NCBI GenBank assembly: GCA_022788225.1
Contig: JALEVO010000003.1
Location: forward strand, 1-64,000
DNA from: Oscillospiraceae bacterium
GTDB taxonomy: Bacteria > Bacillota > Clostridia > Oscillospirales > Ruminococcaceae
Length of the DNA stretch: 64,000 nucleotides
Direction of reading: 5' to 3'
Position numbers and translations under genes: made by a program. Shown in pieces: positions 1 to 64,000 of this stretch. The notes beneath the pieces were generated by a model that had not been told where the DNA came from, did no database searches, and worked only from the letters and a program-made list of their open reading frames with translations. Each line of letters starts with the position of its first letter. Position 1 is the stretch's first letter.

Positions 1-479
1 ATGTCACGACGCTCGTTGCTTTTTGCGCTGACTATCTCCGCAATTCTGCCCTGACCGATAATTGAGTAGCCGTCACGTCCCAGACCGGTATCCATAAAAA
101 GCTCGTTTATGTCTTTCAGACGGACGTTTTTGCCGTTTATCTTATATTCACTTTCGCCGCTTCTGTAAAGCTTTCGTGTAACGCACACCTCGTCATCATC
201 GCTGTTCAATGCTCTGTCTGAATTGTCCAGCGTCAGCGTTACCATTGCAAACCCTACCGGCTTTCTCGCAACAGTACCGGAAAAAATAACATCTTCCATT
301 TTGTTTCCACGCAGAGTTTTTGTGGACTGTTCCCCTAAAACCCATCTGATGGAATCGCCGATATTACTTTTTCCGCTGCCGTTAGGGCCGACAACTGCCG
401 TCAGACCTTTGTCAAAGTTCAGCTTTATCTTGTCCGGAAAGGACTTGAAGCCCTGTAATTCCAGTGATTTTAAATACAT
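1..479 (-). CDS. smc: Chromosome segregation protein SMC, N-terminal fragment (runs off window edge)
   Basis: Reverse strand reads MYLKSLELQGFKSFPDKIKLNFDKGLTAVVGPNGSGKSNIGDSIRWVLGEQSTKTLRG..., with SMC Walker A GPNGSGKSN. Absent from the ORF track because it is truncated. Confidence 0.96.
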   Translation of the reverse strand, partial: MYLKSLELQGFKSFPDKIKLNFDKGLTAVVGPNGSGKSNIGDSIRWVLGEQSTKTLRGNKMEDVIFSGTVARKPVGFAMVTLTLDNSDRALNSDDDEVCVTRKLYRSGESEYKINGKNVRLKDINELFMDTGLGRDGYSIIGQGRIAEIVSAKSNERRD

Positions 480-482
480 ATA

Positions 483-1475
483 TTACCCTCTGATTTCGCA
501 CTGATATTTCGGAATTTCCTTATCTCCCACAACCTTTATATCAATGCCCCTTTTCCTGAAATATTCAACATTGGATTTCTTATGCCCCAGCGCCTTGCTG
601 ATACAAGACGGATTCACCGCAAGCTTAACTGTATCGCCGGAATTTTCCACGACTGCTTTTTCAACAGCCTGTCTGTAAATCCAGCTTTCGCAAAGTTCCT
701 TAAAAGCCGGGTGATAGTATCCAGCCACCATGTCACCCTCAACACCGTCCGACGCATGAAGTCCGCACTTTATGACTTCTATTCCCTTAATGTCAAACTC
801 CACAAGCATTCTTCCGCAAAGCTCCACAACCGTATCAAGTGGCATAAGCTTATATTCACCCGATTCATAAAGTTCTCCAAGTTTTGTACTTTTCAGCACA
901 ACCACCGGATAAATTCTCACGGTATCGGGGTGAATTTTAATGATTTTCTTCATGGTGTCAAGTTCGTCGTTAAATGTACTCTGATAAAGTCCCACCATCA
1001 TCTGCAAACCCAGTTCAAAGCCATATTCACGGATAAGCGCAGACGCCATTTGAACATCCTCTGCGGTATGGCCTCTTTCATTCGCCCCAAGAACATGGTC
1101 TTTCATGCTCTGTGCGCCCAGTTCAATTGCTGTAACGCCGTAAGCTTTGAGAATGTCAAGTATCTCCCTATCGATAAAATCGGGACGGGTTGAAATTCTG
1201 ACACCATTAAAGCCGTTTTCGCCTAAATAGCACTTCGCTGCTTCAAGAAGTTCAAGCATATAACTGCGTTCAATAGCAGTAAAACTGCCGCCGAAAAAGG
1301 CGATTTCGCAGTTTTGCCTGTCCCTTACTTCACTCATTGCCTGACGGCATATACTGTGGACGTCCTGTGCAGAAGGCGCTTTCTGTGCGCCACTTATGGT
1401 TTTCTGATTACAGAAGCTGCACTGGTGAGGACAGCCGGCATGGGGTACAAATATGGAAATATTACTGTGTTTCAT
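483..1475 (-). CDS. Elp3-like radical SAM protein
   Basis: CPHQCSFC radical SAM motif; AFFGGSFTAI; located between rnc and smc. Confidence 0.85.
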   Translation of the reverse strand: MKHSNISIFVPHAGCPHQCSFCNQKTISGAQKAPSAQDVHSICRQAMSEVRDRQNCEIAFFGGSFTAIERSYMLELLEAAKCYLGENGFNGVRISTRPDFIDREILDILKAYGVTAIELGAQSMKDHVLGANERGHTAEDVQMASALIREYGFELGLQMMVGLYQSTFNDELDTMKKIIKIHPDTVRIYPVVVLKSTKLGELYESGEYKLMPLDTVVELCGRMLVEFDIKGIEVIKCGLHASDGVEGDMVAGYYHPAFKELCESWIYRQAVEKAVVENSGDTVKLAVNPSCISKALGHKKSNVEYFRKRGIDIKVVGDKEIPKYQCEIRG

Positions 1476-2166
1476 ATCCCATAAGCTCCAGCGCTTCTTT
1501 TGCCGCCATCTGTTCAGCCTCTTTCTTGCTCTTGCCGATTCCCGTACCGATAACGTTTGAATTAAGGCATACCTCTACCTTAAACGCCTTGTTGTGGTCG
1601 GGTCCCGACTGACCTGCAAGATGATATTCAACCTTTTCTTCCGGATTTTTCTGAATGATTTCCTGTAAGACAGTTTTGTAGTCGTTGAATGCCGACGACT
1701 TTCTGCTGTCAATATCCTCCGGAACAAAACGCAGAACATATTCTGTTGCCTCATCAATACCGCCGTCAAGATATATTGCGGCAATTACCGCTTCAAAAGC
1801 GTCCGCTAAAATAGACGGTCTTTCACGTCCGCCGGTGTTTTCCTCGCCCTTGCCAAGCAGAATGAAATCTCCCAGATGTATCTGCTTTGCAAATTCAAAA
1901 AGGGATTTTTCGCATACCAGCGACGCTCTTATTTTTGTAAGTTCTCCCTCCGGAAGATGTGTAAAATGCTTGAATAAATACTGGGAAACAACAATTGAAA
2001 GAACGCTGTCGCCTAAAAACTCCAGTCTTTCGTTGCTGTGCCTTGACTTCTTTTTTTCATTGGCATAGGAGGAATGAGATAACGCTTCAACAAGCAGCTG
2101 CCTGTTTTTGAATGTGTATTTAAGATTCTTTTCAAAGTCCCCTAACCTGTCCAGAAGCTGTTCCAT
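1462..2166 (-). CDS. rnc: Ribonuclease III
   Basis: NERLEFLGDSVLSIVVS signature and C-terminal dsRBD (GIGKSKKEAEQMAAKEAL). Confidence 0.97.
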   Translation of the reverse strand: MEQLLDRLGDFEKNLKYTFKNRQLLVEALSHSSYANEKKKSRHSNERLEFLGDSVLSIVVSQYLFKHFTHLPEGELTKIRASLVCEKSLFEFAKQIHLGDFILLGKGEENTGGRERPSILADAFEAVIAAIYLDGGIDEATEYVLRFVPEDIDSRKSSAFNDYKTVLQEIIQKNPEEKVEYHLAGQSGPDHNKAFKVEVCLNSNVIGTGIGKSKKEAEQMAAKEALELMGYETQ

Positions 2167-2180
2167 TTTTTCACCGCCTT

Positions 2181-3164
2181 TTATTTTCCGATTGAATCTA
2201 TGATAGTCTGTGTGACATTTCCGTCAACACACGCCTTTGCCTGTCTGATAGCATTGTAAAATGCCTTTGCGTCAGAACTGCCGTGGGCTTTGATTACCGG
2301 CTTGTTTACTCCCAGCAGTACTGCTCCGCCCTCTTCGGTGTAGTCCATCTGCTTTCTGAATTCCTTTATTTTGCTGTAAGTCAGCAGTGCGGAAAGTTTT
2401 CCTAAAACGCCGGAATAGATATCTTTAAGCTTTCCTGCAAAGAATGAACCCATTCCCTCGTAAAGCTTCAGAACCACATTTCCGGTAAAGCCGTCTGTAA
2501 CCGCAACGTCAAATTCGCCCTTCGGCAGCTCCCTTGCCTCAAGGTTTCCGCAGAAATTCAGTCCGGAATCTTTCAGCAGCTTGTATGTTTCCACTTCAAG
2601 AACTCTGCCTTTTGTATCCTCTGCGCCGATGTTTATAAGTCCGACTCTCGGCTTTGCAATGCCCTTGACCTTTTCCATGTAGGCAGACGCCATAAGTCCG
2701 AACTGCAAAAGCATTTCCGGACGGCAGTCGTCATTTGCCCCTCCGTCAACAAGCATAACGTGACCCTTTGCAGTAGGCAGAATCGGCGCCATAACAACTC
2801 TCTTAATACCCTTTATACGCTTTGTAATAAAGGTAGAACCCACAACCAGCGCACCCGAACTGCCTGCACTTACAAATGCATCACCGCCGTCTTCGCTGAG
2901 TGCTTTAAGTCCCAGAGCCATTGAGCAGTCACTGCAGCTTTTGATTATTTCAGTAGGCTTTTCATGAATGTCTATGACTGATTCGGTATGTATTATATCC
3001 ATGTCCGAAATATCAATACCGTTTTCCTTGGCAGTACTTTCAATTTTGCTTTTGTTCCCCGTAAGTGTAATTTCAACTCCGAGATTATTTATGGCGTCCC
3101 TGCACCCTTTTATAACTTCAAGAGGTGCGTTGTCACCGCCGAATGCGTCAACAATAATTTTCAT
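2181..3164 (-). CDS. plsX: Phosphate acyltransferase PlsX
   Basis: MKIIVDAFGGDNAPLEVIKG start; family-typical sequence; adjacent to rnc. Confidence 0.96.
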   Translation of the reverse strand: MKIIVDAFGGDNAPLEVIKGCRDAINNLGVEITLTGNKSKIESTAKENGIDISDMDIIHTESVIDIHEKPTEIIKSCSDCSMALGLKALSEDGGDAFVSAGSSGALVVGSTFITKRIKGIKRVVMAPILPTAKGHVMLVDGGANDDCRPEMLLQFGLMASAYMEKVKGIAKPRVGLINIGAEDTKGRVLEVETYKLLKDSGLNFCGNLEARELPKGEFDVAVTDGFTGNVVLKLYEGMGSFFAGKLKDIYSGVLGKLSALLTYSKIKEFRKQMDYTEEGGAVLLGVNKPVIKAHGSSDAKAFYNAIRQAKACVDGNVTQTIIDSIGK

Positions 3165-3169
3165 ATATA

Positions 3170-4471
3170 TCAACTCTTTTTTAATGTATTAGTGAGTGCC
3201 TCAATTGCCCTGTCGGCATAGGCGGCATACTTCTGCTTCTTGTCCTTTATCCTTACCGGAAGATCCGGCAGAATACCCATATTGCACCCCATTGGCTGAA
3301 ACTCTCCGCTGCACCCTCCGCTTATATAGGCAGTAAGTGCGCCAATCATGGTTTCCGGCGGCAGTATCAGCGGTTCTTCCCCCTTAATGCGCTTTACGGC
3401 GTTAATTCCTGCCATAATTCCGCTTGCCGCAGATTCTATATAACCCTCGACCCCTGTTATCTGTCCGGCAAAGAAGATATCCGGATTTTCTTTAAGACTG
3501 TAATCGGGACTGAGCAGTTTTGGACTGTCAATAAAGGAATTTCTGTGCATTACCCCATAGCGCACAAACTCAGCATTTTCAAGACCAGTTATCATTGAAA
3601 ACACTCTTTTCTGCTCCCCGAATTTCAGATTAGTCTGGAATCCCACAAGGTTATACATCGTACCCTCAGCGTTTTCCTTTCTAAGCTGAACAACCGCATA
3701 AGGACGCTTTCCGGTTCTCTTGTCGATAAGTCCCACAGGTTTAAGAGGACCGAAACGCATTGTGTCCTCTCCCCTTTTTGCCAGTACTTCAACGGGCATA
3801 CAGCCCTCGTACACCTTGAAATCTCTTCTGTCAAATTCTTTTAAAGGTGCGCTTTCAGCAGTGATGAGGGCATTGTAAAAAGCAAGGTACTCTTCCTTGT
3901 TCATGGGGCAGTTTATATAGTCAGCGTCACCCCTGTCATAGCGTGAGGCAAAGAAAACCTTTTCCTTGTCAAGGCTTTCATAGGTGACGATAGGTGCGGC
4001 GGCGTCAAAGAAGCTTAAATAGTCGCCGCACTTTTTCCTGATACTCTCAGCCAGCCTTCCGGCAGTGAGAGGGCCTGTGGCGATTATGACGATACCGTCC
4101 TCCGGAATCTCCTCAACCTCTTTGTCTATGACCTTTATAAGCGGATTGGACATGATTTTTTCAGTAACGCTGTCGGAGAAATTTTCCCTGTCTACTGCCA
4201 GTGCGCCCCCTGCCTCAACGGCGTTTGCCTTGGCGCAGGGTACTATAAGCGAACCCAGCTTTTCCATTTCCTCTTTTAAAAGTCCGGCGGCGGAATCATG
4301 CCTTGCCGCTTTGAGGGAATTGGAACAGACAAGTTCTGCCAGTCCCCTGTAATGATGCGCCGGAGTGTATTTGTGCGGCTTCATTTCATAAAGCTCCACT
4401 TCAATTCCGGCATTTGCAATCTGCCATACCGCCTCACAGCCGGCAAGTCCTCCGCCTATAACTTTAACCAT
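3170..4471 (-). CDS. trmFO: Methylenetetrahydrofolate-tRNA-(uracil-5-)-methyltransferase TrmFO
   Basis: VIGGGLAGCEAVWQIANAGIEVELYEMKP; typical trmFO-topA neighbourhood. Confidence 0.96.
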   Translation of the reverse strand: MVKVIGGGLAGCEAVWQIANAGIEVELYEMKPHKYTPAHHYRGLAELVCSNSLKAARHDSAAGLLKEEMEKLGSLIVPCAKANAVEAGGALAVDRENFSDSVTEKIMSNPLIKVIDKEVEEIPEDGIVIIATGPLTAGRLAESIRKKCGDYLSFFDAAAPIVTYESLDKEKVFFASRYDRGDADYINCPMNKEEYLAFYNALITAESAPLKEFDRRDFKVYEGCMPVEVLAKRGEDTMRFGPLKPVGLIDKRTGKRPYAVVQLRKENAEGTMYNLVGFQTNLKFGEQKRVFSMITGLENAEFVRYGVMHRNSFIDSPKLLSPDYSLKENPDIFFAGQITGVEGYIESAASGIMAGINAVKRIKGEEPLILPPETMIGALTAYISGGCSGEFQPMGCNMGILPDLPVRIKDKKQKYAAYADRAIEALTNTLKKS

Positions 4472-4482
4472 TCAATTCTCCT

Positions 4483-6561
4483 TTAAGTCAGATCCTTTTC
4501 ATATCCGCAGTCCGGCTTTTCACATACAAGCTTTCCGGACTTGCCGCCCTTCTTGAAAAGGGTGTTTCCACATTTCGGACACTTATCCTCAACCGGCACG
4601 TTCCATGTCATGAAATTGCAGTTGGGGTAGTTGTCACAGCCGTAAAAGCTTCTGCCCTTTTTGGACTTTTTGAGTATTATCTTCTGTCCGCAAAGAGGGC
4701 AGTTTCCCTTTGTTTCCTGAACGATTTTCTTGGTATTCTTGCATTCAGGGAATCCCGGGCACGCAAGAAACTTTCCGAATCTTCCGATTTTTATTACCAT
4801 TTTTCTTCCGCACTGTTCACAGACCACATCAGTTTCCTCGTCCGGAACCTTGACCCTCTTGCCGTCCATAGCCTTTTCAGCCTTGTCAAGAGTTTTTTCA
4901 AAGTCCTGATAAAATGCGTCAAGAGTGTCTACCCAGTCTGTTTCACCACGTTCAACAGCATCAAGGTCGTTTTCCATTTTAGCTGTGAACTTTGCGTCAA
5001 CAATATGCTTGAAATGGTCTTTCATAAGGTCTGTTGTGACCTCTCCCAGTGCAGTCGGTTTAAGCTGTTTTCCCTCTCTTTCAACGTAAAGACGGGAAAT
5101 GATTGTTGTAATAGTAGGAGCGTAGGTACTCGGTCTGCCGATACCGTTTTCCTCCATTGTCTTGATGAGGGAAGCTTCTGTATATCTTGCCGGAGGCTGT
5201 GTGAAGTGCTGATTGCCTGCAATGTCTTTCAGCTTTAAAATGTCCTCTTTTTCGATTGGCGGAAGCATTTTGTTGTTTTCCTCGTCCTCGTCCTTTTTCT
5301 CCTCATAAAGCTTTGTGAAGCCGTCAAACTTAACGGAATATCCCGACGCCTTAAAGGTACAGCCCTCTGCTTCGATAGTTACTGAAACAGTGTCCAGCAG
5401 AGCGTTAGCCATCTGGCTTGCGATAAAGCGTTCCCACACAAGCTTGTATATCTTGAACTGGTCTGTTGTCAGACTTGCCTTTACTCTTTCGGGAGTAAGG
5501 TCAGGAAGTGACGGACGGATAGCTTCGTGAGCGTCCTGTGCGTTTTTCTTGGACTTGAAAACTCTCGGTGACGCCGGCAGATATTCCTTGCCGAATATAT
5601 TTTCAATACATACAGCTGCTGCTTCTCTTGCCTCGTCAGAAATTCTCAGACTATCCGTTCTCATGTAGGTTATAAGACCCACAGCGCCCATACCCTCGAT
5701 TTCAACGCCCTCGTAAAGCTCCTGCGCCGCTTTCATGGTACGCTTTGCCTGAAAACCCAGACGCTTTGACGCTTCCTGCTGGAGTGTTGAGGTGATAAAC
5801 GGCGGTGACGGCTGTTTCTTAGTAACTCTCTTCTTGACATCAGTCACCACATACTGCGCATTTTCAAGCCTTTTAAGTATATCGTCAGTCTGCTCCTTGT
5901 TTTCAAGTTCTGCCTTTTTGCCGTCGATATTGGCAAGCTTTGCAGAAAACACCTTTCTGCTTGACGGTGCTGAAAACTTTGCGTCAATGCTCCAGTATTC
6001 CTTTGGCTCAAAATTCTTTATCTCGTTTTCTCTGTCAACTATCATTCTGACAGCAACAGACTGCACTCTTCCGGCTGAAAGCCCCCTCTTGACTTTTTTC
6101 CACAGAAACGGACTGAGCTTGTAGCCCACTATTCTGTCAAGGATTCTTCTTGCCTGCTGTGCATTTACAAGGTCAAGGTCGATTTTATGGAGGTTATCCA
6201 TACCTGCCTTGATACCCGATTTTGTGATTTCGTTGAATGTTACACGGTTGTTGTCGTTTAAATCCAGTCCCAGCATCTGCGCTATATGCCATGATATGGC
6301 CTCTCCCTCACGGTCCGGGTCAGTTGCGAGATATATTTTATCGCTTTTTTTAGCGTATTTTTTCAGTTCCTTTATAACGTCCTCTTTGCCTTTCATGTTT
6401 ATATACTGGGGTTCAAAATGATTTTCAAAATCAATGCCCATTTTTGATTTAGGCAAATCCCTGACGTGTCCCATTGAGGCAATAACCTCATAATCTCCCC
6501 CAAGATATTTCTTTATAGTTTTAGCCTTGGCTGGAGACTCCACAATAACAAGATCTGACAT
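4483..6561 (-). CDS. topA: DNA topoisomerase I
   Basis: Toprim VIVESPAKAKTIKKYLG, catalytic GLITYMRTDS, C-terminal 4-Cys zinc ribbons. Confidence 0.98.
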   Translation of the reverse strand: MSDLVIVESPAKAKTIKKYLGGDYEVIASMGHVRDLPKSKMGIDFENHFEPQYINMKGKEDVIKELKKYAKKSDKIYLATDPDREGEAISWHIAQMLGLDLNDNNRVTFNEITKSGIKAGMDNLHKIDLDLVNAQQARRILDRIVGYKLSPFLWKKVKRGLSAGRVQSVAVRMIVDRENEIKNFEPKEYWSIDAKFSAPSSRKVFSAKLANIDGKKAELENKEQTDDILKRLENAQYVVTDVKKRVTKKQPSPPFITSTLQQEASKRLGFQAKRTMKAAQELYEGVEIEGMGAVGLITYMRTDSLRISDEAREAAAVCIENIFGKEYLPASPRVFKSKKNAQDAHEAIRPSLPDLTPERVKASLTTDQFKIYKLVWERFIASQMANALLDTVSVTIEAEGCTFKASGYSVKFDGFTKLYEEKKDEDEENNKMLPPIEKEDILKLKDIAGNQHFTQPPARYTEASLIKTMEENGIGRPSTYAPTITTIISRLYVEREGKQLKPTALGEVTTDLMKDHFKHIVDAKFTAKMENDLDAVERGETDWVDTLDAFYQDFEKTLDKAEKAMDGKRVKVPDEETDVVCEQCGRKMVIKIGRFGKFLACPGFPECKNTKKIVQETKGNCPLCGQKIILKKSKKGRSFYGCDNYPNCNFMTWNVPVEDKCPKCGNTLFKKGGKSGKLVCEKPDCGYEKDLT

Positions 6562-6606
6562 ATATGTTTACATTTTCCGCATTATAGCGGAAAACTCTCC
6601 TTTCAT

Positions 6607-7848
6607 TTATTTTTTTGTAAGTCCGTATTTCTTTCCCTCTTTAAGTTCAACTGCCCCCATTATTTCAAGTTCAGTAAGAACTGCAAGAATGCTCATGGGG
6701 CTGACTCCCGAACGCTCTATTATCTCGTCCAGCATTAAATCTTTATCTTTAAAAACATTCACAATGGCAAGCTGCTGATCGTCCATTTCCTCAAGCAGTG
6801 ACTCCCACTTGTTTTCTTCCTCCGGCTTTTCCGGATTTTCCGTTTCCGGAACAGTGCTGACTTTTCCGGACTTTCTGATTTTTCTTTTAACAGTCCGGCT
6901 GTCCTTTTTGGGAATATCATTATCCTCCGAAACAATTTCCGGAATTTTAAATTCTCCCTCAAGTATTCTGAAATAGCTTGAAGTGTAATAGTCATACAGA
7001 ATATCCAGATGACTGAACACCGGCACAGCACCGTCCCGGAGATATTTTACCACTCCTGCATACCTTTTGTCAAATATATCCGCCGGAGGGATACAGAACA
7101 CTGTTCTTCCCTGCTCGGCAGCGTGTTCAGCAGTTATAAGCGAACCGCTTCTTTCGTCCGCCTCAGTCACAAGAGTGCCAAAGGTAAGACCGGAAATTAT
7201 GCGGTTTCTCGTGTGAAAGCAATATCTGTCCGGACGTGTTCCCGGAAAATATTCAGTTATGACAAGTCCTTTCTGTGCAATAAGCTTTTTTGCATCGGCA
7301 TTTTCTTTCGGATAGTCAACGTCCAGTCCGCAGGCAAGGACAGCCACGGTTCTTCCGCCGGCTTTAAGTGCACCCTTATGTGCCGCAGAATCAAGTCCCA
7401 GCGCAAATCCGCTTACTATTATAAATTCTCTCCTTGCAAGCTCGGTACATATCTTTTCCGTAACCTCGGTACTGTAAACAGACGGTCTTCTCGTTCCCAC
7501 GCAGGAAACCGCCGGATATCTGTTGAAACTTTCGAGGTCACCCATACAAAACAGTACGGCAGGCGGATTGTAAATATTCCTTAAAAGATAAGGATAATTT
7601 TCGTCCTCAAAGGTCAGAATATAAAATCCTTTGTTTTCACAGTATTCAATAATACTGTCGCACTGTTCTATATGCGTTGTTTTTATTGCCCGTTTTTCAG
7701 CGGCACTGAGAGACGGATGCTCACCGTCGCAGACAGCATTATAAGCGTCCCTTACGTTTCCAAAAGGGCTTATCATCTGCCATATTCTCTCATTCCCCGG
7801 ACGAAGCGCCATGGCAAACCAAAGCCAGTAGCGTCTGTTGTCATTCAC
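6607..7848 (-). CDS. dprA: DNA-processing protein DprA
   Basis: CVGTRRPSVYS, SGFALGLDSAAHKGAL, SGSLITAEHAAEQGR motifs. Confidence 0.95.
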   Translation of the reverse strand: MNDNRRYWLWFAMALRPGNERIWQMISPFGNVRDAYNAVCDGEHPSLSAAEKRAIKTTHIEQCDSIIEYCENKGFYILTFEDENYPYLLRNIYNPPAVLFCMGDLESFNRYPAVSCVGTRRPSVYSTEVTEKICTELARREFIIVSGFALGLDSAAHKGALKAGGRTVAVLACGLDVDYPKENADAKKLIAQKGLVITEYFPGTRPDRYCFHTRNRIISGLTFGTLVTEADERSGSLITAEHAAEQGRTVFCIPPADIFDKRYAGVVKYLRDGAVPVFSHLDILYDYYTSSYFRILEGEFKIPEIVSEDNDIPKKDSRTVKRKIRKSGKVSTVPETENPEKPEEENKWESLLEEMDDQQLAIVNVFKDKDLMLDEIIERSGVSPMSILAVLTELEIMGAVELKEGKKYGLTKK

Positions 7849-8659
7849 ACCTCATCAGCTCCCACATTATGATACCTGCCGCCATTGCAGCGTTAAGCGA
7901 TTCAGTATTGCCGCTCATCTTTATAGTAATGCGCTCACCGCATTTTGCAGTTATATCTCCGTCAAGACCGTTTCCCTCGTTGCCGATAAAAACTGCACCG
8001 CCCCTGCTGAAATCAGTTTTCTTGACGTCCTGTGCGTCACTGTCCACAACCGCCGCAAAAGTTTCAACTCCGGCGTCCGACAGTGCTGAAAAAAGATCGT
8101 CCTCGTTAATGTCCCTGTAGACCGGAACTCTGAACATCGAACCCATAGTTGCCCTTACTACCTTTGGATTGTACACATCACAGCTTTCGCAGAAAATAAC
8201 TCCGTCTAACCCCAGAGCGTCAGCGGTTCTGATAATCATTCCTGCGTTTCCGGGATCCTGCAATCTGTAGAGTACAGCATACTTTCCGCCGGCTTTTATC
8301 TTTCCCGAAACAGATGTGTTGTCAGAAAATGAACACTGTGCAAATACACCCTGTGTATGTTCAGTTGCAGAAATATAGTTGCCGATTTCATCAGAAATAA
8401 TACTCACTTTTATATCTTCCGGCAGCTTTTCAATATCATTGCCGTGCTTTTCCACAGCCGACTGTGTAAAATAAATCTGCCTTATACCTGCGTCTGACCT
8501 GACAGCGTCAAAGACAAGTCTGCTGCCCTCCAGTACGAAAAGCTTATATCTGTATCTTTCTTTTTTGGAAGTCATAAGCTTTTTAAAAAGCTTTATCTTA
8601 GGGTTATCCTTAGACTTTATAACTTCACCGAAAATATAGCTGGTTTCCAGTATACTCAC
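7841..8659 (-). CDS. TrmH-family RNA 2'-O-methyltransferase
   Basis: SPOUT motifs LQDPGNAGMIIRTADALG, FIGNEGNGLD and MSGNTESLNAAMAAGI. Confidence 0.9.
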   Translation of the reverse strand: MSILETSYIFGEVIKSKDNPKIKLFKKLMTSKKERYRYKLFVLEGSRLVFDAVRSDAGIRQIYFTQSAVEKHGNDIEKLPEDIKVSIISDEIGNYISATEHTQGVFAQCSFSDNTSVSGKIKAGGKYAVLYRLQDPGNAGMIIRTADALGLDGVIFCESCDVYNPKVVRATMGSMFRVPVYRDINEDDLFSALSDAGVETFAAVVDSDAQDVKKTDFSRGGAVFIGNEGNGLDGDITAKCGERITIKMSGNTESLNAAMAAGIIMWELMRCE

Positions 8660-8682
8660 CCCCGGAGTAACGTCTTTTTTTA

Positions 8683-8722
8683 AACGAAAACACGCCCTAT
8701 TTAAAGAAAAGAGCGTGTTTTT
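8683..8722 (-). terminator. Terminator hairpin downstream of rplT
   Basis: AAACACGC...GCGTGTTTTT inverted repeat just after the rplT stop. Confidence 0.65.
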
Positions 8723-8728
8723 ATCTGA

Positions 8729-9082
8729 TTAAAGGGCAGCCTTAGCCTTTTCTACAATAGCTGAAAAGCCTGCCGGATCATTGATTGCGATTTCTGAAAG
8801 CATCTTGCGGTTGAGAGTAATACCTGACTTCTTAACGCCGTTCATGAACTGTGAGTAGTTCATACCGTTAAGCTTGCAGGCAGCACTGATTCTTGTGATC
8901 CAGAGCTGTCTGAAGTCTCTTTTTCTCTTCTTGCGTCCAGCGTATGCATAGTTGCCTGATTTCATTACGGCCTGTTTAGCCATCTTGAAATGCTTGCTCT
9001 TAGCGCCCCAGTAGCCCTTAGCAAGCTTGAGAGTTTTATTTCTTCTCTTGCGAGTCATCATCGCACCCTTAACACGTGCCAT
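8729..9082 (-). CDS. rplT: 50S ribosomal protein L20
   Basis: [62 protein letters not shown]. Confidence 0.99.
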
Positions 9083-9112
9083 AGTCTTATACCTCCGTTT
9101 TAATTCTCGATA

Positions 9113-9316
9113 TTACTTATAAGGAACTAACTTCTTGATTACAGGAGCATTAGCTTCGCTTGCAACGCCTGCACAACGAGCAATTCTCTTTCTCTTTGTG
9201 TCCTTCTGAGTAAGTCTATGTCTTTTGTTTGTGTGCTGATATTTAACCTTGCCGTTTTTAGTCAGCTTGAAACGCTTTTTAGCGCCTGAATGTGTTTTAA
9301 CCTTAACCTTTGCCAT
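9113..9316 (-). CDS. rpmI: 50S ribosomal protein L35
   Basis: MAKVKVKTHSGAKKRFKLTKNGKVKYQHTNKRHRL. Confidence 0.98.
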   Translation of the reverse strand: MAKVKVKTHSGAKKRFKLTKNGKVKYQHTNKRHRLTQKDTKRKRIARCAGVASEANAPVIKKLVPYK

Positions 9317-9330
9317 AACCGGTTCCTCCT

Positions 9331-9852
9331 TTATTTAGTCGATGCTTTCGGTGACATGAACATAACAATACTGCGGCCTTCCATTTTAGCAGGCTTGTCA
9401 ACAACACCGGCTTCTGCACACGCTTCCTTGAATTTTTCAAGCAGTTCTTCGCCAAGCTGCGGATGCGCAATGGCACGCTTGCGGAATCTTACGGAAACCT
9501 TTATCTTGTCTCCGTTTTTCAGGAATTTTATTGCCTGATTGACTTTGGTATTAAAATCGTGGGTATCAATTGCGGAAAACATTCTGATTTCCTTGATTTC
9601 AACTGTCTTCTGATTTTTTCTTGCTTCCTTTTCCTTTTTAGCCTGTTCAAAACAGAATTTACCGTAATCTAAAATTCTGCAAACCGGCGGCTTTGCATTA
9701 GGAGCAATCTTAACCAGGTCAAGATCCTTTTCATAAGCCATTTTCTGAGCATCTCTGGCAGAAACAACGCCGAGTTTTGTTCCGTCAACGTCAATCAGCA
9801 GTACTTCCTTATCTCTGATTTCTTCGTTGATCTGCAGTTCCTGTTTGCTAAT
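9331..9852 (-). CDS. infC: Translation initiation factor IF-3, probable AUU start at 9852
   Basis: ISKQELQINEEIRDKEVLLIDVDGTKLGVV...; GGAGGT (9861-9866) is 8 nt from an ATT codon. The track ORF extends upstream into a repeat. Confidence 0.93.
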   Translation of the reverse strand: MSKQELQINEEIRDKEVLLIDVDGTKLGVVSARDAQKMAYEKDLDLVKIAPNAKPPVCRILDYGKFCFEQAKKEKEARKNQKTVEIKEIRMFSAIDTHDFNTKVNQAIKFLKNGDKIKVSVRFRKRAIAHPQLGEELLEKFKEACAEAGVVDKPAKMEGRSIVMFMSPKASTK

Positions 9853-9885
9853 AGTCAAGCACCTCCAAGCATTAATCAGGGCGTA

Positions 9886-10021
9886 AATTATAGTAAACGA
9901 CAAATATATTTGGAGTTTACTATTTGCCGATACGCACGTAGCGAACGAATGTGAGCGAATGTGCGAGGCATTTTAATTATTATAGTAAATGTCAAATTAT
10001 TTTTGACGTTTACTATAATTT
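9886..10021 (-). repeat. Composite structured repeat, copy D (palindrome - core hairpin - palindrome)
   Basis: TATAGTAAAC...GTTTACTAT, then GCCGATACGCACGTAGCGAACGAATGTGAGCGAATGTGCGAGG, then TATAGTAAATGTCAAATTATTTTTGACGTTTACTATA. Core is in the opposite orientation to the copies at 20034, 38765 and 62280. Confidence 0.8.
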
Positions 10022-10223
10022 ATCGCCAAAATAAAAATGAGCGCAGATATACAATCAGCACTCAATAATAATAGTCAGCGAAAATTCACAAACATTTCAT
10101 ATTGACCATACTAAGTAATCATAAACCGTATGGTGAGAACTGATATTCTGCTTTGTTTTTACCAATATATTATACACGCTTTTTTTCAGTTTGTCAAGGG
10201 TTTTTTTGAAAAAATTCAGAAAA

Positions 10224-10883
10224 TCACTGCAAAAGCTGTTCCCTCATAAAACCAAGCAGTTTTTTCTCACGCCTTGACACCTGAACCTGAGTCATGCCAA
10301 GCTTTTTTGCCGCCGCCGACTGGGTCTGTCCTTTATAGTATCTGAGGTAAATCAGTTCCCGGTCTTTTGGCTCCATAAGTTCAAGGACCTGTCTGAGGGC
10401 AAGGGTATCTCCTATTTCCGTATCGGGGGACGGCACTGCTATATCTATCTGACTGCCGTTTTCGTCCGTACTGTCAGTAAGTGAAACAGGGGGCATACTC
10501 ACCGCAAGTGCCTCGGCTATGGTACACTCATCCGTGTCAAGCTGACGGCTGAGTTCACTTATAGTAGGCTCACGCCCTAACTTTTTTGACATTTCCTCTC
10601 TTGTCCGGACTGTTTTAAGGGAAAGCTCTTTCAGACTGCGGCTGACCTTTACCGCTCCTCCGTCACGGAAAAGCCGCTTTATCTCTCCCAGTATGACTGG
10701 TACGGCATAGGTCGAAAACTTAACTCCCCTCTCGCTGTCAAAAGCCTCGGCGGCTTTAAGCAGACCGATACAGCCGGCAGAATACAAGTCGTCATATTCT
10801 ATCCCTCTTCCTCTGAAACGGTTGGCGCAGAGATGGACAAGTCCGAGATTTTCCTCCGGCAGCGGCTTACTCATCTTTTCCAC
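10224..10883 (-). CDS. sigF: Sporulation sigma factor sigma-F (SigF/SigG group)
   Basis: YDDLYSAGCIGLLKAAEAFDSERGVKFSTYAVPVILGEIKRLFRD; follows spoIIAB. Confidence 0.9.
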   Translation of the reverse strand: MEKMSKPLPEENLGLVHLCANRFRGRGIEYDDLYSAGCIGLLKAAEAFDSERGVKFSTYAVPVILGEIKRLFRDGGAVKVSRSLKELSLKTVRTREEMSKKLGREPTISELSRQLDTDECTIAEALAVSMPPVSLTDSTDENGSQIDIAVPSPDTEIGDTLALRQVLELMEPKDRELIYLRYYKGQTQSAAAKKLGMTQVQVSRREKKLLGFMREQLLQ

Positions 10884-11304
10884 CGATTTTCTTGCGCATT
10901 GTCACGACTGTCCCCTTACCCACTTCACTGCGCACAGAAAGGCTGTCCATAAACGATTCCATGACCGCAAAACCCAGCCCTGCCCTCTCCTCAAAGGGTG
11001 CAGACGTATAAAGAGGTTCCATAGCCTGTTTTACATCAGCAATGCCGCAGCCTTTGTCTTTTATTCTTATGTACAGTTCGTTTCCGGAAAGTATCCTTGC
11101 AGTTATCTCTACTACCCCCTGCGTTCCTCTGTATGCGTGGACTATACAGTTTGTAACCGCCTCCGAAACAGCCGTCCTGATATCCGCTATATCCTCAACG
11201 CAGGGGTCGCACAGCGCCGCAAACGCTGACACGGCAGTTCTTGCAAAGCCTTCGTTTTCAGACTTGCTTGCAAAACTTATCTTCATTTCATTTTCTGTTT
11301 TCAT
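10867..11304 (-). CDS. spoIIAB: Anti-sigma F factor SpoIIAB
   Basis: GHKL ATPase: AVSEAVTNCIVHAYRG, IRIKDKGCGIAD; position between spoIIAA and sigF. Confidence 0.93.
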   Translation of the reverse strand: MKTENEMKISFASKSENEGFARTAVSAFAALCDPCVEDIADIRTAVSEAVTNCIVHAYRGTQGVVEITARILSGNELYIRIKDKGCGIADVKQAMEPLYTSAPFEERAGLGFAVMESFMDSLSVRSEVGKGTVVTMRKKIGGKDE

Positions 11305-11633
11305 TTTTTACATACTCCTTCTTCTCCGCTGCTTATCTCCGCCAGCCGGTCTATGCCGGACAATCTCATAACCTTCTTTATATGTGACGGTGGATTTCTT
11401 ACGATAACCTTTCCGCTTAATTCCTGCATAAGCTTACAGCGTCCCATAACAAGCCCGACTCCGGAACTGTCCATAAATCCCACATCTGAAAAATCCAGTA
11501 TAAGCTCCTGCGGCTGTTTTTCTCTTACAGCGTAATCGATTTCGTTTCTGATACCCCTGGCGCTGTGGTGATCTATTTCTCCTGACAATACTGCAACGGT
11601 GCGGTTTTCTTCTTCCAGTATTTTTACAGACAT
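11301..11633 (-). CDS. spoIIAA: Anti-sigma F factor antagonist SpoIIAA (STAS)
   Basis: ELILDFSDVGFMDSSGVGLVMGR STAS phospho-Ser motif. Confidence 0.93.
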   Translation of the reverse strand: MSVKILEEENRTVAVLSGEIDHHSARGIRNEIDYAVREKQPQELILDFSDVGFMDSSGVGLVMGRCKLMQELSGKVIVRNPPSHIKKVMRLSGIDRLAEISSGEEGVCKK

Positions 11634-11907
11634 TCTTATCTCTCCTTTATTCTTATTGTTTTTATTCTAATATATATTGTGCGATTTTTTTGTCACTTGC
11701 TGTTGCCTGAAAAACAATTTTTTCTGAAAACGTTTAACGACCGTATCTGCCATATTTAAAACGTTTAAAATGATGATTGTTTTAACCATTTGCAGCGTTT
11801 TTCACTGTTTTATTGTAAATAGAATTTAATATTATTGCATTTTATACAACGAAAACGGTTTCGCTGTAGTGAAAAAGCAGAATAAAAAAGAAATTTTCCC
11901 CAAATTA

Positions 11908-11936
11908 TTGACATTAAAACGTTTTAGTGGTATCAT
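11908..11936 (+). promoter_or_regulatory. Sigma-A-like promoter with AAAACGTTTT palindrome in the spacer
   Basis: TTGACA - 17 nt - TATCAT; spacer contains AAAACGTTTT at 11916-11925. Confidence 0.8.
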
Positions 11937-11988
11937 ATAGTCACAGGAACAACACAGAGTGTTCCAAACGAAAATCAAATAATATTAA

Positions 11989-12068
11989 GGGCAAACCTGC
12001 TGAAAGGCAGGGACGCAAAGCTTAGGGTCTAACCCGTTTGAAAAAACGGTATGGCAGCCAGTTGCTGA
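11989..12068 (+). promoter_or_regulatory. Cyclic di-GMP-I (GEMM-I) riboswitch aptamer
   Basis: GGGCAAACCTGCTGAAAGGCAGGGACGCAAAGCTTAGGGTCTAACCCG...CGGTATGGCAGCCAGTTGCTG matches the GEMM-I conserved core (GCAAACC, GAAAGGCAGGGACGCAAAGC, ATGGCAGCC). Confidence 0.95.
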
Positions 12069-12111
12069 CACTTGTAATTTTATTACAACTGTTATTATGA
12101 GCTGAAAACAG

Positions 12112-12147
12112 CGGCGTCTTTTTGCTAAAGAAAAAGACGCCGTTTTT
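12112..12147 (+). terminator. Intrinsic terminator, probable riboswitch expression platform
   Basis: CGGCGTCTTTTTGCTAAAGAAAAAGACGCCG followed by TTTTTGTTTT. Confidence 0.9.
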
Positions 12148-12204
12148 GTTTTATACAGATAATAATAACATGTCAGGAGGAAAAAGTTAAGGAGTGTTAT
12201 TATT

Positions 12205-14022
12205 ATGAGAAGAGCAGTTAATTTCAAGAGAATGATCGCAGTTATTTCATCAGTTATTATGATGGTTACAACATTAGCAGGCATGACAGCAGAAGCAATG
12301 ACTTATGCCACACTGACATACCTCGCAGGAGATGTTGACAATCTCGTTGGTGCAACAGAAGTAAGCTTTGAAAAGATCATCAATACAACATTTGATGCAG
12401 CTGCTTCTTCCAGATTTTCAAGAAAAGGCTATTACCTCAAGTCATGGTACGTTCCTTCAACAGGCGAAACAGTAAGAACTGGTGCACAGTACGTTATGCC
12501 TTCTCACGACATCACATTCGTTGCAAACTGGGAACCTCAGACATACTCAGTTACATTCACAGGCAAGGGCGGCAAAACAGCTGACGGCAGTGCAAACTTC
12601 TACGTTGACGCTACATACGGCACAGCAATGACTCTTCCTGAAAACCAGTTCATCTATGACGGTTACACATTCGCAGGCTGGAAATACAACGGCGTTACAT
12701 ATAATGCAGGCGATAAATTCGAGATTCCTGCAATCCTCTCAACAGCAAAAATCGTTCTTTCAGCAGTCTGGGTAACAGGTTCATCAAGCACAACAACAAC
12801 TCCGGCTACAACAACTACAACTACAACAACTACAACTACAACAACTACTACAACCACTACCTCAGCTACATCTGCAGAAACAACAACTACTACAACTACA
12901 ACATCAGCACCAGCTTCAGCTTCACTGCCATCATCAGTATCTTACGCAGCAGGCGAAGCAGTTGTAAAGACATTTGAAATCGGCGCAAAGCTCAATTACA
13001 CAGATGACTCACTGAAAATGTACAACATTTCTCTTAATGAAATCCTCAGCGAAGGAACAATCGACAAGTTTGAAATCAATCTTCGTTCAACAATGGGAAC
13101 TATTAACACATTTATCGCAGGTGTCGGCGCAGTTGTTGACGGCGAATGGTATCAGGTTGATTATAACGAATATATCAGCTCACCAACATATACAATCGAT
13201 TTCGCAGATCAGGAAATCTGCAACAAATTAAGCGGCGGCAGCGTACAGGTTGGCTACTGGTGGGGCACAACAGTTCCTCTTTACATTGATTCAGTAACAG
13301 TTACATACAAGCCGCAGGAAATCACAACAACACCTGAAACAACAACTACTACAACTACAACTACTACAACAATGCCAGAAACAACAACTACTACAACCAC
13401 AACAATGCCGGAAACAACAACTACTACAACTACAACAATGCCTGAAACAACAACTACTACAACTACTACAACTTTAAATGACTCACAGTATTCAAAGGTT
13501 GTTGAATTAAACAGAACAATTGCCAAGAATGAACCACTTACAATCGCAGCAGACGAAATCGTATCAGCAAATCAGATAGTTGAAAGCATTCAGCTTACAT
13601 TCAGTGTTAACGGACAGACTGTAAATGATTATTCACTCACAGTTGGTATATCAGGAAACAACAACAGCAGCTGGGATCAGTTCGATTACAACGGTAACTG
13701 CAATTCAGAAACTCTTACAATCGGCGCTTCACTTCCTGAAGAATCACAGGCTTACTTCACAAACAGCAACTTCCTTACAGTTGGTTACTGGTGGGGCACT
13801 GCTGACAGCATCACACTGGAATCTGTAAAGGTTAATTACAGAATCGACAATGGCGACTTCAATCACGACGGTATCGTTGACAGCAGCGATGCAGAAGCAC
13901 TCAAAAAGTTTATGGTTGGCGTAAGCGTTGATGGTTTTGATCTCGACGGCGAATCTGCTGACGTAAACGGCGACGGCGTTGTTAACGTATTCGATTATAT
14001 GTCTCTTTCAAAAATGATCTGA
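12205..14022 (+). CDS. Secreted dockerin protein with InlB/Flg_new-type repeat, Thr-rich linkers and two related beta-sandwich-like modules
   Basis: N-terminal signal peptide; FSRKGYYLKSWYVPSTG and YDGYTFAGWKYNGVTYNAGDKF repeats; poly-Thr linkers; paired VQVGYWWGTTVPLYIDSVTVTY / LTVGYWWGTADSITLESVKVNY; C-terminal type I dockerin DFNHDGIVDSSDAEALKKFM...ADVNGDGVVNVFDYMSLSKMI. Confidence 0.88.
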   Translation: MRRAVNFKRMIAVISSVIMMVTTLAGMTAEAMTYATLTYLAGDVDNLVGATEVSFEKIINTTFDAAASSRFSRKGYYLKSWYVPSTGETVRTGAQYVMPSHDITFVANWEPQTYSVTFTGKGGKTADGSANFYVDATYGTAMTLPENQFIYDGYTFAGWKYNGVTYNAGDKFEIPAILSTAKIVLSAVWVTGSSSTTTTPATTTTTTTTTTTTTTTTTTSATSAETTTTTTTTSAPASASLPSSVSYAAGEAVVKTFEIGAKLNYTDDSLKMYNISLNEILSEGTIDKFEINLRSTMGTINTFIAGVGAVVDGEWYQVDYNEYISSPTYTIDFADQEICNKLSGGSVQVGYWWGTTVPLYIDSVTVTYKPQEITTTPETTTTTTTTTTTMPETTTTTTTTMPETTTTTTTTMPETTTTTTTTTLNDSQYSKVVELNRTIAKNEPLTIAADEIVSANQIVESIQLTFSVNGQTVNDYSLTVGISGNNNSSWDQFDYNGNCNSETLTIGASLPEESQAYFTNSNFLTVGYWWGTADSITLESVKVNYRIDNGDFNHDGIVDSSDAEALKKFMVGVSVDGFDLDGESADVNGDGVVNVFDYMSLSKMI

Positions 14023-14057
14023 TAATAAATAAAAAATAATATTGGTACTTCCTTAAC

Positions 14058-14095
14058 AAAAACCGGACTGCATGAGTTTACGCAGTCCGGTTTTA
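14058..14095. terminator. Bidirectional terminator hairpin between convergent genes
   Basis: AAAAACCGGACTGC...GCAGTCCGGTTTTA. Confidence 0.85.
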
Positions 14096-14109
14096 TTTGT
14101 GGTATGACC

Positions 14110-14988
14110 TTAAGGCATTACCTGTTTTCTCTGTCTTGACTTTAAAATAATGATATACATCAGAAGAGCATAAACTATCGCAAATGCAAGCCAGCCCAAA
14201 AGTCCGGCGGCTGTTTTTTCGCTTATTATACTGCCGTTTTCATAGTATATCCTGCTTTTGAATTTCACTCCGCTGCTTTCAGCATAATATTCAGCAATGG
14301 AATCTGATATTCCGGTTATTGTAACATTATCTGAAATGCCGCTGTCAGAAAAGCCTATGGCATACTGCCCTATCGACAAAAGGCTTTCAGGAAGATTTAT
14401 TTTTTCAAGTTCTGTGCAGTTGTAAAAGGAGTACGGCTCAATAGTTTTGAGTTTTCCGCTTAATTTCACATTAGCAAGCCCCGTACACCCTGCAAAGCTG
14501 TACGCACCGATATCCGTTACGCTTACTGGAAAATCAAACTTCTCAATACTCCGGCAGCCGAAAAAAGCGTAGTCTTCCACAGAACTTATATTTGTGTTAA
14601 GGCTTACATTTTTCAGGCTTTCACAGCCGTAAAATGCCCCCTCCGGAACGTAAGAAACTTTTGCATTTATTCCGGCAGTTTCAAGAGAAGTGCATTCAAA
14701 AAATGCGTAATTGCCAATTTTTGAAACACTTTCCGGAATGACTATTTCTTTTAGCGTACTGCACTTGTAAAATGCATTTTCCCTGATTTCGGTTACCGGC
14801 TTTCCTTCAATCTGCGACGGAAGTTCAATAACCTCCGGACTTCCTTTATAACCGGTAATAACTGCCTCGTTTCCAGATACAATATATGTAAGAGAGCCGC
14901 AGTAATCAAGTGCGTGAGAGCCGAAACCGTTTCCGGACATCATAACGGCAGCAGCAATTGCCGGGACGATAAATTTTAATTTTTTCAT
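14110..14988 (-). CDS. BspA-type leucine-rich repeat surface protein with C-terminal TM segment
   Basis: Repeats such as IRENAFYKCSTLKEIVIPESVSKIGNYAFFECTSL; signal peptide; WLAFAIVYALLMYIIIL TM + basic tail. Confidence 0.88.
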   Translation of the reverse strand: MKKLKFIVPAIAAAVMMSGNGFGSHALDYCGSLTYIVSGNEAVITGYKGSPEVIELPSQIEGKPVTEIRENAFYKCSTLKEIVIPESVSKIGNYAFFECTSLETAGINAKVSYVPEGAFYGCESLKNVSLNTNISSVEDYAFFGCRSIEKFDFPVSVTDIGAYSFAGCTGLANVKLSGKLKTIEPYSFYNCTELEKINLPESLLSIGQYAIGFSDSGISDNVTITGISDSIAEYYAESSGVKFKSRIYYENGSIISEKTAAGLLGWLAFAIVYALLMYIIILKSRQRKQVMP

Positions 14989-15283
14989 TTTGTCCTCCTT
15001 AATGTAATAATTCTGTAATATTTATTCTATACTCATTCGGTGTTGTTTGTAAATACGTTTGTAACAGGTTTTCATCGTATTTTCTCGACAAATGCGGCTG
15101 TTTATTTGTTAAATCCGGACTGATTATTTCGCAAATAATATTAAATCAAAACTTTATAATAAAAATTGAAGTATTGACAAATATTATAAAGTCTGCTAAA
15201 CTTTTAAAGTATGACTTTCTGACGGGAAATAGCATGTTACTGCGTTTCCCAGTGAAAAAATATTGTTATTGGAGAATATTGCT

Positions 15284-16390
15284 ATGAAAAAAATAAAACT
15301 GGCTGCGGCTGTTCTGGCACTGACTCTGTGCCTTACCGGTTGTGCAAACAGCGAGCCTATAGGACAATCTGAAATACCGGAATCATCTGCCGTTACAGAA
15401 GAAACAGCGACGAGCGGAACTTCCGAAAAAGAAAATATTTCTGAAAGCAGTACTGCCATAAATCCACTCACCGGTGAAAGCGGATTTAATGAAAAGGCAG
15501 TCGGCAAAAGACCGGTTGCGGTTATGGTAAGCAATGTAAAGGCGGCACTGCCGCAGTACGGCGTTGACGAAGCGGATATAATCTACGAACTGCCTGTTGA
15601 GGGCGGTATTACAAGGCTTATGGCTGTGTATGCCGATTACACCAATGTGCCTGACGTCTGCTCAGTACGCAGCTGCCGTTACTACTACCCTATCCTTGCT
15701 TACGGCATGGACGCAATTTACTGCCACTGGGGTACCGACAAAACTATCGCCCTTGATACCCTTAATTATCTTGACATTGACCGTTTTGACGGCAACGACG
15801 GAAGTCTTGGCTATGGTACAGTTTTTGTCCGTGATGAATACAGGGAGCAGTATTACGATACCGAACACACCGGCTGTCTGAAAGGCTCTGAACTTGCAGA
15901 TGCAATTGAGGAAATGGACTACCGCACAGAGATAAACGAAACCAATGAAAACGGTGCTTTCAGATTTAATTCACCTGATTCTCCGAATGTTCCGGAGGGA
16001 GAGGACTGCCTGACTGCTGAACTCAACTTTTCAACGGAATATTACAGCACCTTTGAATATGACGAGGAAAGCGGCGTTTATCTCAAATACCATTCAGGTG
16101 CTCCTCATAATGACGGAGTAACAGGAAATCAGCTTTCATTCACCAATGTTTTTGTGCTTGAAACCTATGTTTCCACAAGAGATGACGGAAAGCTTATGGA
16201 CGTTGGACTGGACAGTGGAAGCGGCTGGTACATTTCAATGGGAAAAGCCCAGCCGGTCACATGGTCGAAATATTCCGACAGCGACCCTGTAAAGATTTAT
16301 GACGAATCGGGAGAGGAGATATCAGTCAATGCCGGAAAAAGCTATATAGGCTTTATCGACGGTGAGGATGTGGAAATAACGGCTGAATAA
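15284..16390 (+). CDS. DUF3048 (YerB-like) lipoprotein
   Basis: Lipobox LCLTGC; RPVAVMVSNVKAALPQYGVDEADIIYELPVEGGITRLMAVYAD. Confidence 0.88.
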   Translation: MKKIKLAAAVLALTLCLTGCANSEPIGQSEIPESSAVTEETATSGTSEKENISESSTAINPLTGESGFNEKAVGKRPVAVMVSNVKAALPQYGVDEADIIYELPVEGGITRLMAVYADYTNVPDVCSVRSCRYYYPILAYGMDAIYCHWGTDKTIALDTLNYLDIDRFDGNDGSLGYGTVFVRDEYREQYYDTEHTGCLKGSELADAIEEMDYRTEINETNENGAFRFNSPDSPNVPEGEDCLTAELNFSTEYYSTFEYDEESGVYLKYHSGAPHNDGVTGNQLSFTNVFVLETYVSTRDDGKLMDVGLDSGSGWYISMGKAQPVTWSKYSDSDPVKIYDESGEEISVNAGKSYIGFIDGEDVEITAE

Positions 16391-16392
16391 AA

Positions 16393-16433
16393 GAATACCG
16401 TACAAATTCTGACTGACAGATTTGTGCGGTATT
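16393..16433. repeat. 41-bp hairpin direct repeat, copy 1 (terminator-like)
   Basis: GAATACCGTACAAATTCTGACTGACAGATTTGTGCGGTATT; 39/41 identical to 16678-16718. Confidence 0.9.
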
Positions 16434-16677
16434 TCAGTTTGTCAAAAAAGCTAATTTCAAAACATCAGGGGACGCCCTCTCTTGCAGGGCGTCCCCTCTT
16501 GAAAATCAAAGATTTTCAATTCACCCCTTGCGGAGCGCTTCTAAGGCAAGGAATTTCGCCCTCTGCGGAGGGCGACAAGGGGGCTTTGCCCCCATTGACC
16601 CCCACAGCCTTTGAAAAGGCTGGCGAAACTTTTATTTCGCCGTTCGGCGGGCATAACTTGACTTTTCCAACAGTCTG
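16434..16677. repeat. Palindrome-rich intergenic element flanked by the duplicated 41-bp hairpin
   Basis: Contains GGGGACGCCCT..AGGGCGTCCCC and a TTTCGCC...GGCGAAA segment shared with 57084-57166. Confidence 0.75.
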
Positions 16678-16718
16678 GAATACCGTACAAATTCTGACCT
16701 ACAGATTTGTGCGGTATT
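16678..16718. repeat. 41-bp hairpin direct repeat, copy 2
   Basis: GAATACCGTACAAATTCTGACCTACAGATTTGTGCGGTATT. Confidence 0.9.
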
Positions 16719-16855
16719 TATTTTAGGTATTTTAAAACAGATAATTTCACTTTTTATCTTGATTTTTTATTGAAAATGTTGTATAATAAAGAAACTAAGG
16801 TGTCAGCCGCTGAATTTGCGGGATTAAGCCAATCAATTTGAACAGGAGTAAAAAT

Positions 16856-17908
16856 ATGGTAAAAGATATTATAGAGGAAATCAAAAAGGGACTTACCGGC
16901 GATCCGGAAAAGGATATTCGCTATCTTCAGGAACAGGGCATGAAGTACAGAAGTGCTCCGGAAGCTTCGGAAATACTGAAAATTCTTAGTGATATGTCCT
17001 TCGACCTTCTGCCGGAAGACAAAAAAAAGCAGCTTAAAACCATGATGTTTATAGGTAACAAGCGCCTTGACCAGGTTTACAATGATGTGAATACCTGCGT
17101 TAAAAACAAGGACATTGACGGTGCAATAAGCCTGCTTGCTGAAATTGAGAAAAGAGCAGACCAGTACTTCGCACCTGACAGTACTCCGAACAACTTCTCT
17201 TTCAGAAACAGACTGGAAGAATACATATATGCTAATCTTTACAAGCCTGAAAATAAATACATCAGAACTCCTTTCGATTTCTGCCAGTATTTTTCCGCTT
17301 ACGGATACCTGCTTGTAGAAAAGGGCAAACCGCAGGAGGCTGTTGAAAAGCTTGAAAAGGCTATAGCATACAATCCAGCAAACGTTGAACCGAGATTTGA
17401 GCTTGCTGAAGTCTATAAGCTTACAAAACAGCCTGAAAAGCTTCTTGAATGTACCCGTGAAACTCTGAAAATCTCAACAACGCCTGTACACATTGCAAGA
17501 TGCTATACAAACCTTGGATATTACGCCATTGAAATAAAGGATTACGACAGCGCAGTGGCTTTCTATTATGAAAGTGTTGTTTACCAGAACAATCCTGCTG
17601 TAAGCGGTGAACTCCAGCACATCAGAGCAGTCACCGGAAAGGATATCACTCCGCCCACAAAAGAGGATATTCTTGCTGCATTTGAAAAATATGGTGTCAA
17701 GAACGGTCCTGACCAGGACGTAGTAAACATTGCATATTCTCTCGGCAGCTACTGCATAGAGCACGATGCTCCGCCGCAGGAATCAATGTTCTATATGCAG
17801 GTAGTTTACGGTCTTACCCGTGACGAAAAGGTAAAGGAAAAAATTGATATGCTCAATGCACAGATTGCCGCAAAGAATTTAGCACAGGAATCAAAGAACA
17901 AATCATAA
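16856..17908 (+). CDS. TPR-repeat protein
   Basis: AYGYLLVEKGKPQEAVEKLEKAIAYNPANVEPRFELAEVYKLTKQPEKL; ATG preceded by AGGAG. Confidence 0.75.
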   Translation: MVKDIIEEIKKGLTGDPEKDIRYLQEQGMKYRSAPEASEILKILSDMSFDLLPEDKKKQLKTMMFIGNKRLDQVYNDVNTCVKNKDIDGAISLLAEIEKRADQYFAPDSTPNNFSFRNRLEEYIYANLYKPENKYIRTPFDFCQYFSAYGYLLVEKGKPQEAVEKLEKAIAYNPANVEPRFELAEVYKLTKQPEKLLECTRETLKISTTPVHIARCYTNLGYYAIEIKDYDSAVAFYYESVVYQNNPAVSGELQHIRAVTGKDITPPTKEDILAAFEKYGVKNGPDQDVVNIAYSLGSYCIEHDAPPQESMFYMQVVYGLTRDEKVKEKIDMLNAQIAAKNLAQESKNKS

Positions 17909-17915
17909 AAAATAT

Positions 17916-17946
17916 AACCTCCTATGGAAACCATAGGAGGTTTTTT
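17916..17946 (+). terminator. Intrinsic terminator
   Basis: AACCTCCTATGGAAACCATAGGAGGTTTTTT. Confidence 0.92.
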
Positions 17947-18296
17947 GTGACCAGACCGATAAGCCGGGTTCTGTCGTGTGCGGCAATTTATCTAGGCTTT
18001 GAGTCGCCCCAAAGCTCAAGCCGTCATTACTCTTAAATCCACCGAGCAGATGTTGACTTAAAAGTACCAATAGACGTTGCATCGGATAGGGTTTACACGG
18101 CAATACACTCTCATGTATTCCGGTGAGCTCTTACCTCGCCTTTCCACCCTTACCTGTGGGGAATCCCATAGGCGGTATATTTCTGTTGCACTTGCCCTGA
18201 AGTCGCCTTCGGCTGCCGTTAGCAGTTATCCTGCTCTGTGATGCCCGGACTTTCCTCGTAAACTAAAACGTTCCCGCTGCCGCATAGTCTGCTCAA
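17947..18296 (-). ncRNA. rnpB: RNase P RNA (class A-like)
   Basis: Reverse strand has GAGGAAAGTCCGGGC, GAAGGCGACTTCAGGGCAAGTGCAACAGA and 3' ACAGAACCCGGCTTATCGGTCTGGTC; 5' GAGCAGAC can pair with 3' GTCTGGTC. Confidence 0.95.
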
Positions 18297-18403
18297 ATCT
18301 ATTTTATCGCATTTTCAGCTTTTTGTCAACCGGAATGTCTGAACGCATACCAAATCTTTTTTCAGTCACAGACCGGGACGTCGTGGACGCCGTCCCCTAC
18401 AAT

Positions 18404-18444
18404 ATTTGGCATATATGCCAAATTTCTGCACATACAATTGTGCA
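18404..18444. promoter_or_regulatory. Two adjacent palindromes upstream of gdhA
   Basis: Perfect 20-bp ATTTGGCATATATGCCAAAT (18404-18423) and TGCACATACAATTGTGCA (18427-18444). Confidence 0.45.
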
Positions 18445-18523
18445 AAATGCCATGTTTCAAAGATACATTGATATAAAAGCGCAATTTTTTTCTTAATTTT
18501 CGGAGGAATATCTGTAAAAATAC

Positions 18524-18552
18524 TTGCTTTATTAAAGTAAAAATAGTATAAT
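18524..18552 (+). promoter_or_regulatory. Sigma-A-like promoter for gdhA
   Basis: TTGCTT - 17 nt - TATAAT about 50 bp upstream of the start. Confidence 0.75.
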
Positions 18553-18602
18553 AGTTAATACTGAGGGTTTTCTCTTCAGTAATCAAAATATGGAGGTTTT
18601 AA

Positions 18603-19958
<1,356 letters not shown>

Positions 19959-20033
19959 TAAGCATTGTCTGCATTAAGATAAGTTTTAAAGTCACTTCCG
20001 GTACTTGCTGCCGGGAGTGATTATTATTATATT

Positions 20034-20112
20034 GCCTTGCACATACGCTTACTTCGTAAGCTCCGTGCATATCGGCTGATAGTAAACTAAAAAATATTTT
20101 TAGTTTACTATA
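20034..20112 (+). repeat. Composite structured repeat, copy A
   Basis: CCTTGCACATACGCTTACTTCGTAAGCTCCGTGCATATCGGC + ATAGTAAACTAAAAAATATTTTTAGTTTACTAT. Confidence 0.85.
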
Positions 20113-20128
20113 GTAGGAGGAGTTTTAT

Positions 20129-20530
20129 ATGAGATTAGACGGATTCGGACTATTTGTAAACGATATGGCAGCTATGATTCGTTTCTACAGGGACGTGCTC
20201 GGCTTTGAAATCAGGGAAAATGAAGATACCTCAAATGTGTATCTGGTGAAAGACGGTACACTGTTTCTGCTTTACGGAAGAAAAGACTTTGAAGATATGA
20301 CAAGCCGGAAATATGAATATGTGAAGGGCTTAAACGGTCATACGGAAATTGCTCTTTATGTGGATACATTTGAGGAAGTTGACAAAGAGTATAACGCTGC
20401 TGTCAGCAAAGGCGCAGTTCCGGTACTTGAACCAACAACAGAGCCATGGGGGCAGAGAACCTGCTATATTGCAGACCCTGAGGGAAACCTGATAGAAATT
20501 GGTTCGTTTAACAAGCCGTTTGAGAGGTGA
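20129..20530 (+). CDS. VOC/glyoxalase-family protein
   Basis: FVNDMAAMIRFYRDVLGFEIREN...WGQRTCYIADPEGNLIEIG. Confidence 0.88.
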   Translation: MRLDGFGLFVNDMAAMIRFYRDVLGFEIRENEDTSNVYLVKDGTLFLLYGRKDFEDMTSRKYEYVKGLNGHTEIALYVDTFEEVDKEYNAAVSKGAVPVLEPTTEPWGQRTCYIADPEGNLIEIGSFNKPFER

Positions 20531-20719
20531 AAATTTTAATTGTAAACTGTATGGGACGTTTTTGCATAAACTCTCCAAAACTGACCATAAAACCCAACGT
20601 ATTCTTGTACAATATCTGAAATTTCAAAAAATCACTTGAAAAAGGTGATTTTTTTTGTTATAATGGAAAATGTATAAATGTATGCTGAATACTTTCAGGA
20701 TATTGGGGGAATGATAGCT

Positions 20720-21712
20720 ATGACTGTTAGAGAACAAACGGAAATTCTTGAGCTGACAACGCTCAGTCCCTACGCCTGTACGTCTTCCGGCAACGGAAAA
20801 CGTGTCAGATACGAAGAAAAGTGTCCATACAGAACAGAGTTTCAGCGTGACAGGGACAGAATCCTCCACTGCAATTCTTTCAGACGCTTAAAGCGTAAAA
20901 CACAGGTTTTTCTCTCCCCTGTCGGCGATCATTACAGAACCCGCCTTACTCATACTCTTGAAGTATCACAAATCGCAAGGACTATTGCCCGTGCCCTGCG
21001 CCTTAATGAGGACCTGACAGAGGCAATCGCTCTCGGACACGATTTAGGGCACTCCCCTTTCGGTCACTCCGGTGAAGCAATCCTTGACGAAATCTGCCCA
21101 CATGGCTACAAGCACTATCTGCAAAGCGTGAGAGTTGTGGACTATATCGAAAAGGACGGAGAGGGGCTGAATCTTACATATGAGGTCAAAAACGGTATTG
21201 CCTGTCATTCTTCGGAATCTCATGCGGCAACCGCAGAGGGCAATGTTGTAAGACTGTCCGACAAGATTGCATACATAAATCACGACATCGAGGACGCAGT
21301 ACGGGCTGGAATACTGAAAAATTCTGATTTGCCGGAATATCCGGTAAAGGTTCTTGGAAAAACAAAGTCCGAGAGGATAACAACTCTCATAAGTTCCATT
21401 GTTGAAAATGGTGCTGACGAGATACGCATGACAAGTGAAGTCAAGAAAGCCCATGACGAGTTGCGTTCATTTATGTTTGAACACGTTTATCTTCATTCTG
21501 CGGCAAAAAATGAGGAAAAAAAAGCTAAACATCTTGTGGAAAAGCTTTACGAGTACTTTAAAAAACACCCCGAAAAACTCCCTGAAGAATACATAAAAAT
21601 TCTCCGCAGGTTTGACTGCGACAGGGCAGTATGCGATTATATATCCGGCATGAGCGACGGTTATGCAGTTGACCTTTTTAATGAACTGTTTGTACCGCAT
21701 TTCTGGAAGTAG
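20720..21712 (+). CDS. dGTPase-like HD-domain triphosphohydrolase
   Basis: FRRLKRKTQVFLSPVGDHYRTRLTHTLEVSQIARTIARAL...ALGHDLGHSPFGHSGE; upstream of dnaG. Confidence 0.92.
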   Translation: MTVREQTEILELTTLSPYACTSSGNGKRVRYEEKCPYRTEFQRDRDRILHCNSFRRLKRKTQVFLSPVGDHYRTRLTHTLEVSQIARTIARALRLNEDLTEAIALGHDLGHSPFGHSGEAILDEICPHGYKHYLQSVRVVDYIEKDGEGLNLTYEVKNGIACHSSESHAATAEGNVVRLSDKIAYINHDIEDAVRAGILKNSDLPEYPVKVLGKTKSERITTLISSIVENGADEIRMTSEVKKAHDELRSFMFEHVYLHSAAKNEEKKAKHLVEKLYEYFKKHPEKLPEEYIKILRRFDCDRAVCDYISGMSDGYAVDLFNELFVPHFWK

Positions 21713-21720
21713 GTGAAAAA

Positions 21721-23466
21721 ATGCCGCTCCCCGAAGAATTTTTATATCAGCTAAAGCTTGCAAACCCCATAGATTCAGTAATCGGAAGTTATGCAAGCCT
21801 TAAAAGAAGCGGACACGACCATGTTGCATTGTGTCCGTTTCATTCCGAAAAGACGCCGTCGTTTCATGTCTATACAGATACACAGAGCTTTTACTGTTTC
21901 GGCTGCGGTGCCGGCGGTGACGTCATTACCTTTATAAAGAGGATTGAGAATCTAAGCTATATTGAGGCAGTACGCCTGCTGGCACAGAGAGGCGGTCTTG
22001 AAGTTCCGGAAAATTCGGCTGACAATTCTGCCGCAGAACTGAAAAAGCGTATTTACGCCATAAACCGTGAAACGGCAAATTATTATTTCCGGCAGCTTGT
22101 TTCCGGAACTGACAAACGTGGACTTCAGTATTTTGTCTCACGAGGTCTGAAACCGGAAACCATAAAGAAATACGGTCTGGGCTTTGCTCCCCCAAGCTGG
22201 GACGGGCTCAGAAATCATCTTCTTTCTCTGGGTTACACTGACAAGGAAATGATTGCCGCAGGGGTAAGGAGTATCAGCCGCAACGAGAAAAACGTCTATG
22301 ACACTTTCAGAAATCGTGTGATATTTCCCATAATTGATTTGAGAGGAAATGTTATTGCTTTCGGCGGACGTGTTCTTGATGACAGCGTACCCAAATACCT
22401 CAACACCAGCGATACTGCGGTGTTCAAGAAAAGCCGGAATCTGTTTTCCCTTAACTTTGCCAAAAATTCGCCTGTAAAAAAGCTGATTCTTGCGGAAGGG
22501 TATATGGACGTTATTTCCATAAATCAGGCAGGATTTGAAAACGTGGTTGCAACTCTCGGCACTGCGCTAACTCCCGAACAGGCAAGAATTATGAAAACAT
22601 ATGCTGACGAAGTCATTATTTCCTACGACAGCGACGGCGCAGGTCAGAAAGCCACCCAGAAAGCAATAAATCTGCTGGGTGACGCAGGAATAACCACAAA
22701 AATAATCAAAATGGAGGGCGCTAAAGACCCGGACGAATACATCAAAAAATTCGGCGCACAGCGTTATAAAATGCTGCTGGACAACTCCGACGGAGCAATA
22801 AATTTTGAACTGGAAAAGTGCAAAAACGGTCTTGACCTTGACACGGAAACAGGACGTGTTGACTTTCTGAAAAGGACTGTAAGAGTGCTTTCACAGATTT
22901 CCAATGCGCTGGAACGAGATGTGTATATCTCTAAAATTGCAAAGGAAAATGATATAAACATTGATGTTCTAAGGGCACAGATAAACAGTGAAATACGCAA
23001 AAGCCACAACGTTGAAAAGAAAAAGGAGTGGCAGGCGATTCGCTCAAAGCCGTTTTATTCTGATTCCCTTGTACCGGAAAGAAGCTCGGCACTGAGAGAA
23101 GTCAAAGCAGAAGAAAGCATACTCGCCTGTATTTTCCGCAATCCGGACTTTACAGAGAAAGTCACAGCAAAGCTTTCCCCCGACTGCTTTATAACGGAAT
23201 TCTACCGGCGTGTTTTTGTCAGATACTGCGAAAAAATTGCGGAAAATCAGTCATTTTCACTGTCTATGTTTTCTGATGCATTTACTGACGAAGAAATGGG
23301 AAGAATAGCCGGAATAGAGGTTAAAAGCAAGGAAGTTGCAGTAGACGAAAAGGGACTTGACGACTGTATAAAAATACTTCTGGATTATAAAAATAATCCT
23401 TTAAATAAAGATAATAGTCAGCTGTCAGATGATGACCTGCTGAACATTGTAAAATCAAAAAGATAG
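21721..23466 (+). CDS. dnaG: DNA primase
   Basis: CPFHSEKTPSFHVYTDTQSFYCFGCGAGGDVITF zinc domain; Toprim LAEGYMDVISINQAGFENVVATLGTALT. Confidence 0.98.
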   Translation: MPLPEEFLYQLKLANPIDSVIGSYASLKRSGHDHVALCPFHSEKTPSFHVYTDTQSFYCFGCGAGGDVITFIKRIENLSYIEAVRLLAQRGGLEVPENSADNSAAELKKRIYAINRETANYYFRQLVSGTDKRGLQYFVSRGLKPETIKKYGLGFAPPSWDGLRNHLLSLGYTDKEMIAAGVRSISRNEKNVYDTFRNRVIFPIIDLRGNVIAFGGRVLDDSVPKYLNTSDTAVFKKSRNLFSLNFAKNSPVKKLILAEGYMDVISINQAGFENVVATLGTALTPEQARIMKTYADEVIISYDSDGAGQKATQKAINLLGDAGITTKIIKMEGAKDPDEYIKKFGAQRYKMLLDNSDGAINFELEKCKNGLDLDTETGRVDFLKRTVRVLSQISNALERDVYISKIAKENDINIDVLRAQINSEIRKSHNVEKKKEWQAIRSKPFYSDSLVPERSSALREVKAEESILACIFRNPDFTEKVTAKLSPDCFITEFYRRVFVRYCEKIAENQSFSLSMFSDAFTDEEMGRIAGIEVKSKEVAVDEKGLDDCIKILLDYKNNPLNKDNSQLSDDDLLNIVKSKR

Positions 23467-23530
23467 GAGCCTGTTTATACAGGATCTAAAATAAAAAGCC
23501 GGAGTTATCGGCTTGGAATGGAGCGTTTTT

Positions 23531-24616
23531 ATGTTAATGGACAAAAAAACAACTATTGAAAACCTTATCGAAAAAGGAAAAGCAAGCGGCAAGCTTTCAA
23601 CCAAGGAGATAACCGACGCACTGGAAGAGCTTGATTTTGACGTGGACCAGATGGACACGTTTTATGATAACTGTGCAAGCAATAATATTGAAATAGTTGA
23701 CGATTTTTCAACTGATACTGACCTGAAAATCGGTCTTGATTCAGCAATGGGCGACGACCTTGAAATGGCACTTTCAACAGAGGGTATTGCCATTGACGAC
23801 CCTGTTAAAATCTACCTGAAAGAAATCGGACGTGTTCCCCTGCTTAGTGCAGAAGAGGAAATCGAACTTGCCCAGAGAATGACACAGGGCGATTCATACG
23901 CTAAAAAGCGTCTTTCTGAAGCAAACCTCCGTCTTGTTGTAAGTATCGCAAAAAAATATGTGGGCAGAGGTATGCAGTTCCTCGACCTTATTCAGGAGGG
24001 CAACCTCGGTCTTATCAAGGCTGTTGAAAAGTTTGACTACACAAAGGGATTCAAGTTCTCAACCTACGCTACATGGTGGATTCGTCAGGCTATCACAAGA
24101 GCCATTGCAGACCAGGCAAGAACTATCAGAATTCCGGTACACATGGTTGAAACAATCACAAAGGTTAAAAAGGTTTCAAGCCAGCTGCTCCACGAAAACG
24201 GTCATGACCCGACAGCAGACGAAATTGCAGAAAAACTGGATATGCCTGTTGAGAGGGTAAGAGAAATTATGCGAATTGCGCAGGATCCTGTTTCACTGGA
24301 AACACCTATCGGCGAGGAAGAGGACAGCCACCTCGGCGACTTCATTCCGGACGACGACGCTCCGGCACCGGCAGAGGCTGCGTCACTTATACTGCTGAAA
24401 GAGCAGCTTAACGACGTACTTTCAACCCTTACTGACAGAGAGGCAAAGGTATTAAAGCTGCGTTTTGGTCTGGAGGACGGACGTTCAAGAACTCTTGAAG
24501 AAGTGGGCAAGGAATTTGACGTTACAAGAGAGCGTATCAGACAGATTGAGGCAAAGGCACTCAGAAAACTCAGACACCCCAGCAGAAGTAAAAAAGTCAA
24601 AGATTTCCTTGACTAA
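23531..24616 (+). CDS. rpoD: Primary sigma factor RpoD (sigma-A)
   Basis: Region 2 [56 protein letters not shown] and region 4 [27 protein letters not shown]. Confidence 0.98.
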
Positions 24617-24690
24617 TCTTTGACTACATAAAAGAACCTGTCTTCATAAGCGTATGCGTACACATCTCTTATGAAAACAGGTCATGATTT

Positions 24691-24726
24691 AAGCGGAACA
24701 GGATTCAATTCCTGCTCCGCTTTTTT
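24691..24726 (+). terminator. Intrinsic terminator after rpoD
   Basis: AAGCGGAACAGGATTCAATTCCTGCTCCGCTTTTTT. Confidence 0.88.
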
Positions 24727-24751
24727 ATTTATATAAATTTTTCTACACACA

Positions 24752-26752
24752 TTAATTTTCATAAAAATAGACTTCTTTATCTGTAACATAAATTGACACA
24801 ATATATCCGTTCTCAGTATCAAAATAAGCTTTTATTTCTCTGCCGTCTTCTGATGTGTAACTGAGCATATAATTTGCTTCCAGTATGAAAGTATCTGGTG
24901 AACCGTCAGCCGGATTTTCAGTTGATATTTTTTTATTTCCTGCAATATCTGAAACCTCTGCATTTAACTTACTGTAAACATCAGATTTCACACATTCGCT
25001 GATATCCAGTTCTTCCGAACCGCAGTGCAGTAAAGGAACAGAATTCGTATATTCAGAATTGGAACTGAACGCTTCAAAAAGGAAATACTTTCCGTAATAT
25101 TTTCCGTAGAATACAACATCATTATAGTTATAATATCCGTAAGTACCCAGATAAAGAGAACCTTCGATGTCATACTTTTCAAAATCTGCCAAAACTTCCT
25201 GTGTTTCCTCTGCTGTATATATCTTTCTGTAATCAAAGCTGTTCTCATCAAGATTTATCGCACAGCCTATAAGGTCAGCAACATTAGTTGTGTCGGGGTT
25301 GGCAATATAAAGCGTTACCTCCTCGCCCTCTTCCACTGCTGTATACTGATACGGTGAGAAATGGCTGACATACAGGTCATTGCTGTCGGGGTCAACACCT
25401 TCCACATATTCAAGCTTGACTTTCAGCCCCATTTTTTCAAGTATTTCCTTTGCGCTGTCAAGAGGATAATTATAAAGAGCCGGCATCATTCTTGCGTAAA
25501 CTCTCAGTTCGACATCTGTACCGCTGGCGACAGCTGTTCCCGGCTGCGGATACGTTTCAAACACATTATTAAATTCAAAATCAATATCCGTCGGTGCCTC
25601 ATAATATCTTGAACTTACTTTCAGTCCGGCTGCCTCAATTGCTTCCTGCGCCTCCTGTACAGACATTCCTGTTACATCGGGAACGATCACAGTCTTTGGA
25701 TAGCCTTTGTACGGCGAATAAACTGTTTCGTTCCAGTAGCTTCGGGAGGAGTGTTCAACAGAGTAGGTCACATCTTCACCGTTTTCGTCAACATAGAACT
25801 CAATATTCTCCCAGTTTCCGTCATAGCAGAGTACTGATTCTATTATCTCGAAAACTATCTGAGGAGAATCCTGGGAATTTTTAAAAAGGCAATAACAGTT
25901 GCTTATTGTATAATCGCTCTCAGACTCCCCGGCTTTTTCAAATTCGTCAATTTTCTGCTGACCAAGCGCAATTATTTTTTCCTTTGATTCATCGCTGTTT
26001 ACTCTTTCAAGTGCAGACTGAATCATATCCTCTGTTACATTTTCAAATTCTGCCTTTGATTTTGTTATGCTGACAATATTGTCCGGCTCAACCCCCTCGC
26101 CGTCATAGCCTATAATAAATTCATAATTTGTCATGGCAAAGTCGACTTCCGTAAATTCATTGTCGCTTTTAGCAGTATAATCCACCACATAAACATATCT
26201 GCGGTAATTATTGTTTTCACTCTCCTGATATGCTGTATCATCAAGGAGATATGCAGGAGTCATTCCTTGCAGATATACATAATCACCTAAAATTTCCATT
26301 TCAGTATATACATGACTTTTCTCGCTTTCAAGGAATTCGAGAAATTCTGCCTTTGCAGCCTCAAATTCCATTGCCTGCTTTTCCCTGTTGGCAGCTTCCA
26401 GTTCCTGCTGCATTTTAAGTTTTTCTTCCTCTTCCAGCTGTTTTTCAGCTTCCTGTGCTTCCAGTTCCTTTTGCAGTTCATTCATATCCGAATCAATATC
26501 CGCTGCACTGCTCATGCTGGTCCTCGCCTTGAATTCAGACATATTCACCTGCGATTTATTAAAAATCACAAGCTTTGCCACCATTCCCACATTCAGACAA
26601 AGCAGAAGTGCAATCATAACAGGCACGAAAACAGGACGCTTTATAACTGTCACAACATCATTTTCCTCAGCCGCTTTAAGAATCTGTTCTTTCAGGCAGT
26701 CGTCCGGCTTGATTCCGTCAATGCTCCGGTACAAATCCATTTTTTTCATCAC
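24752..26752 (-). CDS. Membrane-anchored putative anti-sigma protein with extracytoplasmic PASTA domain(s)
   Basis: Short cytoplasmic N-terminus, TM PVFVPVMIALLLCLNVGMVAKLVIF, coiled coil, PASTA VPDVTGMSVQEAQEAIEAAGLKV...YPQPGTAVASGTDVELRV; overlaps the ECF sigma gene by 35 bp. Confidence 0.75.
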   Translation of the reverse strand: MMKKMDLYRSIDGIKPDDCLKEQILKAAEENDVVTVIKRPVFVPVMIALLLCLNVGMVAKLVIFNKSQVNMSEFKARTSMSSAADIDSDMNELQKELEAQEAEKQLEEEEKLKMQQELEAANREKQAMEFEAAKAEFLEFLESEKSHVYTEMEILGDYVYLQGMTPAYLLDDTAYQESENNNYRRYVYVVDYTAKSDNEFTEVDFAMTNYEFIIGYDGEGVEPDNIVSITKSKAEFENVTEDMIQSALERVNSDESKEKIIALGQQKIDEFEKAGESESDYTISNCYCLFKNSQDSPQIVFEIIESVLCYDGNWENIEFYVDENGEDVTYSVEHSSRSYWNETVYSPYKGYPKTVIVPDVTGMSVQEAQEAIEAAGLKVSSRYYEAPTDIDFEFNNVFETYPQPGTAVASGTDVELRVYARMMPALYNYPLDSAKEILEKMGLKVKLEYVEGVDPDSNDLYVSHFSPYQYTAVEEGEEVTLYIANPDTTNVADLIGCAINLDENSFDYRKIYTAEETQEVLADFEKYDIEGSLYLGTYGYYNYNDVVFYGKYYGKYFLFEAFSSNSEYTNSVPLLHCGSEELDISECVKSDVYSKLNAEVSDIAGNKKISTENPADGSPDTFILEANYMLSYTSEDGREIKAYFDTENGYIVSIYVTDKEVYFYEN

Positions 26753-27242
26753 TGTTCGCCTCCATTTCTATTTTCAGCTTTTTCCTTGCTCTTGAAAGCC
26801 TTGAAGTAACACTGTTTTCGCCGATTTTGAGTATCTTTGCAATTTCGCTGACAGAATAGCCCTCATAGTAATAAAGTTCCAGCACTACTCTATTTTTCGG
26901 CGAAAGCTCAAACAAGTCAATAAGCCTCACTGCGTCCTCAATGGCTCCCGTTGATATCTCTGCCGTTTCTTCCAGTCCGACAGTATTTTTCTGCCAGAAA
27001 CTCTTCTGAAAGTCCTTGCAGCAGTTGACCGCCACTCTTATAAGCCATGCCTTTTCAGCATCAGAGTCGGAAAACTCCGGTGACTTGTAGTAAAGCTTTA
27101 TAAAAGTGTTCTGCAGGGCGTCCTCTGCATCCTGCTTATTCCCCAGCCGCAGAATGCATATTCGGTAAAGCATGGGGGAATACTTATCATACTTTTCCGA
27201 AAAATCTTCCTTTGAAAGCCGTGGTTTGTTCTTCATTTTCAT
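26718..27242 (-). CDS. ECF-type RNA polymerase sigma factor
   Basis: YRICILRLGNKQDAEDALQNTFIKLY (region 2) and YYYEGYSVSEIAKILKIGENSVTSRLSRARKKLK (region 4). Confidence 0.93.
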   Translation of the reverse strand: MKMKNKPRLSKEDFSEKYDKYSPMLYRICILRLGNKQDAEDALQNTFIKLYYKSPEFSDSDAEKAWLIRVAVNCCKDFQKSFWQKNTVGLEETAEISTGAIEDAVRLIDLFELSPKNRVVLELYYYEGYSVSEIAKILKIGENSVTSRLSRARKKLKIEMEANSDEKNGFVPEH

Positions 27243-27368
27243 CCCTCCGTTTCCGGCGTTCAGACCGGTATTTTTATCTTTCTGTAAATAAAACGAATGA
27301 AAGTTTAAAAATACTGCATAAAAATAAATTTTTTTGAAAAAAATTTCAGCGTAACAACTGTAAAAAAA

Positions 27369-27387
27369 GGGCGACCAATGGTCGCCC
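27369..27387. repeat. Dispersed palindrome GGGCGACCAATGGTCGCCC
   Basis: Perfect arms GGGCGACCA/TGGTCGCCC; related copies at 36821, 39979, 45221. Confidence 0.85.
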
Positions 27388-27416
27388 GAATATTTGAAAA
27401 TCCTGATTAATCAAAT

Positions 27417-28166
27417 TTATTCATAACAGCAAAGCGCAACAATCGTTATATTATCCTTACTGCCCTTTTCAATTGCAAGCTTTACAAGTTTTTGCAGTCT
27501 TTTTGTTAGATTAGACGGGAGTGCCAGAATATCCTCCATCTCTGTACAGGTCACATAGTCCGAAAGACCGTCGGAGCAAATCAGTATCACATCACCGTAT
27601 TTCATTATCTCGTGCATATTTTTTATATCCGGCTTTGGCATTGCTGAATTATTTCCCATAACCGGAAAAATTATATTTCTGTGAACATGGCTTTTCTTTT
27701 CAGCCTCGGTTATAGTCCCCTCTTCATAGAGAAGCTGAACCAGTGACTGGTCTCTCGAAATCTGCTTTATATCGCCCTTTCTGTAACGGTACATTCTTGA
27801 ATCCCCGACATTTATAGTGTGGATAACATCGTTTTCATCAATTGCAACTGCGCAAAGAGTTGCCTGCATATTCTGCTTGGACTTGTCCTGTGCGCTTAAA
27901 GCTTTCAGTTTGCTGTGAATATTGAGAATTTCCTTTTTAAGATTGGTTTTTGAGTTAAAGGGTACATCTTTAAGCAGTTCAAGGCACTTGCAAGACGCAA
28001 CTTCCCCGCACTTTTCTCCGGAAACACCGTCCGACACAGCTGCAATAAAGGGGGCAGATATCATAGTATTTATATTGCCGGAGGTCATAACTTTTTTCCC
28101 GATAAGATATGCGTCCTCGTTATGATCCATTATTCCGTTGTCAGTAATACCGCAGCAATAATACAT
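27417..28166 (-). CDS. PP2C-family Ser/Thr protein phosphatase (PrpC/Stp-like)
   Basis: DHNEDAYLIG, AAVSDGVSGEKCGEVAS, INVGDSRMYRYRKGDIKQISRDQSLVQ, ICSDGLSDYV, KDNITIVAL. Confidence 0.92.
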   Translation of the reverse strand: MYYCCGITDNGIMDHNEDAYLIGKKVMTSGNINTMISAPFIAAVSDGVSGEKCGEVASCKCLELLKDVPFNSKTNLKKEILNIHSKLKALSAQDKSKQNMQATLCAVAIDENDVIHTINVGDSRMYRYRKGDIKQISRDQSLVQLLYEEGTITEAEKKSHVHRNIIFPVMGNNSAMPKPDIKNMHEIMKYGDVILICSDGLSDYVTCTEMEDILALPSNLTKRLQKLVKLAIEKGSKDNITIVALCCYE

Positions 28167-28406
28167 TTAAACCTCACCATTTTACGTTGAATTACCGGAT
28201 TTAAGGCAATACTGTCATTGGGCATTGTTGCCTTAATCACTATTACACATAATTATACAATAAGGGTATTAAAATTTCAACTGTATTTTCATATCAATAC
28301 GTTACAAGTTGGTGACAATATGCAAAAAAATTGTATTATACCGTAAAAACAGCACGAAAAAACCGCCGGACTGCTCCGACGGCTTTAAACGTTGTTTCGT
28401 CAATAA

Positions 28407-28637
28407 TTACTTAACGATATATTTAGCAAGATCCTTTTCAAAATCACCAGGTTCGTCAGTGTGTGCCTTAAGCTCGATAGGCTTTGAAAGGTCGAGGCTG
28501 AAGATACCCATGATTGACTTGGCGTCAACTGCATATCTGCCTGAAACGAGGTCAACATCGAAGTCATACTTCATTACCATATTAACGAAATCTTTTACAT
28601 CATTGATAGCTGCCAGAGAAATTTTGTAGTTTACCAT
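28407..28637 (-). CDS. HPr-like protein lacking the canonical His15 motif
   Basis: DAKSIMGIFSLDLSKPIEL aligns with the HPr Ser46 region; no GxHARP motif near the N-terminus. Confidence 0.82.
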   Translation of the reverse strand: MVNYKISLAAINDVKDFVNMVMKYDFDVDLVSGRYAVDAKSIMGIFSLDLSKPIELKAHTDEPGDFEKDLAKYIVK

Positions 28638-28888
28638 AACAATACCTCCTTGAAATTCTTAAAACCACATATTTTACTTTCTGCGGTATCGGGATTATTA
28701 TTCCCTTCCGCTGACTATATAATACCACTTGCGGCTTTTAAAGTCAATATGATTGCATAATTTTCGTAAATTTAGTATAATGAATAGGCAGGCAGATAAG
28801 TTATTTTTATTTAAGTTGATAATTTGTGGGCTTTATACAATAAACAATGTTTAATTTTGTAACATATACACATAAAAAGGAGATTAAA

Positions 28889-30202
28889 ATGAAAGCATAC
28901 TTTGAAAGCTTCGGCTGCAAAGTCAATCAGTATGAAACTGAAAGCATAAAAGCTGATTTTTCAGCTAACGGATACTATATAACGCAAAATCCGCAGGAAG
29001 CTGACGTTATCGTCATAAATTCATGCACTGTTACTGCCTCCGGTGACAGCAAGTCCCTGTACTCTCTGCGAAAACTCAGAAAGACCAGTCCCAATGCGGT
29101 GACTGTCCTGACAGGCTGTATGCCCCAGGCCGCACCGGAAACAGCGGAGAAAATTCCAGAGGCAGATATAGTGACCGGTACAAAGGAAAGAGGAAAAATT
29201 CTCTCCCTTGTTACCGCCTTTCTTGAGGAGCGCAAGCGTGTTGTGAGCATTTCCCAGTACGGGAAAGAGGACGAATTCGAAAGAACTGTCTGCGGAGATT
29301 TCGGCGATAAGACAAGGGCGTTTGTAAAAATACAGGACGGCTGTAATCAGTTCTGCTCCTACTGCATCATTCCCTACGCAAGAGGACGCTGCCGTTCAAA
29401 ACCCCTTGACACTCTCAGAGAGGAAATTGCGGCACTGGCAGAAAGTGGTCACAAAGAAATCGTGCTTGTGGGCATAAACCTTGCTTTTTATGGCAAGGAA
29501 CTGGGGTTAAGGCTTGCTGACGCAGTTGAGGAGTGCTGTAAGATAGAGGGAGTGGAGCGTATAAGGCTTGGTTCTCTTGAACCTGAAGTTATCACAGATG
29601 AAGACCTGCTCCGACTTTCCAGACTGCCCCAGTTCTGTCCGCAGTTTCACCTTTCCCTGCAAAGCGGCTGTGACAGAACGCTTCACAATATGAACAGGCA
29701 CTACAACACCGCTGAATACATGGGCATTGTAAACAGGATTCGTTCCGTCTTTCCGGACTGCTCCATAACCACCGATATTATGGTGGGTTTTCCGGAGGAG
29801 AGCGATGAGGACTTTGAACAGTCGCTGGAATTTGTCAGAGCGGTGGGATTTGCGAAAATACACGTTTTCCAGTACTCGCCGAGAAATGGCACTCCTGCCG
29901 CAAACCGTCCGCAGATATCCAAAGCGGTAAAGCATGAACGTGCGGACAGAATGAAAGCCCTTGCCGCAGAATTGCAGAAAGAGTATCTGAAAAAACAGGT
30001 AGGGAGGACTGTTCCTGTGCTGTTTGAGCGTGAAAGCTCCCCCGAATTTCACCAGGGATATGCACCGGATTACACATTAATAAAAATTCCTGCAAAAAAA
30101 TGCGAAAAAAGTTTGCGCAGAACGATTTTTTGTGTTAAAATAGAAGAGAGTAATATTGACTGCTGTATCGGACACATCGTTAATCCCGACACAGAGGTTT
30201 GA
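28889..30202 (+). CDS. mtaB: tRNA (t6A37) methylthiotransferase MtaB
   Basis: FGCKVNQYETESIKADF; radical SAM CNQFCSYCIIPYARGRCRS; NSCTVTASGDSKS. Confidence 0.93.
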   Translation: MKAYFESFGCKVNQYETESIKADFSANGYYITQNPQEADVIVINSCTVTASGDSKSLYSLRKLRKTSPNAVTVLTGCMPQAAPETAEKIPEADIVTGTKERGKILSLVTAFLEERKRVVSISQYGKEDEFERTVCGDFGDKTRAFVKIQDGCNQFCSYCIIPYARGRCRSKPLDTLREEIAALAESGHKEIVLVGINLAFYGKELGLRLADAVEECCKIEGVERIRLGSLEPEVITDEDLLRLSRLPQFCPQFHLSLQSGCDRTLHNMNRHYNTAEYMGIVNRIRSVFPDCSITTDIMVGFPEESDEDFEQSLEFVRAVGFAKIHVFQYSPRNGTPAANRPQISKAVKHERADRMKALAAELQKEYLKKQVGRTVPVLFERESSPEFHQGYAPDYTLIKIPAKKCEKSLRRTIFCVKIEESNIDCCIGHIVNPDTEV

Positions 30203-30271
30203 TAATAGGGCATTGCCGCAGAAATGCCGTTTTTAAACTAACTTTTTTTACTGCGGAGAATGGAGCAAACA

Positions 30272-33200
30272 ATGTCTGTATTCCGAATTTATGTGGAAAA
30301 GAAACCGGAATTTGCCGTTGAGGCAAAATCTGTTATGAGCGACGTTCAGACAGCGCTCAGACTGAATCTTAACAATGTAAGAATCTTAAACCGCTATGAC
30401 GCTGATAATTTAAGCGAGGAAGATTTTGAAATGTCTGTCAACACCGTCTTTTCAGAACCGGCAGTTGACGTGACCTATAAGGAAATGCCTGTACTGATAA
30501 ACAACGAAAGGGTTTTCGCTGTTGAATATCTTCCGGGACAGTTTGACCAGCGTGCAGACAGCTGTGAGCAGTGTATTCAGATTCTGACACAGAAAGAACG
30601 CTGCCGTGTCAAGAACGCAAGAGTTTACATCATTGACGGAAATATCACTGACGCTGAATTTGAAAAGCTGAAGTCATATCTCATTAACCCTGTTGAAAGC
30701 AGAGAGGCTTCACTTGACACAGTCAAAACTCTCGATACAAACTATGACATTCCGGAAAAGGTTGAAGTCCTCGAAAACTTTATCCGCTTAAATGACAAGG
30801 GGCTTGACGCTTTCATCAAGGAATTTGGTCTTGCTATGGACTTTGACGATATCAAGTTCTGCCAGTCATATTTCAGAGATACTGAAAAGCGTGACCCTAC
30901 AATCACAGAAATCAGAATGATTGATACTTACTGGTCTGACCACTGCCGTCACACTACATTCTCAACAAACATTGAAAATGTAAAAATCGACACAGACTAT
31001 ATAAAGGAAACCTATGATGAGTACATCGAGGTAAGAAACGACCTGGGACGTGAGCAGAAACCTCTTACACTCATGGACCTTGCAACAATTGCCGCTAAAA
31101 AGCTTAAAGCAGACGGCAAGTTAAACGACCTTGACGAAAGCGAAGAAATCAACGCTTGTTCCGTTAAAATCAAGGTAAATGTTGACGGAAACGAAGAAGA
31201 CTGGATTCTCATGTTCAAGAATGAGACTCACAACCACCCGACTGAAATTGAACCTTTCGGCGGTGCGGCAACCTGTCTTGGCGGAGCTATCAGAGACCCG
31301 CTTTCAGGACGTTCCTACGTTTATCAGGCAATGAGAGTTACCGGTGCGGCAAATCCGCTTGTACCAGTCGAGGACACTATCACAGGCAAGCTGCCTCAGA
31401 GAAAAATCACAGTGGGCGCTGCTAACGGCTACAGCTCCTACGGCAACCAGATAGGTCTTGCAACAGGTCATGTTTCTGAAATCTATCACCCGGGTTATGT
31501 TGCAAAAAGACTGGAAATCGGTGCGGTAGTAGGTGCGGCACCTGCTGAAAATATCAGACGTGAAGCCCCTGTTGCCGGAGATGTTGTGGTACTCTTAGGC
31601 GGCAAGACAGGCCGTGACGGCTGCGGCGGTGCGACAGGTTCTTCAAAGTCACACACTCTTGAATCCCTTGAACACTGCGGTGCAGAAGTTCAGAAGGGTA
31701 ATCCTCCGGAAGAAAGAAAGCTCCAGAGATTATTCAGAAATCCGGACGTTACAAAGATGATTAAGCGCTGCAACGACTTCGGTGCAGGCGGTGTTTCAGT
31801 TGCTATCGGTGAGCTTACAGACGGTCTTATAATCGACCTGAATGCAGTTCCTAAAAAGTACGAGGGACTGGACGGTACTGAAATCGCAATTTCAGAATCA
31901 CAGGAAAGAATGGCTGTTGTTATCGCCAAGGAGGACACTGAAAAGTTCCTCGCAGAAGCCGCAAAGGAAAACCTTGAGGCAACCGTTGTTGCAGACGTTG
32001 TGGACGAGCCAAGACTTAAAATGAACTGGAACGGCGTTACTATCGTTGACCTTTCAAGAGAGTTCTTAAACTCAAACGGTGCGCCGAAATATACAGATAT
32101 CACAATTGAAAAGCCGGACACAAAGGCTATCTGTCCTTACGCAGACAATCCGGAGGGCTGGGACGCTCTTATGGCTAACCTCAATGTCTGCTCACAGAAG
32201 GGACTTGTTGAGAAGTTTGACTCCACAATCGGTGCGTCAACAGTTCTCATGCCGTTCGGCGGAAAGTATCAGCTTACTCCGACACAGGCTATGGCGGCGA
32301 AAATTCCGGTGCTCCACGGTCAGACAGACACCTGCTCTGTAATGGGCTGGGGCTATAATCCGTTTATCAGCGAAAAGAGCCCTTATCACGGTGCTATACT
32401 GGCAGTTATCGAGTCTATTGCAAAGGTAGTTGCGGCAGGCGGTAAATCAGAACACTGCTGGCTGACTTTCCAAGAATACTTTGAAAGAACACAGGGCACT
32501 CCGGAGCGCTGGGGCAAGCCGCTGGCAGCACTTCTCGGTGCGTTTAAAGCACAGCTTGAAATGGGTTGCGGAGCAATCGGCGGAAAGGACTCAATGTCCG
32601 GTACTTTCGAGAACATTGACGTTCCTCCTACACTGGTTTCATTTGCAGTTTCAACTGCTTCAAGCAGAAAGGTAGTTTCTCCGGAATTCAAGGACGCTGG
32701 TGACGTTGTAATCGTTATCAAGCCGGAATACGACGAAAACAAGCTGCCGGTATTTGACAGTGTAAAGGCTTGCTTCAAGCAGGTTGAGGAAATGATTGAA
32801 AGCGGACGTGCAAAGGCTGTATGGACTGTTTCAGGCGGCGGTATTGCTGAGGGTCTTGCAAAGATGTGTTTCGGCAACAGAATTGGCTTTGAGTTTGAGA
32901 GAAAGCTGACAGAAGAAGAACTGTTCATGCCACATTACGGCGCATTCATAATCGAACTGAACGGCATTGAAAAGGACGGCGAAACAGCAATCGGCAAGAC
33001 AACAGAGGAATACAACATCTTCGGAAAGGATTACACACTTTCACTTGATTCACTCCAGAAAACATGGGAAAGCAAGCTTGAACCGGTGTTCCCATGCAGA
33101 ATAAAGACTGTTCTTTCAGCTGTTGAGTCCTATGAATACGATGCTAAGAAGAGAGCGTTCCCGACAATCAAGGCGGCTAAACCTAAGATATTTATCCCTG

Positions 33201-33976
33201 TATTCCCGGGTACAAACTGCGAATACGATACAGCAAGAGCCTTTGAGAGAGCCGGCGGCGACCCTGAGGTAATGGTAGTAAAGAACCTGAGTGCGTCTGC
33301 AATTGAGGAGTCAGTTGACGAGGCTGTAAGAATTATTTCACAGTCACAGATTATTATGATTCCGGGCGGATTCAGCGGCGGTGACGAGCCGGAGGGAAGC
33401 GGAAAGTTCATTACTGCATTCTTCAGAAATCCAAAGGTTAAGGACGCTGTTCACGAACTGCTCAAAAAGCGTGACGGTCTTATGCTGGGTATATGCAACG
33501 GTTTCCAGGCGCTTATCAAGCTTGGTCTTGTACCGTTCGGCGAAATCACAGACATGACACAGGAATCCCCGACACTTACTTTCAACACAATCGCAAGACA
33601 CCAGTCTATGATGGTTAACACAAGAATTGCGTCAAACAAGTCCCCATGGCTTGCTGACTGCAATGTAGGCGATATCCACACAATTCCGATTTCACACGGC
33701 GAGGGCAGATTCGTTGCTCCGCAGTCACTTATCGTAAAGCTTGCAAACAACGGTCAGATTGCAACACAGTACGTTGACTTGAACGACAAGCCGTCAATGG
33801 ATATCAGATACAATCCAAACACATCTATGGAGGCTATCGAGGGTATCACTTCTCCGGATGGACGTATTCTCGGCAAAATGGGTCACAGCGAACGTATCGG
33901 CTACGATGTATGCAAGAACGTTGCCGGAAACAAGGATCAGAAGATTTTTGAAAACGGCGTAAGATACTTCAAATAA
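30272..33976 (+). CDS. purL: Phosphoribosylformylglycinamidine synthase, fused single polypeptide
   Basis: TYWSDHCRHTTF, KNETHNHPTEIEPFGGAATCLGGAIRDPLSGR, C-terminal GATase PVFPGTNCEYDTA...LGICNGFQALIKLG. Confidence 0.97.
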   Translation: MSVFRIYVEKKPEFAVEAKSVMSDVQTALRLNLNNVRILNRYDADNLSEEDFEMSVNTVFSEPAVDVTYKEMPVLINNERVFAVEYLPGQFDQRADSCEQCIQILTQKERCRVKNARVYIIDGNITDAEFEKLKSYLINPVESREASLDTVKTLDTNYDIPEKVEVLENFIRLNDKGLDAFIKEFGLAMDFDDIKFCQSYFRDTEKRDPTITEIRMIDTYWSDHCRHTTFSTNIENVKIDTDYIKETYDEYIEVRNDLGREQKPLTLMDLATIAAKKLKADGKLNDLDESEEINACSVKIKVNVDGNEEDWILMFKNETHNHPTEIEPFGGAATCLGGAIRDPLSGRSYVYQAMRVTGAANPLVPVEDTITGKLPQRKITVGAANGYSSYGNQIGLATGHVSEIYHPGYVAKRLEIGAVVGAAPAENIRREAPVAGDVVVLLGGKTGRDGCGGATGSSKSHTLESLEHCGAEVQKGNPPEERKLQRLFRNPDVTKMIKRCNDFGAGGVSVAIGELTDGLIIDLNAVPKKYEGLDGTEIAISESQERMAVVIAKEDTEKFLAEAAKENLEATVVADVVDEPRLKMNWNGVTIVDLSREFLNSNGAPKYTDITIEKPDTKAICPYADNPEGWDALMANLNVCSQKGLVEKFDSTIGASTVLMPFGGKYQLTPTQAMAAKIPVLHGQTDTCSVMGWGYNPFISEKSPYHGAILAVIESIAKVVAAGGKSEHCWLTFQEYFERTQGTPERWGKPLAALLGAFKAQLEMGCGAIGGKDSMSGTFENIDVPPTLVSFAVSTASSRKVVSPEFKDAGDVVIVIKPEYDENKLPVFDSVKACFKQVEEMIESGRAKAVWTVSGGGIAEGLAKMCFGNRIGFEFERKLTEEELFMPHYGAFIIELNGIEKDGETAIGKTTEEYNIFGKDYTLSLDSLQKTWESKLEPVFPCRIKTVLSAVESYEYDAKKRAFPTIKAAKPKIFIPVFPGTNCEYDTARAFERAGGDPEVMVVKNLSASAIEESVDEAVRIISQSQIIMIPGGFSGGDEPEGSGKFITAFFRNPKVKDAVHELLKKRDGLMLGICNGFQALIKLGLVPFGEITDMTQESPTLTFNTIARHQSMMVNTRIASNKSPWLADCNVGDIHTIPISHGEGRFVAPQSLIVKLANNGQIATQYVDLNDKPSMDIRYNPNTSMEAIEGITSPDGRILGKMGHSERIGYDVCKNVAGNKDQKIFENGVRYFK

Positions 33977-33998
33977 AAAAGTTAATTTCTGAATAACT

Positions 33999-34037
33999 AA
34001 AGCCTGTTCTCTGAAAATATGATGAGAACAGGCTTTA
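33999..34037 (+). terminator. Hairpin between purL and the Rrf2-family gene
   Basis: AAAGCCTGTTCT...AGAACAGGCTTT. Confidence 0.7.
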
Positions 34038-34056
34038 TAGAAGAAGGAGGAGCAAT

Positions 34057-34494
34057 ATGAAAATTTCCACAAAGGGCAGATATGCACTGCGTATGATGCT
34101 TGATCTTGCAATGAATCAGGGAGAAGATTTTGTTTCTCTTAAAGATATAGCGGAGCGTCAGAATATTTCAAAAAAATATCTTGAACAGATAGTACCGCTT
34201 ATGAACAAATCCGGAATGCTGAAAACAAACCGTGGAAATCACGGCGGCTACCGTCTTATCAAAACTCCTGACAAGTATACAGTGGGCGAAATACTGCGTG
34301 TTACCGAGGGCAGTCTTGCACCGGTTGCCTGTCTTGAATATGAGCCGATTGACTGTGAACGTGCGGGGGAATGCCTGACACTGCCGGTCTGGAAAGGTCT
34401 TTACAAGGCTGTTACCGATTATCTTGACGGCATCACACTTCAGGATATAATCGACAAAAATGCACAGTCCTACGGAAATGATTACTGCATTTAA
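34057..34494 (+). CDS. Rrf2-family transcriptional regulator (IscR-like)
   Basis: MKISTKGRYALRMMLDLAMNQGEDFVSLKDIAERQNISKKYLEQIV; Cys cluster CLEYEPIDCERAGEC. Confidence 0.93.
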   Translation: MKISTKGRYALRMMLDLAMNQGEDFVSLKDIAERQNISKKYLEQIVPLMNKSGMLKTNRGNHGGYRLIKTPDKYTVGEILRVTEGSLAPVACLEYEPIDCERAGECLTLPVWKGLYKAVTDYLDGITLQDIIDKNAQSYGNDYCI

Positions 34495-34500
34495 ACAGAC

Positions 34501-34535
34501 AAAAAGTACCGCACATATTGTACGGTACTTTTTTA
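34501..34535. terminator. Terminator between convergent genes
   Basis: AAAAAGTACCGCACATATTGTACGGTACTTTTTT. Confidence 0.85.
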
Positions 34536-34551
34536 TATGTTAAGGGAAAAA

Positions 34552-36615
34552 TCATGCATTATCAGCACTTGCCGCAATAACCTCTGTCAGCAGATTTGAC
34601 GGAAGCTGCTCGTATCTCATAAAATCAAATGTAAAGCTGCCCATACCTCTTGTGGTCTGACGGAGATACATTGTAAAGTCGTGCATTTCTCTCATAGGCA
34701 CTTCCGCTGAAATTGCTGTCATACCAGTTTCAGCAGGTTCCATTCCGGAAACTCTTCCTCTGCGCTTGTTAAGCTCGCCCATTACATCACCGGTGTTTTC
34801 GTCCGGAACTAAAACGTTCAGTGTGCCGATCGGTTCAAGCATTACCGGGTCTGCATTTTTCAGTCCCTCTTTATACGCAAGCGACGCCGCAGTCTTGAAC
34901 GCCATTTCTGATGAATCAACAGGATGATAGGAACCGTCCAGCAGAATAGCTTTAAGTCCCACAACAGGACAGCCGGCTAAAACGCCTTTCTTTACGCACT
35001 CCTGCAAGCCCTTTTCAACTGCCGGGAAGTAATTTTTCGGTACTGCTCCGCCGAATACCTTTTCCTCAAAAATCAGTTCGTCGCTTACGCAAGGCTCAAA
35101 CTCAATCCATACATGACCATACTGTCCGTGTCCTCCGGTCTGTTTCTTATACTTGCCCTCTGCCTTGACCTTTTTGCGTATCGTTTCTCTGTACGCAACT
35201 TTCGGTACGCTAAGTTCGATATCAGCGCTGAACTTGTTTTTAAGCTTTGCAGCGGCAATTTCAAGATGCTGTTCGCCAAGTCCGCTTAAAACCTGTTCAT
35301 TTGTATGTAAATCAAGGACGTAAGTCAATGTCTTATCCTCGTCAAGCAGTCGCTGCATACCGGAAGATATCTTGCTCTCATCACCCTGTGATTTTGCCTT
35401 GACAGCCATTGAGTAGCAAGGAACAGGGAAATCTATCTTTTCAAACGCAAGCTTTCTTTCCGGTGCACAAAGAGTATCGGAAGTTGACGCTGTTATCTTT
35501 ACAGCTGCGGCAATATTTCCGGCTGCAACTTCTGAAACTTCAGTCTGCTGTTTGCCTTTTACGGTGTAAAGCTTGCCGATTTTTTCTGTTTCTCCGGTTG
35601 CTGAATTGTAAACCTGTGAATCAGCTTTCAGTACGCCGGACATAACACGGATATATGACATTTTACCTACAAACGGGTCTGTAACTGTCTTGAAAACAAA
35701 TGCTGAAAGGGGTGCTTCCGGACTGCATTCAACCTCTGTCATATCACCGTCTGCTGTTTCGGCAACAGGTGCCGGGACTTCTTCCGGTGACGGCAGGAGA
35801 AGTGTGATTTCCTTAAGCAGCATATCGACGCCGGACAAATCAGCCGCAGAAACGCACACAACAGGAGTAATGATACCCTTGTTCATGCCGGCGTGAATAC
35901 CGTCTGTCAGCTCTTTCTGAGTAAACGGCTCTCCCTCGAAGAATTTATCCATAAGCGCCTCGTCAGTTTCGGCAACAGCCTCGCTGACAGCCTCAACAAG
36001 ACCGTCAATACGATAGGTCATCTTTTCGATTGCCTCCGCAGACGGAAGGTCGATTTCAACCGCCTTGCCGTTTTCGTACTTATACGCTTTCATCTCTATG
36101 AGGTTAACGTAGGAAACGATTTTTTCGTTCTCGATTACTGGTACCACAACCGGGCATACAGTCGGGCCGAAAACAGTTTTCAGTTCTGTCAGTACGTTGT
36201 AGAAGTTTGCATTTTCGTCGTCAATCTTTGTGACTGCAAACATTTTTGACTTTCCGGCTTTTTCAGCTGCCGCATAGGCTTTTTTTGTTCCTACCTTGAC
36301 ACCGGACTTTGCAGAAACGGTTATCATTACAGTATCAGCGGCTCTGATACCCTCTGCCATTTCTCCGGCGAAGTCGAACAGTCCCGGAGTATCTATAAGG
36401 TTAATTTTAGTATCCTCGTAATCAAAAGACGCAATTGCTGTATTGATTGAAATTTTTCTTTTTATCTCCTCTGGGTCAAAGTCGCAGATAGTTGTACCGT
36501 CAGCAGTCTTGCCTGCTCTGTCGGACGCACCGGCTTTAAACATGAGCGCATCTGCAAGTGTGGTTTTACCGGAACCGTTGTGTCCGGCAAGTGCTATGTT
36601 CTTTATTTGTTTCAT
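34552..36615 (-). CDS. Elongation factor G-like protein (EF-G2 type)
   Basis: AGHNGSGKTTLADALMF, LIDTPGLFDFAGE, GHGQYGHVWIEFEP; divergent from canonical fusA. Confidence 0.9.
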   Translation of the reverse strand: MKQIKNIALAGHNGSGKTTLADALMFKAGASDRAGKTADGTTICDFDPEEIKRKISINTAIASFDYEDTKINLIDTPGLFDFAGEMAEGIRAADTVMITVSAKSGVKVGTKKAYAAAEKAGKSKMFAVTKIDDENANFYNVLTELKTVFGPTVCPVVVPVIENEKIVSYVNLIEMKAYKYENGKAVEIDLPSAEAIEKMTYRIDGLVEAVSEAVAETDEALMDKFFEGEPFTQKELTDGIHAGMNKGIITPVVCVSAADLSGVDMLLKEITLLLPSPEEVPAPVAETADGDMTEVECSPEAPLSAFVFKTVTDPFVGKMSYIRVMSGVLKADSQVYNSATGETEKIGKLYTVKGKQQTEVSEVAAGNIAAAVKITASTSDTLCAPERKLAFEKIDFPVPCYSMAVKAKSQGDESKISSGMQRLLDEDKTLTYVLDLHTNEQVLSGLGEQHLEIAAAKLKNKFSADIELSVPKVAYRETIRKKVKAEGKYKKQTGGHGQYGHVWIEFEPCVSDELIFEEKVFGGAVPKNYFPAVEKGLQECVKKGVLAGCPVVGLKAILLDGSYHPVDSSEMAFKTAASLAYKEGLKNADPVMLEPIGTLNVLVPDENTGDVMGELNKRRGRVSGMEPAETGMTAISAEVPMREMHDFTMYLRQTTRGMGSFTFDFMRYEQLPSNLLTEVIAASADNA

Positions 36616-36820
36616 TTTGAATTTCTCCTTTTAATAAAATTGTACAATAACCCGTGTTTTATTATACTACTTTTTATTGAAACTTTCAACCATCCCGGAA
36701 ATTTTCTATATATTTTATCAATATTAAAGCTTAACTTTGTGCAATTTGCTATGTACGTAGATAAAAATGTACGCATATAAGTTGCTGAAAATGCTTGTTG
36801 ATGAAAACGCTTAAAAATAA

Positions 36821-36840
36821 CGGGCAACCAATGGCTGCCC
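36821..36840. repeat. Dispersed palindrome CGGGCAACCAATGGCTGCCC
   Basis: Variant of the GGGCGACCA-TGGTCGCCC family; followed by CGAAAATTTGAAA as at 27388. Confidence 0.75.
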
Positions 36841-36864
36841 GAAAATTTGAAACTGAACTTTTTA

Positions 36865-38310
36865 TTAATACGCTTTACCCCAGTAAACCATATGCTTTGC
36901 CGGCTTTCCACAGCATACGCAGGTATCAGAAATATGCTCCTGTTCAAACGGAATACAGCGTGAGCCAACGCCTGTTTTCTCCTTAACCATATCCTCGCAA
37001 GCCTCGTCGCCGCACCACATAGCCTTTACAAAACCGTCGCCCTTTTCTTCAAGTACGCTTACAATCTCGTCCATTGTCTTGCAGGCATAGGTCTTGTTTT
37101 CACGGTTTTCAAGTGCCTTTTTGTATATACCGTCATGCACTTCCTGAAGCTTTTCTGTAACAGCTGTTTCAAGATTATCCAGCTGAACAAATGTCTTTTC
37201 TCTGTTGTGACGTGTAACAACAACGCACTGGTTATTTTCAATATCCTTAGGACCAATCTCGATTCTTACCGGAACACCCTTCATTTCATATTCCGCAAAC
37301 TTCCAGCCCGGTGAATTTTCGCTGTCGTCAAGCTTAACACGGATTCCCGCAGCTTTCAGCTTTTCAAACAGTTCGTTTGCCTTGTCAAGTACGCCCTCTT
37401 TGTGCATTGCAACCGGTACGATTACCGCCTGAACCGGTGCAACAGCCGGCGGAAGTACCAGTCCGTTGTCGTCGCCGTGAGTCATGATAATTGCGCCGAT
37501 AAGACGTGTTGTAACGCCCCAGCTTGTCTGGTGCGGATAAACCTTTTTGTTTTCCTTGTCAGTGTACTGAATGTCAAAAGCCTTTGCAAATCCGTCACCG
37601 AAATAGTGAGAAGTACCAGCCTGCAGAGCCTTGCCGTCATGCATAAGTGCCTCGATAGCGTATGTAGCTTCTGCTCCGGCAAATTTGTCACTGTCTGTCT
37701 TTCTGCCCTTTACAACAGGCATAGCAAGACAGTTTTCACAGAAATCAGCGTAAACATTAAGCATACGCTCTGTTTCCTCGATAGCCTCCTGTGCTGTTGC
37801 GTGAATTGTGTGTCCCTCCTGCCAGAGGAATTCTCTTGAACGCAGGAACGGGCGTGTTGTCTTTTCCCATCTTACAACGCTTACCCACTGGTTATAAAGC
37901 TTCGGCAGGTCACGGTATGAGTGGATAATGTTTGAATAGTGCTCACAGAAAAGCGTTTCAGATGTAGGACGGACGCACAGCCTGTCCTCAAGCTTTTCAC
38001 TGCCGCCGTGAGTTACCCATGCAACCTCCGGTGCAAAGCCCTCAACGTGGTCTTTCTCTTTCTGCAAAAGACTTTCAGGGATAAACATAGGCATGCAAAC
38101 ATTTTCATGTCCTGTTTCCTTGAACATTCCGTCAAGAATTCTCTGAATGTTTTCCCATATTGCATAGCCGTAAGGACGGATTACCATACAGCCCTTTACG
38201 CTTGTATACTCAATAAGCTCTGCTTTTTTTACAATGTCAGTGTACCACTTGGCAAAATCCTCGTCCATAGGAGTGATTGCCTCAACCATTTTTCCGTTAT
38301 TCTTCGCCAT
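36865..38310 (-). CDS. proS: Prolyl-tRNA synthetase, ProS type 3 (archaeal/eukaryote-like)
   Basis: [60 protein letters not shown]. Confidence 0.95.
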
Positions 38311-38572
38311 TTTTCACATCTCCGTTATCATTTGAATTATTTTCATCAGCGGTTTCCTCCGCATTGTCGTCCTTTGGCGGAGCATCATAAATGCTTCTCA
38401 CCTTATATATATCATCGTCCACCCTTTCGGGATTTTTACGAAATATCTTAGCAATTATCCTGTCAACGACAGCTGCCATTTTCGGTGTTAAAAGAGTTAT
38501 TATGAAAATCAGTGCAAAAATCCCCAGAAACACAAGCAGGAATTTTATCAGATATCTGTAAGACTCGTTCAA
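38297..38572 (-). CDS. Small single-TM protein, unknown function
   Basis: 91-aa ORF with [22 protein letters not shown], overlapping the proS start. Confidence 0.6.
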
Positions 38573-38605
38573 CCGACAAACCTCCTTTTACAGCATACTC
38601 ATACC

Positions 38606-38671
38606 AGAGCGTGCTCACATAAAACAGATATGCCGAAAAGACGTGCGAATGCGTTTATGTGAACGCGCTCT
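38606..38671 (-). promoter_or_regulatory. Long hairpin in the leader of the 38297-38572/proS transcript
   Basis: AGAGCGTGCTCACATAAA ... TTTATGTGAACGCGCTCT, about 18-nt arms. Confidence 0.6.
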
Positions 38672-38764
38672 AATATAGTATAACAATTTTTCTTAAAGAT
38701 TGCAAGATGTATTTGTAAATTTATTGTTTGTTAAATCTTTGTAAAATATATTTGAGAATAATTG

Positions 38765-38912
38765 ACACATAATTTATTATATGATATAATAAGAAATGCA
38801 CAGCATTTATTATTATTTATTTTTATGCCCTTGCAGATACGCAAATCAAAGATTTGCTCCCTGCATATCGGGCGATTATATCACAAAATCTTTGATTTTA
38901 TGATATAATCAC
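38765..38912 (+). repeat. Composite structured repeat, copy C (diverged)
   Basis: TTATTATATGATATAATAA palindrome; CCTTGCAGATACGCAAATCAAAGATTTGCTCCCTGCATATCGGGC; ATTATATCACAAAATCTTTGATTTTATGATATAAT. Confidence 0.75.
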
Positions 38913-39031
38913 TACATTGGTATTGTTCAGAGTAGCGTATCTGTGCAGATAATTCTGAACAGTGTCATTTTATATAAGATTTTCAGAATAAAAAAGGAAA
39001 GGAGATATCCGTTTTAAACGGATAAAAAGGT

Positions 39032-39931
39032 ATGATTTACATTTGCGGACTGCTGATGGCTCTTGCCGACAGTGTACCGGGGGTTTCGGGGGGAACAATC
39101 GCTTATCTTCTGGGGTATTATGAGGACTTTATTGGCTCGCTCAATTCCCTGATGACCATAAAGGGTGACAAAGCGGAGCGAAAAGCCAATATTAAAAAGT
39201 CGCTTAATTTTCTTGTAAGGCTTGGTATCGGCTGGATAGTTGGTTTTGTTTCGGCGGTGCTTATTCTCACAAGCGTGTTTGAGTCCCACATATATCAGAT
39301 AAGCTCGCTGTTTATCGGATTTATCGTATTTTCCATTCCGGTCATTTGCTATGAGGAAAAGGAATCCCTTAAAAAGCTTTATAATCTGATATTCCTTGTG
39401 CTTGGTGCGGCACTTGTTGTTGTGATAACTATGATAAACCCGTCAGACGGCGGAGGAATTGCCGCTGGTTCTGTTAACTTCGGACAGCTTATCTACATTA
39501 TGGTAGTGGGAATGTTAGCGATTTCTGCAATGGTTCTTCCGGGAATATCCGGTTCAACGATTTTCCTTATCTTCGGAGTATACATGACCATAATGAATTC
39601 CATAAAGGATCTTCTGCACTTTAAATTAAGCGCACTCCCTGTTGTAATTGCAACAGGTCTTGGAATCGTACTGGGAGTTGTTGTTATTATAAAGCTTGTC
39701 AAGGCGGCGCTTACAAAGTTCCATTCACAGACAGTTTATGCAATAATCGGTCTTATGCTGGGTTCACTTTATTCGATTGTTAAAGGTCCTGAATCACTTG
39801 ATACACCGCAAGAGGCACTTTCAATCCACTCATTCAGCATACTTTTCTTTATAATAGGCGGTATCGTTATTATCGGACTGCAATTCTTAAAACTGTTTTT
39901 CTCTAAAAAGAAAGAAGCGGAAAGTAAATAA
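39032..39931 (+). CDS. DUF368 membrane protein (PopT-like polyprenyl-phosphate transporter family)
   Basis: GLLMALADSVPGVSGGTIAYLLGYYEDFI...MVLPGISGSTIFLIFGVYMTIM signatures. Confidence 0.9.
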   Translation: MIYICGLLMALADSVPGVSGGTIAYLLGYYEDFIGSLNSLMTIKGDKAERKANIKKSLNFLVRLGIGWIVGFVSAVLILTSVFESHIYQISSLFIGFIVFSIPVICYEEKESLKKLYNLIFLVLGAALVVVITMINPSDGGGIAAGSVNFGQLIYIMVVGMLAISAMVLPGISGSTIFLIFGVYMTIMNSIKDLLHFKLSALPVVIATGLGIVLGVVVIIKLVKAALTKFHSQTVYAIIGLMLGSLYSIVKGPESLDTPQEALSIHSFSILFFIIGGIVIIGLQFLKLFFSKKKEAESK

Positions 39932-39936
39932 AGTAA

Positions 39937-39970
39937 AAATGAGGGACATGAATTTCATGTCCCTCATTTC
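39937..39970. terminator. Terminator-like hairpin
   Basis: AAATGAGGGACATGAATTTCATGTCCCTCATTT. Confidence 0.8.
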
Positions 39971-39978
39971 ATATGCAT

Positions 39979-39997
39979 GGGTGACCATTGGTCGCCC
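39979..39997. repeat. Dispersed palindrome GGGTGACCATTGGTCGCCC
   Basis: Same family as 27369; 5 bp beyond the scfB stop. Confidence 0.8.
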
Positions 39998-40001
39998 GTT
40001 A

Positions 40002-41381
40002 TTATTCAGTTAAATTGTTTTCCCTGTCCAGTCTTGCCGCCTTCAGCATAATTGCACATTCAAGGCGTTTCTTTTCCAGCTGGCATGAGAACTTGTGAGC
40101 ATTGTGGATATCTCCGGCATACATATAGTTGTTGGCATTACAGCCGCCGCTGCAATAGAACTTCGCCCAGCACTGCTTACATTCCGGCTTTGTATAGACA
40201 TGAGCCGCCGCAAATTCAGCTTTCATGTCCATATTGAATGTACCCTCGTCCAGATTGCCCATCTTGTACTCTTCAAGTCCCACAAACTGGTGGCATGGGT
40301 AAATATCGCCGTCCGGAGTAATAGCAACGTATTCGTTTCCGCAGCCGCAGCCCCTCAGACGCTTGATAGCACAGGGTCCCTGATCAAGGTCAAGCATGAA
40401 GTGGAAGAAATTGAACTTCCTGCCCTTTTCCTCGTTTTCAAGTATTCTTGCGGCAAGTCTTTCATATTCCTTGAAAATTGCTGAAAGTTCCTTTTCAGTC
40501 AGTGAATAAGGAACTTCCGGAGGACATACTACCGGTTCAACAGAAATCTGGTCAAAGCCCTCGTTGTAAAGGCTGAATACGTCCTCGGAAAAATCAAGGT
40601 TATACTTTGTGAAAGTACCCCTTACATAGTACTCCTTATCTCCTCTCTTTGAAACAAGGCTTTTGAATTTAGGCATGATAGTATCGTAACAGCCTGTCCC
40701 GTCAACACGCTTTCTTACGTTGTCATTTACTTCCTTTCTGCCGTCGATTGAGAGGACAACGTTGGACATTTCCTTGTTGATAAAGTCAATTTTGTCATCG
40801 TCCAGCAGAACGCCGTTTGTTGTGATTGTAAAGCGGAAACGCTTTCCGTATTCCTTTTCCCTTGACCTTGCGTATTCAACTATCTGCTTTACAACGTCAA
40901 AGTTCATGAGAGGTTCCCCGCCGAAGAAATCAAGTTCAAGGTTTTCCCTGTCACCGGATTTTTCAAGGAGGAAATCAATTGCCTTTTTTCCGGTTTCAAA
41001 GGTCATAAGCTTTCTGCCCTTACCGAAGTCACCGGTTGAAGCAAAGCAGTATTCACATCTCAGGTTGCAGTCATGGGCGATATGCAGACACATTGCCTTT
41101 ACCGGTGACGCAACGGAATACTTTGCAAACTTTTCGTAATCGTCCTCTGAGAAAAGTATCTTATCGTTATAAAGCTCGACAATCTCGCTGTAGCATGAGT
41201 TTATATCCTCTTCCGGATAAAATCTTGAAAGCTTTTCCATGACCTTCTGAGGACATTTTTCCTCGAAAGGCGGTTCAACATTATCAAGCAGGTCATAGGT
41301 TATATCATCAACAATATGTACGCCGCCGCTGTTTGTGTCCAGCACAATATTATATCCATTAAGTTTATACTTATGTATCAT
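40002..41381 (-). CDS. scfB: SCIFF/ranthipeptide maturase, radical SAM-SPASM
   Basis: CNLRCEYCF radical SAM motif; SPASM Cys pattern CGCGNEYVAITPDGDIYPCHQFVG...CKQCWAKFYCSGGCNANNY; adjacent SCIFF precursor. Confidence 0.95.
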   Translation of the reverse strand: MIHKYKLNGYNIVLDTNSGGVHIVDDITYDLLDNVEPPFEEKCPQKVMEKLSRFYPEEDINSCYSEIVELYNDKILFSEDDYEKFAKYSVASPVKAMCLHIAHDCNLRCEYCFASTGDFGKGRKLMTFETGKKAIDFLLEKSGDRENLELDFFGGEPLMNFDVVKQIVEYARSREKEYGKRFRFTITTNGVLLDDDKIDFINKEMSNVVLSIDGRKEVNDNVRKRVDGTGCYDTIMPKFKSLVSKRGDKEYYVRGTFTKYNLDFSEDVFSLYNEGFDQISVEPVVCPPEVPYSLTEKELSAIFKEYERLAARILENEEKGRKFNFFHFMLDLDQGPCAIKRLRGCGCGNEYVAITPDGDIYPCHQFVGLEEYKMGNLDEGTFNMDMKAEFAAAHVYTKPECKQCWAKFYCSGGCNANNYMYAGDIHNAHKFSCQLEKKRLECAIMLKAARLDRENNLTE

Positions 41382-41404
41382 TTAAAAAACTCCTTATAAA
41401 TTTA

Positions 41405-41428
41405 AAAGGGACAACTGAATGTCCCTTT
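41405..41428 (-). terminator. Weak terminator/attenuator-like hairpin between scfA and scfB
   Basis: Minus strand GAAAGGGACATTCAGTTGTCCCTTT followed by TAAATTT. Confidence 0.6.
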
Positions 41429-41449
41429 CAAAAACAAACCTGACTGAAA

Positions 41450-41587
41450 TTATCTTTCGCACTTCTGGTTTGCAACTGTGCATGAAGTCTTGCAGGCTGA
41501 CTGGCATGATGCCTGACACTTGCCGCAGCCGCCCTTCTTAGCTGATTCTTTAAGGTTTGCCTTATTGATAGTTCTGATATGTTTCAT
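41450..41587 (-). CDS. scfA: SCIFF ranthipeptide precursor (six cysteines in forty-five residues), 45 aa
   Basis: Hand translation: MKHIRTINKANLKESAKKGGCGKCQASCQSACKTSCTVANQKCER*, six Cys. Absent from the ORF track, whose shortest entries are 60 aa. Confidence 0.97.
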   Translation of the reverse strand: MKHIRTINKANLKESAKKGGCGKCQASCQSACKTSCTVANQKCER

Positions 41588-41708
41588 AAAAACCTCCAAA
41601 AATTATTTTTCAGAATTAATATAAGCTTATTATAACATATAATCAGCCCTTTTTCAATAGTTTTTCTCTTAAAATATACACAAATATAACAAAGTTTTTA
41701 TGTTAACT

Positions 41709-42113
41709 TTAGAATGGCGGACGCTTTATCGGGGAATTTACACCCGTAACACCTCCGACTGCCCCGGATATGCTGATTATTATTAAGTATCTTACCAGTC
41801 GCAGCGGAGGAAAACCTCTTAAATAAACAATACCGAATAAAAATATCACGCAGTACAGAATAACTCCGCATAATATGCCGCTTAGTATACCCTTATGCCT
41901 TTTACGCCTGCCGTAAAGATACCCTGAAAAAAATCCCCCTGCCGAAACTGAAAGACTTAGCATGACAGATATCACGCCTGCAGAGATATCCGCTTTTGAA
42001 CCGACATAGGCGAAAATCAGTATCAGTACGGCAGTAAGGGCGGTTCCGCAGACTGACGAAAAAATTATGTTGTAATACTTTAGTTTTCGCAGTCTGAATT
42101 TGTTTCTTCTCAT
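41709..42113 (-). CDS. TIGR04086-type four-TM membrane protein
   Basis: Four hydrophobic segments; position next to the SCIFF locus. Confidence 0.7.
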   Translation of the reverse strand: MRRNKFRLRKLKYYNIIFSSVCGTALTAVLILIFAYVGSKADISAGVISVMLSLSVSAGGFFSGYLYGRRKRHKGILSGILCGVILYCVIFLFGIVYLRGFPPLRLVRYLIIISISGAVGGVTGVNSPIKRPPF

Positions 42114-43378
42114 TGCTGTTCACCGCCGTAATTGCTCTTAATGGTTTCTGAAAGCTTTGTGCGTTCGTCTTTTATAGTATCCGAAAAGGTGGAATCATAG
42201 CTGTATACCGCAATGCCAAGCCCGTTTTGTGCGCAGTATTCAGCCTGTCTGGAAACAATGTCGCTTTTTTCTTTCCACTCGTCTATTCCGCTGCCCGCCC
42301 ACTTGTCCTCGTTTCCGATTTTATATGTGCAGATACCTATCACAAGCTTTACCTCCTCACAGATGTTCAGCGACTGCCAGCTGTCAGCAGTTTTTTCAAA
42401 GGGACAGCTTTCGTTTTCAAAGCCGAAGTATATCTGCGGTACGATATAATCGCAGTAGCCGGACTGTGACGCCCACGCTTTTACGTCCGCATACTGGTCT
42501 GTATAATTGGAATCCATGTTTCCCTGCGGGCTTATTCCGAAAAGCATATCCGGATTTTCAGCCTTGACAGTATCATATATCGTCTTAACCATTCTGCTGA
42601 TATTTTCAGTGCGCCATGACGAAAGGTCACTGCCTGCTGACTGTGAAAAAGCCGCTGCGTCAAACGTTTCACCAGTAGTTGGGTAAAAATAATCGTCAAT
42701 ATGAAAACCGTCAACGCTGTAGTTTTCGGCAATTTCCCTGATACCGTCTGAAATATAGCTTAGCACCTCTGAATAAGCCGGATTTAAGTACCAGTAATCC
42801 CCTGTCTTTACAATGTATGTGCCATTTTTTTCCTTGTCATTGTACCACTTTTTTATAAGATAGCTGTCATCCAGTGCTTTCAGCTGTTCATCAGTCTGAC
42901 AGCGCAGAGGGTTAAGCCATGCATGAACGGAAAGTCCAAGCCCATGCGCCGTATTCACCATTATTTCAAGAGGGTCGTAATCACCGTCATAATATTCACC
43001 TTTTGGGAAAATTCCGGATTTATAATAGCTGTCGTTAAACGCCCGGACATGAACATACAGCGTATTTATCCCCATTTCCTTTGCGTTTTCAAAGCGTTCA
43101 GATACACTTTCAGTAAATTCCTTTTCACTTTTTCCTCTTAGTATATCCAGATAATCCATATATGTAAACCACATTCCAGCCTGTTTTTCAAAATTCAGCG
43201 GCGGGTCTTCATCTGACCGGATATTTTCCGTCGGTTCATATACCCCAAGCTGTGCAACCGTCTGTTCGTTCAGTGAAATATCAGAATCTGTGTGCGATTT
43301 CTGTGTTTCGGGTTCTGTGCATGATACAGACAGAATAACCATAACAATTGAGAGCAAAGCTAAAATAATTCTTTTCAT
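42110..43378 (-). CDS. Lipoprotein with GHL10-type glycoside hydrolase domain
   Basis: Lipobox VSCTEP; MGINTLYVHVRAFNDSYY, VDGFHIDDYFYPTT, DYIVPQIYFG. Confidence 0.88.
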   Translation of the reverse strand: MKRIILALLSIVMVILSVSCTEPETQKSHTDSDISLNEQTVAQLGVYEPTENIRSDEDPPLNFEKQAGMWFTYMDYLDILRGKSEKEFTESVSERFENAKEMGINTLYVHVRAFNDSYYKSGIFPKGEYYDGDYDPLEIMVNTAHGLGLSVHAWLNPLRCQTDEQLKALDDSYLIKKWYNDKEKNGTYIVKTGDYWYLNPAYSEVLSYISDGIREIAENYSVDGFHIDDYFYPTTGETFDAAAFSQSAGSDLSSWRTENISRMVKTIYDTVKAENPDMLFGISPQGNMDSNYTDQYADVKAWASQSGYCDYIVPQIYFGFENESCPFEKTADSWQSLNICEEVKLVIGICTYKIGNEDKWAGSGIDEWKEKSDIVSRQAEYCAQNGLGIAVYSYDSTFSDTIKDERTKLSETIKSNYGGEQQ

Positions 43379-43466
43379 TCAGTCACGTCCTAACATAGTT
43401 TGTACATTTTATGATTTGCCCCGAATAAATATTCATATTTAGCTCTGACATACCCGCACAAAGAAT

Positions 43467-43508
43467 CACTCCCCTTTTATCAGACTTCGTCTTTTAAAAG
43501 GAGAGTGT
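43467..43508 (-). terminator. Terminator hairpin downstream of the polysaccharide deacetylase
   Basis: CACTCCCCTTTTA...TAAAAGGAGAGTG. Confidence 0.7.
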
Positions 43509-43511
43509 TTT

Positions 43512-44255
43512 TTAAACTGTAAATCCCTTAGCCCTTAAATTATCAATCACTTCTCCAAGCACTGCGGCATTCGTACTTGAAACTGAATGAAGAAGGTATA
43601 TTCCTCCTCCGTGAGCCGATGAAGTTATTTTTTCAAGGGCGGCTGACGGGTCAGGCTGTGCGTCGGTTTTCCAGTCAACGTATGCAAAGCTCCACATCAG
43701 TGTTTTATATCCCAGTTCACTTGTAACTGCAAGCGATTCTTCCGAAAATTCGCCGCATGGAGGACGCAGGTACTGCATTTCATACCCGTATTTATCCAGT
43801 ACAAATTCGTGAAGACTCATTATCTCCTCTTTAAGAGAATCAGCGGACAAGTCCGGCATTGATGCGTGTGTCATACAGTGATTGCCGAGAATATGTCCCT
43901 CGTCTATCATTCTCTTTACAAGTTCGTCTTCCTTTTTGGCGTAATCTCCGGTCAGAAAGAATATTGCGCTGACGTTCTTTTCTTTCAGTACGTCAAGAAT
44001 TGGTGCTGTATAACCGTTTTCATAGCCCTGATCAAATGTCAGTATAATTCTGTTTTCATCGTTTGTCAGTGCATAGGCGTCATATTTTCCGTATTGTGCG
44101 TTGAAATCCGATGCGCCGAGAGGACAGTTTTTGCTGTCGGTTGCCGTTCCCTGTCCGTATCCGTTTTTCTGACTGCTCAGTGCCTGAACAGATGGCATGG
44201 ACAGAAGCATGACAAAAGCTGTCAGAGCGGCGGCTGTTATCCGTTTTATTTTCAT
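43512..44255 (-). CDS. Polysaccharide deacetylase (CE4, PdaA-like), secreted
   Basis: Signal peptide MKIKRITAAALTAFVMLLSMPSVQA; ILTFDQGYENGYTAPILDVLKEKNVSAIFFLTGDY; GNHCMTHASMP; YLRPPCGEFS. Confidence 0.93.
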   Translation of the reverse strand: MKIKRITAAALTAFVMLLSMPSVQALSSQKNGYGQGTATDSKNCPLGASDFNAQYGKYDAYALTNDENRIILTFDQGYENGYTAPILDVLKEKNVSAIFFLTGDYAKKEDELVKRMIDEGHILGNHCMTHASMPDLSADSLKEEIMSLHEFVLDKYGYEMQYLRPPCGEFSEESLAVTSELGYKTLMWSFAYVDWKTDAQPDPSAALEKITSSAHGGGIYLLHSVSSTNAAVLGEVIDNLRAKGFTV

Positions 44256-44434
44256 TGGCGTCACCTCTGCCGGCTTTTTATCCGGCACAAGTATTATGTG
44301 TACTTCTGTTTCGGTTATGTGAGGGAATCTGTGGGGAGGTTTTTGTGGATAATATGTATTTGACTTTGGATTTTTTGTGTGATATACTTAATTTTATAAT
44401 ATAATGACATATAGGAAGTTGCAGGAAGAACTTA

Positions 44435-44638
44435 ATGAAAAAAATTTTTAATATACTTTTTTATATTTCAATCTGTGTTGTTGTTATTTCTGGAATTTTT
44501 GGTTTTATATATGATTATTTAATTTGGGATAAAACAGTTGTACCCGATTATATATTTAATATTTTTTGTATTCCCGGAAATATTTGTTTAATGTACATTA
44601 TTATACGGTATTTTTTTCAAAAGAAAAAACGTAAGTAA
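44435..44638 (+). CDS. Small hypothetical two-TM protein
   Basis: 67-aa ORF with two hydrophobic segments; AT-rich, no family recognised. Confidence 0.4.
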   Translation: MKKIFNILFYISICVVVISGIFGFIYDYLIWDKTVVPDYIFNIFCIPGNICLMYIIIRYFFQKKKRK

Positions 44639-44690
44639 ATTCTGATTCACCTGTACTAAACTTTACGCCACAATCACGATAAACAGAATT

Positions 44691-44775
44691 CGTAGGGGAT
44701 GGTGCCCTCGACGTCCCTCATTTTCATGTTACTGAACTGGTTACACACGGGACGTCGAGGGCGCCGTCCCCTACG
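44691..44775. repeat. 27-bp inverted repeat with 31-nt loop
   Basis: CGTAGGGGATGGTGCCCTCGACGTCCC ... GGGACGTCGAGGGCGCCGTCCCCTACG; the only two arm differences form G-T pairs. Confidence 0.92.
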
Positions 44776-44919
44776 AAAAGGTCGAGCCATAAACAAAACG
44801 ATACCGTAAAGCTATCCCCGAATTGTCCTGTCGGGTCACCTACTGTCCTGTCCGGTCACGGACAAATCGCCCAAGGAAAACAATCCCCGGGCGATTTTTT
44901 CAGATTAACTTTCCGGCAA

Positions 44920-45102
44920 TCAGCCGCAGCAGCCTGAACGCTTTACGAATGAGTTGCAGTCTGTACATTCCGGAACAGTCGGGTTAGCCTCGTGAGTTCC
45001 GATTTTCACCATGTCAAGTGAGCAGTAATCCTCTGTGCCCATGTTGTATTCGCACTGCTTTACTGTGCAGTGAATGTTTGAGTTTTTCTTCTTGTTTTCC
45101 AT
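44920..45102 (-). CDS. DUF1540 Cys-rich protein
   Basis: NIHCTVKQCEYNMGTEDYCSLDMVKIGTHEANPTVPECTDCNSFV. Confidence 0.85.
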   Translation of the reverse strand: MENKKKNSNIHCTVKQCEYNMGTEDYCSLDMVKIGTHEANPTVPECTDCNSFVKRSGCCG

Positions 45103-45220
45103 GAGATACACTCCACTTTCAAAAATTTTGCTCTCAAACCATTAAGAGAACAGCATTATTATCTGCATAAAAAATTTTTTTATTCATTTTTTCATAACAA
45201 AAAAATCAAGCGGAAAGAAT

Positions 45221-45293
45221 CGGGCGACCAATGGTCGCCCCTACTAATTAACCCGGATTTTACGCCGCTGTAGGGGCGAGCATTGCTCGCCCG
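45221..45293. repeat. Inverted pair of GGGCGACCA/TGGTCGCCC-type palindromes
   Basis: CGGGCGACCAATGGTCGCCCCTAC ... GTAGGGGCGAGCATTGCTCGCCCG. Confidence 0.9.
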
Positions 45294-45356
45294 GATATTA
45301 CAAACTGATTTTTCTACAAAATAAAGCGGAAAGCTAAATGCTTTCCGCTTTGTTGT

Positions 45357-48300
45357 TTAAATATTAGGCATAACCGGAAGATGTGCCGGATGTGGAGTTT
45401 CAGGGTGATTGTCAGTTCTGACGATCTGAACCTTGTTGTAAACGTCCATACCAGTACCGGCAGGAATAAGCTTACCGATAATAACGTTTTCCTTAAGACC
45501 GAGCAGCTTGTCGCTCTTGCCTCTGATAGCAGCATCAGTAAGTGCCTTGGTTGTTTCCTGGAATGATGCGGCAGACAGGAAGCTGTCAGAATTTGAGGAC
45601 GCCTTTGTGATACCCTGAAGAACAGGTACTGTTGTAACGAACTCAAGATTCTCTTCGCCGTTTTCCATTCTTGTTCTGATAGAATCGTTGATTTCCTCAA
45701 TCTCTTTTCTGTCAACCAGTGCACCCGGAAGGAGATAGCTGCTGCCGGATTCGTCAACCTTTATCTTTCTGAGCATCTGACGAACGATAACCTCAATGTG
45801 CTTATCGTTGATATCAACACCCTGTAAGCGGTAAACCTTCTGAACTTCATGGATAATGTAGTTCTGAACAGCCTGAACGCCGAGAATGTTAAGAATGTCA
45901 GACGGATAAACGTTACCCTCTGTCAGCTTTGTACCCTTTTCAATAACCTCATTCTCTCTTACTCTTATCTTGAAGTTATATGGTACCATATAAGTTTCAG
46001 ACTCATTTGTTTCATTGTTTGTAACAATAACATTTCTTGTAGTCTTGATTTCCTCAATGTGAACAACACCGTCAATTCTTGAAAGAATAGCAGCGTTCTT
46101 CGGACGTCTTGCCTCGAAAAGTTCCTCGACACGAGGGAGACCCTGTGTGATATCTTCCGCAGAAGCGATACCGCCTGTGTGGAACGTTCTCATTGTAAGC
46201 TGTGTACCCGGCTCACCGATAGACTGGGCAGAAATAATACCAACAGCCTCACCCACAGCAACAAGATTTCCGTTTGCAAGGTTAGCACCGTAGCACTTAG
46301 CGCAGACGCCGTGTCTTGACTTACAGTGAAGAACAGAACGAATCTTGATTTTCTCAACCCCTGCATCGCAGATTTTCTTAGCGTCAGCTTCAGTCATAAG
46401 CTTATCCTTGGATACTATAACGTCGCCTGTGCTTTCATCTCTGAGATCCTCGACAAGGTATCTTCCCACAAGTCTTTCAACCAGCGGTTCGATAATTTCG
46501 TTGCCGTTTCTGATTTCGTATACTTCGATACCCTCGTGAGTATGGCAGTCCTGCTCGCTGATAATAACGTCCTGTGAAACGTCAACAAGACGTCTTGTAA
46601 GGTAACCGGAGTCAGCAGTACGCAGCGCTGTATCAGCAAGACCCTTTCTGGCACCTCGTGAAGAAATGAAGTATTCCAGAATGTTAAGTCCCTCACGGTA
46701 GTTAGCTCTGATAGGAATTTCGATTGTAGTACCTGATGTGTTGGCGATAAGTCCACGCATACCTGCAAGCTGTCTTATCTGGTTGATACTACCACGGGCA
46801 CCAGAGTCAGCCATCATGAAGATCGGGTTATACTTATCAAGACCGTTTTTCAGTGCCTCTGTAACTTCGTCAGTTGCGTTGTTCCATACCTCGATAACCT
46901 TTTTGGACTTTTCTTCGGAAGAAATGTAACCGTATTCATACTGTCTTGTGATTACATCAATCTTCTTGTCAGCCTCGGCAAGGATATCCTTCTTTTCCTT
47001 TGGAATTGTTGCGTCGCATACAGCAACAGTAATAGACGCTTTTGTTGAGTATTTGAATCCGAGTGCCTTGATTTTGTCAAGTACTTCGGAAGTTGTTGTT
47101 GTACCATGAATTCTGATACATCTTTCAATGATATTTGAAAGCTGTTTTTTGCCTACAAGGAATGAAATTTCAAGGTCAAACTGCTTGTCAGAATTTGTTC
47201 TGTCAACATATCCCAGATCCTGCGGAATATTCTCGTTGAAGATAAGACGTCCGACTGTACAGTCGATTATCTTTGAAACCTTCTTGTCGCCGATTTCCTT
47301 GGTTATTCTTACCTTGATTGCGGCATGAAGTGAAACGTCATGCTCATCATAAGCCATAAGAGCTTCGTTGATATCTCTGAATACCTTGCCCTCACCCGGT
47401 TCGCCGTCCTTCTGCATTGTAAGGTAGTATGAACCAAGCACCATATCCTGTGACGGAACTGCAACAGGGCAGCCGTCTGACGGCTTTAACAGGTTGTTTG
47501 CAGCAAGCATAAGGAATCTTGCTTCTGCCTGTGCCTCTGCTGAAAGCGGAAGGTGAACAGCCATCTGGTCACCGTCGAAGTCAGCGTTGAACGCTGTACA
47601 AACCAGCGGGTGAAGCTTGATTGCACGACCCTCGACAAGTATCGGCTCAAATGCCTGAATACCAAGTCTGTGAAGTGTGGGGGCACGGTTGAGCATTACA
47701 GGGTGGTCCTTGATTACGTTTTCAAGTGCGTCCCATACCTCTGTTGAGGCTCTGTCAACCATTTTTCTTGCGCTCTTGATGTTTGCGATAACCTTTGTAT
47801 CAACCAGTCTTTTAAGAACGAAAGGTTTGAAAAGTTCAAGTGCCATTTCCTTTGGCAGACCGCACTGATACATTTTCAGCTCAGGACCTACGACGATAAC
47901 AGAACGTCCGGAATAGTCAACACGCTTACCCAGAAGGTTCTGTCTGAAACGTCCCTGCTTACCTTTAAGCATATCGGAAAGAGATTTCAGCGCACGGTTG
48001 TTAGGACCTGTAACAGGTCTGCCGTGACGACCGTTGTCAATAAGTGCGTCAACAGCCTCCTGGAGCATTCTCTTTTCGTTTCTTATAATAATGTCAGGAG
48101 CTTCAAGCTCTAACATTCTCTTAAGACGGTTATTTCTGTTGATAACACGTCTGTAAAGGTCGTTTAAGTCAGATGTTGCATAACGTCCGCCGTCCAGCAT
48201 TACCATAGGGCGGAGATCCGGCGGGATAACCGGCATAACGTCAAGTATCATCCATTCCGGCTTGTTTCCGGAAAGTCTGAACGCCTCGATTATTTCAAGT

Positions 48301-49082
48301 CTTTTCAGCAGCTTGATTTTCTTCTGACCTGTAGGAAGTCCTTTAAGTTCCTCCTTTAAGTCGTCTGAAACAACTTCAAGATTGTTTTTCCATTCAACGT
48401 CAAGCTCTGCAAATTTTTTACACTCGTCACATTCACAGGTCAGCGGTGAATGTGTGCATTCGCACTTCTTTCCTCCCAGTGATATCTTGCCCTGCATGAT
48501 AAGTCTGTTCTTGAAAACGTCATATCTTTCAGGGTCGTATTCCTGCAGAAGCTTCTTGATAGCCTCTGCACCCATTTCAGCAACAAATTCGTCACCGTAT
48601 TTTTCCCTGGCGTCAAGATATTCCTTTTCTGAAAGCAGCTGTTTTTTCAGCAGTTCACCGGTGTTGCCCGGGTCAAGAACGATATATTTTGTGAAGTAGA
48701 GAACTTCTTCAAGACGCTTCTGTGAAATTTCAAGCACCTGTCCGATTCTTGAAGGTGTTCCCTTGAAATACCATATATGTGAAACCGGAGCCGCAAGCTC
48801 GATATGACCCATTCTTTCACGTCTTACCTTTGCTCTTGTAACCTCAACTCCGCAGCGGTCGCAGACTTTTCCCTTAAAGCGTATCTTCTTGAACTTTCCG
48901 CAGTGACACTCCCAGTCCTTTGTTGGTCCGAAGATTCTTTCGCAGTAAAGACCGCCTGCCTCTGGCTTCTGGGTTCTGTAATTTATAGTTTCAGGACGCT
49001 CAACAGCACCGTATGACCATTTTCTGATCTGTTCCGGTGATGCAAGACCTATTTTTATAGAATCAAAAGTATTAAATTCCAA
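45357..49082 (-). CDS. rpoC: RNA polymerase beta' subunit
   Basis: [61 protein letters not shown]. Confidence 0.99.
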
Positions 49083-49149
49083 ACCGTTACCTCCTCGTCA
49101 GAATTACGACAGTACCGGAGCGGCTGAAAGGTCAGCCGCCGGTAAAAAA

Positions 49150-52100
49150 TCAGATTTCATCGTCATCTTCAGACATGTCAAAGCTGAACATATCATCTGA
49201 CTCCGGATCGTCAAGATCCTCAAGAATATCGTCATCATTCTCATCAATATCGTCAAGTGAGAATCTGGATTCCTCCATTTCAGAATCCTCATAAAGATGA
49301 TCTTCTGTATTCTCGTCTGCAAAAGAAACAGGCTGAGGTATAAGATCGTCGTCATCAAATGACTGTTTAAGGTCGATTTCCTCCTGATTTTCGTCAAGAA
49401 CTCTGACATCAAGACAAAGTGACTGGAGTTCCTTGATAAGAACCTTGAATGATTCCGGAATACCAGGCTTAGGAACGTTCTGTCCCTTAACGATTGCCTC
49501 ATAGGTATTTACACGTCCTACTGTATCGTCAGACTTGACTGTAAGGATTTCCTGAAGTGTATATGCAGCACCGTAAGCCTCCAGTGCCCATACTTCCATC
49601 TCTCCGAATCTCTGACCGCCGAACTGTGCCTTACCGCCAAGAGGCTGCTGTGTTACCAGTGCATAAGGACCGACTGAACGTGCGTGAATCTTATCGTCAA
49701 CGAGATGGTGGAGCTTAAGGTAGTACATATATCCGACTGTAACTCTGTTATCAAACTGTTCGCCTGTTCTGCCGTCGTAGAGAACAGTCTTTCCGTCCTC
49801 GTCCATTCCTGCTGCCCTGAAGCAGGCTCTGATGTCCTCTTCGTGTGCGCCGTCAAAGACAGGAGTCATAATGTGCCAGCCCAGTGCCTTTGCAGCCATG
49901 CCAAGGTGAACTTCAAGCACCTGTCCGATGTTCATACGGGAAGGTACGCCCAGAGGGTTAAGCACGATGTCAAGCGGAGTTCCGTCCGGCAGGAACGGCA
50001 TATCCTCCTGCGGCAGGATTCTTGAAACGACACCCTTGTTTCCGTGACGTCCCGCCATCTTGTCGCCGACTGATATCTTTCTCTTCTGTGCGATATAGCA
50101 GCGTACCAGCATATTAACGCCCGGACTTAATTCGTCGCAGTTCTGTCTTGTGAATATCTTTACGTCAACAATAACGCCTGCTTCACCGTGCGGTACTTTA
50201 AGAGAATTATCTCTGACTTCTCTTGCCTTTTCGCCGAAGATTGCACGAAGCAGTCTTTCTTCGGCTGTAAGTTCAGTTTCACCCTTAGGAGTAACCTTAC
50301 CAACAAGGATATCTCCGGAATGAACTTCAGCACCGATTCTGATGATACCGTTTTCGTCAAGGTCCTTAAGAGCGTCCTCGCCCACGTTCGGAATATCTCT
50401 TGTGATTTCCTCCGGACCAAGCTTTGTATCACGGCACTCGATTTCGTATTCTTCTATATGAATTGATGTGAACACATCGTTTTTAACAAGATTTTCGTTA
50501 AGGAGTACGGCGTCCTCGTAGTTGTAGCCCTCCCATGTCATAAAGCCGATGAGAGCATTTTTACCAAGAGAAATTTCACCGTCAGCAGTTGCAGGACCGT
50601 CTGCAAGCACCTGTCCCTTTTCAACCTTTTCACCAACGCTTACGATAGGACGCTGGTTTACACAGGTACCCTGGTTTGAGCGTTTGAACTTTGTCAGTCT
50701 GTACTTATGCTCAATACCGATACTGTCCTCAACTGTAACTTCATCAGCGCTTACAGCAGTAACTGTACCGTTATATTCTGAAAGTACGCATACGCCCGAG
50801 TCAACGGCTGCCTTGTATTCCATACCTGTTGCAACATAAGGTCTTTCAGTTTTAAGAAGCGGCACTGCCTGACGCTGCATGTTGGCACCCATAAGGGCTC
50901 TGTTTGCGTCATCGTTTTCAAGGAACGGTATCATAGCTGTCGCAACAGAAACAACCATCTTAGGAGAAACGTCCATGTAGTCAACGACTTCTCTGTCGCA
51001 CTCAAGAATCTTTTCACGGTAACGTGCGTTTACCTTAGGTCTTGCAAGCTTGTTGTCCTCTGTAAGCGGTTCGTTAGCCTGAGCAACAATGTAGTTGTCC
51101 TCAACGTCGGCTGTCATGTAGACAACTTCATTTGTAACAACGCCTGTTTCCTTGTCAACCTTTCTGTAAGGTGCCTCGATAAAGCCGTATTCATTGATTC
51201 TTGCAAATGTAGCAAGGTATGAGATAAGACCGATGTTAGGACCTTCAGGTGTTTCGATAGGACACATTCTTCCGTAGTGGCTGTAGTGAACGTCACGAAC
51301 CTCGAATCCGGCTCTGTCTCTTGAAAGACCGCCAGGACCCAGCGCTGAAAGACGTCTTTTATGTGTAAGTTCAGCAAGAGGATTGTTCTGGTCCATGAAC
51401 TGTGACAGAGGAGATGAACCGAAGAATTCCTTGATAGCCGCTGTAATAGGACGGATATTAACAAGGGACTGCGGAGTGATGGTTTCCATATCCTGTGTCT
51501 GGAGGTTCATTCTCTCCTTGACAACTCTTTCCATTCTTGCAAAGCCGACTCTGAACTGATTCTGGAGCAGTTCGCCTACTGAACGGATTCTTCTGTTGCC
51601 CAGATGGTCGATATCATCAACTGTACCTACACCCTCACAGAGGTTAAGGTAGTAGCTGATAGTTGCATATATATCGTCAAGAATGATGTGCTTAGGAACA
51701 AGCTCATCTACTCTCTTCTTTACGTTTTCTTCGATTTCTTCAGCGTCTGCTGATGTCTCAAGGATATCCTTGAGAACCTTGAAGGAAACCTTTTCGCTGA
51801 TACCGCAGCTTGCAGGGTCAAAATCAACATAGCCGCTGATGTCAACCATGCCGTTACCGATTACCTTGACTTCCTTTTCAACCATTCTGGTTGCGTTTTC
51901 GCCGGTTTCAGTAACGTAGTATTCCTTTACTTCAACAGTGAGGAAAGCCTCGTAAACGCCTGCCTGTTCAATTTCCATGGCCTTTTCAAAGGAAAGCTTT
52001 TCGCCCTCGTCAGCCATTATCTCGCCTGTCAGAGGATTTACAACAGGTCTTGAAAGGATATGTCCGGAAAGTCTTGAACCAATGCCAAGCTTCTTGTTGA

Positions 52101-52929
52101 ACTTGTATCTTCCGAATCTTGCAAGGTCATATCTCTTTGCGTCAAAGAAGAGATTGTTGAGGTGTGTAACTGCACTTTCAACTGTCGGCGGTTCGCCCGG
52201 ACGGAGCTTTTTGTAAACGTCGATAAGAGCATCAGAATTATTCTTTGTACCGTCCTTCTGGAGGATAGTCTGGGAAAGTCTTTCGTCCTGACCGAAAAGC
52301 TCGAAGATTTCCTCGTCAGAGCCGACACCCAGTGCTCTTATGAAAGTTGTAAGCGGAATTTTTCTGTTTTTATCAATTCTTACATAGGCAACGTCGCTTG
52401 AATCCATTTCATATTCAAGCCATGCGCCTCTGTTAGGGATAATTGTAGCCTTAAAGAGGTCCTTACCTGTCTTGTCCTTTTCAAAGGAATAATAAACGCC
52501 CGGTGAACGAACAAGCTGTGATACTATAACACGTTCTGCACCGTTGATAATAAATGTGCCGCTGTCTGTCATGAGAGGGAAATCACCCATAAAGATTTCG
52601 CTTTCCTTGACATCGCCTGTCTCCTTGTTCCAGAGGGTTGCTGTAACTCTCAGGGGAGCGGCATAAGTAACGTCACGTTCCTTACATTCTGCAATGGTAT
52701 ATTTCGGGGTATCGTCGATTTTGTAATCAACAAAATTGAGGACAAGATTTCCGTTATAGTCGGTAATTGCGGACATATCACGCAAAACGTCCTTTAATCC
52801 CTCTTCCTTGAACCACTGATATGAATTTTTCTGCACCTCGATAAGATTCGGGATTTCAAGAGCCTCATTGATTTTTCCGAAGCTCATTCTCACGTTCTTA
52901 CCAAGCTGTACCGGTTTGACATTCACCAT
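49150..52929 (-). CDS. rpoB: RNA polymerase beta subunit, acidic C-terminal tail
   Basis: [65 protein letters not shown]. Confidence 0.99.
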
Positions 52930-53161
52930 AGGCGGAACCTCCTTGATTTATTCACCGGCTGAAATTTCTTTCGCCGGAAGCTGACTTTTTTTACAAAGGA
53001 CTTGACAGAACTATGAATTATATGTTATACTATTCTGCCAATAAATTTATTTAGTCACATTGATACATTTTATAATTATACAGTATTTTTCCGGGTTTGT
53101 CAAGTGTTAAACGTGCTAAACGTATGAAATATTTTTTGTTTACTTTTTTCCCCAAAAATTA

Positions 53162-53190
53162 TTGACATTTATTTCCTTTTTTATTATACT
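53162..53190 (+). promoter_or_regulatory. Strong sigma-A-like promoter
   Basis: TTGACA - 17 nt - TATACT, then AAAGGAGG and ATG at 53214. Confidence 0.85.
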
Positions 53191-53213
53191 ATATAGTAAA
53201 GGAGGTAATTAAT

Positions 53214-53798
53214 ATGAAGATAAAACAATTGATTAGCTTGTGCACTGCTTTAGTATTGTCTTACAGTGCAGCTGCATTTAATGTAAGTGCAGAAGTAGAA
53301 ACAAGAATAATTCATCCAATTTCATACAATCATCGTCTTATAGCTTGCATGAGTAACTTAATGATTTATTACTCGCCTACATACGCAAATTCATATGGAG
53401 CAACAACAATGAGTGCTGCAAATGCTTGGGCTAATCACTCTAACCTTGCATTCACTATGAATTGGAATAGAATTTCTAATATGTCAGATGCCACAGTACA
53501 ATGCAGCTATTTTAGGGATTCAAATGATGATACACTTGCAGAGACTACATTTTTCTATAGTTCCAATTCAATTAGTCCGACATCATCAAACTGGAATATG
53601 TGTAAAATCAAGCTTAATCTCAATTATAACATTCCAACGGACACAATAACACATGAGTTCGGTCATGTGTTTGGATTAGACGAAAATAATGACGATCCAA
53701 CTTCCATTATGTGTCAAACAAGATATGGCAGAACCGCAACTCGTCCATCAAATACAGATATCGCAATGTTAAATGGATTATATCCTAACGCATTCTGA
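53214..53798 (+). CDS. Secreted matrixin-like metzincin metalloprotease
   Basis: Signal peptide; HEFGHVFGLDE zinc motif; downstream SIM Met-turn. Confidence 0.8.
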   Translation: MKIKQLISLCTALVLSYSAAAFNVSAEVETRIIHPISYNHRLIACMSNLMIYYSPTYANSYGATTMSAANAWANHSNLAFTMNWNRISNMSDATVQCSYFRDSNDDTLAETTFFYSSNSISPTSSNWNMCKIKLNLNYNIPTDTITHEFGHVFGLDENNDDPTSIMCQTRYGRTATRPSNTDIAMLNGLYPNAF

Positions 53799-53819
53799 TA
53801 TACAAAAGGGGGAATTACT

Positions 53820-54596
53820 ATGAAAATCAACAGAATTTTTACCGCTGGTCTGCTTATCTGCTCGCTTCTCCTTTCAGCCGGCTGTAGCAGCGACAGCACA
53901 GCCGATGTCAACGATTCTCAGACAGTGCAGAAAGCGGAACACAATGTTGTAAGCTCTGCTAAGTCATATGCCGATTATGTTAAATTGGCAGATACGCTTG
54001 AAGAACTTATAAGCGAATCTGATTTCATTGCCGAAGTAAAGGTAACGGATACCTCCTCATATATATGGCCGGATACGGATATGATATATACTCTGCTGAC
54101 TCCGGAGGTTATAAATGTTTACAAAGGCACATATAACAACGAATTGCTGAACGTAGGCGGAGGATATATGAACTACAAGGAGTATGCCAATTCTCCGGAA
54201 GTGATCAAGGATTTTGGACACGCTCTTGACACTTCTCAATATACTGAGGAAGAGCTTAAAACTGCGGAGTTCTACTATGATAAATGCGGCAATTATATTC
54301 CCGAGGTCGGCGACACACTGATATATTTCGGCATAAGGGACAGAAACGGAGATACCGAAAATTATTTCATTACTTATACATTTCAGGGGTTGTTCCTGTG
54401 CGACGGCGACAACGTTTCAAATCAGGCGCTGGAGATCAACGGCAGCGGAGGATTTACCGAGCCTTTAGCAAAGGATCTTATGCAGAAATTCAGCAGTGCA
54501 CAGACTGCAAGCCTGCAAGACGAGCTGTCTGAAACTCTGACAGTTCTGAATATTCCAAAAAGTGACTTCATAAACGAGCTTGAAAATAATATATAA
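53820..54596 (+). CDS. Putative lipoprotein, unknown function
   Basis: Lipobox LLSAGCSSDS; 21 bp after the metalloprotease gene. Confidence 0.65.
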   Translation: MKINRIFTAGLLICSLLLSAGCSSDSTADVNDSQTVQKAEHNVVSSAKSYADYVKLADTLEELISESDFIAEVKVTDTSSYIWPDTDMIYTLLTPEVINVYKGTYNNELLNVGGGYMNYKEYANSPEVIKDFGHALDTSQYTEEELKTAEFYYDKCGNYIPEVGDTLIYFGIRDRNGDTENYFITYTFQGLFLCDGDNVSNQALEINGSGGFTEPLAKDLMQKFSSAQTASLQDELSETLTVLNIPKSDFINELENNI

Positions 54597-54601
54597 CAGC
54601 C

Positions 54602-54639
54602 AAAAGCTGCTGCACTAAATCAGGTGCAGCAGCTTTTTA
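54602..54639. terminator. Terminator between convergent genes
   Basis: AAAAGCTGCTGCACTAAATCAGGTGCAGCAGCTTTTTAT. Confidence 0.9.
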
Positions 54640-54645
54640 TATAGA

Positions 54646-55701
54646 TTATACAATTACAGTATCATTGTACAGTACATTATCATATGCAATATCATTAGCC
54701 TTTGCATATTGTTCAGCATAGGAGCCCTGCGGAGTATGGATAACCAGATTTTCGCTGCAGTAATCAAAAGAGGACTTTTCAATTTTCACAACGCTTGCAG
54801 GAATGTTTACGTCTGTCAGAGATTCACAGTATTCAAATGCTCCGTCTCCGATTTCAGTACAGCCCTCATTGATATTGACAGATTTCAGCGAACTGCAGTA
54901 TTCAAAAGCGTCTCCGCCGATTGTCAGTACGCTTGCCGGAATATCAATGGTTTCAAGCTTACGACAGTACTGAAAAGCCCGTGCCTCAATAGCAGTAACG
55001 CCGTCGTTTATTATAAACTGCGAAAATTCTTCATATTCATACTGTTCTGCCCTGATAACATTTTCATCAGTATTTGCAGTATATTCAGCATAAGTATTGT
55101 CTGATGATATTTTGGCCCCATAGGCATACTCTTCGGCATAAGAATCCTCAGGAGTATGTATGGTCAGAGCCGGACAGTTTGCAAAAGCGGTATCGCCGAT
55201 TTCCGTAACAGACGAGGGAAGATTAACGTCTTTCAGTGACGGACAGCTCCAGAACGCTGTATCACATATTTTTTTCAGTCCCTCTGCCGCATTGACATAT
55301 TTAAGCCCTGAACAGCTCCAGAATGCGCCTTCGCCGATTTCCTCAACTGACTCCGGAATGTCTACTGCTTCAATATACTCCACACTCCAGAATGCGCTGT
55401 CATCTATTTTTTTAACGCCGTTGGGAATAACAACATGGCTGTCAGAACCGTTATATGCAATCAGTATATCCTTACTTATAACAAAATCATTCTTTTTATC
55501 AGCCTCTGTTTCCAGTATTTCCTCAATTATGTTTTCGGTTTCTTCCTCTGCGGAAGTTTCCTCAGTAGTTTTTTCCTCAGTTTTAAGAATGTTTACCACT
55601 TCTGAAGAGTCATCTTTGCCGTATGGCAAACTGCATGACACCATAACCGAATTCATCAAAACAACCGCCGCAATAAAAGCAATCTTTTTTACTGATTTCA
55701 T
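54646..55701 (-). CDS. BspA-type LRR lipoprotein
   Basis: Lipobox VSCSLP; repeats IGDGAFEYCESLTDVNIPASVVKIEKSSFDYCS. Confidence 0.88.
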   Translation of the reverse strand: MKSVKKIAFIAAVVLMNSVMVSCSLPYGKDDSSEVVNILKTEEKTTEETSAEEETENIIEEILETEADKKNDFVISKDILIAYNGSDSHVVIPNGVKKIDDSAFWSVEYIEAVDIPESVEEIGEGAFWSCSGLKYVNAAEGLKKICDTAFWSCPSLKDVNLPSSVTEIGDTAFANCPALTIHTPEDSYAEEYAYGAKISSDNTYAEYTANTDENVIRAEQYEYEEFSQFIINDGVTAIEARAFQYCRKLETIDIPASVLTIGGDAFEYCSSLKSVNINEGCTEIGDGAFEYCESLTDVNIPASVVKIEKSSFDYCSENLVIHTPQGSYAEQYAKANDIAYDNVLYNDTVIV

Positions 55702-55716
55702 GTTTACTTTCCTTTC

Positions 55717-56205
55717 TTATCTGTTGTCAACCTTTTCCGGATACATATCGTGGTTAAACAGTCTGTTTTCCGCAAGCTGTTCCCATTTTGTACCCGGTCT
55801 GCCGTAATTGCAGTAAGGGTCAATGGAAATTCCGCCTCTCGGGGTGAATTTTCCCCACACCTCGATATATTTCGGGTTCATAAGGGCAATAAGATCTTTC
55901 ATGATTTTGTTTACGCAGTCCTCATGGAAATCGCCGTGGTTGCGGAAACTGAAAAGATAAAGCTTCAGCGACTTGCTCTCAACCATTTTCACGTCCGGAA
56001 TATAGGAAATGTAAATCGTTGCAAAATCCGGCTGACCGGTAATCGGGCAAAGACTGGTAAACTCCGGACAGTTGAACTTGACAAAGTAGTCATTATCCTG
56101 GTGCTTGTTTTCAAAGGTTTCAAGCACCTCCGGAGCGTAGTTGTCGGGATATTTTGTATTCTGGTTACCCAGCAGAGTCAGATTTTCTTTTTCTCTTTTT
56201 TCCAT
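55717..56205 (-). CDS. queF: preQ0 reductase QueF
   Basis: [23 protein letters not shown] and [22 protein letters not shown]. Confidence 0.97.
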
Positions 56206-56209
56206 TTTT

Positions 56210-56890
56210 TCACCTCAAAGCCGGGTCTTCTACCCCGTTTAATTCAAATGCCTTTGCCCTGTCAATACACGTTCCGCATACACCGCAGGGCTTTTCGCCG
56301 CCCTCATAGCAGCTCCATGTCAGCTCGTAGGGCACGCCCAGTTCAAGACCTGTTTTCACGACTTCCGCCTTTGTCATACCAACAAATGGAGCCTCAATTT
56401 TTATCTGCCTGCCGCTTCCCTCGTAAATTGCCGTGTTCATTGCGTCGTTGAATACTGCTGAACAGTCCGGATAAGCGTTTCCGGCTGCATCGTCTGAATG
56501 TGCACCGTAATATATTACTCCGCAGTCCTTTGAAAGAGCAATGCTTGCCGCAGAGGACAAAAACAGTCCGTTGCGGAAAGGAACGTAGGTGGAAACCGGC
56601 GAACCGTCTGTCTTTTTCAGCTGTTCGGAATAGGATTCGTGAGGTATTTCCCCGCTGGAATTTTTAAGCAGTGAGCAATCGGAAAACTGAAAAATCAGCG
56701 AAAGGTCAAGGTTGATTTTTTCAACTCCATAGTACTCCGCAGCTGCCTTTGCCGCCTCGATTTCTTTGCTGTGCTTCTGACCGTAGGATATGGAAAGGGC
56801 AACAACATTTTCTTTTCCGTACTTTTTAACGGCAAGTCCCAGACAGGTTGTGCTGTCCACACCGCCGCTGAATAAAACAAGTGCTTTCAT
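56210..56890 (-). CDS. queC: 7-cyano-7-deazaguanine synthase QueC
   Basis: [37 protein letters not shown]. Confidence 0.97.
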
Positions 56891-57083
56891 AGTAAAACTC
56901 CTTTTGAAAATTTGTCAGAGGGTCACTTTATTCGTTTCTTTAGCTTTTCTCGCCTGTCGGCGGTCATTCAATGCGCTTTGCTGTTGAATGACGAAGCCGC
57001 CGTGGATAATCACGATTTTGGTTATCTGACTTGTGTCGTTAGTCTGACTGGTTTTTCGTTCTTTGAGCGGCGGCTTTAGATAG

Positions 57084-57166
57084 TTTCGCCCTCTGCGGAG
57101 GGCGACAAGGGGACCGCCGTCCCCTTTGAACACCTGCAGCCTTTGAAAAGGCTGGCGAAACTTTTA
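57084..57166. repeat. REP-like palindromic element between queC and folE
   Basis: TTTCGCCCTCTGCGGAGGGCGACAAGGGG...GCAGCCTTTGAAAAGGCTGGCGAAACTTTTA; also at 16554-16634; TTTCGCC/GGCGAAA ends. Confidence 0.85.
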
Positions 57167-57186
57167 AATTACGCCGACTTAAACTT

Positions 57187-57768
57187 TTATCTCACCTGTA
57201 TAAGAAATTTTCTCTGCAATTCAACGTCATTTTCAAATTTACCTCTGAAAACCGTATACGAAGTGGAGGACGAACCGTTTCTGATTCCCCTTGCCGTCAT
57301 ACACGAATGCTTTCCCTCTATATACACGGCAACGTCCTGCGAGCCGCTTGCCATGGTCATTATCTCCGCAATGTCGTTTCCAAGGCGCTCCTGCAATTGC
57401 AGTCTTTTCGCCGCCATATCAGCAATCCTTGCTACTTTTGATAGTCCTATCACCTTTCCGTTGGGGATATAGGCGACTGATACCTTCATATCATACATAA
57501 GTGCAAGATGATGTTCGCAGTAGGAGAACACTTCAATGTCCTTTACTACAACCATTTCGCTGCTGCCGGTGGGTGAATCCTCGTCAAAGGTCTTGCTGAA
57601 CATCTCCGCAATCTGGGCGTTGGAATAGTTCATGCCCTCGAAAACTTCTTCATACATTCTCGCAACCCTGTCGGGAGTTTCTTTAAGTCCCTCACGCTCC
57701 GGATCGTCGCCTAAAGCCTCAAGTATTCCCTTAATGTGAAACTTTATCGCTTCTTTATCTATTGCCAT
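57187..57768 (-). CDS. folE: GTP cyclohydrolase I
   Basis: [48 protein letters not shown]; within the queosine cluster. Confidence 0.97.
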
Positions 57769-57772
57769 TTTG

Positions 57773-58462
57773 CTAAACTCCTCTCTTATCCGGTTCCCAT
57801 ATAAATTTATGCAGCTGTAACTGAAAATTCACACCGTTCATTTTGTTTTCAATCATAAAATTCACGATTTCCTCCGGTTCTATTTTTCCGAATACCGGAC
57901 TTAAATATACTGCACACTTTTCAGAAAGTCCATACTTTTTTATTACCTGCAATACCTTTTCCAGATCTTCATGACTTCCACAGACAAATTTTATTGTATC
58001 ATTTTCAGTGAGAAATCCGTAATTCTTCATGTCCATATACTGCTCCATACCGCTTGACGGAAGCTTGTAGTCAAGGGTAAAGGACGGCATGATTTGTAAA
58101 TTCCTGTATTCTGAAATATCCGCAGAACCGTTGGTTTCGATTTCCACAGCAAGTCCGCTTTTGCAAAGCAGGTCAACAAGCTCATAGATACCCGTCTGTA
58201 TCAGCGGTTCTCCCCCTGTCAGAGTAACGTTTTTTATTCCGGTACTCTGAATATACTGAAGTATCTCCTCACCTGTCATTGTCACAGCCGGACATTCTCC
58301 GGAGTTTGCCCACAGAGTATCGCAGTAGGAACAGTTAAGGTTACACCCCTTAAAGCGTATAAACACCGCCGGCTGACCGGCTTTTCTGCCCTCTCCGTTT
58401 ATGCTGACAAACTTCTCCGCAATCTGATAGTTAACCAAATCAGCCCTCCTCATACATTGCAC
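57773..58462 (-). CDS. queE: 7-carboxy-7-deazaguanine synthase QueE (exact start uncertain)
   Basis: [46 protein letters not shown]. Confidence 0.95.
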
Positions 58463-58862
58463 AGTTATTAGGTGTTTCGTAAACCGTTACATTGTGCGGT
58501 CTGTAGCCACGTTCTCTGATAATCATAAAGAAATGTCTTGCAAGGTTTTCAGCCGTAGGGCGGAAAGGCACTTCCACAAGTCTGAAGCCGTCCCTTTTCA
58601 GGCATTCCATTGTGTCTGCCTTAAGGGTATTCTTTTCATAGATAAGCGAATGGTCGTAGTGGTCGGCAATAACGCCCAGAGCTCTTTTCAGGTCTGCAAA
58701 GTCCATTATCATGCCTTTCTGCTGACCGTTTCTCTGCAAAAACGCATTCTTGACAGTCACCTCAACTCTCCACCTGTGACCGTGTATATTACTGCACTTT
58801 CCCTCATATCCATAAAGAAAATGTGCACTGTCAAAAGCAAATTCCGTTTTGATAAAATACAT
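58440..58862 (-). CDS. queD: 6-carboxy-5,6,7,8-tetrahydropterin synthase QueD
   Basis: FDSAHFLYGYEGKCSNIHGHRWRVEVTV; ATG at 58862 with upstream AAGGAAGG. Confidence 0.95.
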   Translation of the reverse strand: MYFIKTEFAFDSAHFLYGYEGKCSNIHGHRWRVEVTVKNAFLQRNGQQKGMIMDFADLKRALGVIADHYDHSLIYEKNTLKADTMECLKRDGFRLVEVPFRPTAENLARHFFMIIRERGYRPHNVTVYETPNNCAMYEEG

Positions 58863-58886
58863 AAATATCCTTCCTTTTGTAAACAC

Positions 58887-58985
58887 AAAAGGGTACAGCT
58901 TTGACATCTGCACCCTTTATTATCTCTTAGGTTATTGATGTCCTGGTTTTGTTTAGGGACAGGATGGCACAAACGAACTGTCCGT
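58887..58985 (-). promoter_or_regulatory. Structured leader of the queosine operon; candidate preQ1 riboswitch (class undetermined)
   Basis: Minus strand GTGCCATCCTGTCCCTAAACAAAACCAGGACATCAATAACCTAAGAG, then hairpin AAAGGGTGCAG-ATGTCAAAG-CTGTACCCTTTT directly upstream of queD. Confidence 0.5.
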
Positions 58986-58988
58986 AAG

Positions 58989-60188
58989 TTACTCTACCGG
59001 TATGGATTTAAGAGAAACTATATTATAGTATTCCGCAGTTTTGTTAAGAGTTATCATAACTCTCTTTGACGGGTCTGACTTTCCGCTGTTCCACGACGGA
59101 GAAGAAGTGTAGCAGTCAGCATATACCGTGTAGGTATCCCCTGCCTCTGCAATATCCGTAACTACCGGAGAATATGTGTAAAGGTCGGTGTCCTCCGGAA
59201 TGATGTACTGCTTGTTTTTCTTGTCATAGGTTATGGCAGTATCTCCGATACCGGAAGAGGTATGACTGAATTTCACGTCCTCCCCGAAAAGCTTTTCAAC
59301 GATATAATTCATCTGGTCCTGCGGAAGAAGATATTCACCCGATTCCTCGTCTTTGAATATGGACTTTTCACCGTTTATCACAACTTCCCATACGCCGATA
59401 TTGACAAGTTCCTCGTCAGTCAGTTCGGAAATATCCGCAAAATCCTTTGTTTCAGTAACTATCAGCGGATAAATGACCGACTGTAATTCCTTTTTCAGCG
59501 AATCTGTTTCCGAAACTGAATTTGCTGTCTTTGAAAACTTGTTATATCCGATACTTGCAGTATTTATGATGCCCACAACAGCAAATGCACCGAATACGGC
59601 AAGAACAAGTATTTTAAGAACCGTCTTTATAATACCCGATACGGAGTAATTAGGCAGGTCGCCCCTTTCCCCGTCATTTTCCGACTCCATAAAGCTTTCA
59701 AAGTCCCCGTCAGACATTCCGTTTCCGGATTCCTCCGGATACTCCTCGTCATAGTCTTCCTCGTATTCCGCATCATATTCATCGTCGTACTCGTCGCTGT
59801 AATTTTCATCTTCCGCATATTTCGCCGCATATCTTTCAGCAACATACTGATTGAATTCATCGTCATCGTCTTCTGCCTGCGGAACAAAAAAATCACTGTT
59901 ACTTTTCAGATGCGTTCCAGACTGATTTTTTACAGCGTTATTGTATTCAAGACGCTCTTTTCGTTCCTCGTTAACCTGTGGCTTTGGTTCAGTTTTCACA
60001 GCCTGAGGTTTTGGGGAATAAGCCTGTCTGCTTTTGTTCTGCGAACTGTTTCCGGGAGAAAATTCCCGCAGCAGTTCGTCAATTATAGCGTCTGTTTCAC
60101 TTTTTTCTCTCATAGGCGTATAGTTCCATTTACTCCTTTTTTCGTGGAGGGCTGCATCAATTTCATCAAGTATATCCACCGAAACCAC
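58989..60188 (-). CDS. Membrane-anchored protein, acidic N-terminal domain, unknown function
   Basis: Asp/Glu/Tyr-rich stretch, single TM IIKTVLKILVLAVFGAFAVVGIINTA, extracytoplasmic C-terminus. Confidence 0.6.
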   Translation of the reverse strand: MVSVDILDEIDAALHEKRSKWNYTPMREKSETDAIIDELLREFSPGNSSQNKSRQAYSPKPQAVKTEPKPQVNEERKERLEYNNAVKNQSGTHLKSNSDFFVPQAEDDDDEFNQYVAERYAAKYAEDENYSDEYDDEYDAEYEEDYDEEYPEESGNGMSDGDFESFMESENDGERGDLPNYSVSGIIKTVLKILVLAVFGAFAVVGIINTASIGYNKFSKTANSVSETDSLKKELQSVIYPLIVTETKDFADISELTDEELVNIGVWEVVINGEKSIFKDEESGEYLLPQDQMNYIVEKLFGEDVKFSHTSSGIGDTAITYDKKNKQYIIPEDTDLYTYSPVVTDIAEAGDTYTVYADCYTSSPSWNSGKSDPSKRVMITLNKTAEYYNIVSLKSIPVE

Positions 60189-60208
60189 CTCCAGTTTTTA
60201 TGTGTACT

Positions 60209-61456
60209 TTATCTTATCTGGCCGTTTCCGTTGATAAGGTATTTTACTGTTGTCAGCTCACGCAGTCCCATAGGACCTCTTGCGTGGAGTTTCTGGGTGG
60301 AAATTCCGATTTCGGCGCCGAAACCAAATACACCGCCGTCTGTAAATCGAGTTGACGCATTTACGTATACTGCCGCAGCATCAACCATCTTCTGGAATTT
60401 TTCTGCGTTTTCAAGGCTCTTTGTAACTATCGCTTCGGAATGACCTGTTCCGTACTTTGCAATGTGGGCAATAGCCTCGTCAATTGAGTCCACAACTTTA
60501 ACGGAAATGATGTAATCAAGAAATTCTGTATCGTAGTCTTCTTCAGTTGCCGGCTTTACGCAGTCGCCCAGTATTGCCGCTGTCCTTTCACATCCTCTTA
60601 TCTCAACATTGTGTCCGTCAAGCTTTGCTTTTATAACTGGCAGTGCCTTTTCGGCAATGTCCTTGTGCACAAGCAGGCTTTCAACAGCGTTGCAGACAGA
60701 CGGTCTTTGTGTCTTTCCGTTGTCAACGATTTCCGCAGCCATGTCAATATCAGCTGAATCGTCAACGTAAACATGACAGTTGCCGGTACCCGTTTCAATA
60801 ACCGGAACAGTAGCCTGTTTCACAACCGCCTGAATAAGTCCTGCGCCCCCTCTCGGGATAAGAACGTCCAGATAGTCGTTTAACTTCATCAGTTCTGCCG
60901 CTGTTTCCCTTGAAGTGTCCTCAACCAGCTGGATTATATCCTCCGGAAGTCCGGCGGACTTCACAGCCCCTCTCATAACCTCCGCAAGGCACTTGTTTGA
61001 GTTTATAGCCTCCTTGCCGCCTCTTAAAATAACGGCGTTTCCGGCTTTAAGGCAGAGAGTTGCGGCGTCAACGGTAACGTTAGGGCGTGACTCAAAAATT
61101 ATTCCGATAACACCCAGCGGTACTCTTGTTTTGCAGATTTTCAGTCCGTTTGGGCGCACAAAGCCGCAGTCCACCGAACCGATAATATCCTCCGCCTCCG
61201 CAAGTGTCAGAACTGCGTCTGCAATACCCTTTATTCTGTCAGCGTCAAGCATAAGCCTGTCCTGCATTGCCCTTGACATATTGTTTTTTACTGCGTTTTC
61301 AAGGTCAAGCTTGTTCTGCTCAATGATAAGGGGAGTTTTCTCTGTAAGAGCGTCTGCAATTGCTTTAAGCGCAGCATTTTTTATACTTGTCTGGGCAGAA
61401 GCAATAAAAGGTTCAGCCGCTTTTGCTTTCTGTCCGAGAGTTTCTATGTAAGTCAT
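60209..61456 (-). CDS. proA: Gamma-glutamyl phosphate reductase
   Basis: RVPLGVIGIIFESRPNVTVDAATLCLKAGNAVILRGGKEA; FTDGGVFGFGAEIGISTQKLHARGPMGL. Confidence 0.97.
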   Translation of the reverse strand: MTYIETLGQKAKAAEPFIASAQTSIKNAALKAIADALTEKTPLIIEQNKLDLENAVKNNMSRAMQDRLMLDADRIKGIADAVLTLAEAEDIIGSVDCGFVRPNGLKICKTRVPLGVIGIIFESRPNVTVDAATLCLKAGNAVILRGGKEAINSNKCLAEVMRGAVKSAGLPEDIIQLVEDTSRETAAELMKLNDYLDVLIPRGGAGLIQAVVKQATVPVIETGTGNCHVYVDDSADIDMAAEIVDNGKTQRPSVCNAVESLLVHKDIAEKALPVIKAKLDGHNVEIRGCERTAAILGDCVKPATEEDYDTEFLDYIISVKVVDSIDEAIAHIAKYGTGHSEAIVTKSLENAEKFQKMVDAAAVYVNASTRFTDGGVFGFGAEIGISTQKLHARGPMGLRELTTVKYLINGNGQIR

Positions 61457-61470
61457 TTTCAGCACCTCCG

Positions 61471-62259
61471 TCAGTGTGCGATAAACAATGTGCCTGCCTG
61501 TGTGTTGTCAAACAGGTCGTATAGCTTATCCGGATTGTTTCCGTTCATAATTATCATGTCGATTCCTGCGTCATTGGCGATTTTAGCGGCGTTTATCTTG
61601 GTTATCATACCGCCCTTGCCCAGTGCACTGCCTGCTCCCCCTGCGATTTCCTCAATGTGGCTGTCTATTTCCGTTACCACCGGAATAAGCCTTGCGTCAG
61701 GATTCTTGTGAGGGTCGCTGTCATACAGTCCGTCAATATCCGAAAGGATTATCAGCAAATCTGCGTTTGCGATTTTTGCAACTATTGCAGACAGGGAATC
61801 GTTTTCACCTATTTCAAGCTCCAGCTCGTCGATTGCAACAGCGTCATTTTCGTTAACGATAGGGATAACGCCCATTGAAATAAGCCTTTCAAATGTATTC
61901 TCAACATTCTTTCTGCGCTCATTTTCAAGTATGGTATTTGTCAGCAGTATCTGCGCAACTGGTATGCCGTAATCGTCAAACAGGTCGTCATAAAGATACA
62001 TGAGTTCACACTGTCCCACAGCCGCCGCAGCCTGTTTTGTAGGAGTATCGGAGGGTCTTTCACGAAGTCCCAGCTTGCCTACTCCCAGTCCCACTGCACC
62101 GGAGGAAACTATAATAAGCTCCTTTCCAGAATTCTGCAGGTCAGCCATTACCCTTATGAGGTTAGTCATTCTTCTTATGTTAAGCCTGCCCGTTTTGTGC
62201 GCAAGTGTTGACGTGCCAAGCTTTATAACAATTCTTTTTTTATCCGATATATTTATCAT
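61471..62259 (-). CDS. proB: Glutamate 5-kinase, short form (no PUA domain apparent)
   Basis: RIVIKLGTSTLAHKTGRLNIRRM; FGENDxLSA-type motif as IGENDSLSAIVAKIANADLLIILSDIDGLY; total about 262 aa. Confidence 0.95.
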   Translation of the reverse strand: MINISDKKRIVIKLGTSTLAHKTGRLNIRRMTNLIRVMADLQNSGKELIIVSSGAVGLGVGKLGLRERPSDTPTKQAAAAVGQCELMYLYDDLFDDYGIPVAQILLTNTILENERRKNVENTFERLISMGVIPIVNENDAVAIDELELEIGENDSLSAIVAKIANADLLIILSDIDGLYDSDPHKNPDARLIPVVTEIDSHIEEIAGGAGSALGKGGMITKINAAKIANDAGIDMIIMNGNNPDKLYDLFDNTQAGTLFIAH

Positions 62260-62279
62260 TTTCAATTCCGCCTTGATGT

Positions 62280-62406
62280 TATAGTGAACGCAAAAATAAT
62301 TTTGCTTTCACTATAATTATTCATTTTATTGCCTTGCACATCCGCTTACTTCGTAAGCTCCGTGCATATCGGCTAATAGTAAACGAAAAATTTTTTCGTT
62401 TACTAT
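62280..62406 (+). repeat. Composite structured repeat, copy B
   Basis: TATAGTGAACGCAAAA..TTTTGCTTTCACTATA; CCTTGCACATCCGCTTACTTCGTAAGCTCCGTGCATATCGGC; ATAGTAAACGAAAAATTTTTTCGTTTACTAT. Confidence 0.85.
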
Positions 62407-63347
62407 ATTACCTTGTTCTGCGGTGTTCCGTTAAGATACGCTTTTATATTCTCACATACTATGTCAATAAGGCGCAGTCTTGTTTCAAGGGGCGCCCATG
62501 CAGTATGGGGAGTTATAATGCAGTTGGGCGCTGTTTTCAGCGGTGTATTCTCCGACATCGGCTCCTGTCTTAAAACGTCAAGCGCCGCATAAATTTGTCC
62601 GCTGTTCAAAGCATTTGCAAGTTCGCTTTCATTGACGATACCGCCCCTTGCGGTATTTATCAGCAGTGCGCCCTTTTTCATAAGAGAAAGGTTGCGGCTG
62701 TTTACCATGCCCTCTGTCTGTTCAGTCAGCGGACAGTGTATAGTCAGCACGTCAGCACGGGAGAAAGCCTCTTCCAGTGAAACCAGTTCGTACCCGCAGT
62801 TTTCCGGCTTAGTCCTCGTGTTGACAATAACATTCATTCCGAATGCAGACGCAATCTGTGCAACCTTTCTGCCGATACTTCCGAATCCAACAACAGCGAG
62901 AGTTTTTCCGGCAATTTCCTGTGTCTTTATAGGAAACTTTGAAAAAGTCTTTGAAGATATCCAGCCGCCGTTTTTTACAAAGCTGTCATACTCTGAAATT
63001 CGGCTGAAATGCTCCAGAATATACGCAAAGGTCTGCTGTGCCACTGCGTTGGTGGAGTATTCTCCTGCATTGCAGACAGTTATACCCTTTTCTGCCGCCG
63101 CTTTCAAATCAATATTGTTGTAGCCGGTAGCAAAAAGCCCTATGTACTTTATATTGGGGCACTTTTCCATAACCTCACGGGTAATAAGCACCTTGTTGCA
63201 AAGCACCATATCAGCGTCCCCGATATATTCAGCGGCTTTTTCGTTATCAGTCAACGGATAGCATCTGACTTTTCCGAACTGACTGAAAATATCCGCATCA
63301 ATATCTCCTGATGTAACAGTAGTCCAGTCGAGAATACATATTTTCAT
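62403..63347 (-). CDS. D-isomer-specific 2-hydroxyacid dehydrogenase
   Basis: GKTLAVVGFGSIGRKVAQIASAFGMNVIVNTRT; KKGALLINTARGGIVNESELANAL. Confidence 0.93.
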   Translation of the reverse strand: MKICILDWTTVTSGDIDADIFSQFGKVRCYPLTDNEKAAEYIGDADMVLCNKVLITREVMEKCPNIKYIGLFATGYNNIDLKAAAEKGITVCNAGEYSTNAVAQQTFAYILEHFSRISEYDSFVKNGGWISSKTFSKFPIKTQEIAGKTLAVVGFGSIGRKVAQIASAFGMNVIVNTRTKPENCGYELVSLEEAFSRADVLTIHCPLTEQTEGMVNSRNLSLMKKGALLINTARGGIVNESELANALNSGQIYAALDVLRQEPMSENTPLKTAPNCIITPHTAWAPLETRLRLIDIVCENIKAYLNGTPQNKVI

Positions 63348-63688
63348 TATTCTTCGCCTTCTGTTTCATCAGCTGATTCTGTTTCTTCATTCTGTGAAAC
63401 ACCGGTTTCCTCTGCAAGTTCTTTTCTGCTCTTTTTTTCCACAATTGATAAAACAAGAGCAATAAGCAGCAGTCCCATTTCAATCAGACCAATGCTGTAA
63501 AACCACATTTTGGTGTCCTTGGCATAGATAAGCATAGTAACAGCAACAGCCGCCGCCATTACAATTTCATACTTTTTCTTTGTTCTTATAAACTGAATAA
63601 GGAAAAAAACAAACGCAACCGCCACAAAAATCAGATGTGTTGAAAACGGCAGCGGAAAAATATTACCACTCATTTTTATACTCTCCAT
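63347..63688 (-). CDS. Small multi-TM membrane protein, unknown function
   Basis: 113-aa ORF with several hydrophobic segments; its end overlaps the dehydrogenase start. Confidence 0.55.
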   Translation of the reverse strand: MESIKMSGNIFPLPFSTHLIFVAVAFVFFLIQFIRTKKKYEIVMAAAVAVTMLIYAKDTKMWFYSIGLIEMGLLLIALVLSIVEKKSRKELAEETGVSQNEETESADETEGEE

Positions 63689-63780
63689 TCAAAAGAAATT
63701 TCAATATACCTTTATAAAGTATATCATATGATTTTTTAGCTGTCAAGATATTCCCGGTCATATAAACAGAAATAAAATTG

Positions 63781-63808
63781 AAGGCACCTGCAAAAAACAG
63801 GTGCCGTA
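63781..63808 (-). terminator. Hairpin downstream of the permease gene
   Basis: AAGGCACCTGCAAAAAACAGGTGCCGTATT. Confidence 0.7.
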
Positions 63809-63825
63809 TTCTTTAACAATATTAT

Positions 63826-64000
63826 TTATTCATACCTCAATGCATCAATCGGATTAAGATTTGCCGCCTTTACAGACGGTATAAGTCCGAACACTATTCC
63901 CACAACCATTGAGAAAATTACTGAAACCACAACTGAAACGGAACTTATCGCCACAGGAACGTCTGCAAACTTTGAGATAATCTGGGAAAGGACTATGCCT
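63826..64000 (-). CDS. ABC transporter permease of MacB/FtsX type, C-terminal fragment (runs off window edge)
   Basis: Reverse strand GIVLSQIISKFADVPVAISSVSVVVSVIFSMVVGIVFGLIPSVKAANLNPIDALRYE*. Confidence 0.92.
   Translation of the reverse strand, partial: GIVLSQIISKFADVPVAISSVSVVVSVIFSMVVGIVFGLIPSVKAANLNPIDALRYE

Follow-up and report, generated by a model that had tools for sequence, protein, structure and literature searches.

A putative membrane anti-sigma factor with a PASTA ectodomain, paired with an ECF sigma factor and a conserved promoter motif

The sigma/PASTA locus and its phosphatase neighbor

The window analyzed here is a 64,000-nucleotide stretch of DNA from an Oscillospiraceae bacterium, a gut, Ruminococcus-like organism. 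Its ECF sigma factor gene (26718-27242, minus strand) encodes 174 residues, within which Pfam places region 2 (Sigma70_r2, 47.5 bits, residues 18-78) and region 4 (Sigma70_r4_2, 54.1 bits, residues 112-156), and NCBIfam assigns the protein to the sigma70-ECF superfamily (81.8 bits, cut-off 42.9). Region 3 is absent; this composition is that of an ECF sigma factor, defined here by regions 2 and 4, no region 3 and a length of about 170-200 residues. The following gene (24752-26752, minus strand) encodes a putative 666-residue membrane anti-sigma factor with a PASTA ectodomain. Its reading frame overlaps the sigma gene by 35 bp if it begins at the GTG and by 32 bp if at the ATG, and a GGAGG ribosome site read in the sequence within the sigma gene (26763-26759, minus strand) fits the start. 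The overlap of an ECF sigma gene with a PASTA protein gene, reported by the initial annotation, is confirmed.

Structurally, the PASTA protein begins with a putative cytoplasmic anti-sigma domain (residues 1-40, 26633-26752, minus strand, as are all its segments), for which helices at residues 4-12 and 18-29 are predicted with low confidence, followed by a single transmembrane helix (residues about 41-63, 26564-26632) seen by hydropathy in all six homologues. These two segments form the best-conserved stretch of the protein. Outside the membrane come a coiled coil or long helix of species-variable length (residues 87-142, 26327-26494), a conserved pre-PASTA domain with the motif TN.EYIIGYDG...NI.SIT.S (residues about 143-350, 25703-26326), PASTA domain 1 (residues 355-418, 25499-25690; PF03793, 53 bits), PASTA domain 2 (residues about 421-482, 25301-25486; PF03793, 32.6 bits) and a C-terminal extracytoplasmic domain (residues 486-666, 24755-25297). 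The layout first described, with a short cytoplasmic segment, one transmembrane helix, a coiled coil and outer PASTA repeats, is borne out by hydropathy, modeling and Pfam, although it overlooked the two domains at residues about 143-350 and 486-666.

The PASTA assignment is secure, with a PF03793 score of 75.4 bits against a cut-off of 23.2 over two stretches of the protein. Foldseek comparison reveals a predicted fold resembling the solved PASTA domains of PknB, PrkC and PBP2x, and domain 1 reaches a TM score of 0.87 to one PknB PASTA domain (3ouv). The full model has a mean pLDDT of 55.8, and therefore only its PASTA part was relied on. Neither Pfam nor NCBIfam matched a kinase domain, and the PASTA kinase model (PrkC/Stk1, NF033483) covers only profile positions 359-517 of 563, at 61 bits against a cut-off of 450, which places the protein outside that family. 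The pre-PASTA domain belongs to no known family, gave no significant match in a fold search (best E 0.07) and showed no similarity to the ectodomain of the outgroup orthologue from another genus (G086). The strong acidity of the ectodomain (-12.8 per 100 residues) was considered as a sign of cationic-peptide sensing and rejected, because the ectodomains of the PASTA kinases that this genome encodes are as acidic or more so (-12.9 and -18.5).

A PP2C-type phosphatase gene lies directly upstream on the same strand (27417-28166, minus strand; PF00481, 40.6 bits), as originally noted. The proposal that it belongs to the module is not supported: an intrinsic terminator separates it from the sigma operon (27387-27369, minus strand; 8-bp stem with seven GC pairs, T-tail, fold -18.6 kcal/mol, z -4.1), it has its own promoter-like site (28280-28252, minus strand), and it is not conserved as a neighbor of the pair. 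With this strong terminator in between, the PP2C gene reads as a transcription unit of its own. Its product scores 161.6 bits with the Stp1/PrpC equivalog model NF033484, below the cut-off of 230, which places it outside the Stp1/PrpC phosphatases that pair with a PASTA kinase. A search of the rest of the genome recovered a PASTA kinase at another place (C55), adjoined by its own PP2C scoring above that cut-off, a PrpC/PrkC pair. The window PP2C is therefore a second phosphatase, and putative PASTA sensing at this locus, of muropeptide or lipid II, would add to the kinase route, not replace it.

Conservation of the pair and the candidate anti-sigma domain

Six of the 11 species sampled in the genus keep the sigma/PASTA pairing, which occupies three chromosomal locations among them, and the sigma factor is 68-98% identical to its counterparts in the five other species. 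PASTA exceeds the Pfam cut-off in 6/6 pair-bearing species (G206 has one PASTA domain over threshold), and the pre-PASTA domain is likewise kept in the ectodomain of all six; G127 lacks the C-terminal domain, and little remains of the coiled coil in G206. In the outgroup G086, an orthologous pair with a different ectodomain adjoins the same gene, pyrG, and retains the sigma factor and the promoter without PASTA. On this comparison, the ectodomain appears to have been swapped while the sigma/anti-sigma core was retained, a core for which PASTA is not needed. Among the matches listed, none of the 19 PASTA loci read elsewhere in the family adjoins an ECF sigma gene. These loci, in other genera, are mostly odd or short frames. 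No homologue of the whole PASTA protein was found in viral contigs, and no report of a PASTA-bearing anti-sigma factor was found in the open-access literature.

The gene arrangement is that of an ECF membrane anti-sigma factor, with the PASTA gene directly after the sigma gene, the 35-bp overlap and recurrence in six species. A profile of residues 1-62, searched blind in 199 family genomes, gave six matches outside the genus, in six genomes; in four of these (G015, G055, G056, G116) the match is the N-terminus of the protein encoded directly behind an ECF sigma gene. The HMM scan proposed at the outset returned no known anti-sigma domain, the N-terminus matching no anti-sigma model of Pfam or NCBIfam. 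Class II (CnrY-like) anti-sigma factors have a short cytoplasmic part with two helices that wrap the sigma factor; the length of the cytoplasmic part here is compatible with this class, and so would be its two helices, predicted with low confidence. Class I domains (ASDI) are four-helix domains of about 100 residues, often with an Hx3Cx2C zinc motif (PMC7406223), and the cytoplasmic part of the PASTA protein, with about 40 residues, two predicted helices, no such motif and no model match, falls outside this class. Because the pair is kept in six species, its N-terminal domain is common to other ECF-downstream genes and its promoter is of the autoregulatory type, the PASTA protein very probably serves the ECF factor as its membrane anti-sigma, as was first supposed. 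Its N-terminal 62 residues would behave as the anti-sigma domain, with sigma binding and inhibition presumed from sequence.

Promoter motif and predicted regulon

The sigma/anti-sigma operon is preceded by an ECF-type promoter, TGCAGTATTT-N12-TCGTTTTAT (-35 and -10; 27288-27318, minus strand), presumed to be autoregulatory. The core of the corresponding motif, TGCAGTA-N15-TCGTNNTAT, has the same sequence in all six pair-bearing species and in outgroup G086. The motif occurs once in the window (chance 0.12 for a looser pattern). Pattern search of 11 genomes found 13 exact sites against about 0.3 expected from base composition; when up to one mismatch was allowed, it found 29 sites, compared with six for the reversed pattern. 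Autoregulation accounts for six of the 13 exact sites, and convincing sites at other loci number only about seven, of which one has a mismatch. The -35 looks pair-specific, because in three species a paralogous ECF/DUF4179-like pair combines a -35 of its own (TGAGATA) with a -10 of the same type.

Beyond the sigma gene, the motif precedes transporter genes. The predicted targets are a lipoprotein pair with an ABC ATPase in G199, an ABC ATPase with a permease in G000, and, in G127, a lipoprotein with ABC-2-like permeases and an ATPase as well as MacB-like permeases with an ATPase. Furthermore, G127 and G206 (one mismatch in the latter) carry the site upstream of the same operon, encoding a solute-binding lipoprotein, two permeases and an HlyD-like protein; the proteins are only 39-68% identical between the two species, and the site is still kept. 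In G206 this operon adjoins a gene for a bacteriocin precursor of the CLI_3235 type (31.5 bits, cut-off 26) and its maturation genes. The scores of the ABC ATPases stay under the cut-offs that NCBIfam sets for its bacteriocin and lantibiotic families. G205 (97% complete, 450 contigs) has at least one convincing site (C265) and no detected pair, so that either its sigma gene was missed or the link between sigma factor and site is looser. The shared promoter suggests that genes for export or immunity, a few of which lie within a bacteriocin cluster, are under the control of the pair. This predicted regulon of lipoprotein and ABC-transporter operons favors the cell-envelope signaling module proposed initially, with the PP2C left out of it.

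Proposed mechanism and alternatives

The domains, the gene overlap, the kept pairing, the common anti-sigma domain, the conserved promoter and the predicted targets, all read from sequence, probably describe a membrane-linked ECF sigma switch in which PASTA is wired to a sigma factor for envelope or antimicrobial-peptide stress; its ligand, inhibition, release and direction of response are what we infer. The product of the overlapping gene would tether the sigma factor to the membrane through its short N-terminal domain, while the outer part of this product (two PASTA domains, the conserved pre-PASTA domain and usually the C-terminal domain) would monitor the envelope. The likeliest input would be the disturbance that antimicrobial peptides or wall damage cause in peptidoglycan precursors or wall fragments, and the signal would release the sigma factor, probably by stepwise proteolysis with a site-2 protease acting last; an M50 site-2 protease is encoded in the genome (C94, strong match, 215 bits). 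Free sigma factor would then read the TGCAGTA promoters of its own operon and of the lipoprotein/ABC-transporter operons, whose products would probably export antimicrobial peptides or give immunity to them.

Several known systems share parts of this design. RsiV of Bacillus subtilis, paired with the ECF factor sigma-V, is likewise a membrane anti-sigma whose ectodomain is itself the receptor of a wall-related signal, but this ectodomain is DUF3298-type and contains no PASTA. After lysozyme binding, RsiV is cut at site 1 by signal peptidase (PMC8092216). RsiP/sigma-P of Bacillus thuringiensis, an ECF system for wall-antibiotic stress, resembles the present pair in its one-TM anti-sigma and autoregulated operon (PMC8092216); however, its sensor is a separate PBP, PbpP, whereas here a PASTA module, which PBPs and kinases usually carry, lies within the putative anti-sigma itself. 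In Mycobacterium tuberculosis, PknB/RseA/SigE ties PASTA input to ECF sigma release, the link from PASTA to release being a hypothesis there (PMC10027907), but the anti-sigma is phosphorylated there by a kinase that bears the PASTA domains, whereas here it is fused to a putative anti-sigma with no kinase domain. The PASTA kinases PrkC, Stk1 and PknB provide the best sequence and fold matches and the same order of a transmembrane helix and extracytoplasmic PASTA repeats; in the window protein a short putative anti-sigma segment takes the place of their kinase domain. RsgI/SigI of Clostridium thermocellum also combines a membrane anti-sigma with exchangeable sensory ectodomains, but in the present pair an ECF factor with two regions stands in place of SigI, and Pfam and NCBIfam find no RsgI N-terminal domain.

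How the ectodomain works admits two readings. Tentatively, PASTA could be a direct receptor acting without a kinase: wall precursors, free or antibiotic-trapped, would be bound outside, the sigma factor freed inside, and transporters for bacteriocin protection or delivery switched on, the receptor having been swapped onto an existing core in one genus. PASTA domains do not always bind muropeptides. Somewhat more doubtfully, they may serve here only as an anchor or spacer for the anti-sigma in the wall or at the septum, the signal being read by the 143-350 domain, the C-terminal domain or a partner protein, the role that PbpP plays for RsiP. The 143-350 domain is the other constant part of the ectodomain in 6/6 species, G206 has one PASTA over threshold, the repeats of StkP and PknB also serve localization (PMC13147305), and a separate PBP does the sensing in B. 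thuringiensis (PMC8092216); against this, the PASTA score exceeds the Pfam cut-off in each of the six species, whereas G127 has lost the C-terminal domain and the coiled coil has shrunk in G206.

The regulon raises a further alternative, an unlikely one, that the sigma factor mainly controls the making or export of the cell's own bacteriocin or signaling peptides (quorum or self-sensing) and not stress. The G206 target operon within the CLI_3235-type cluster stands right after two precursor genes, the orthologous G127 operon lies near an AMP-ligase, a carrier protein and a condensation-domain-like gene, and two G127 targets are beside agrB-like and AgrC-like genes. However, the promoter precedes the transporter/lipoprotein operon and not the precursor genes, and no precursor gene lies near the G199 and G000 targets in the stretches read. 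It is highly improbable that PP2C, PASTA protein and sigma factor cooperate, with a PASTA kinase phosphorylating the anti-sigma or the sigma factor and the PP2C reversing it. In G000 and G199 the phosphatase gene directly precedes the pair on the same strand, and PknB phosphorylates RseA in M. tuberculosis (PMC10027907), but this arrangement is limited to these two of the six species, the stretches read in G204, G127, G005, G206 and outgroup G086 having no PP2C next to the pair, the terminator and promoter-like site intervene, and C55 supplies a separate PrpC/PrkC pair. Most improbable of all, the downstream protein could be an unrelated wall protein that is merely co-transcribed; its N-terminus does lack a Pfam or NCBIfam anti-sigma match, but the translational overlap, a pairing kept through relocation, the blind profile matches at the starts of ECF-downstream genes in four other genera and the peak of conservation in the cytoplasmic segment and transmembrane helix argue against this.

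New in this analysis is the promoter motif TGCAGTA-N15-TCGTNNTAT before the sigma gene and lipoprotein/ABC-transporter operons. PASTA domains are known wall sensors on kinases and PBPs; with the membrane-linked sigma switch as the preferred reading, a PASTA-bearing anti-sigma would connect the wall to transcription in a single step, and the TGCAGTA promoter may serve as a clean reporter for what PASTA domains sense, outside the kinase network. The pyrG-adjoining orthologous pair with its different ectodomain would constitute a natural domain-swap experiment, and the predicted targets would tie the sigma/PASTA pair to bacteriocin transport in gut bacteria.

Architecture of the sigma factor/PASTA protein pair

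The locus is encoded on the minus strand and comprises, in transcription order, a PP2C phosphatase gene (28166-27417), an ECF sigma factor gene (27242-26718) and the gene for a 666-aa membrane protein (26752-24752), whose start codon lies inside the sigma gene behind a GGAGG (26763-26759, minus). The 35-bp overlap reported in the initial annotation is borne out when counted from GTG (32 bp from ATG). The sigma factor contains only regions 2 and 4 and scores above the ECF superfamily cut-off. From its N-terminus, the membrane protein comprises ∼40 cytoplasmic residues, one TM helix, a long acidic helical stretch, a ∼200-aa domain for which no relatives are known, a pair of PASTA domains and, at the C-terminus, a domain of ∼180 aa. 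The PASTA assignment holds, at 75.4 bits versus the Pfam cut-off of 23.2, and the predicted fold of this part matches solved PASTA domains. The ∼200-aa domain (25703-26326, minus; residues 143-350) bears the motif TN.EYIIGYDG...NI.SIT.S and is as constant as PASTA; it falls into no Pfam family and, despite a model pLDDT of 73, matched no fold significantly.

The PP2C phosphatase, earlier counted as part of the module, does not appear to belong to it. A terminator separates it from the sigma operon (27387-27369; perfect 8-bp stem plus T-tail, -18.6 kcal/mol, z -4.1), it has a sigma-70-like site of its own (28280-28252, 11/12 matches), and it adjoins the pair only in the genome of the window (G000) and in G199. 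In the stretches read around the pair in G204 (only 330 bp upstream), G127, G005, G206 and the outgroup G086, no trace of it was found. A PASTA kinase is encoded elsewhere in G000, as a canonical PrpC-PrkC pair with PASTA (contig C55), along with a kinase-like PASTA protein (C61) and a further PASTA frame, probably a PBP (C53). Zinc-ribbon proteins of 550-1240 aa with a kinase-like domain and PASTA repeats are common in the bacterial family (stretches L031, L087-L090, L093, L094). Another G000 contig (C138; L032 1-10890), judged from its translations alone, has a gene group for a kinase, a PP2C-like protein, a protein of von Willebrand type and possibly a dynamin-like GTPase, recalling a protein-phosphorylation island.

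Conservation and the putative anti-sigma role

The pairing is kept in six of the 11 sampled species of the genus (G000, G199, G204, G127, G005 and G206); of the five genomes in which no pair was detected, four are 64-89% complete, and the fifth (G205), though 97% complete, is split over 450 contigs. Among species with the pair, the sigma factors are 68-98% identical and the membrane proteins just 27-97%, with residues 1-62 the best-conserved stretch and PASTA above cut-off in all six. The pair adjoins rpoD in G000, G199 and G204, rplM in G127, and pyrG in G005 and G206 (names assigned by reading translations).

Library models, including those of known anti-sigma domains, gave no match to the membrane protein's N-terminus, so 199 genomes of the family were scanned blind with a profile built from residues 1-62. 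Six weak matches came from outside the genus. Four of them (G015, G055, G056, G116) are N-termini of genes that start where a same-strand ECF sigma gene ends; the others are an ATPase and a match broken by stops. Because a 2,500-gene genome holds about ten ECF genes, almost no ECF-linked matches would be expected by chance. At the sequence level, the membrane protein is most likely the anti-sigma of its paired ECF sigma factor. The class I anti-sigma domain has about 100 aa in four helices (PMC7406223), whereas the cytoplasmic part here is shorter and looks putatively class II-like more than class I.

A promoter of the form TGCAGTATTT-N12-TCGTNNTAT (-35 and -10 elements; searched as TGCAGTA-N15-TCGTNNTAT) lies 5' of the sigma gene in all six species and in G086, amid poorly alignable DNA (window copy upstream of the sigma gene at 27318-27288, minus). 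G086 encodes the closest sigma in another genus (249 bits versus ≤149 for any other), which groups with the genus sigmas (clade support 99/98) and adjoins pyrG, as in G005 and G206. Its partner protein has 318 aa in all, and PASTA is absent from the ectodomain, which weakly matches the IseA endopeptidase-inhibitor family (21.2 bits, under the cut-off of 29.9). Since G086 retains the TGCAGTA promoter and the same kind of N-terminal segment but differs in the ectodomain, the ectodomain now seen in one lineage, if not in both, is younger than the sigma/anti-sigma core and its promoter, which points to a domain swap. According to published work on class I (PMC7406223), the domains fused to an anti-sigma usually do not vary inside a group.

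Predicted regulon

A CGT in the -10 element is typical of ECF promoters. Across the 11 genomes, TGCAGTA-N15-TCGTNNTAT occurs exactly at 13 sites, versus ∼0.3 predicted from base composition, and with up to one mismatch at 29 sites, versus 6 for the reversed pattern. Apart from the presumed autoregulatory copies, sites lie ahead of a homologous lipoprotein pair plus an ABC ATPase (G199 C55); a lipoprotein with two ABC-2-like permeases and an ATPase that scores best against the lantibiotic-protection family (G127 C10; 175 bits, below the cut-off of 310); MacB-like permeases with an ATPase whose nearest family is one for bacteriocin export (G127 C12; 226 bits, below 255); and a small secreted cysteine-rich protein, lipoproteins and a permease (G205 C265). 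The second site in G000, on C61, precedes an ABC ATPase and a permease-like protein. This ATPase (L181 4053-4694) is missing ∼45 residues at its N-terminus and with them the P-loop; either the promoter and gene were perhaps joined by a deletion, or the copy may be decaying. The last of the 13 exact sites (G205 C30) appears to be a chance occurrence.

Sites on G127 C124 and, with one mismatch, on G206 C128 precede the same operon (solute-binding lipoprotein, two permeases, HlyD-like and MacB-like proteins), and because its proteins are only 39-68% identical, the retained site is a true footprint. In G206 this operon follows two precursor genes (CTCPCSCPC, CSCSCSCAC), one scoring high enough to pass as a CLI_3235 bacteriocin precursor, and the promoter site falls between precursors and transporter operon. 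Genes for radical-SAM-like, carrier-related, subtilisin-like protease and ABC proteins lie upstream. This CLI_3235-type bacteriocin cluster, with its two cysteine-rich precursors, spans about 28800-38000 (L208, L213).

In three species, a paralogous pair of an ECF sigma and a DUF4179-like anti-sigma shows another -35 (TGAGATA) together with a -10 of the same type, which argues that TGCAGTA belongs to the PASTA-paired sigma. The conserved promoter of that paralogous pair reads TGAGATATTTTT-N-TCGTTATAT (L184 3303, L185 4242, L187 1430). Three close species also carry an ECF-like site, TGCAACATTTTT-N-TTTTCAGTCGTCTAAT, 5' of a FemABX/GNAT-like gene (L186 1021-1051 on G000 C129; G199 C39; G204 C62), which may be another target of the PASTA-paired sigma or of a different ECF factor.

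Proposed mechanism and novelty

On the best reading, the ectodomain of the membrane protein would sense wall disturbance outside, the anti-sigma would then release the sigma factor or be cut, and the freed sigma would direct production of the transporters. The proteolytic route of RsiP needs a site-2 protease (PMC8092216), and G000 encodes one of the M50 type (C94). The anti-sigma RseA of M. tuberculosis is the target of a PASTA kinase (PMC10027907); there PASTA is on the kinase, whereas here it is on the anti-sigma itself. No description of a PASTA-bearing anti-sigma was found in the open-access literature searched, though domain databases may well already hold uncharacterised proteins of this architecture. 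ECF anti-sigma factors and PASTA proteins are each of a known kind; what is new is their fusion and the predicted regulon.
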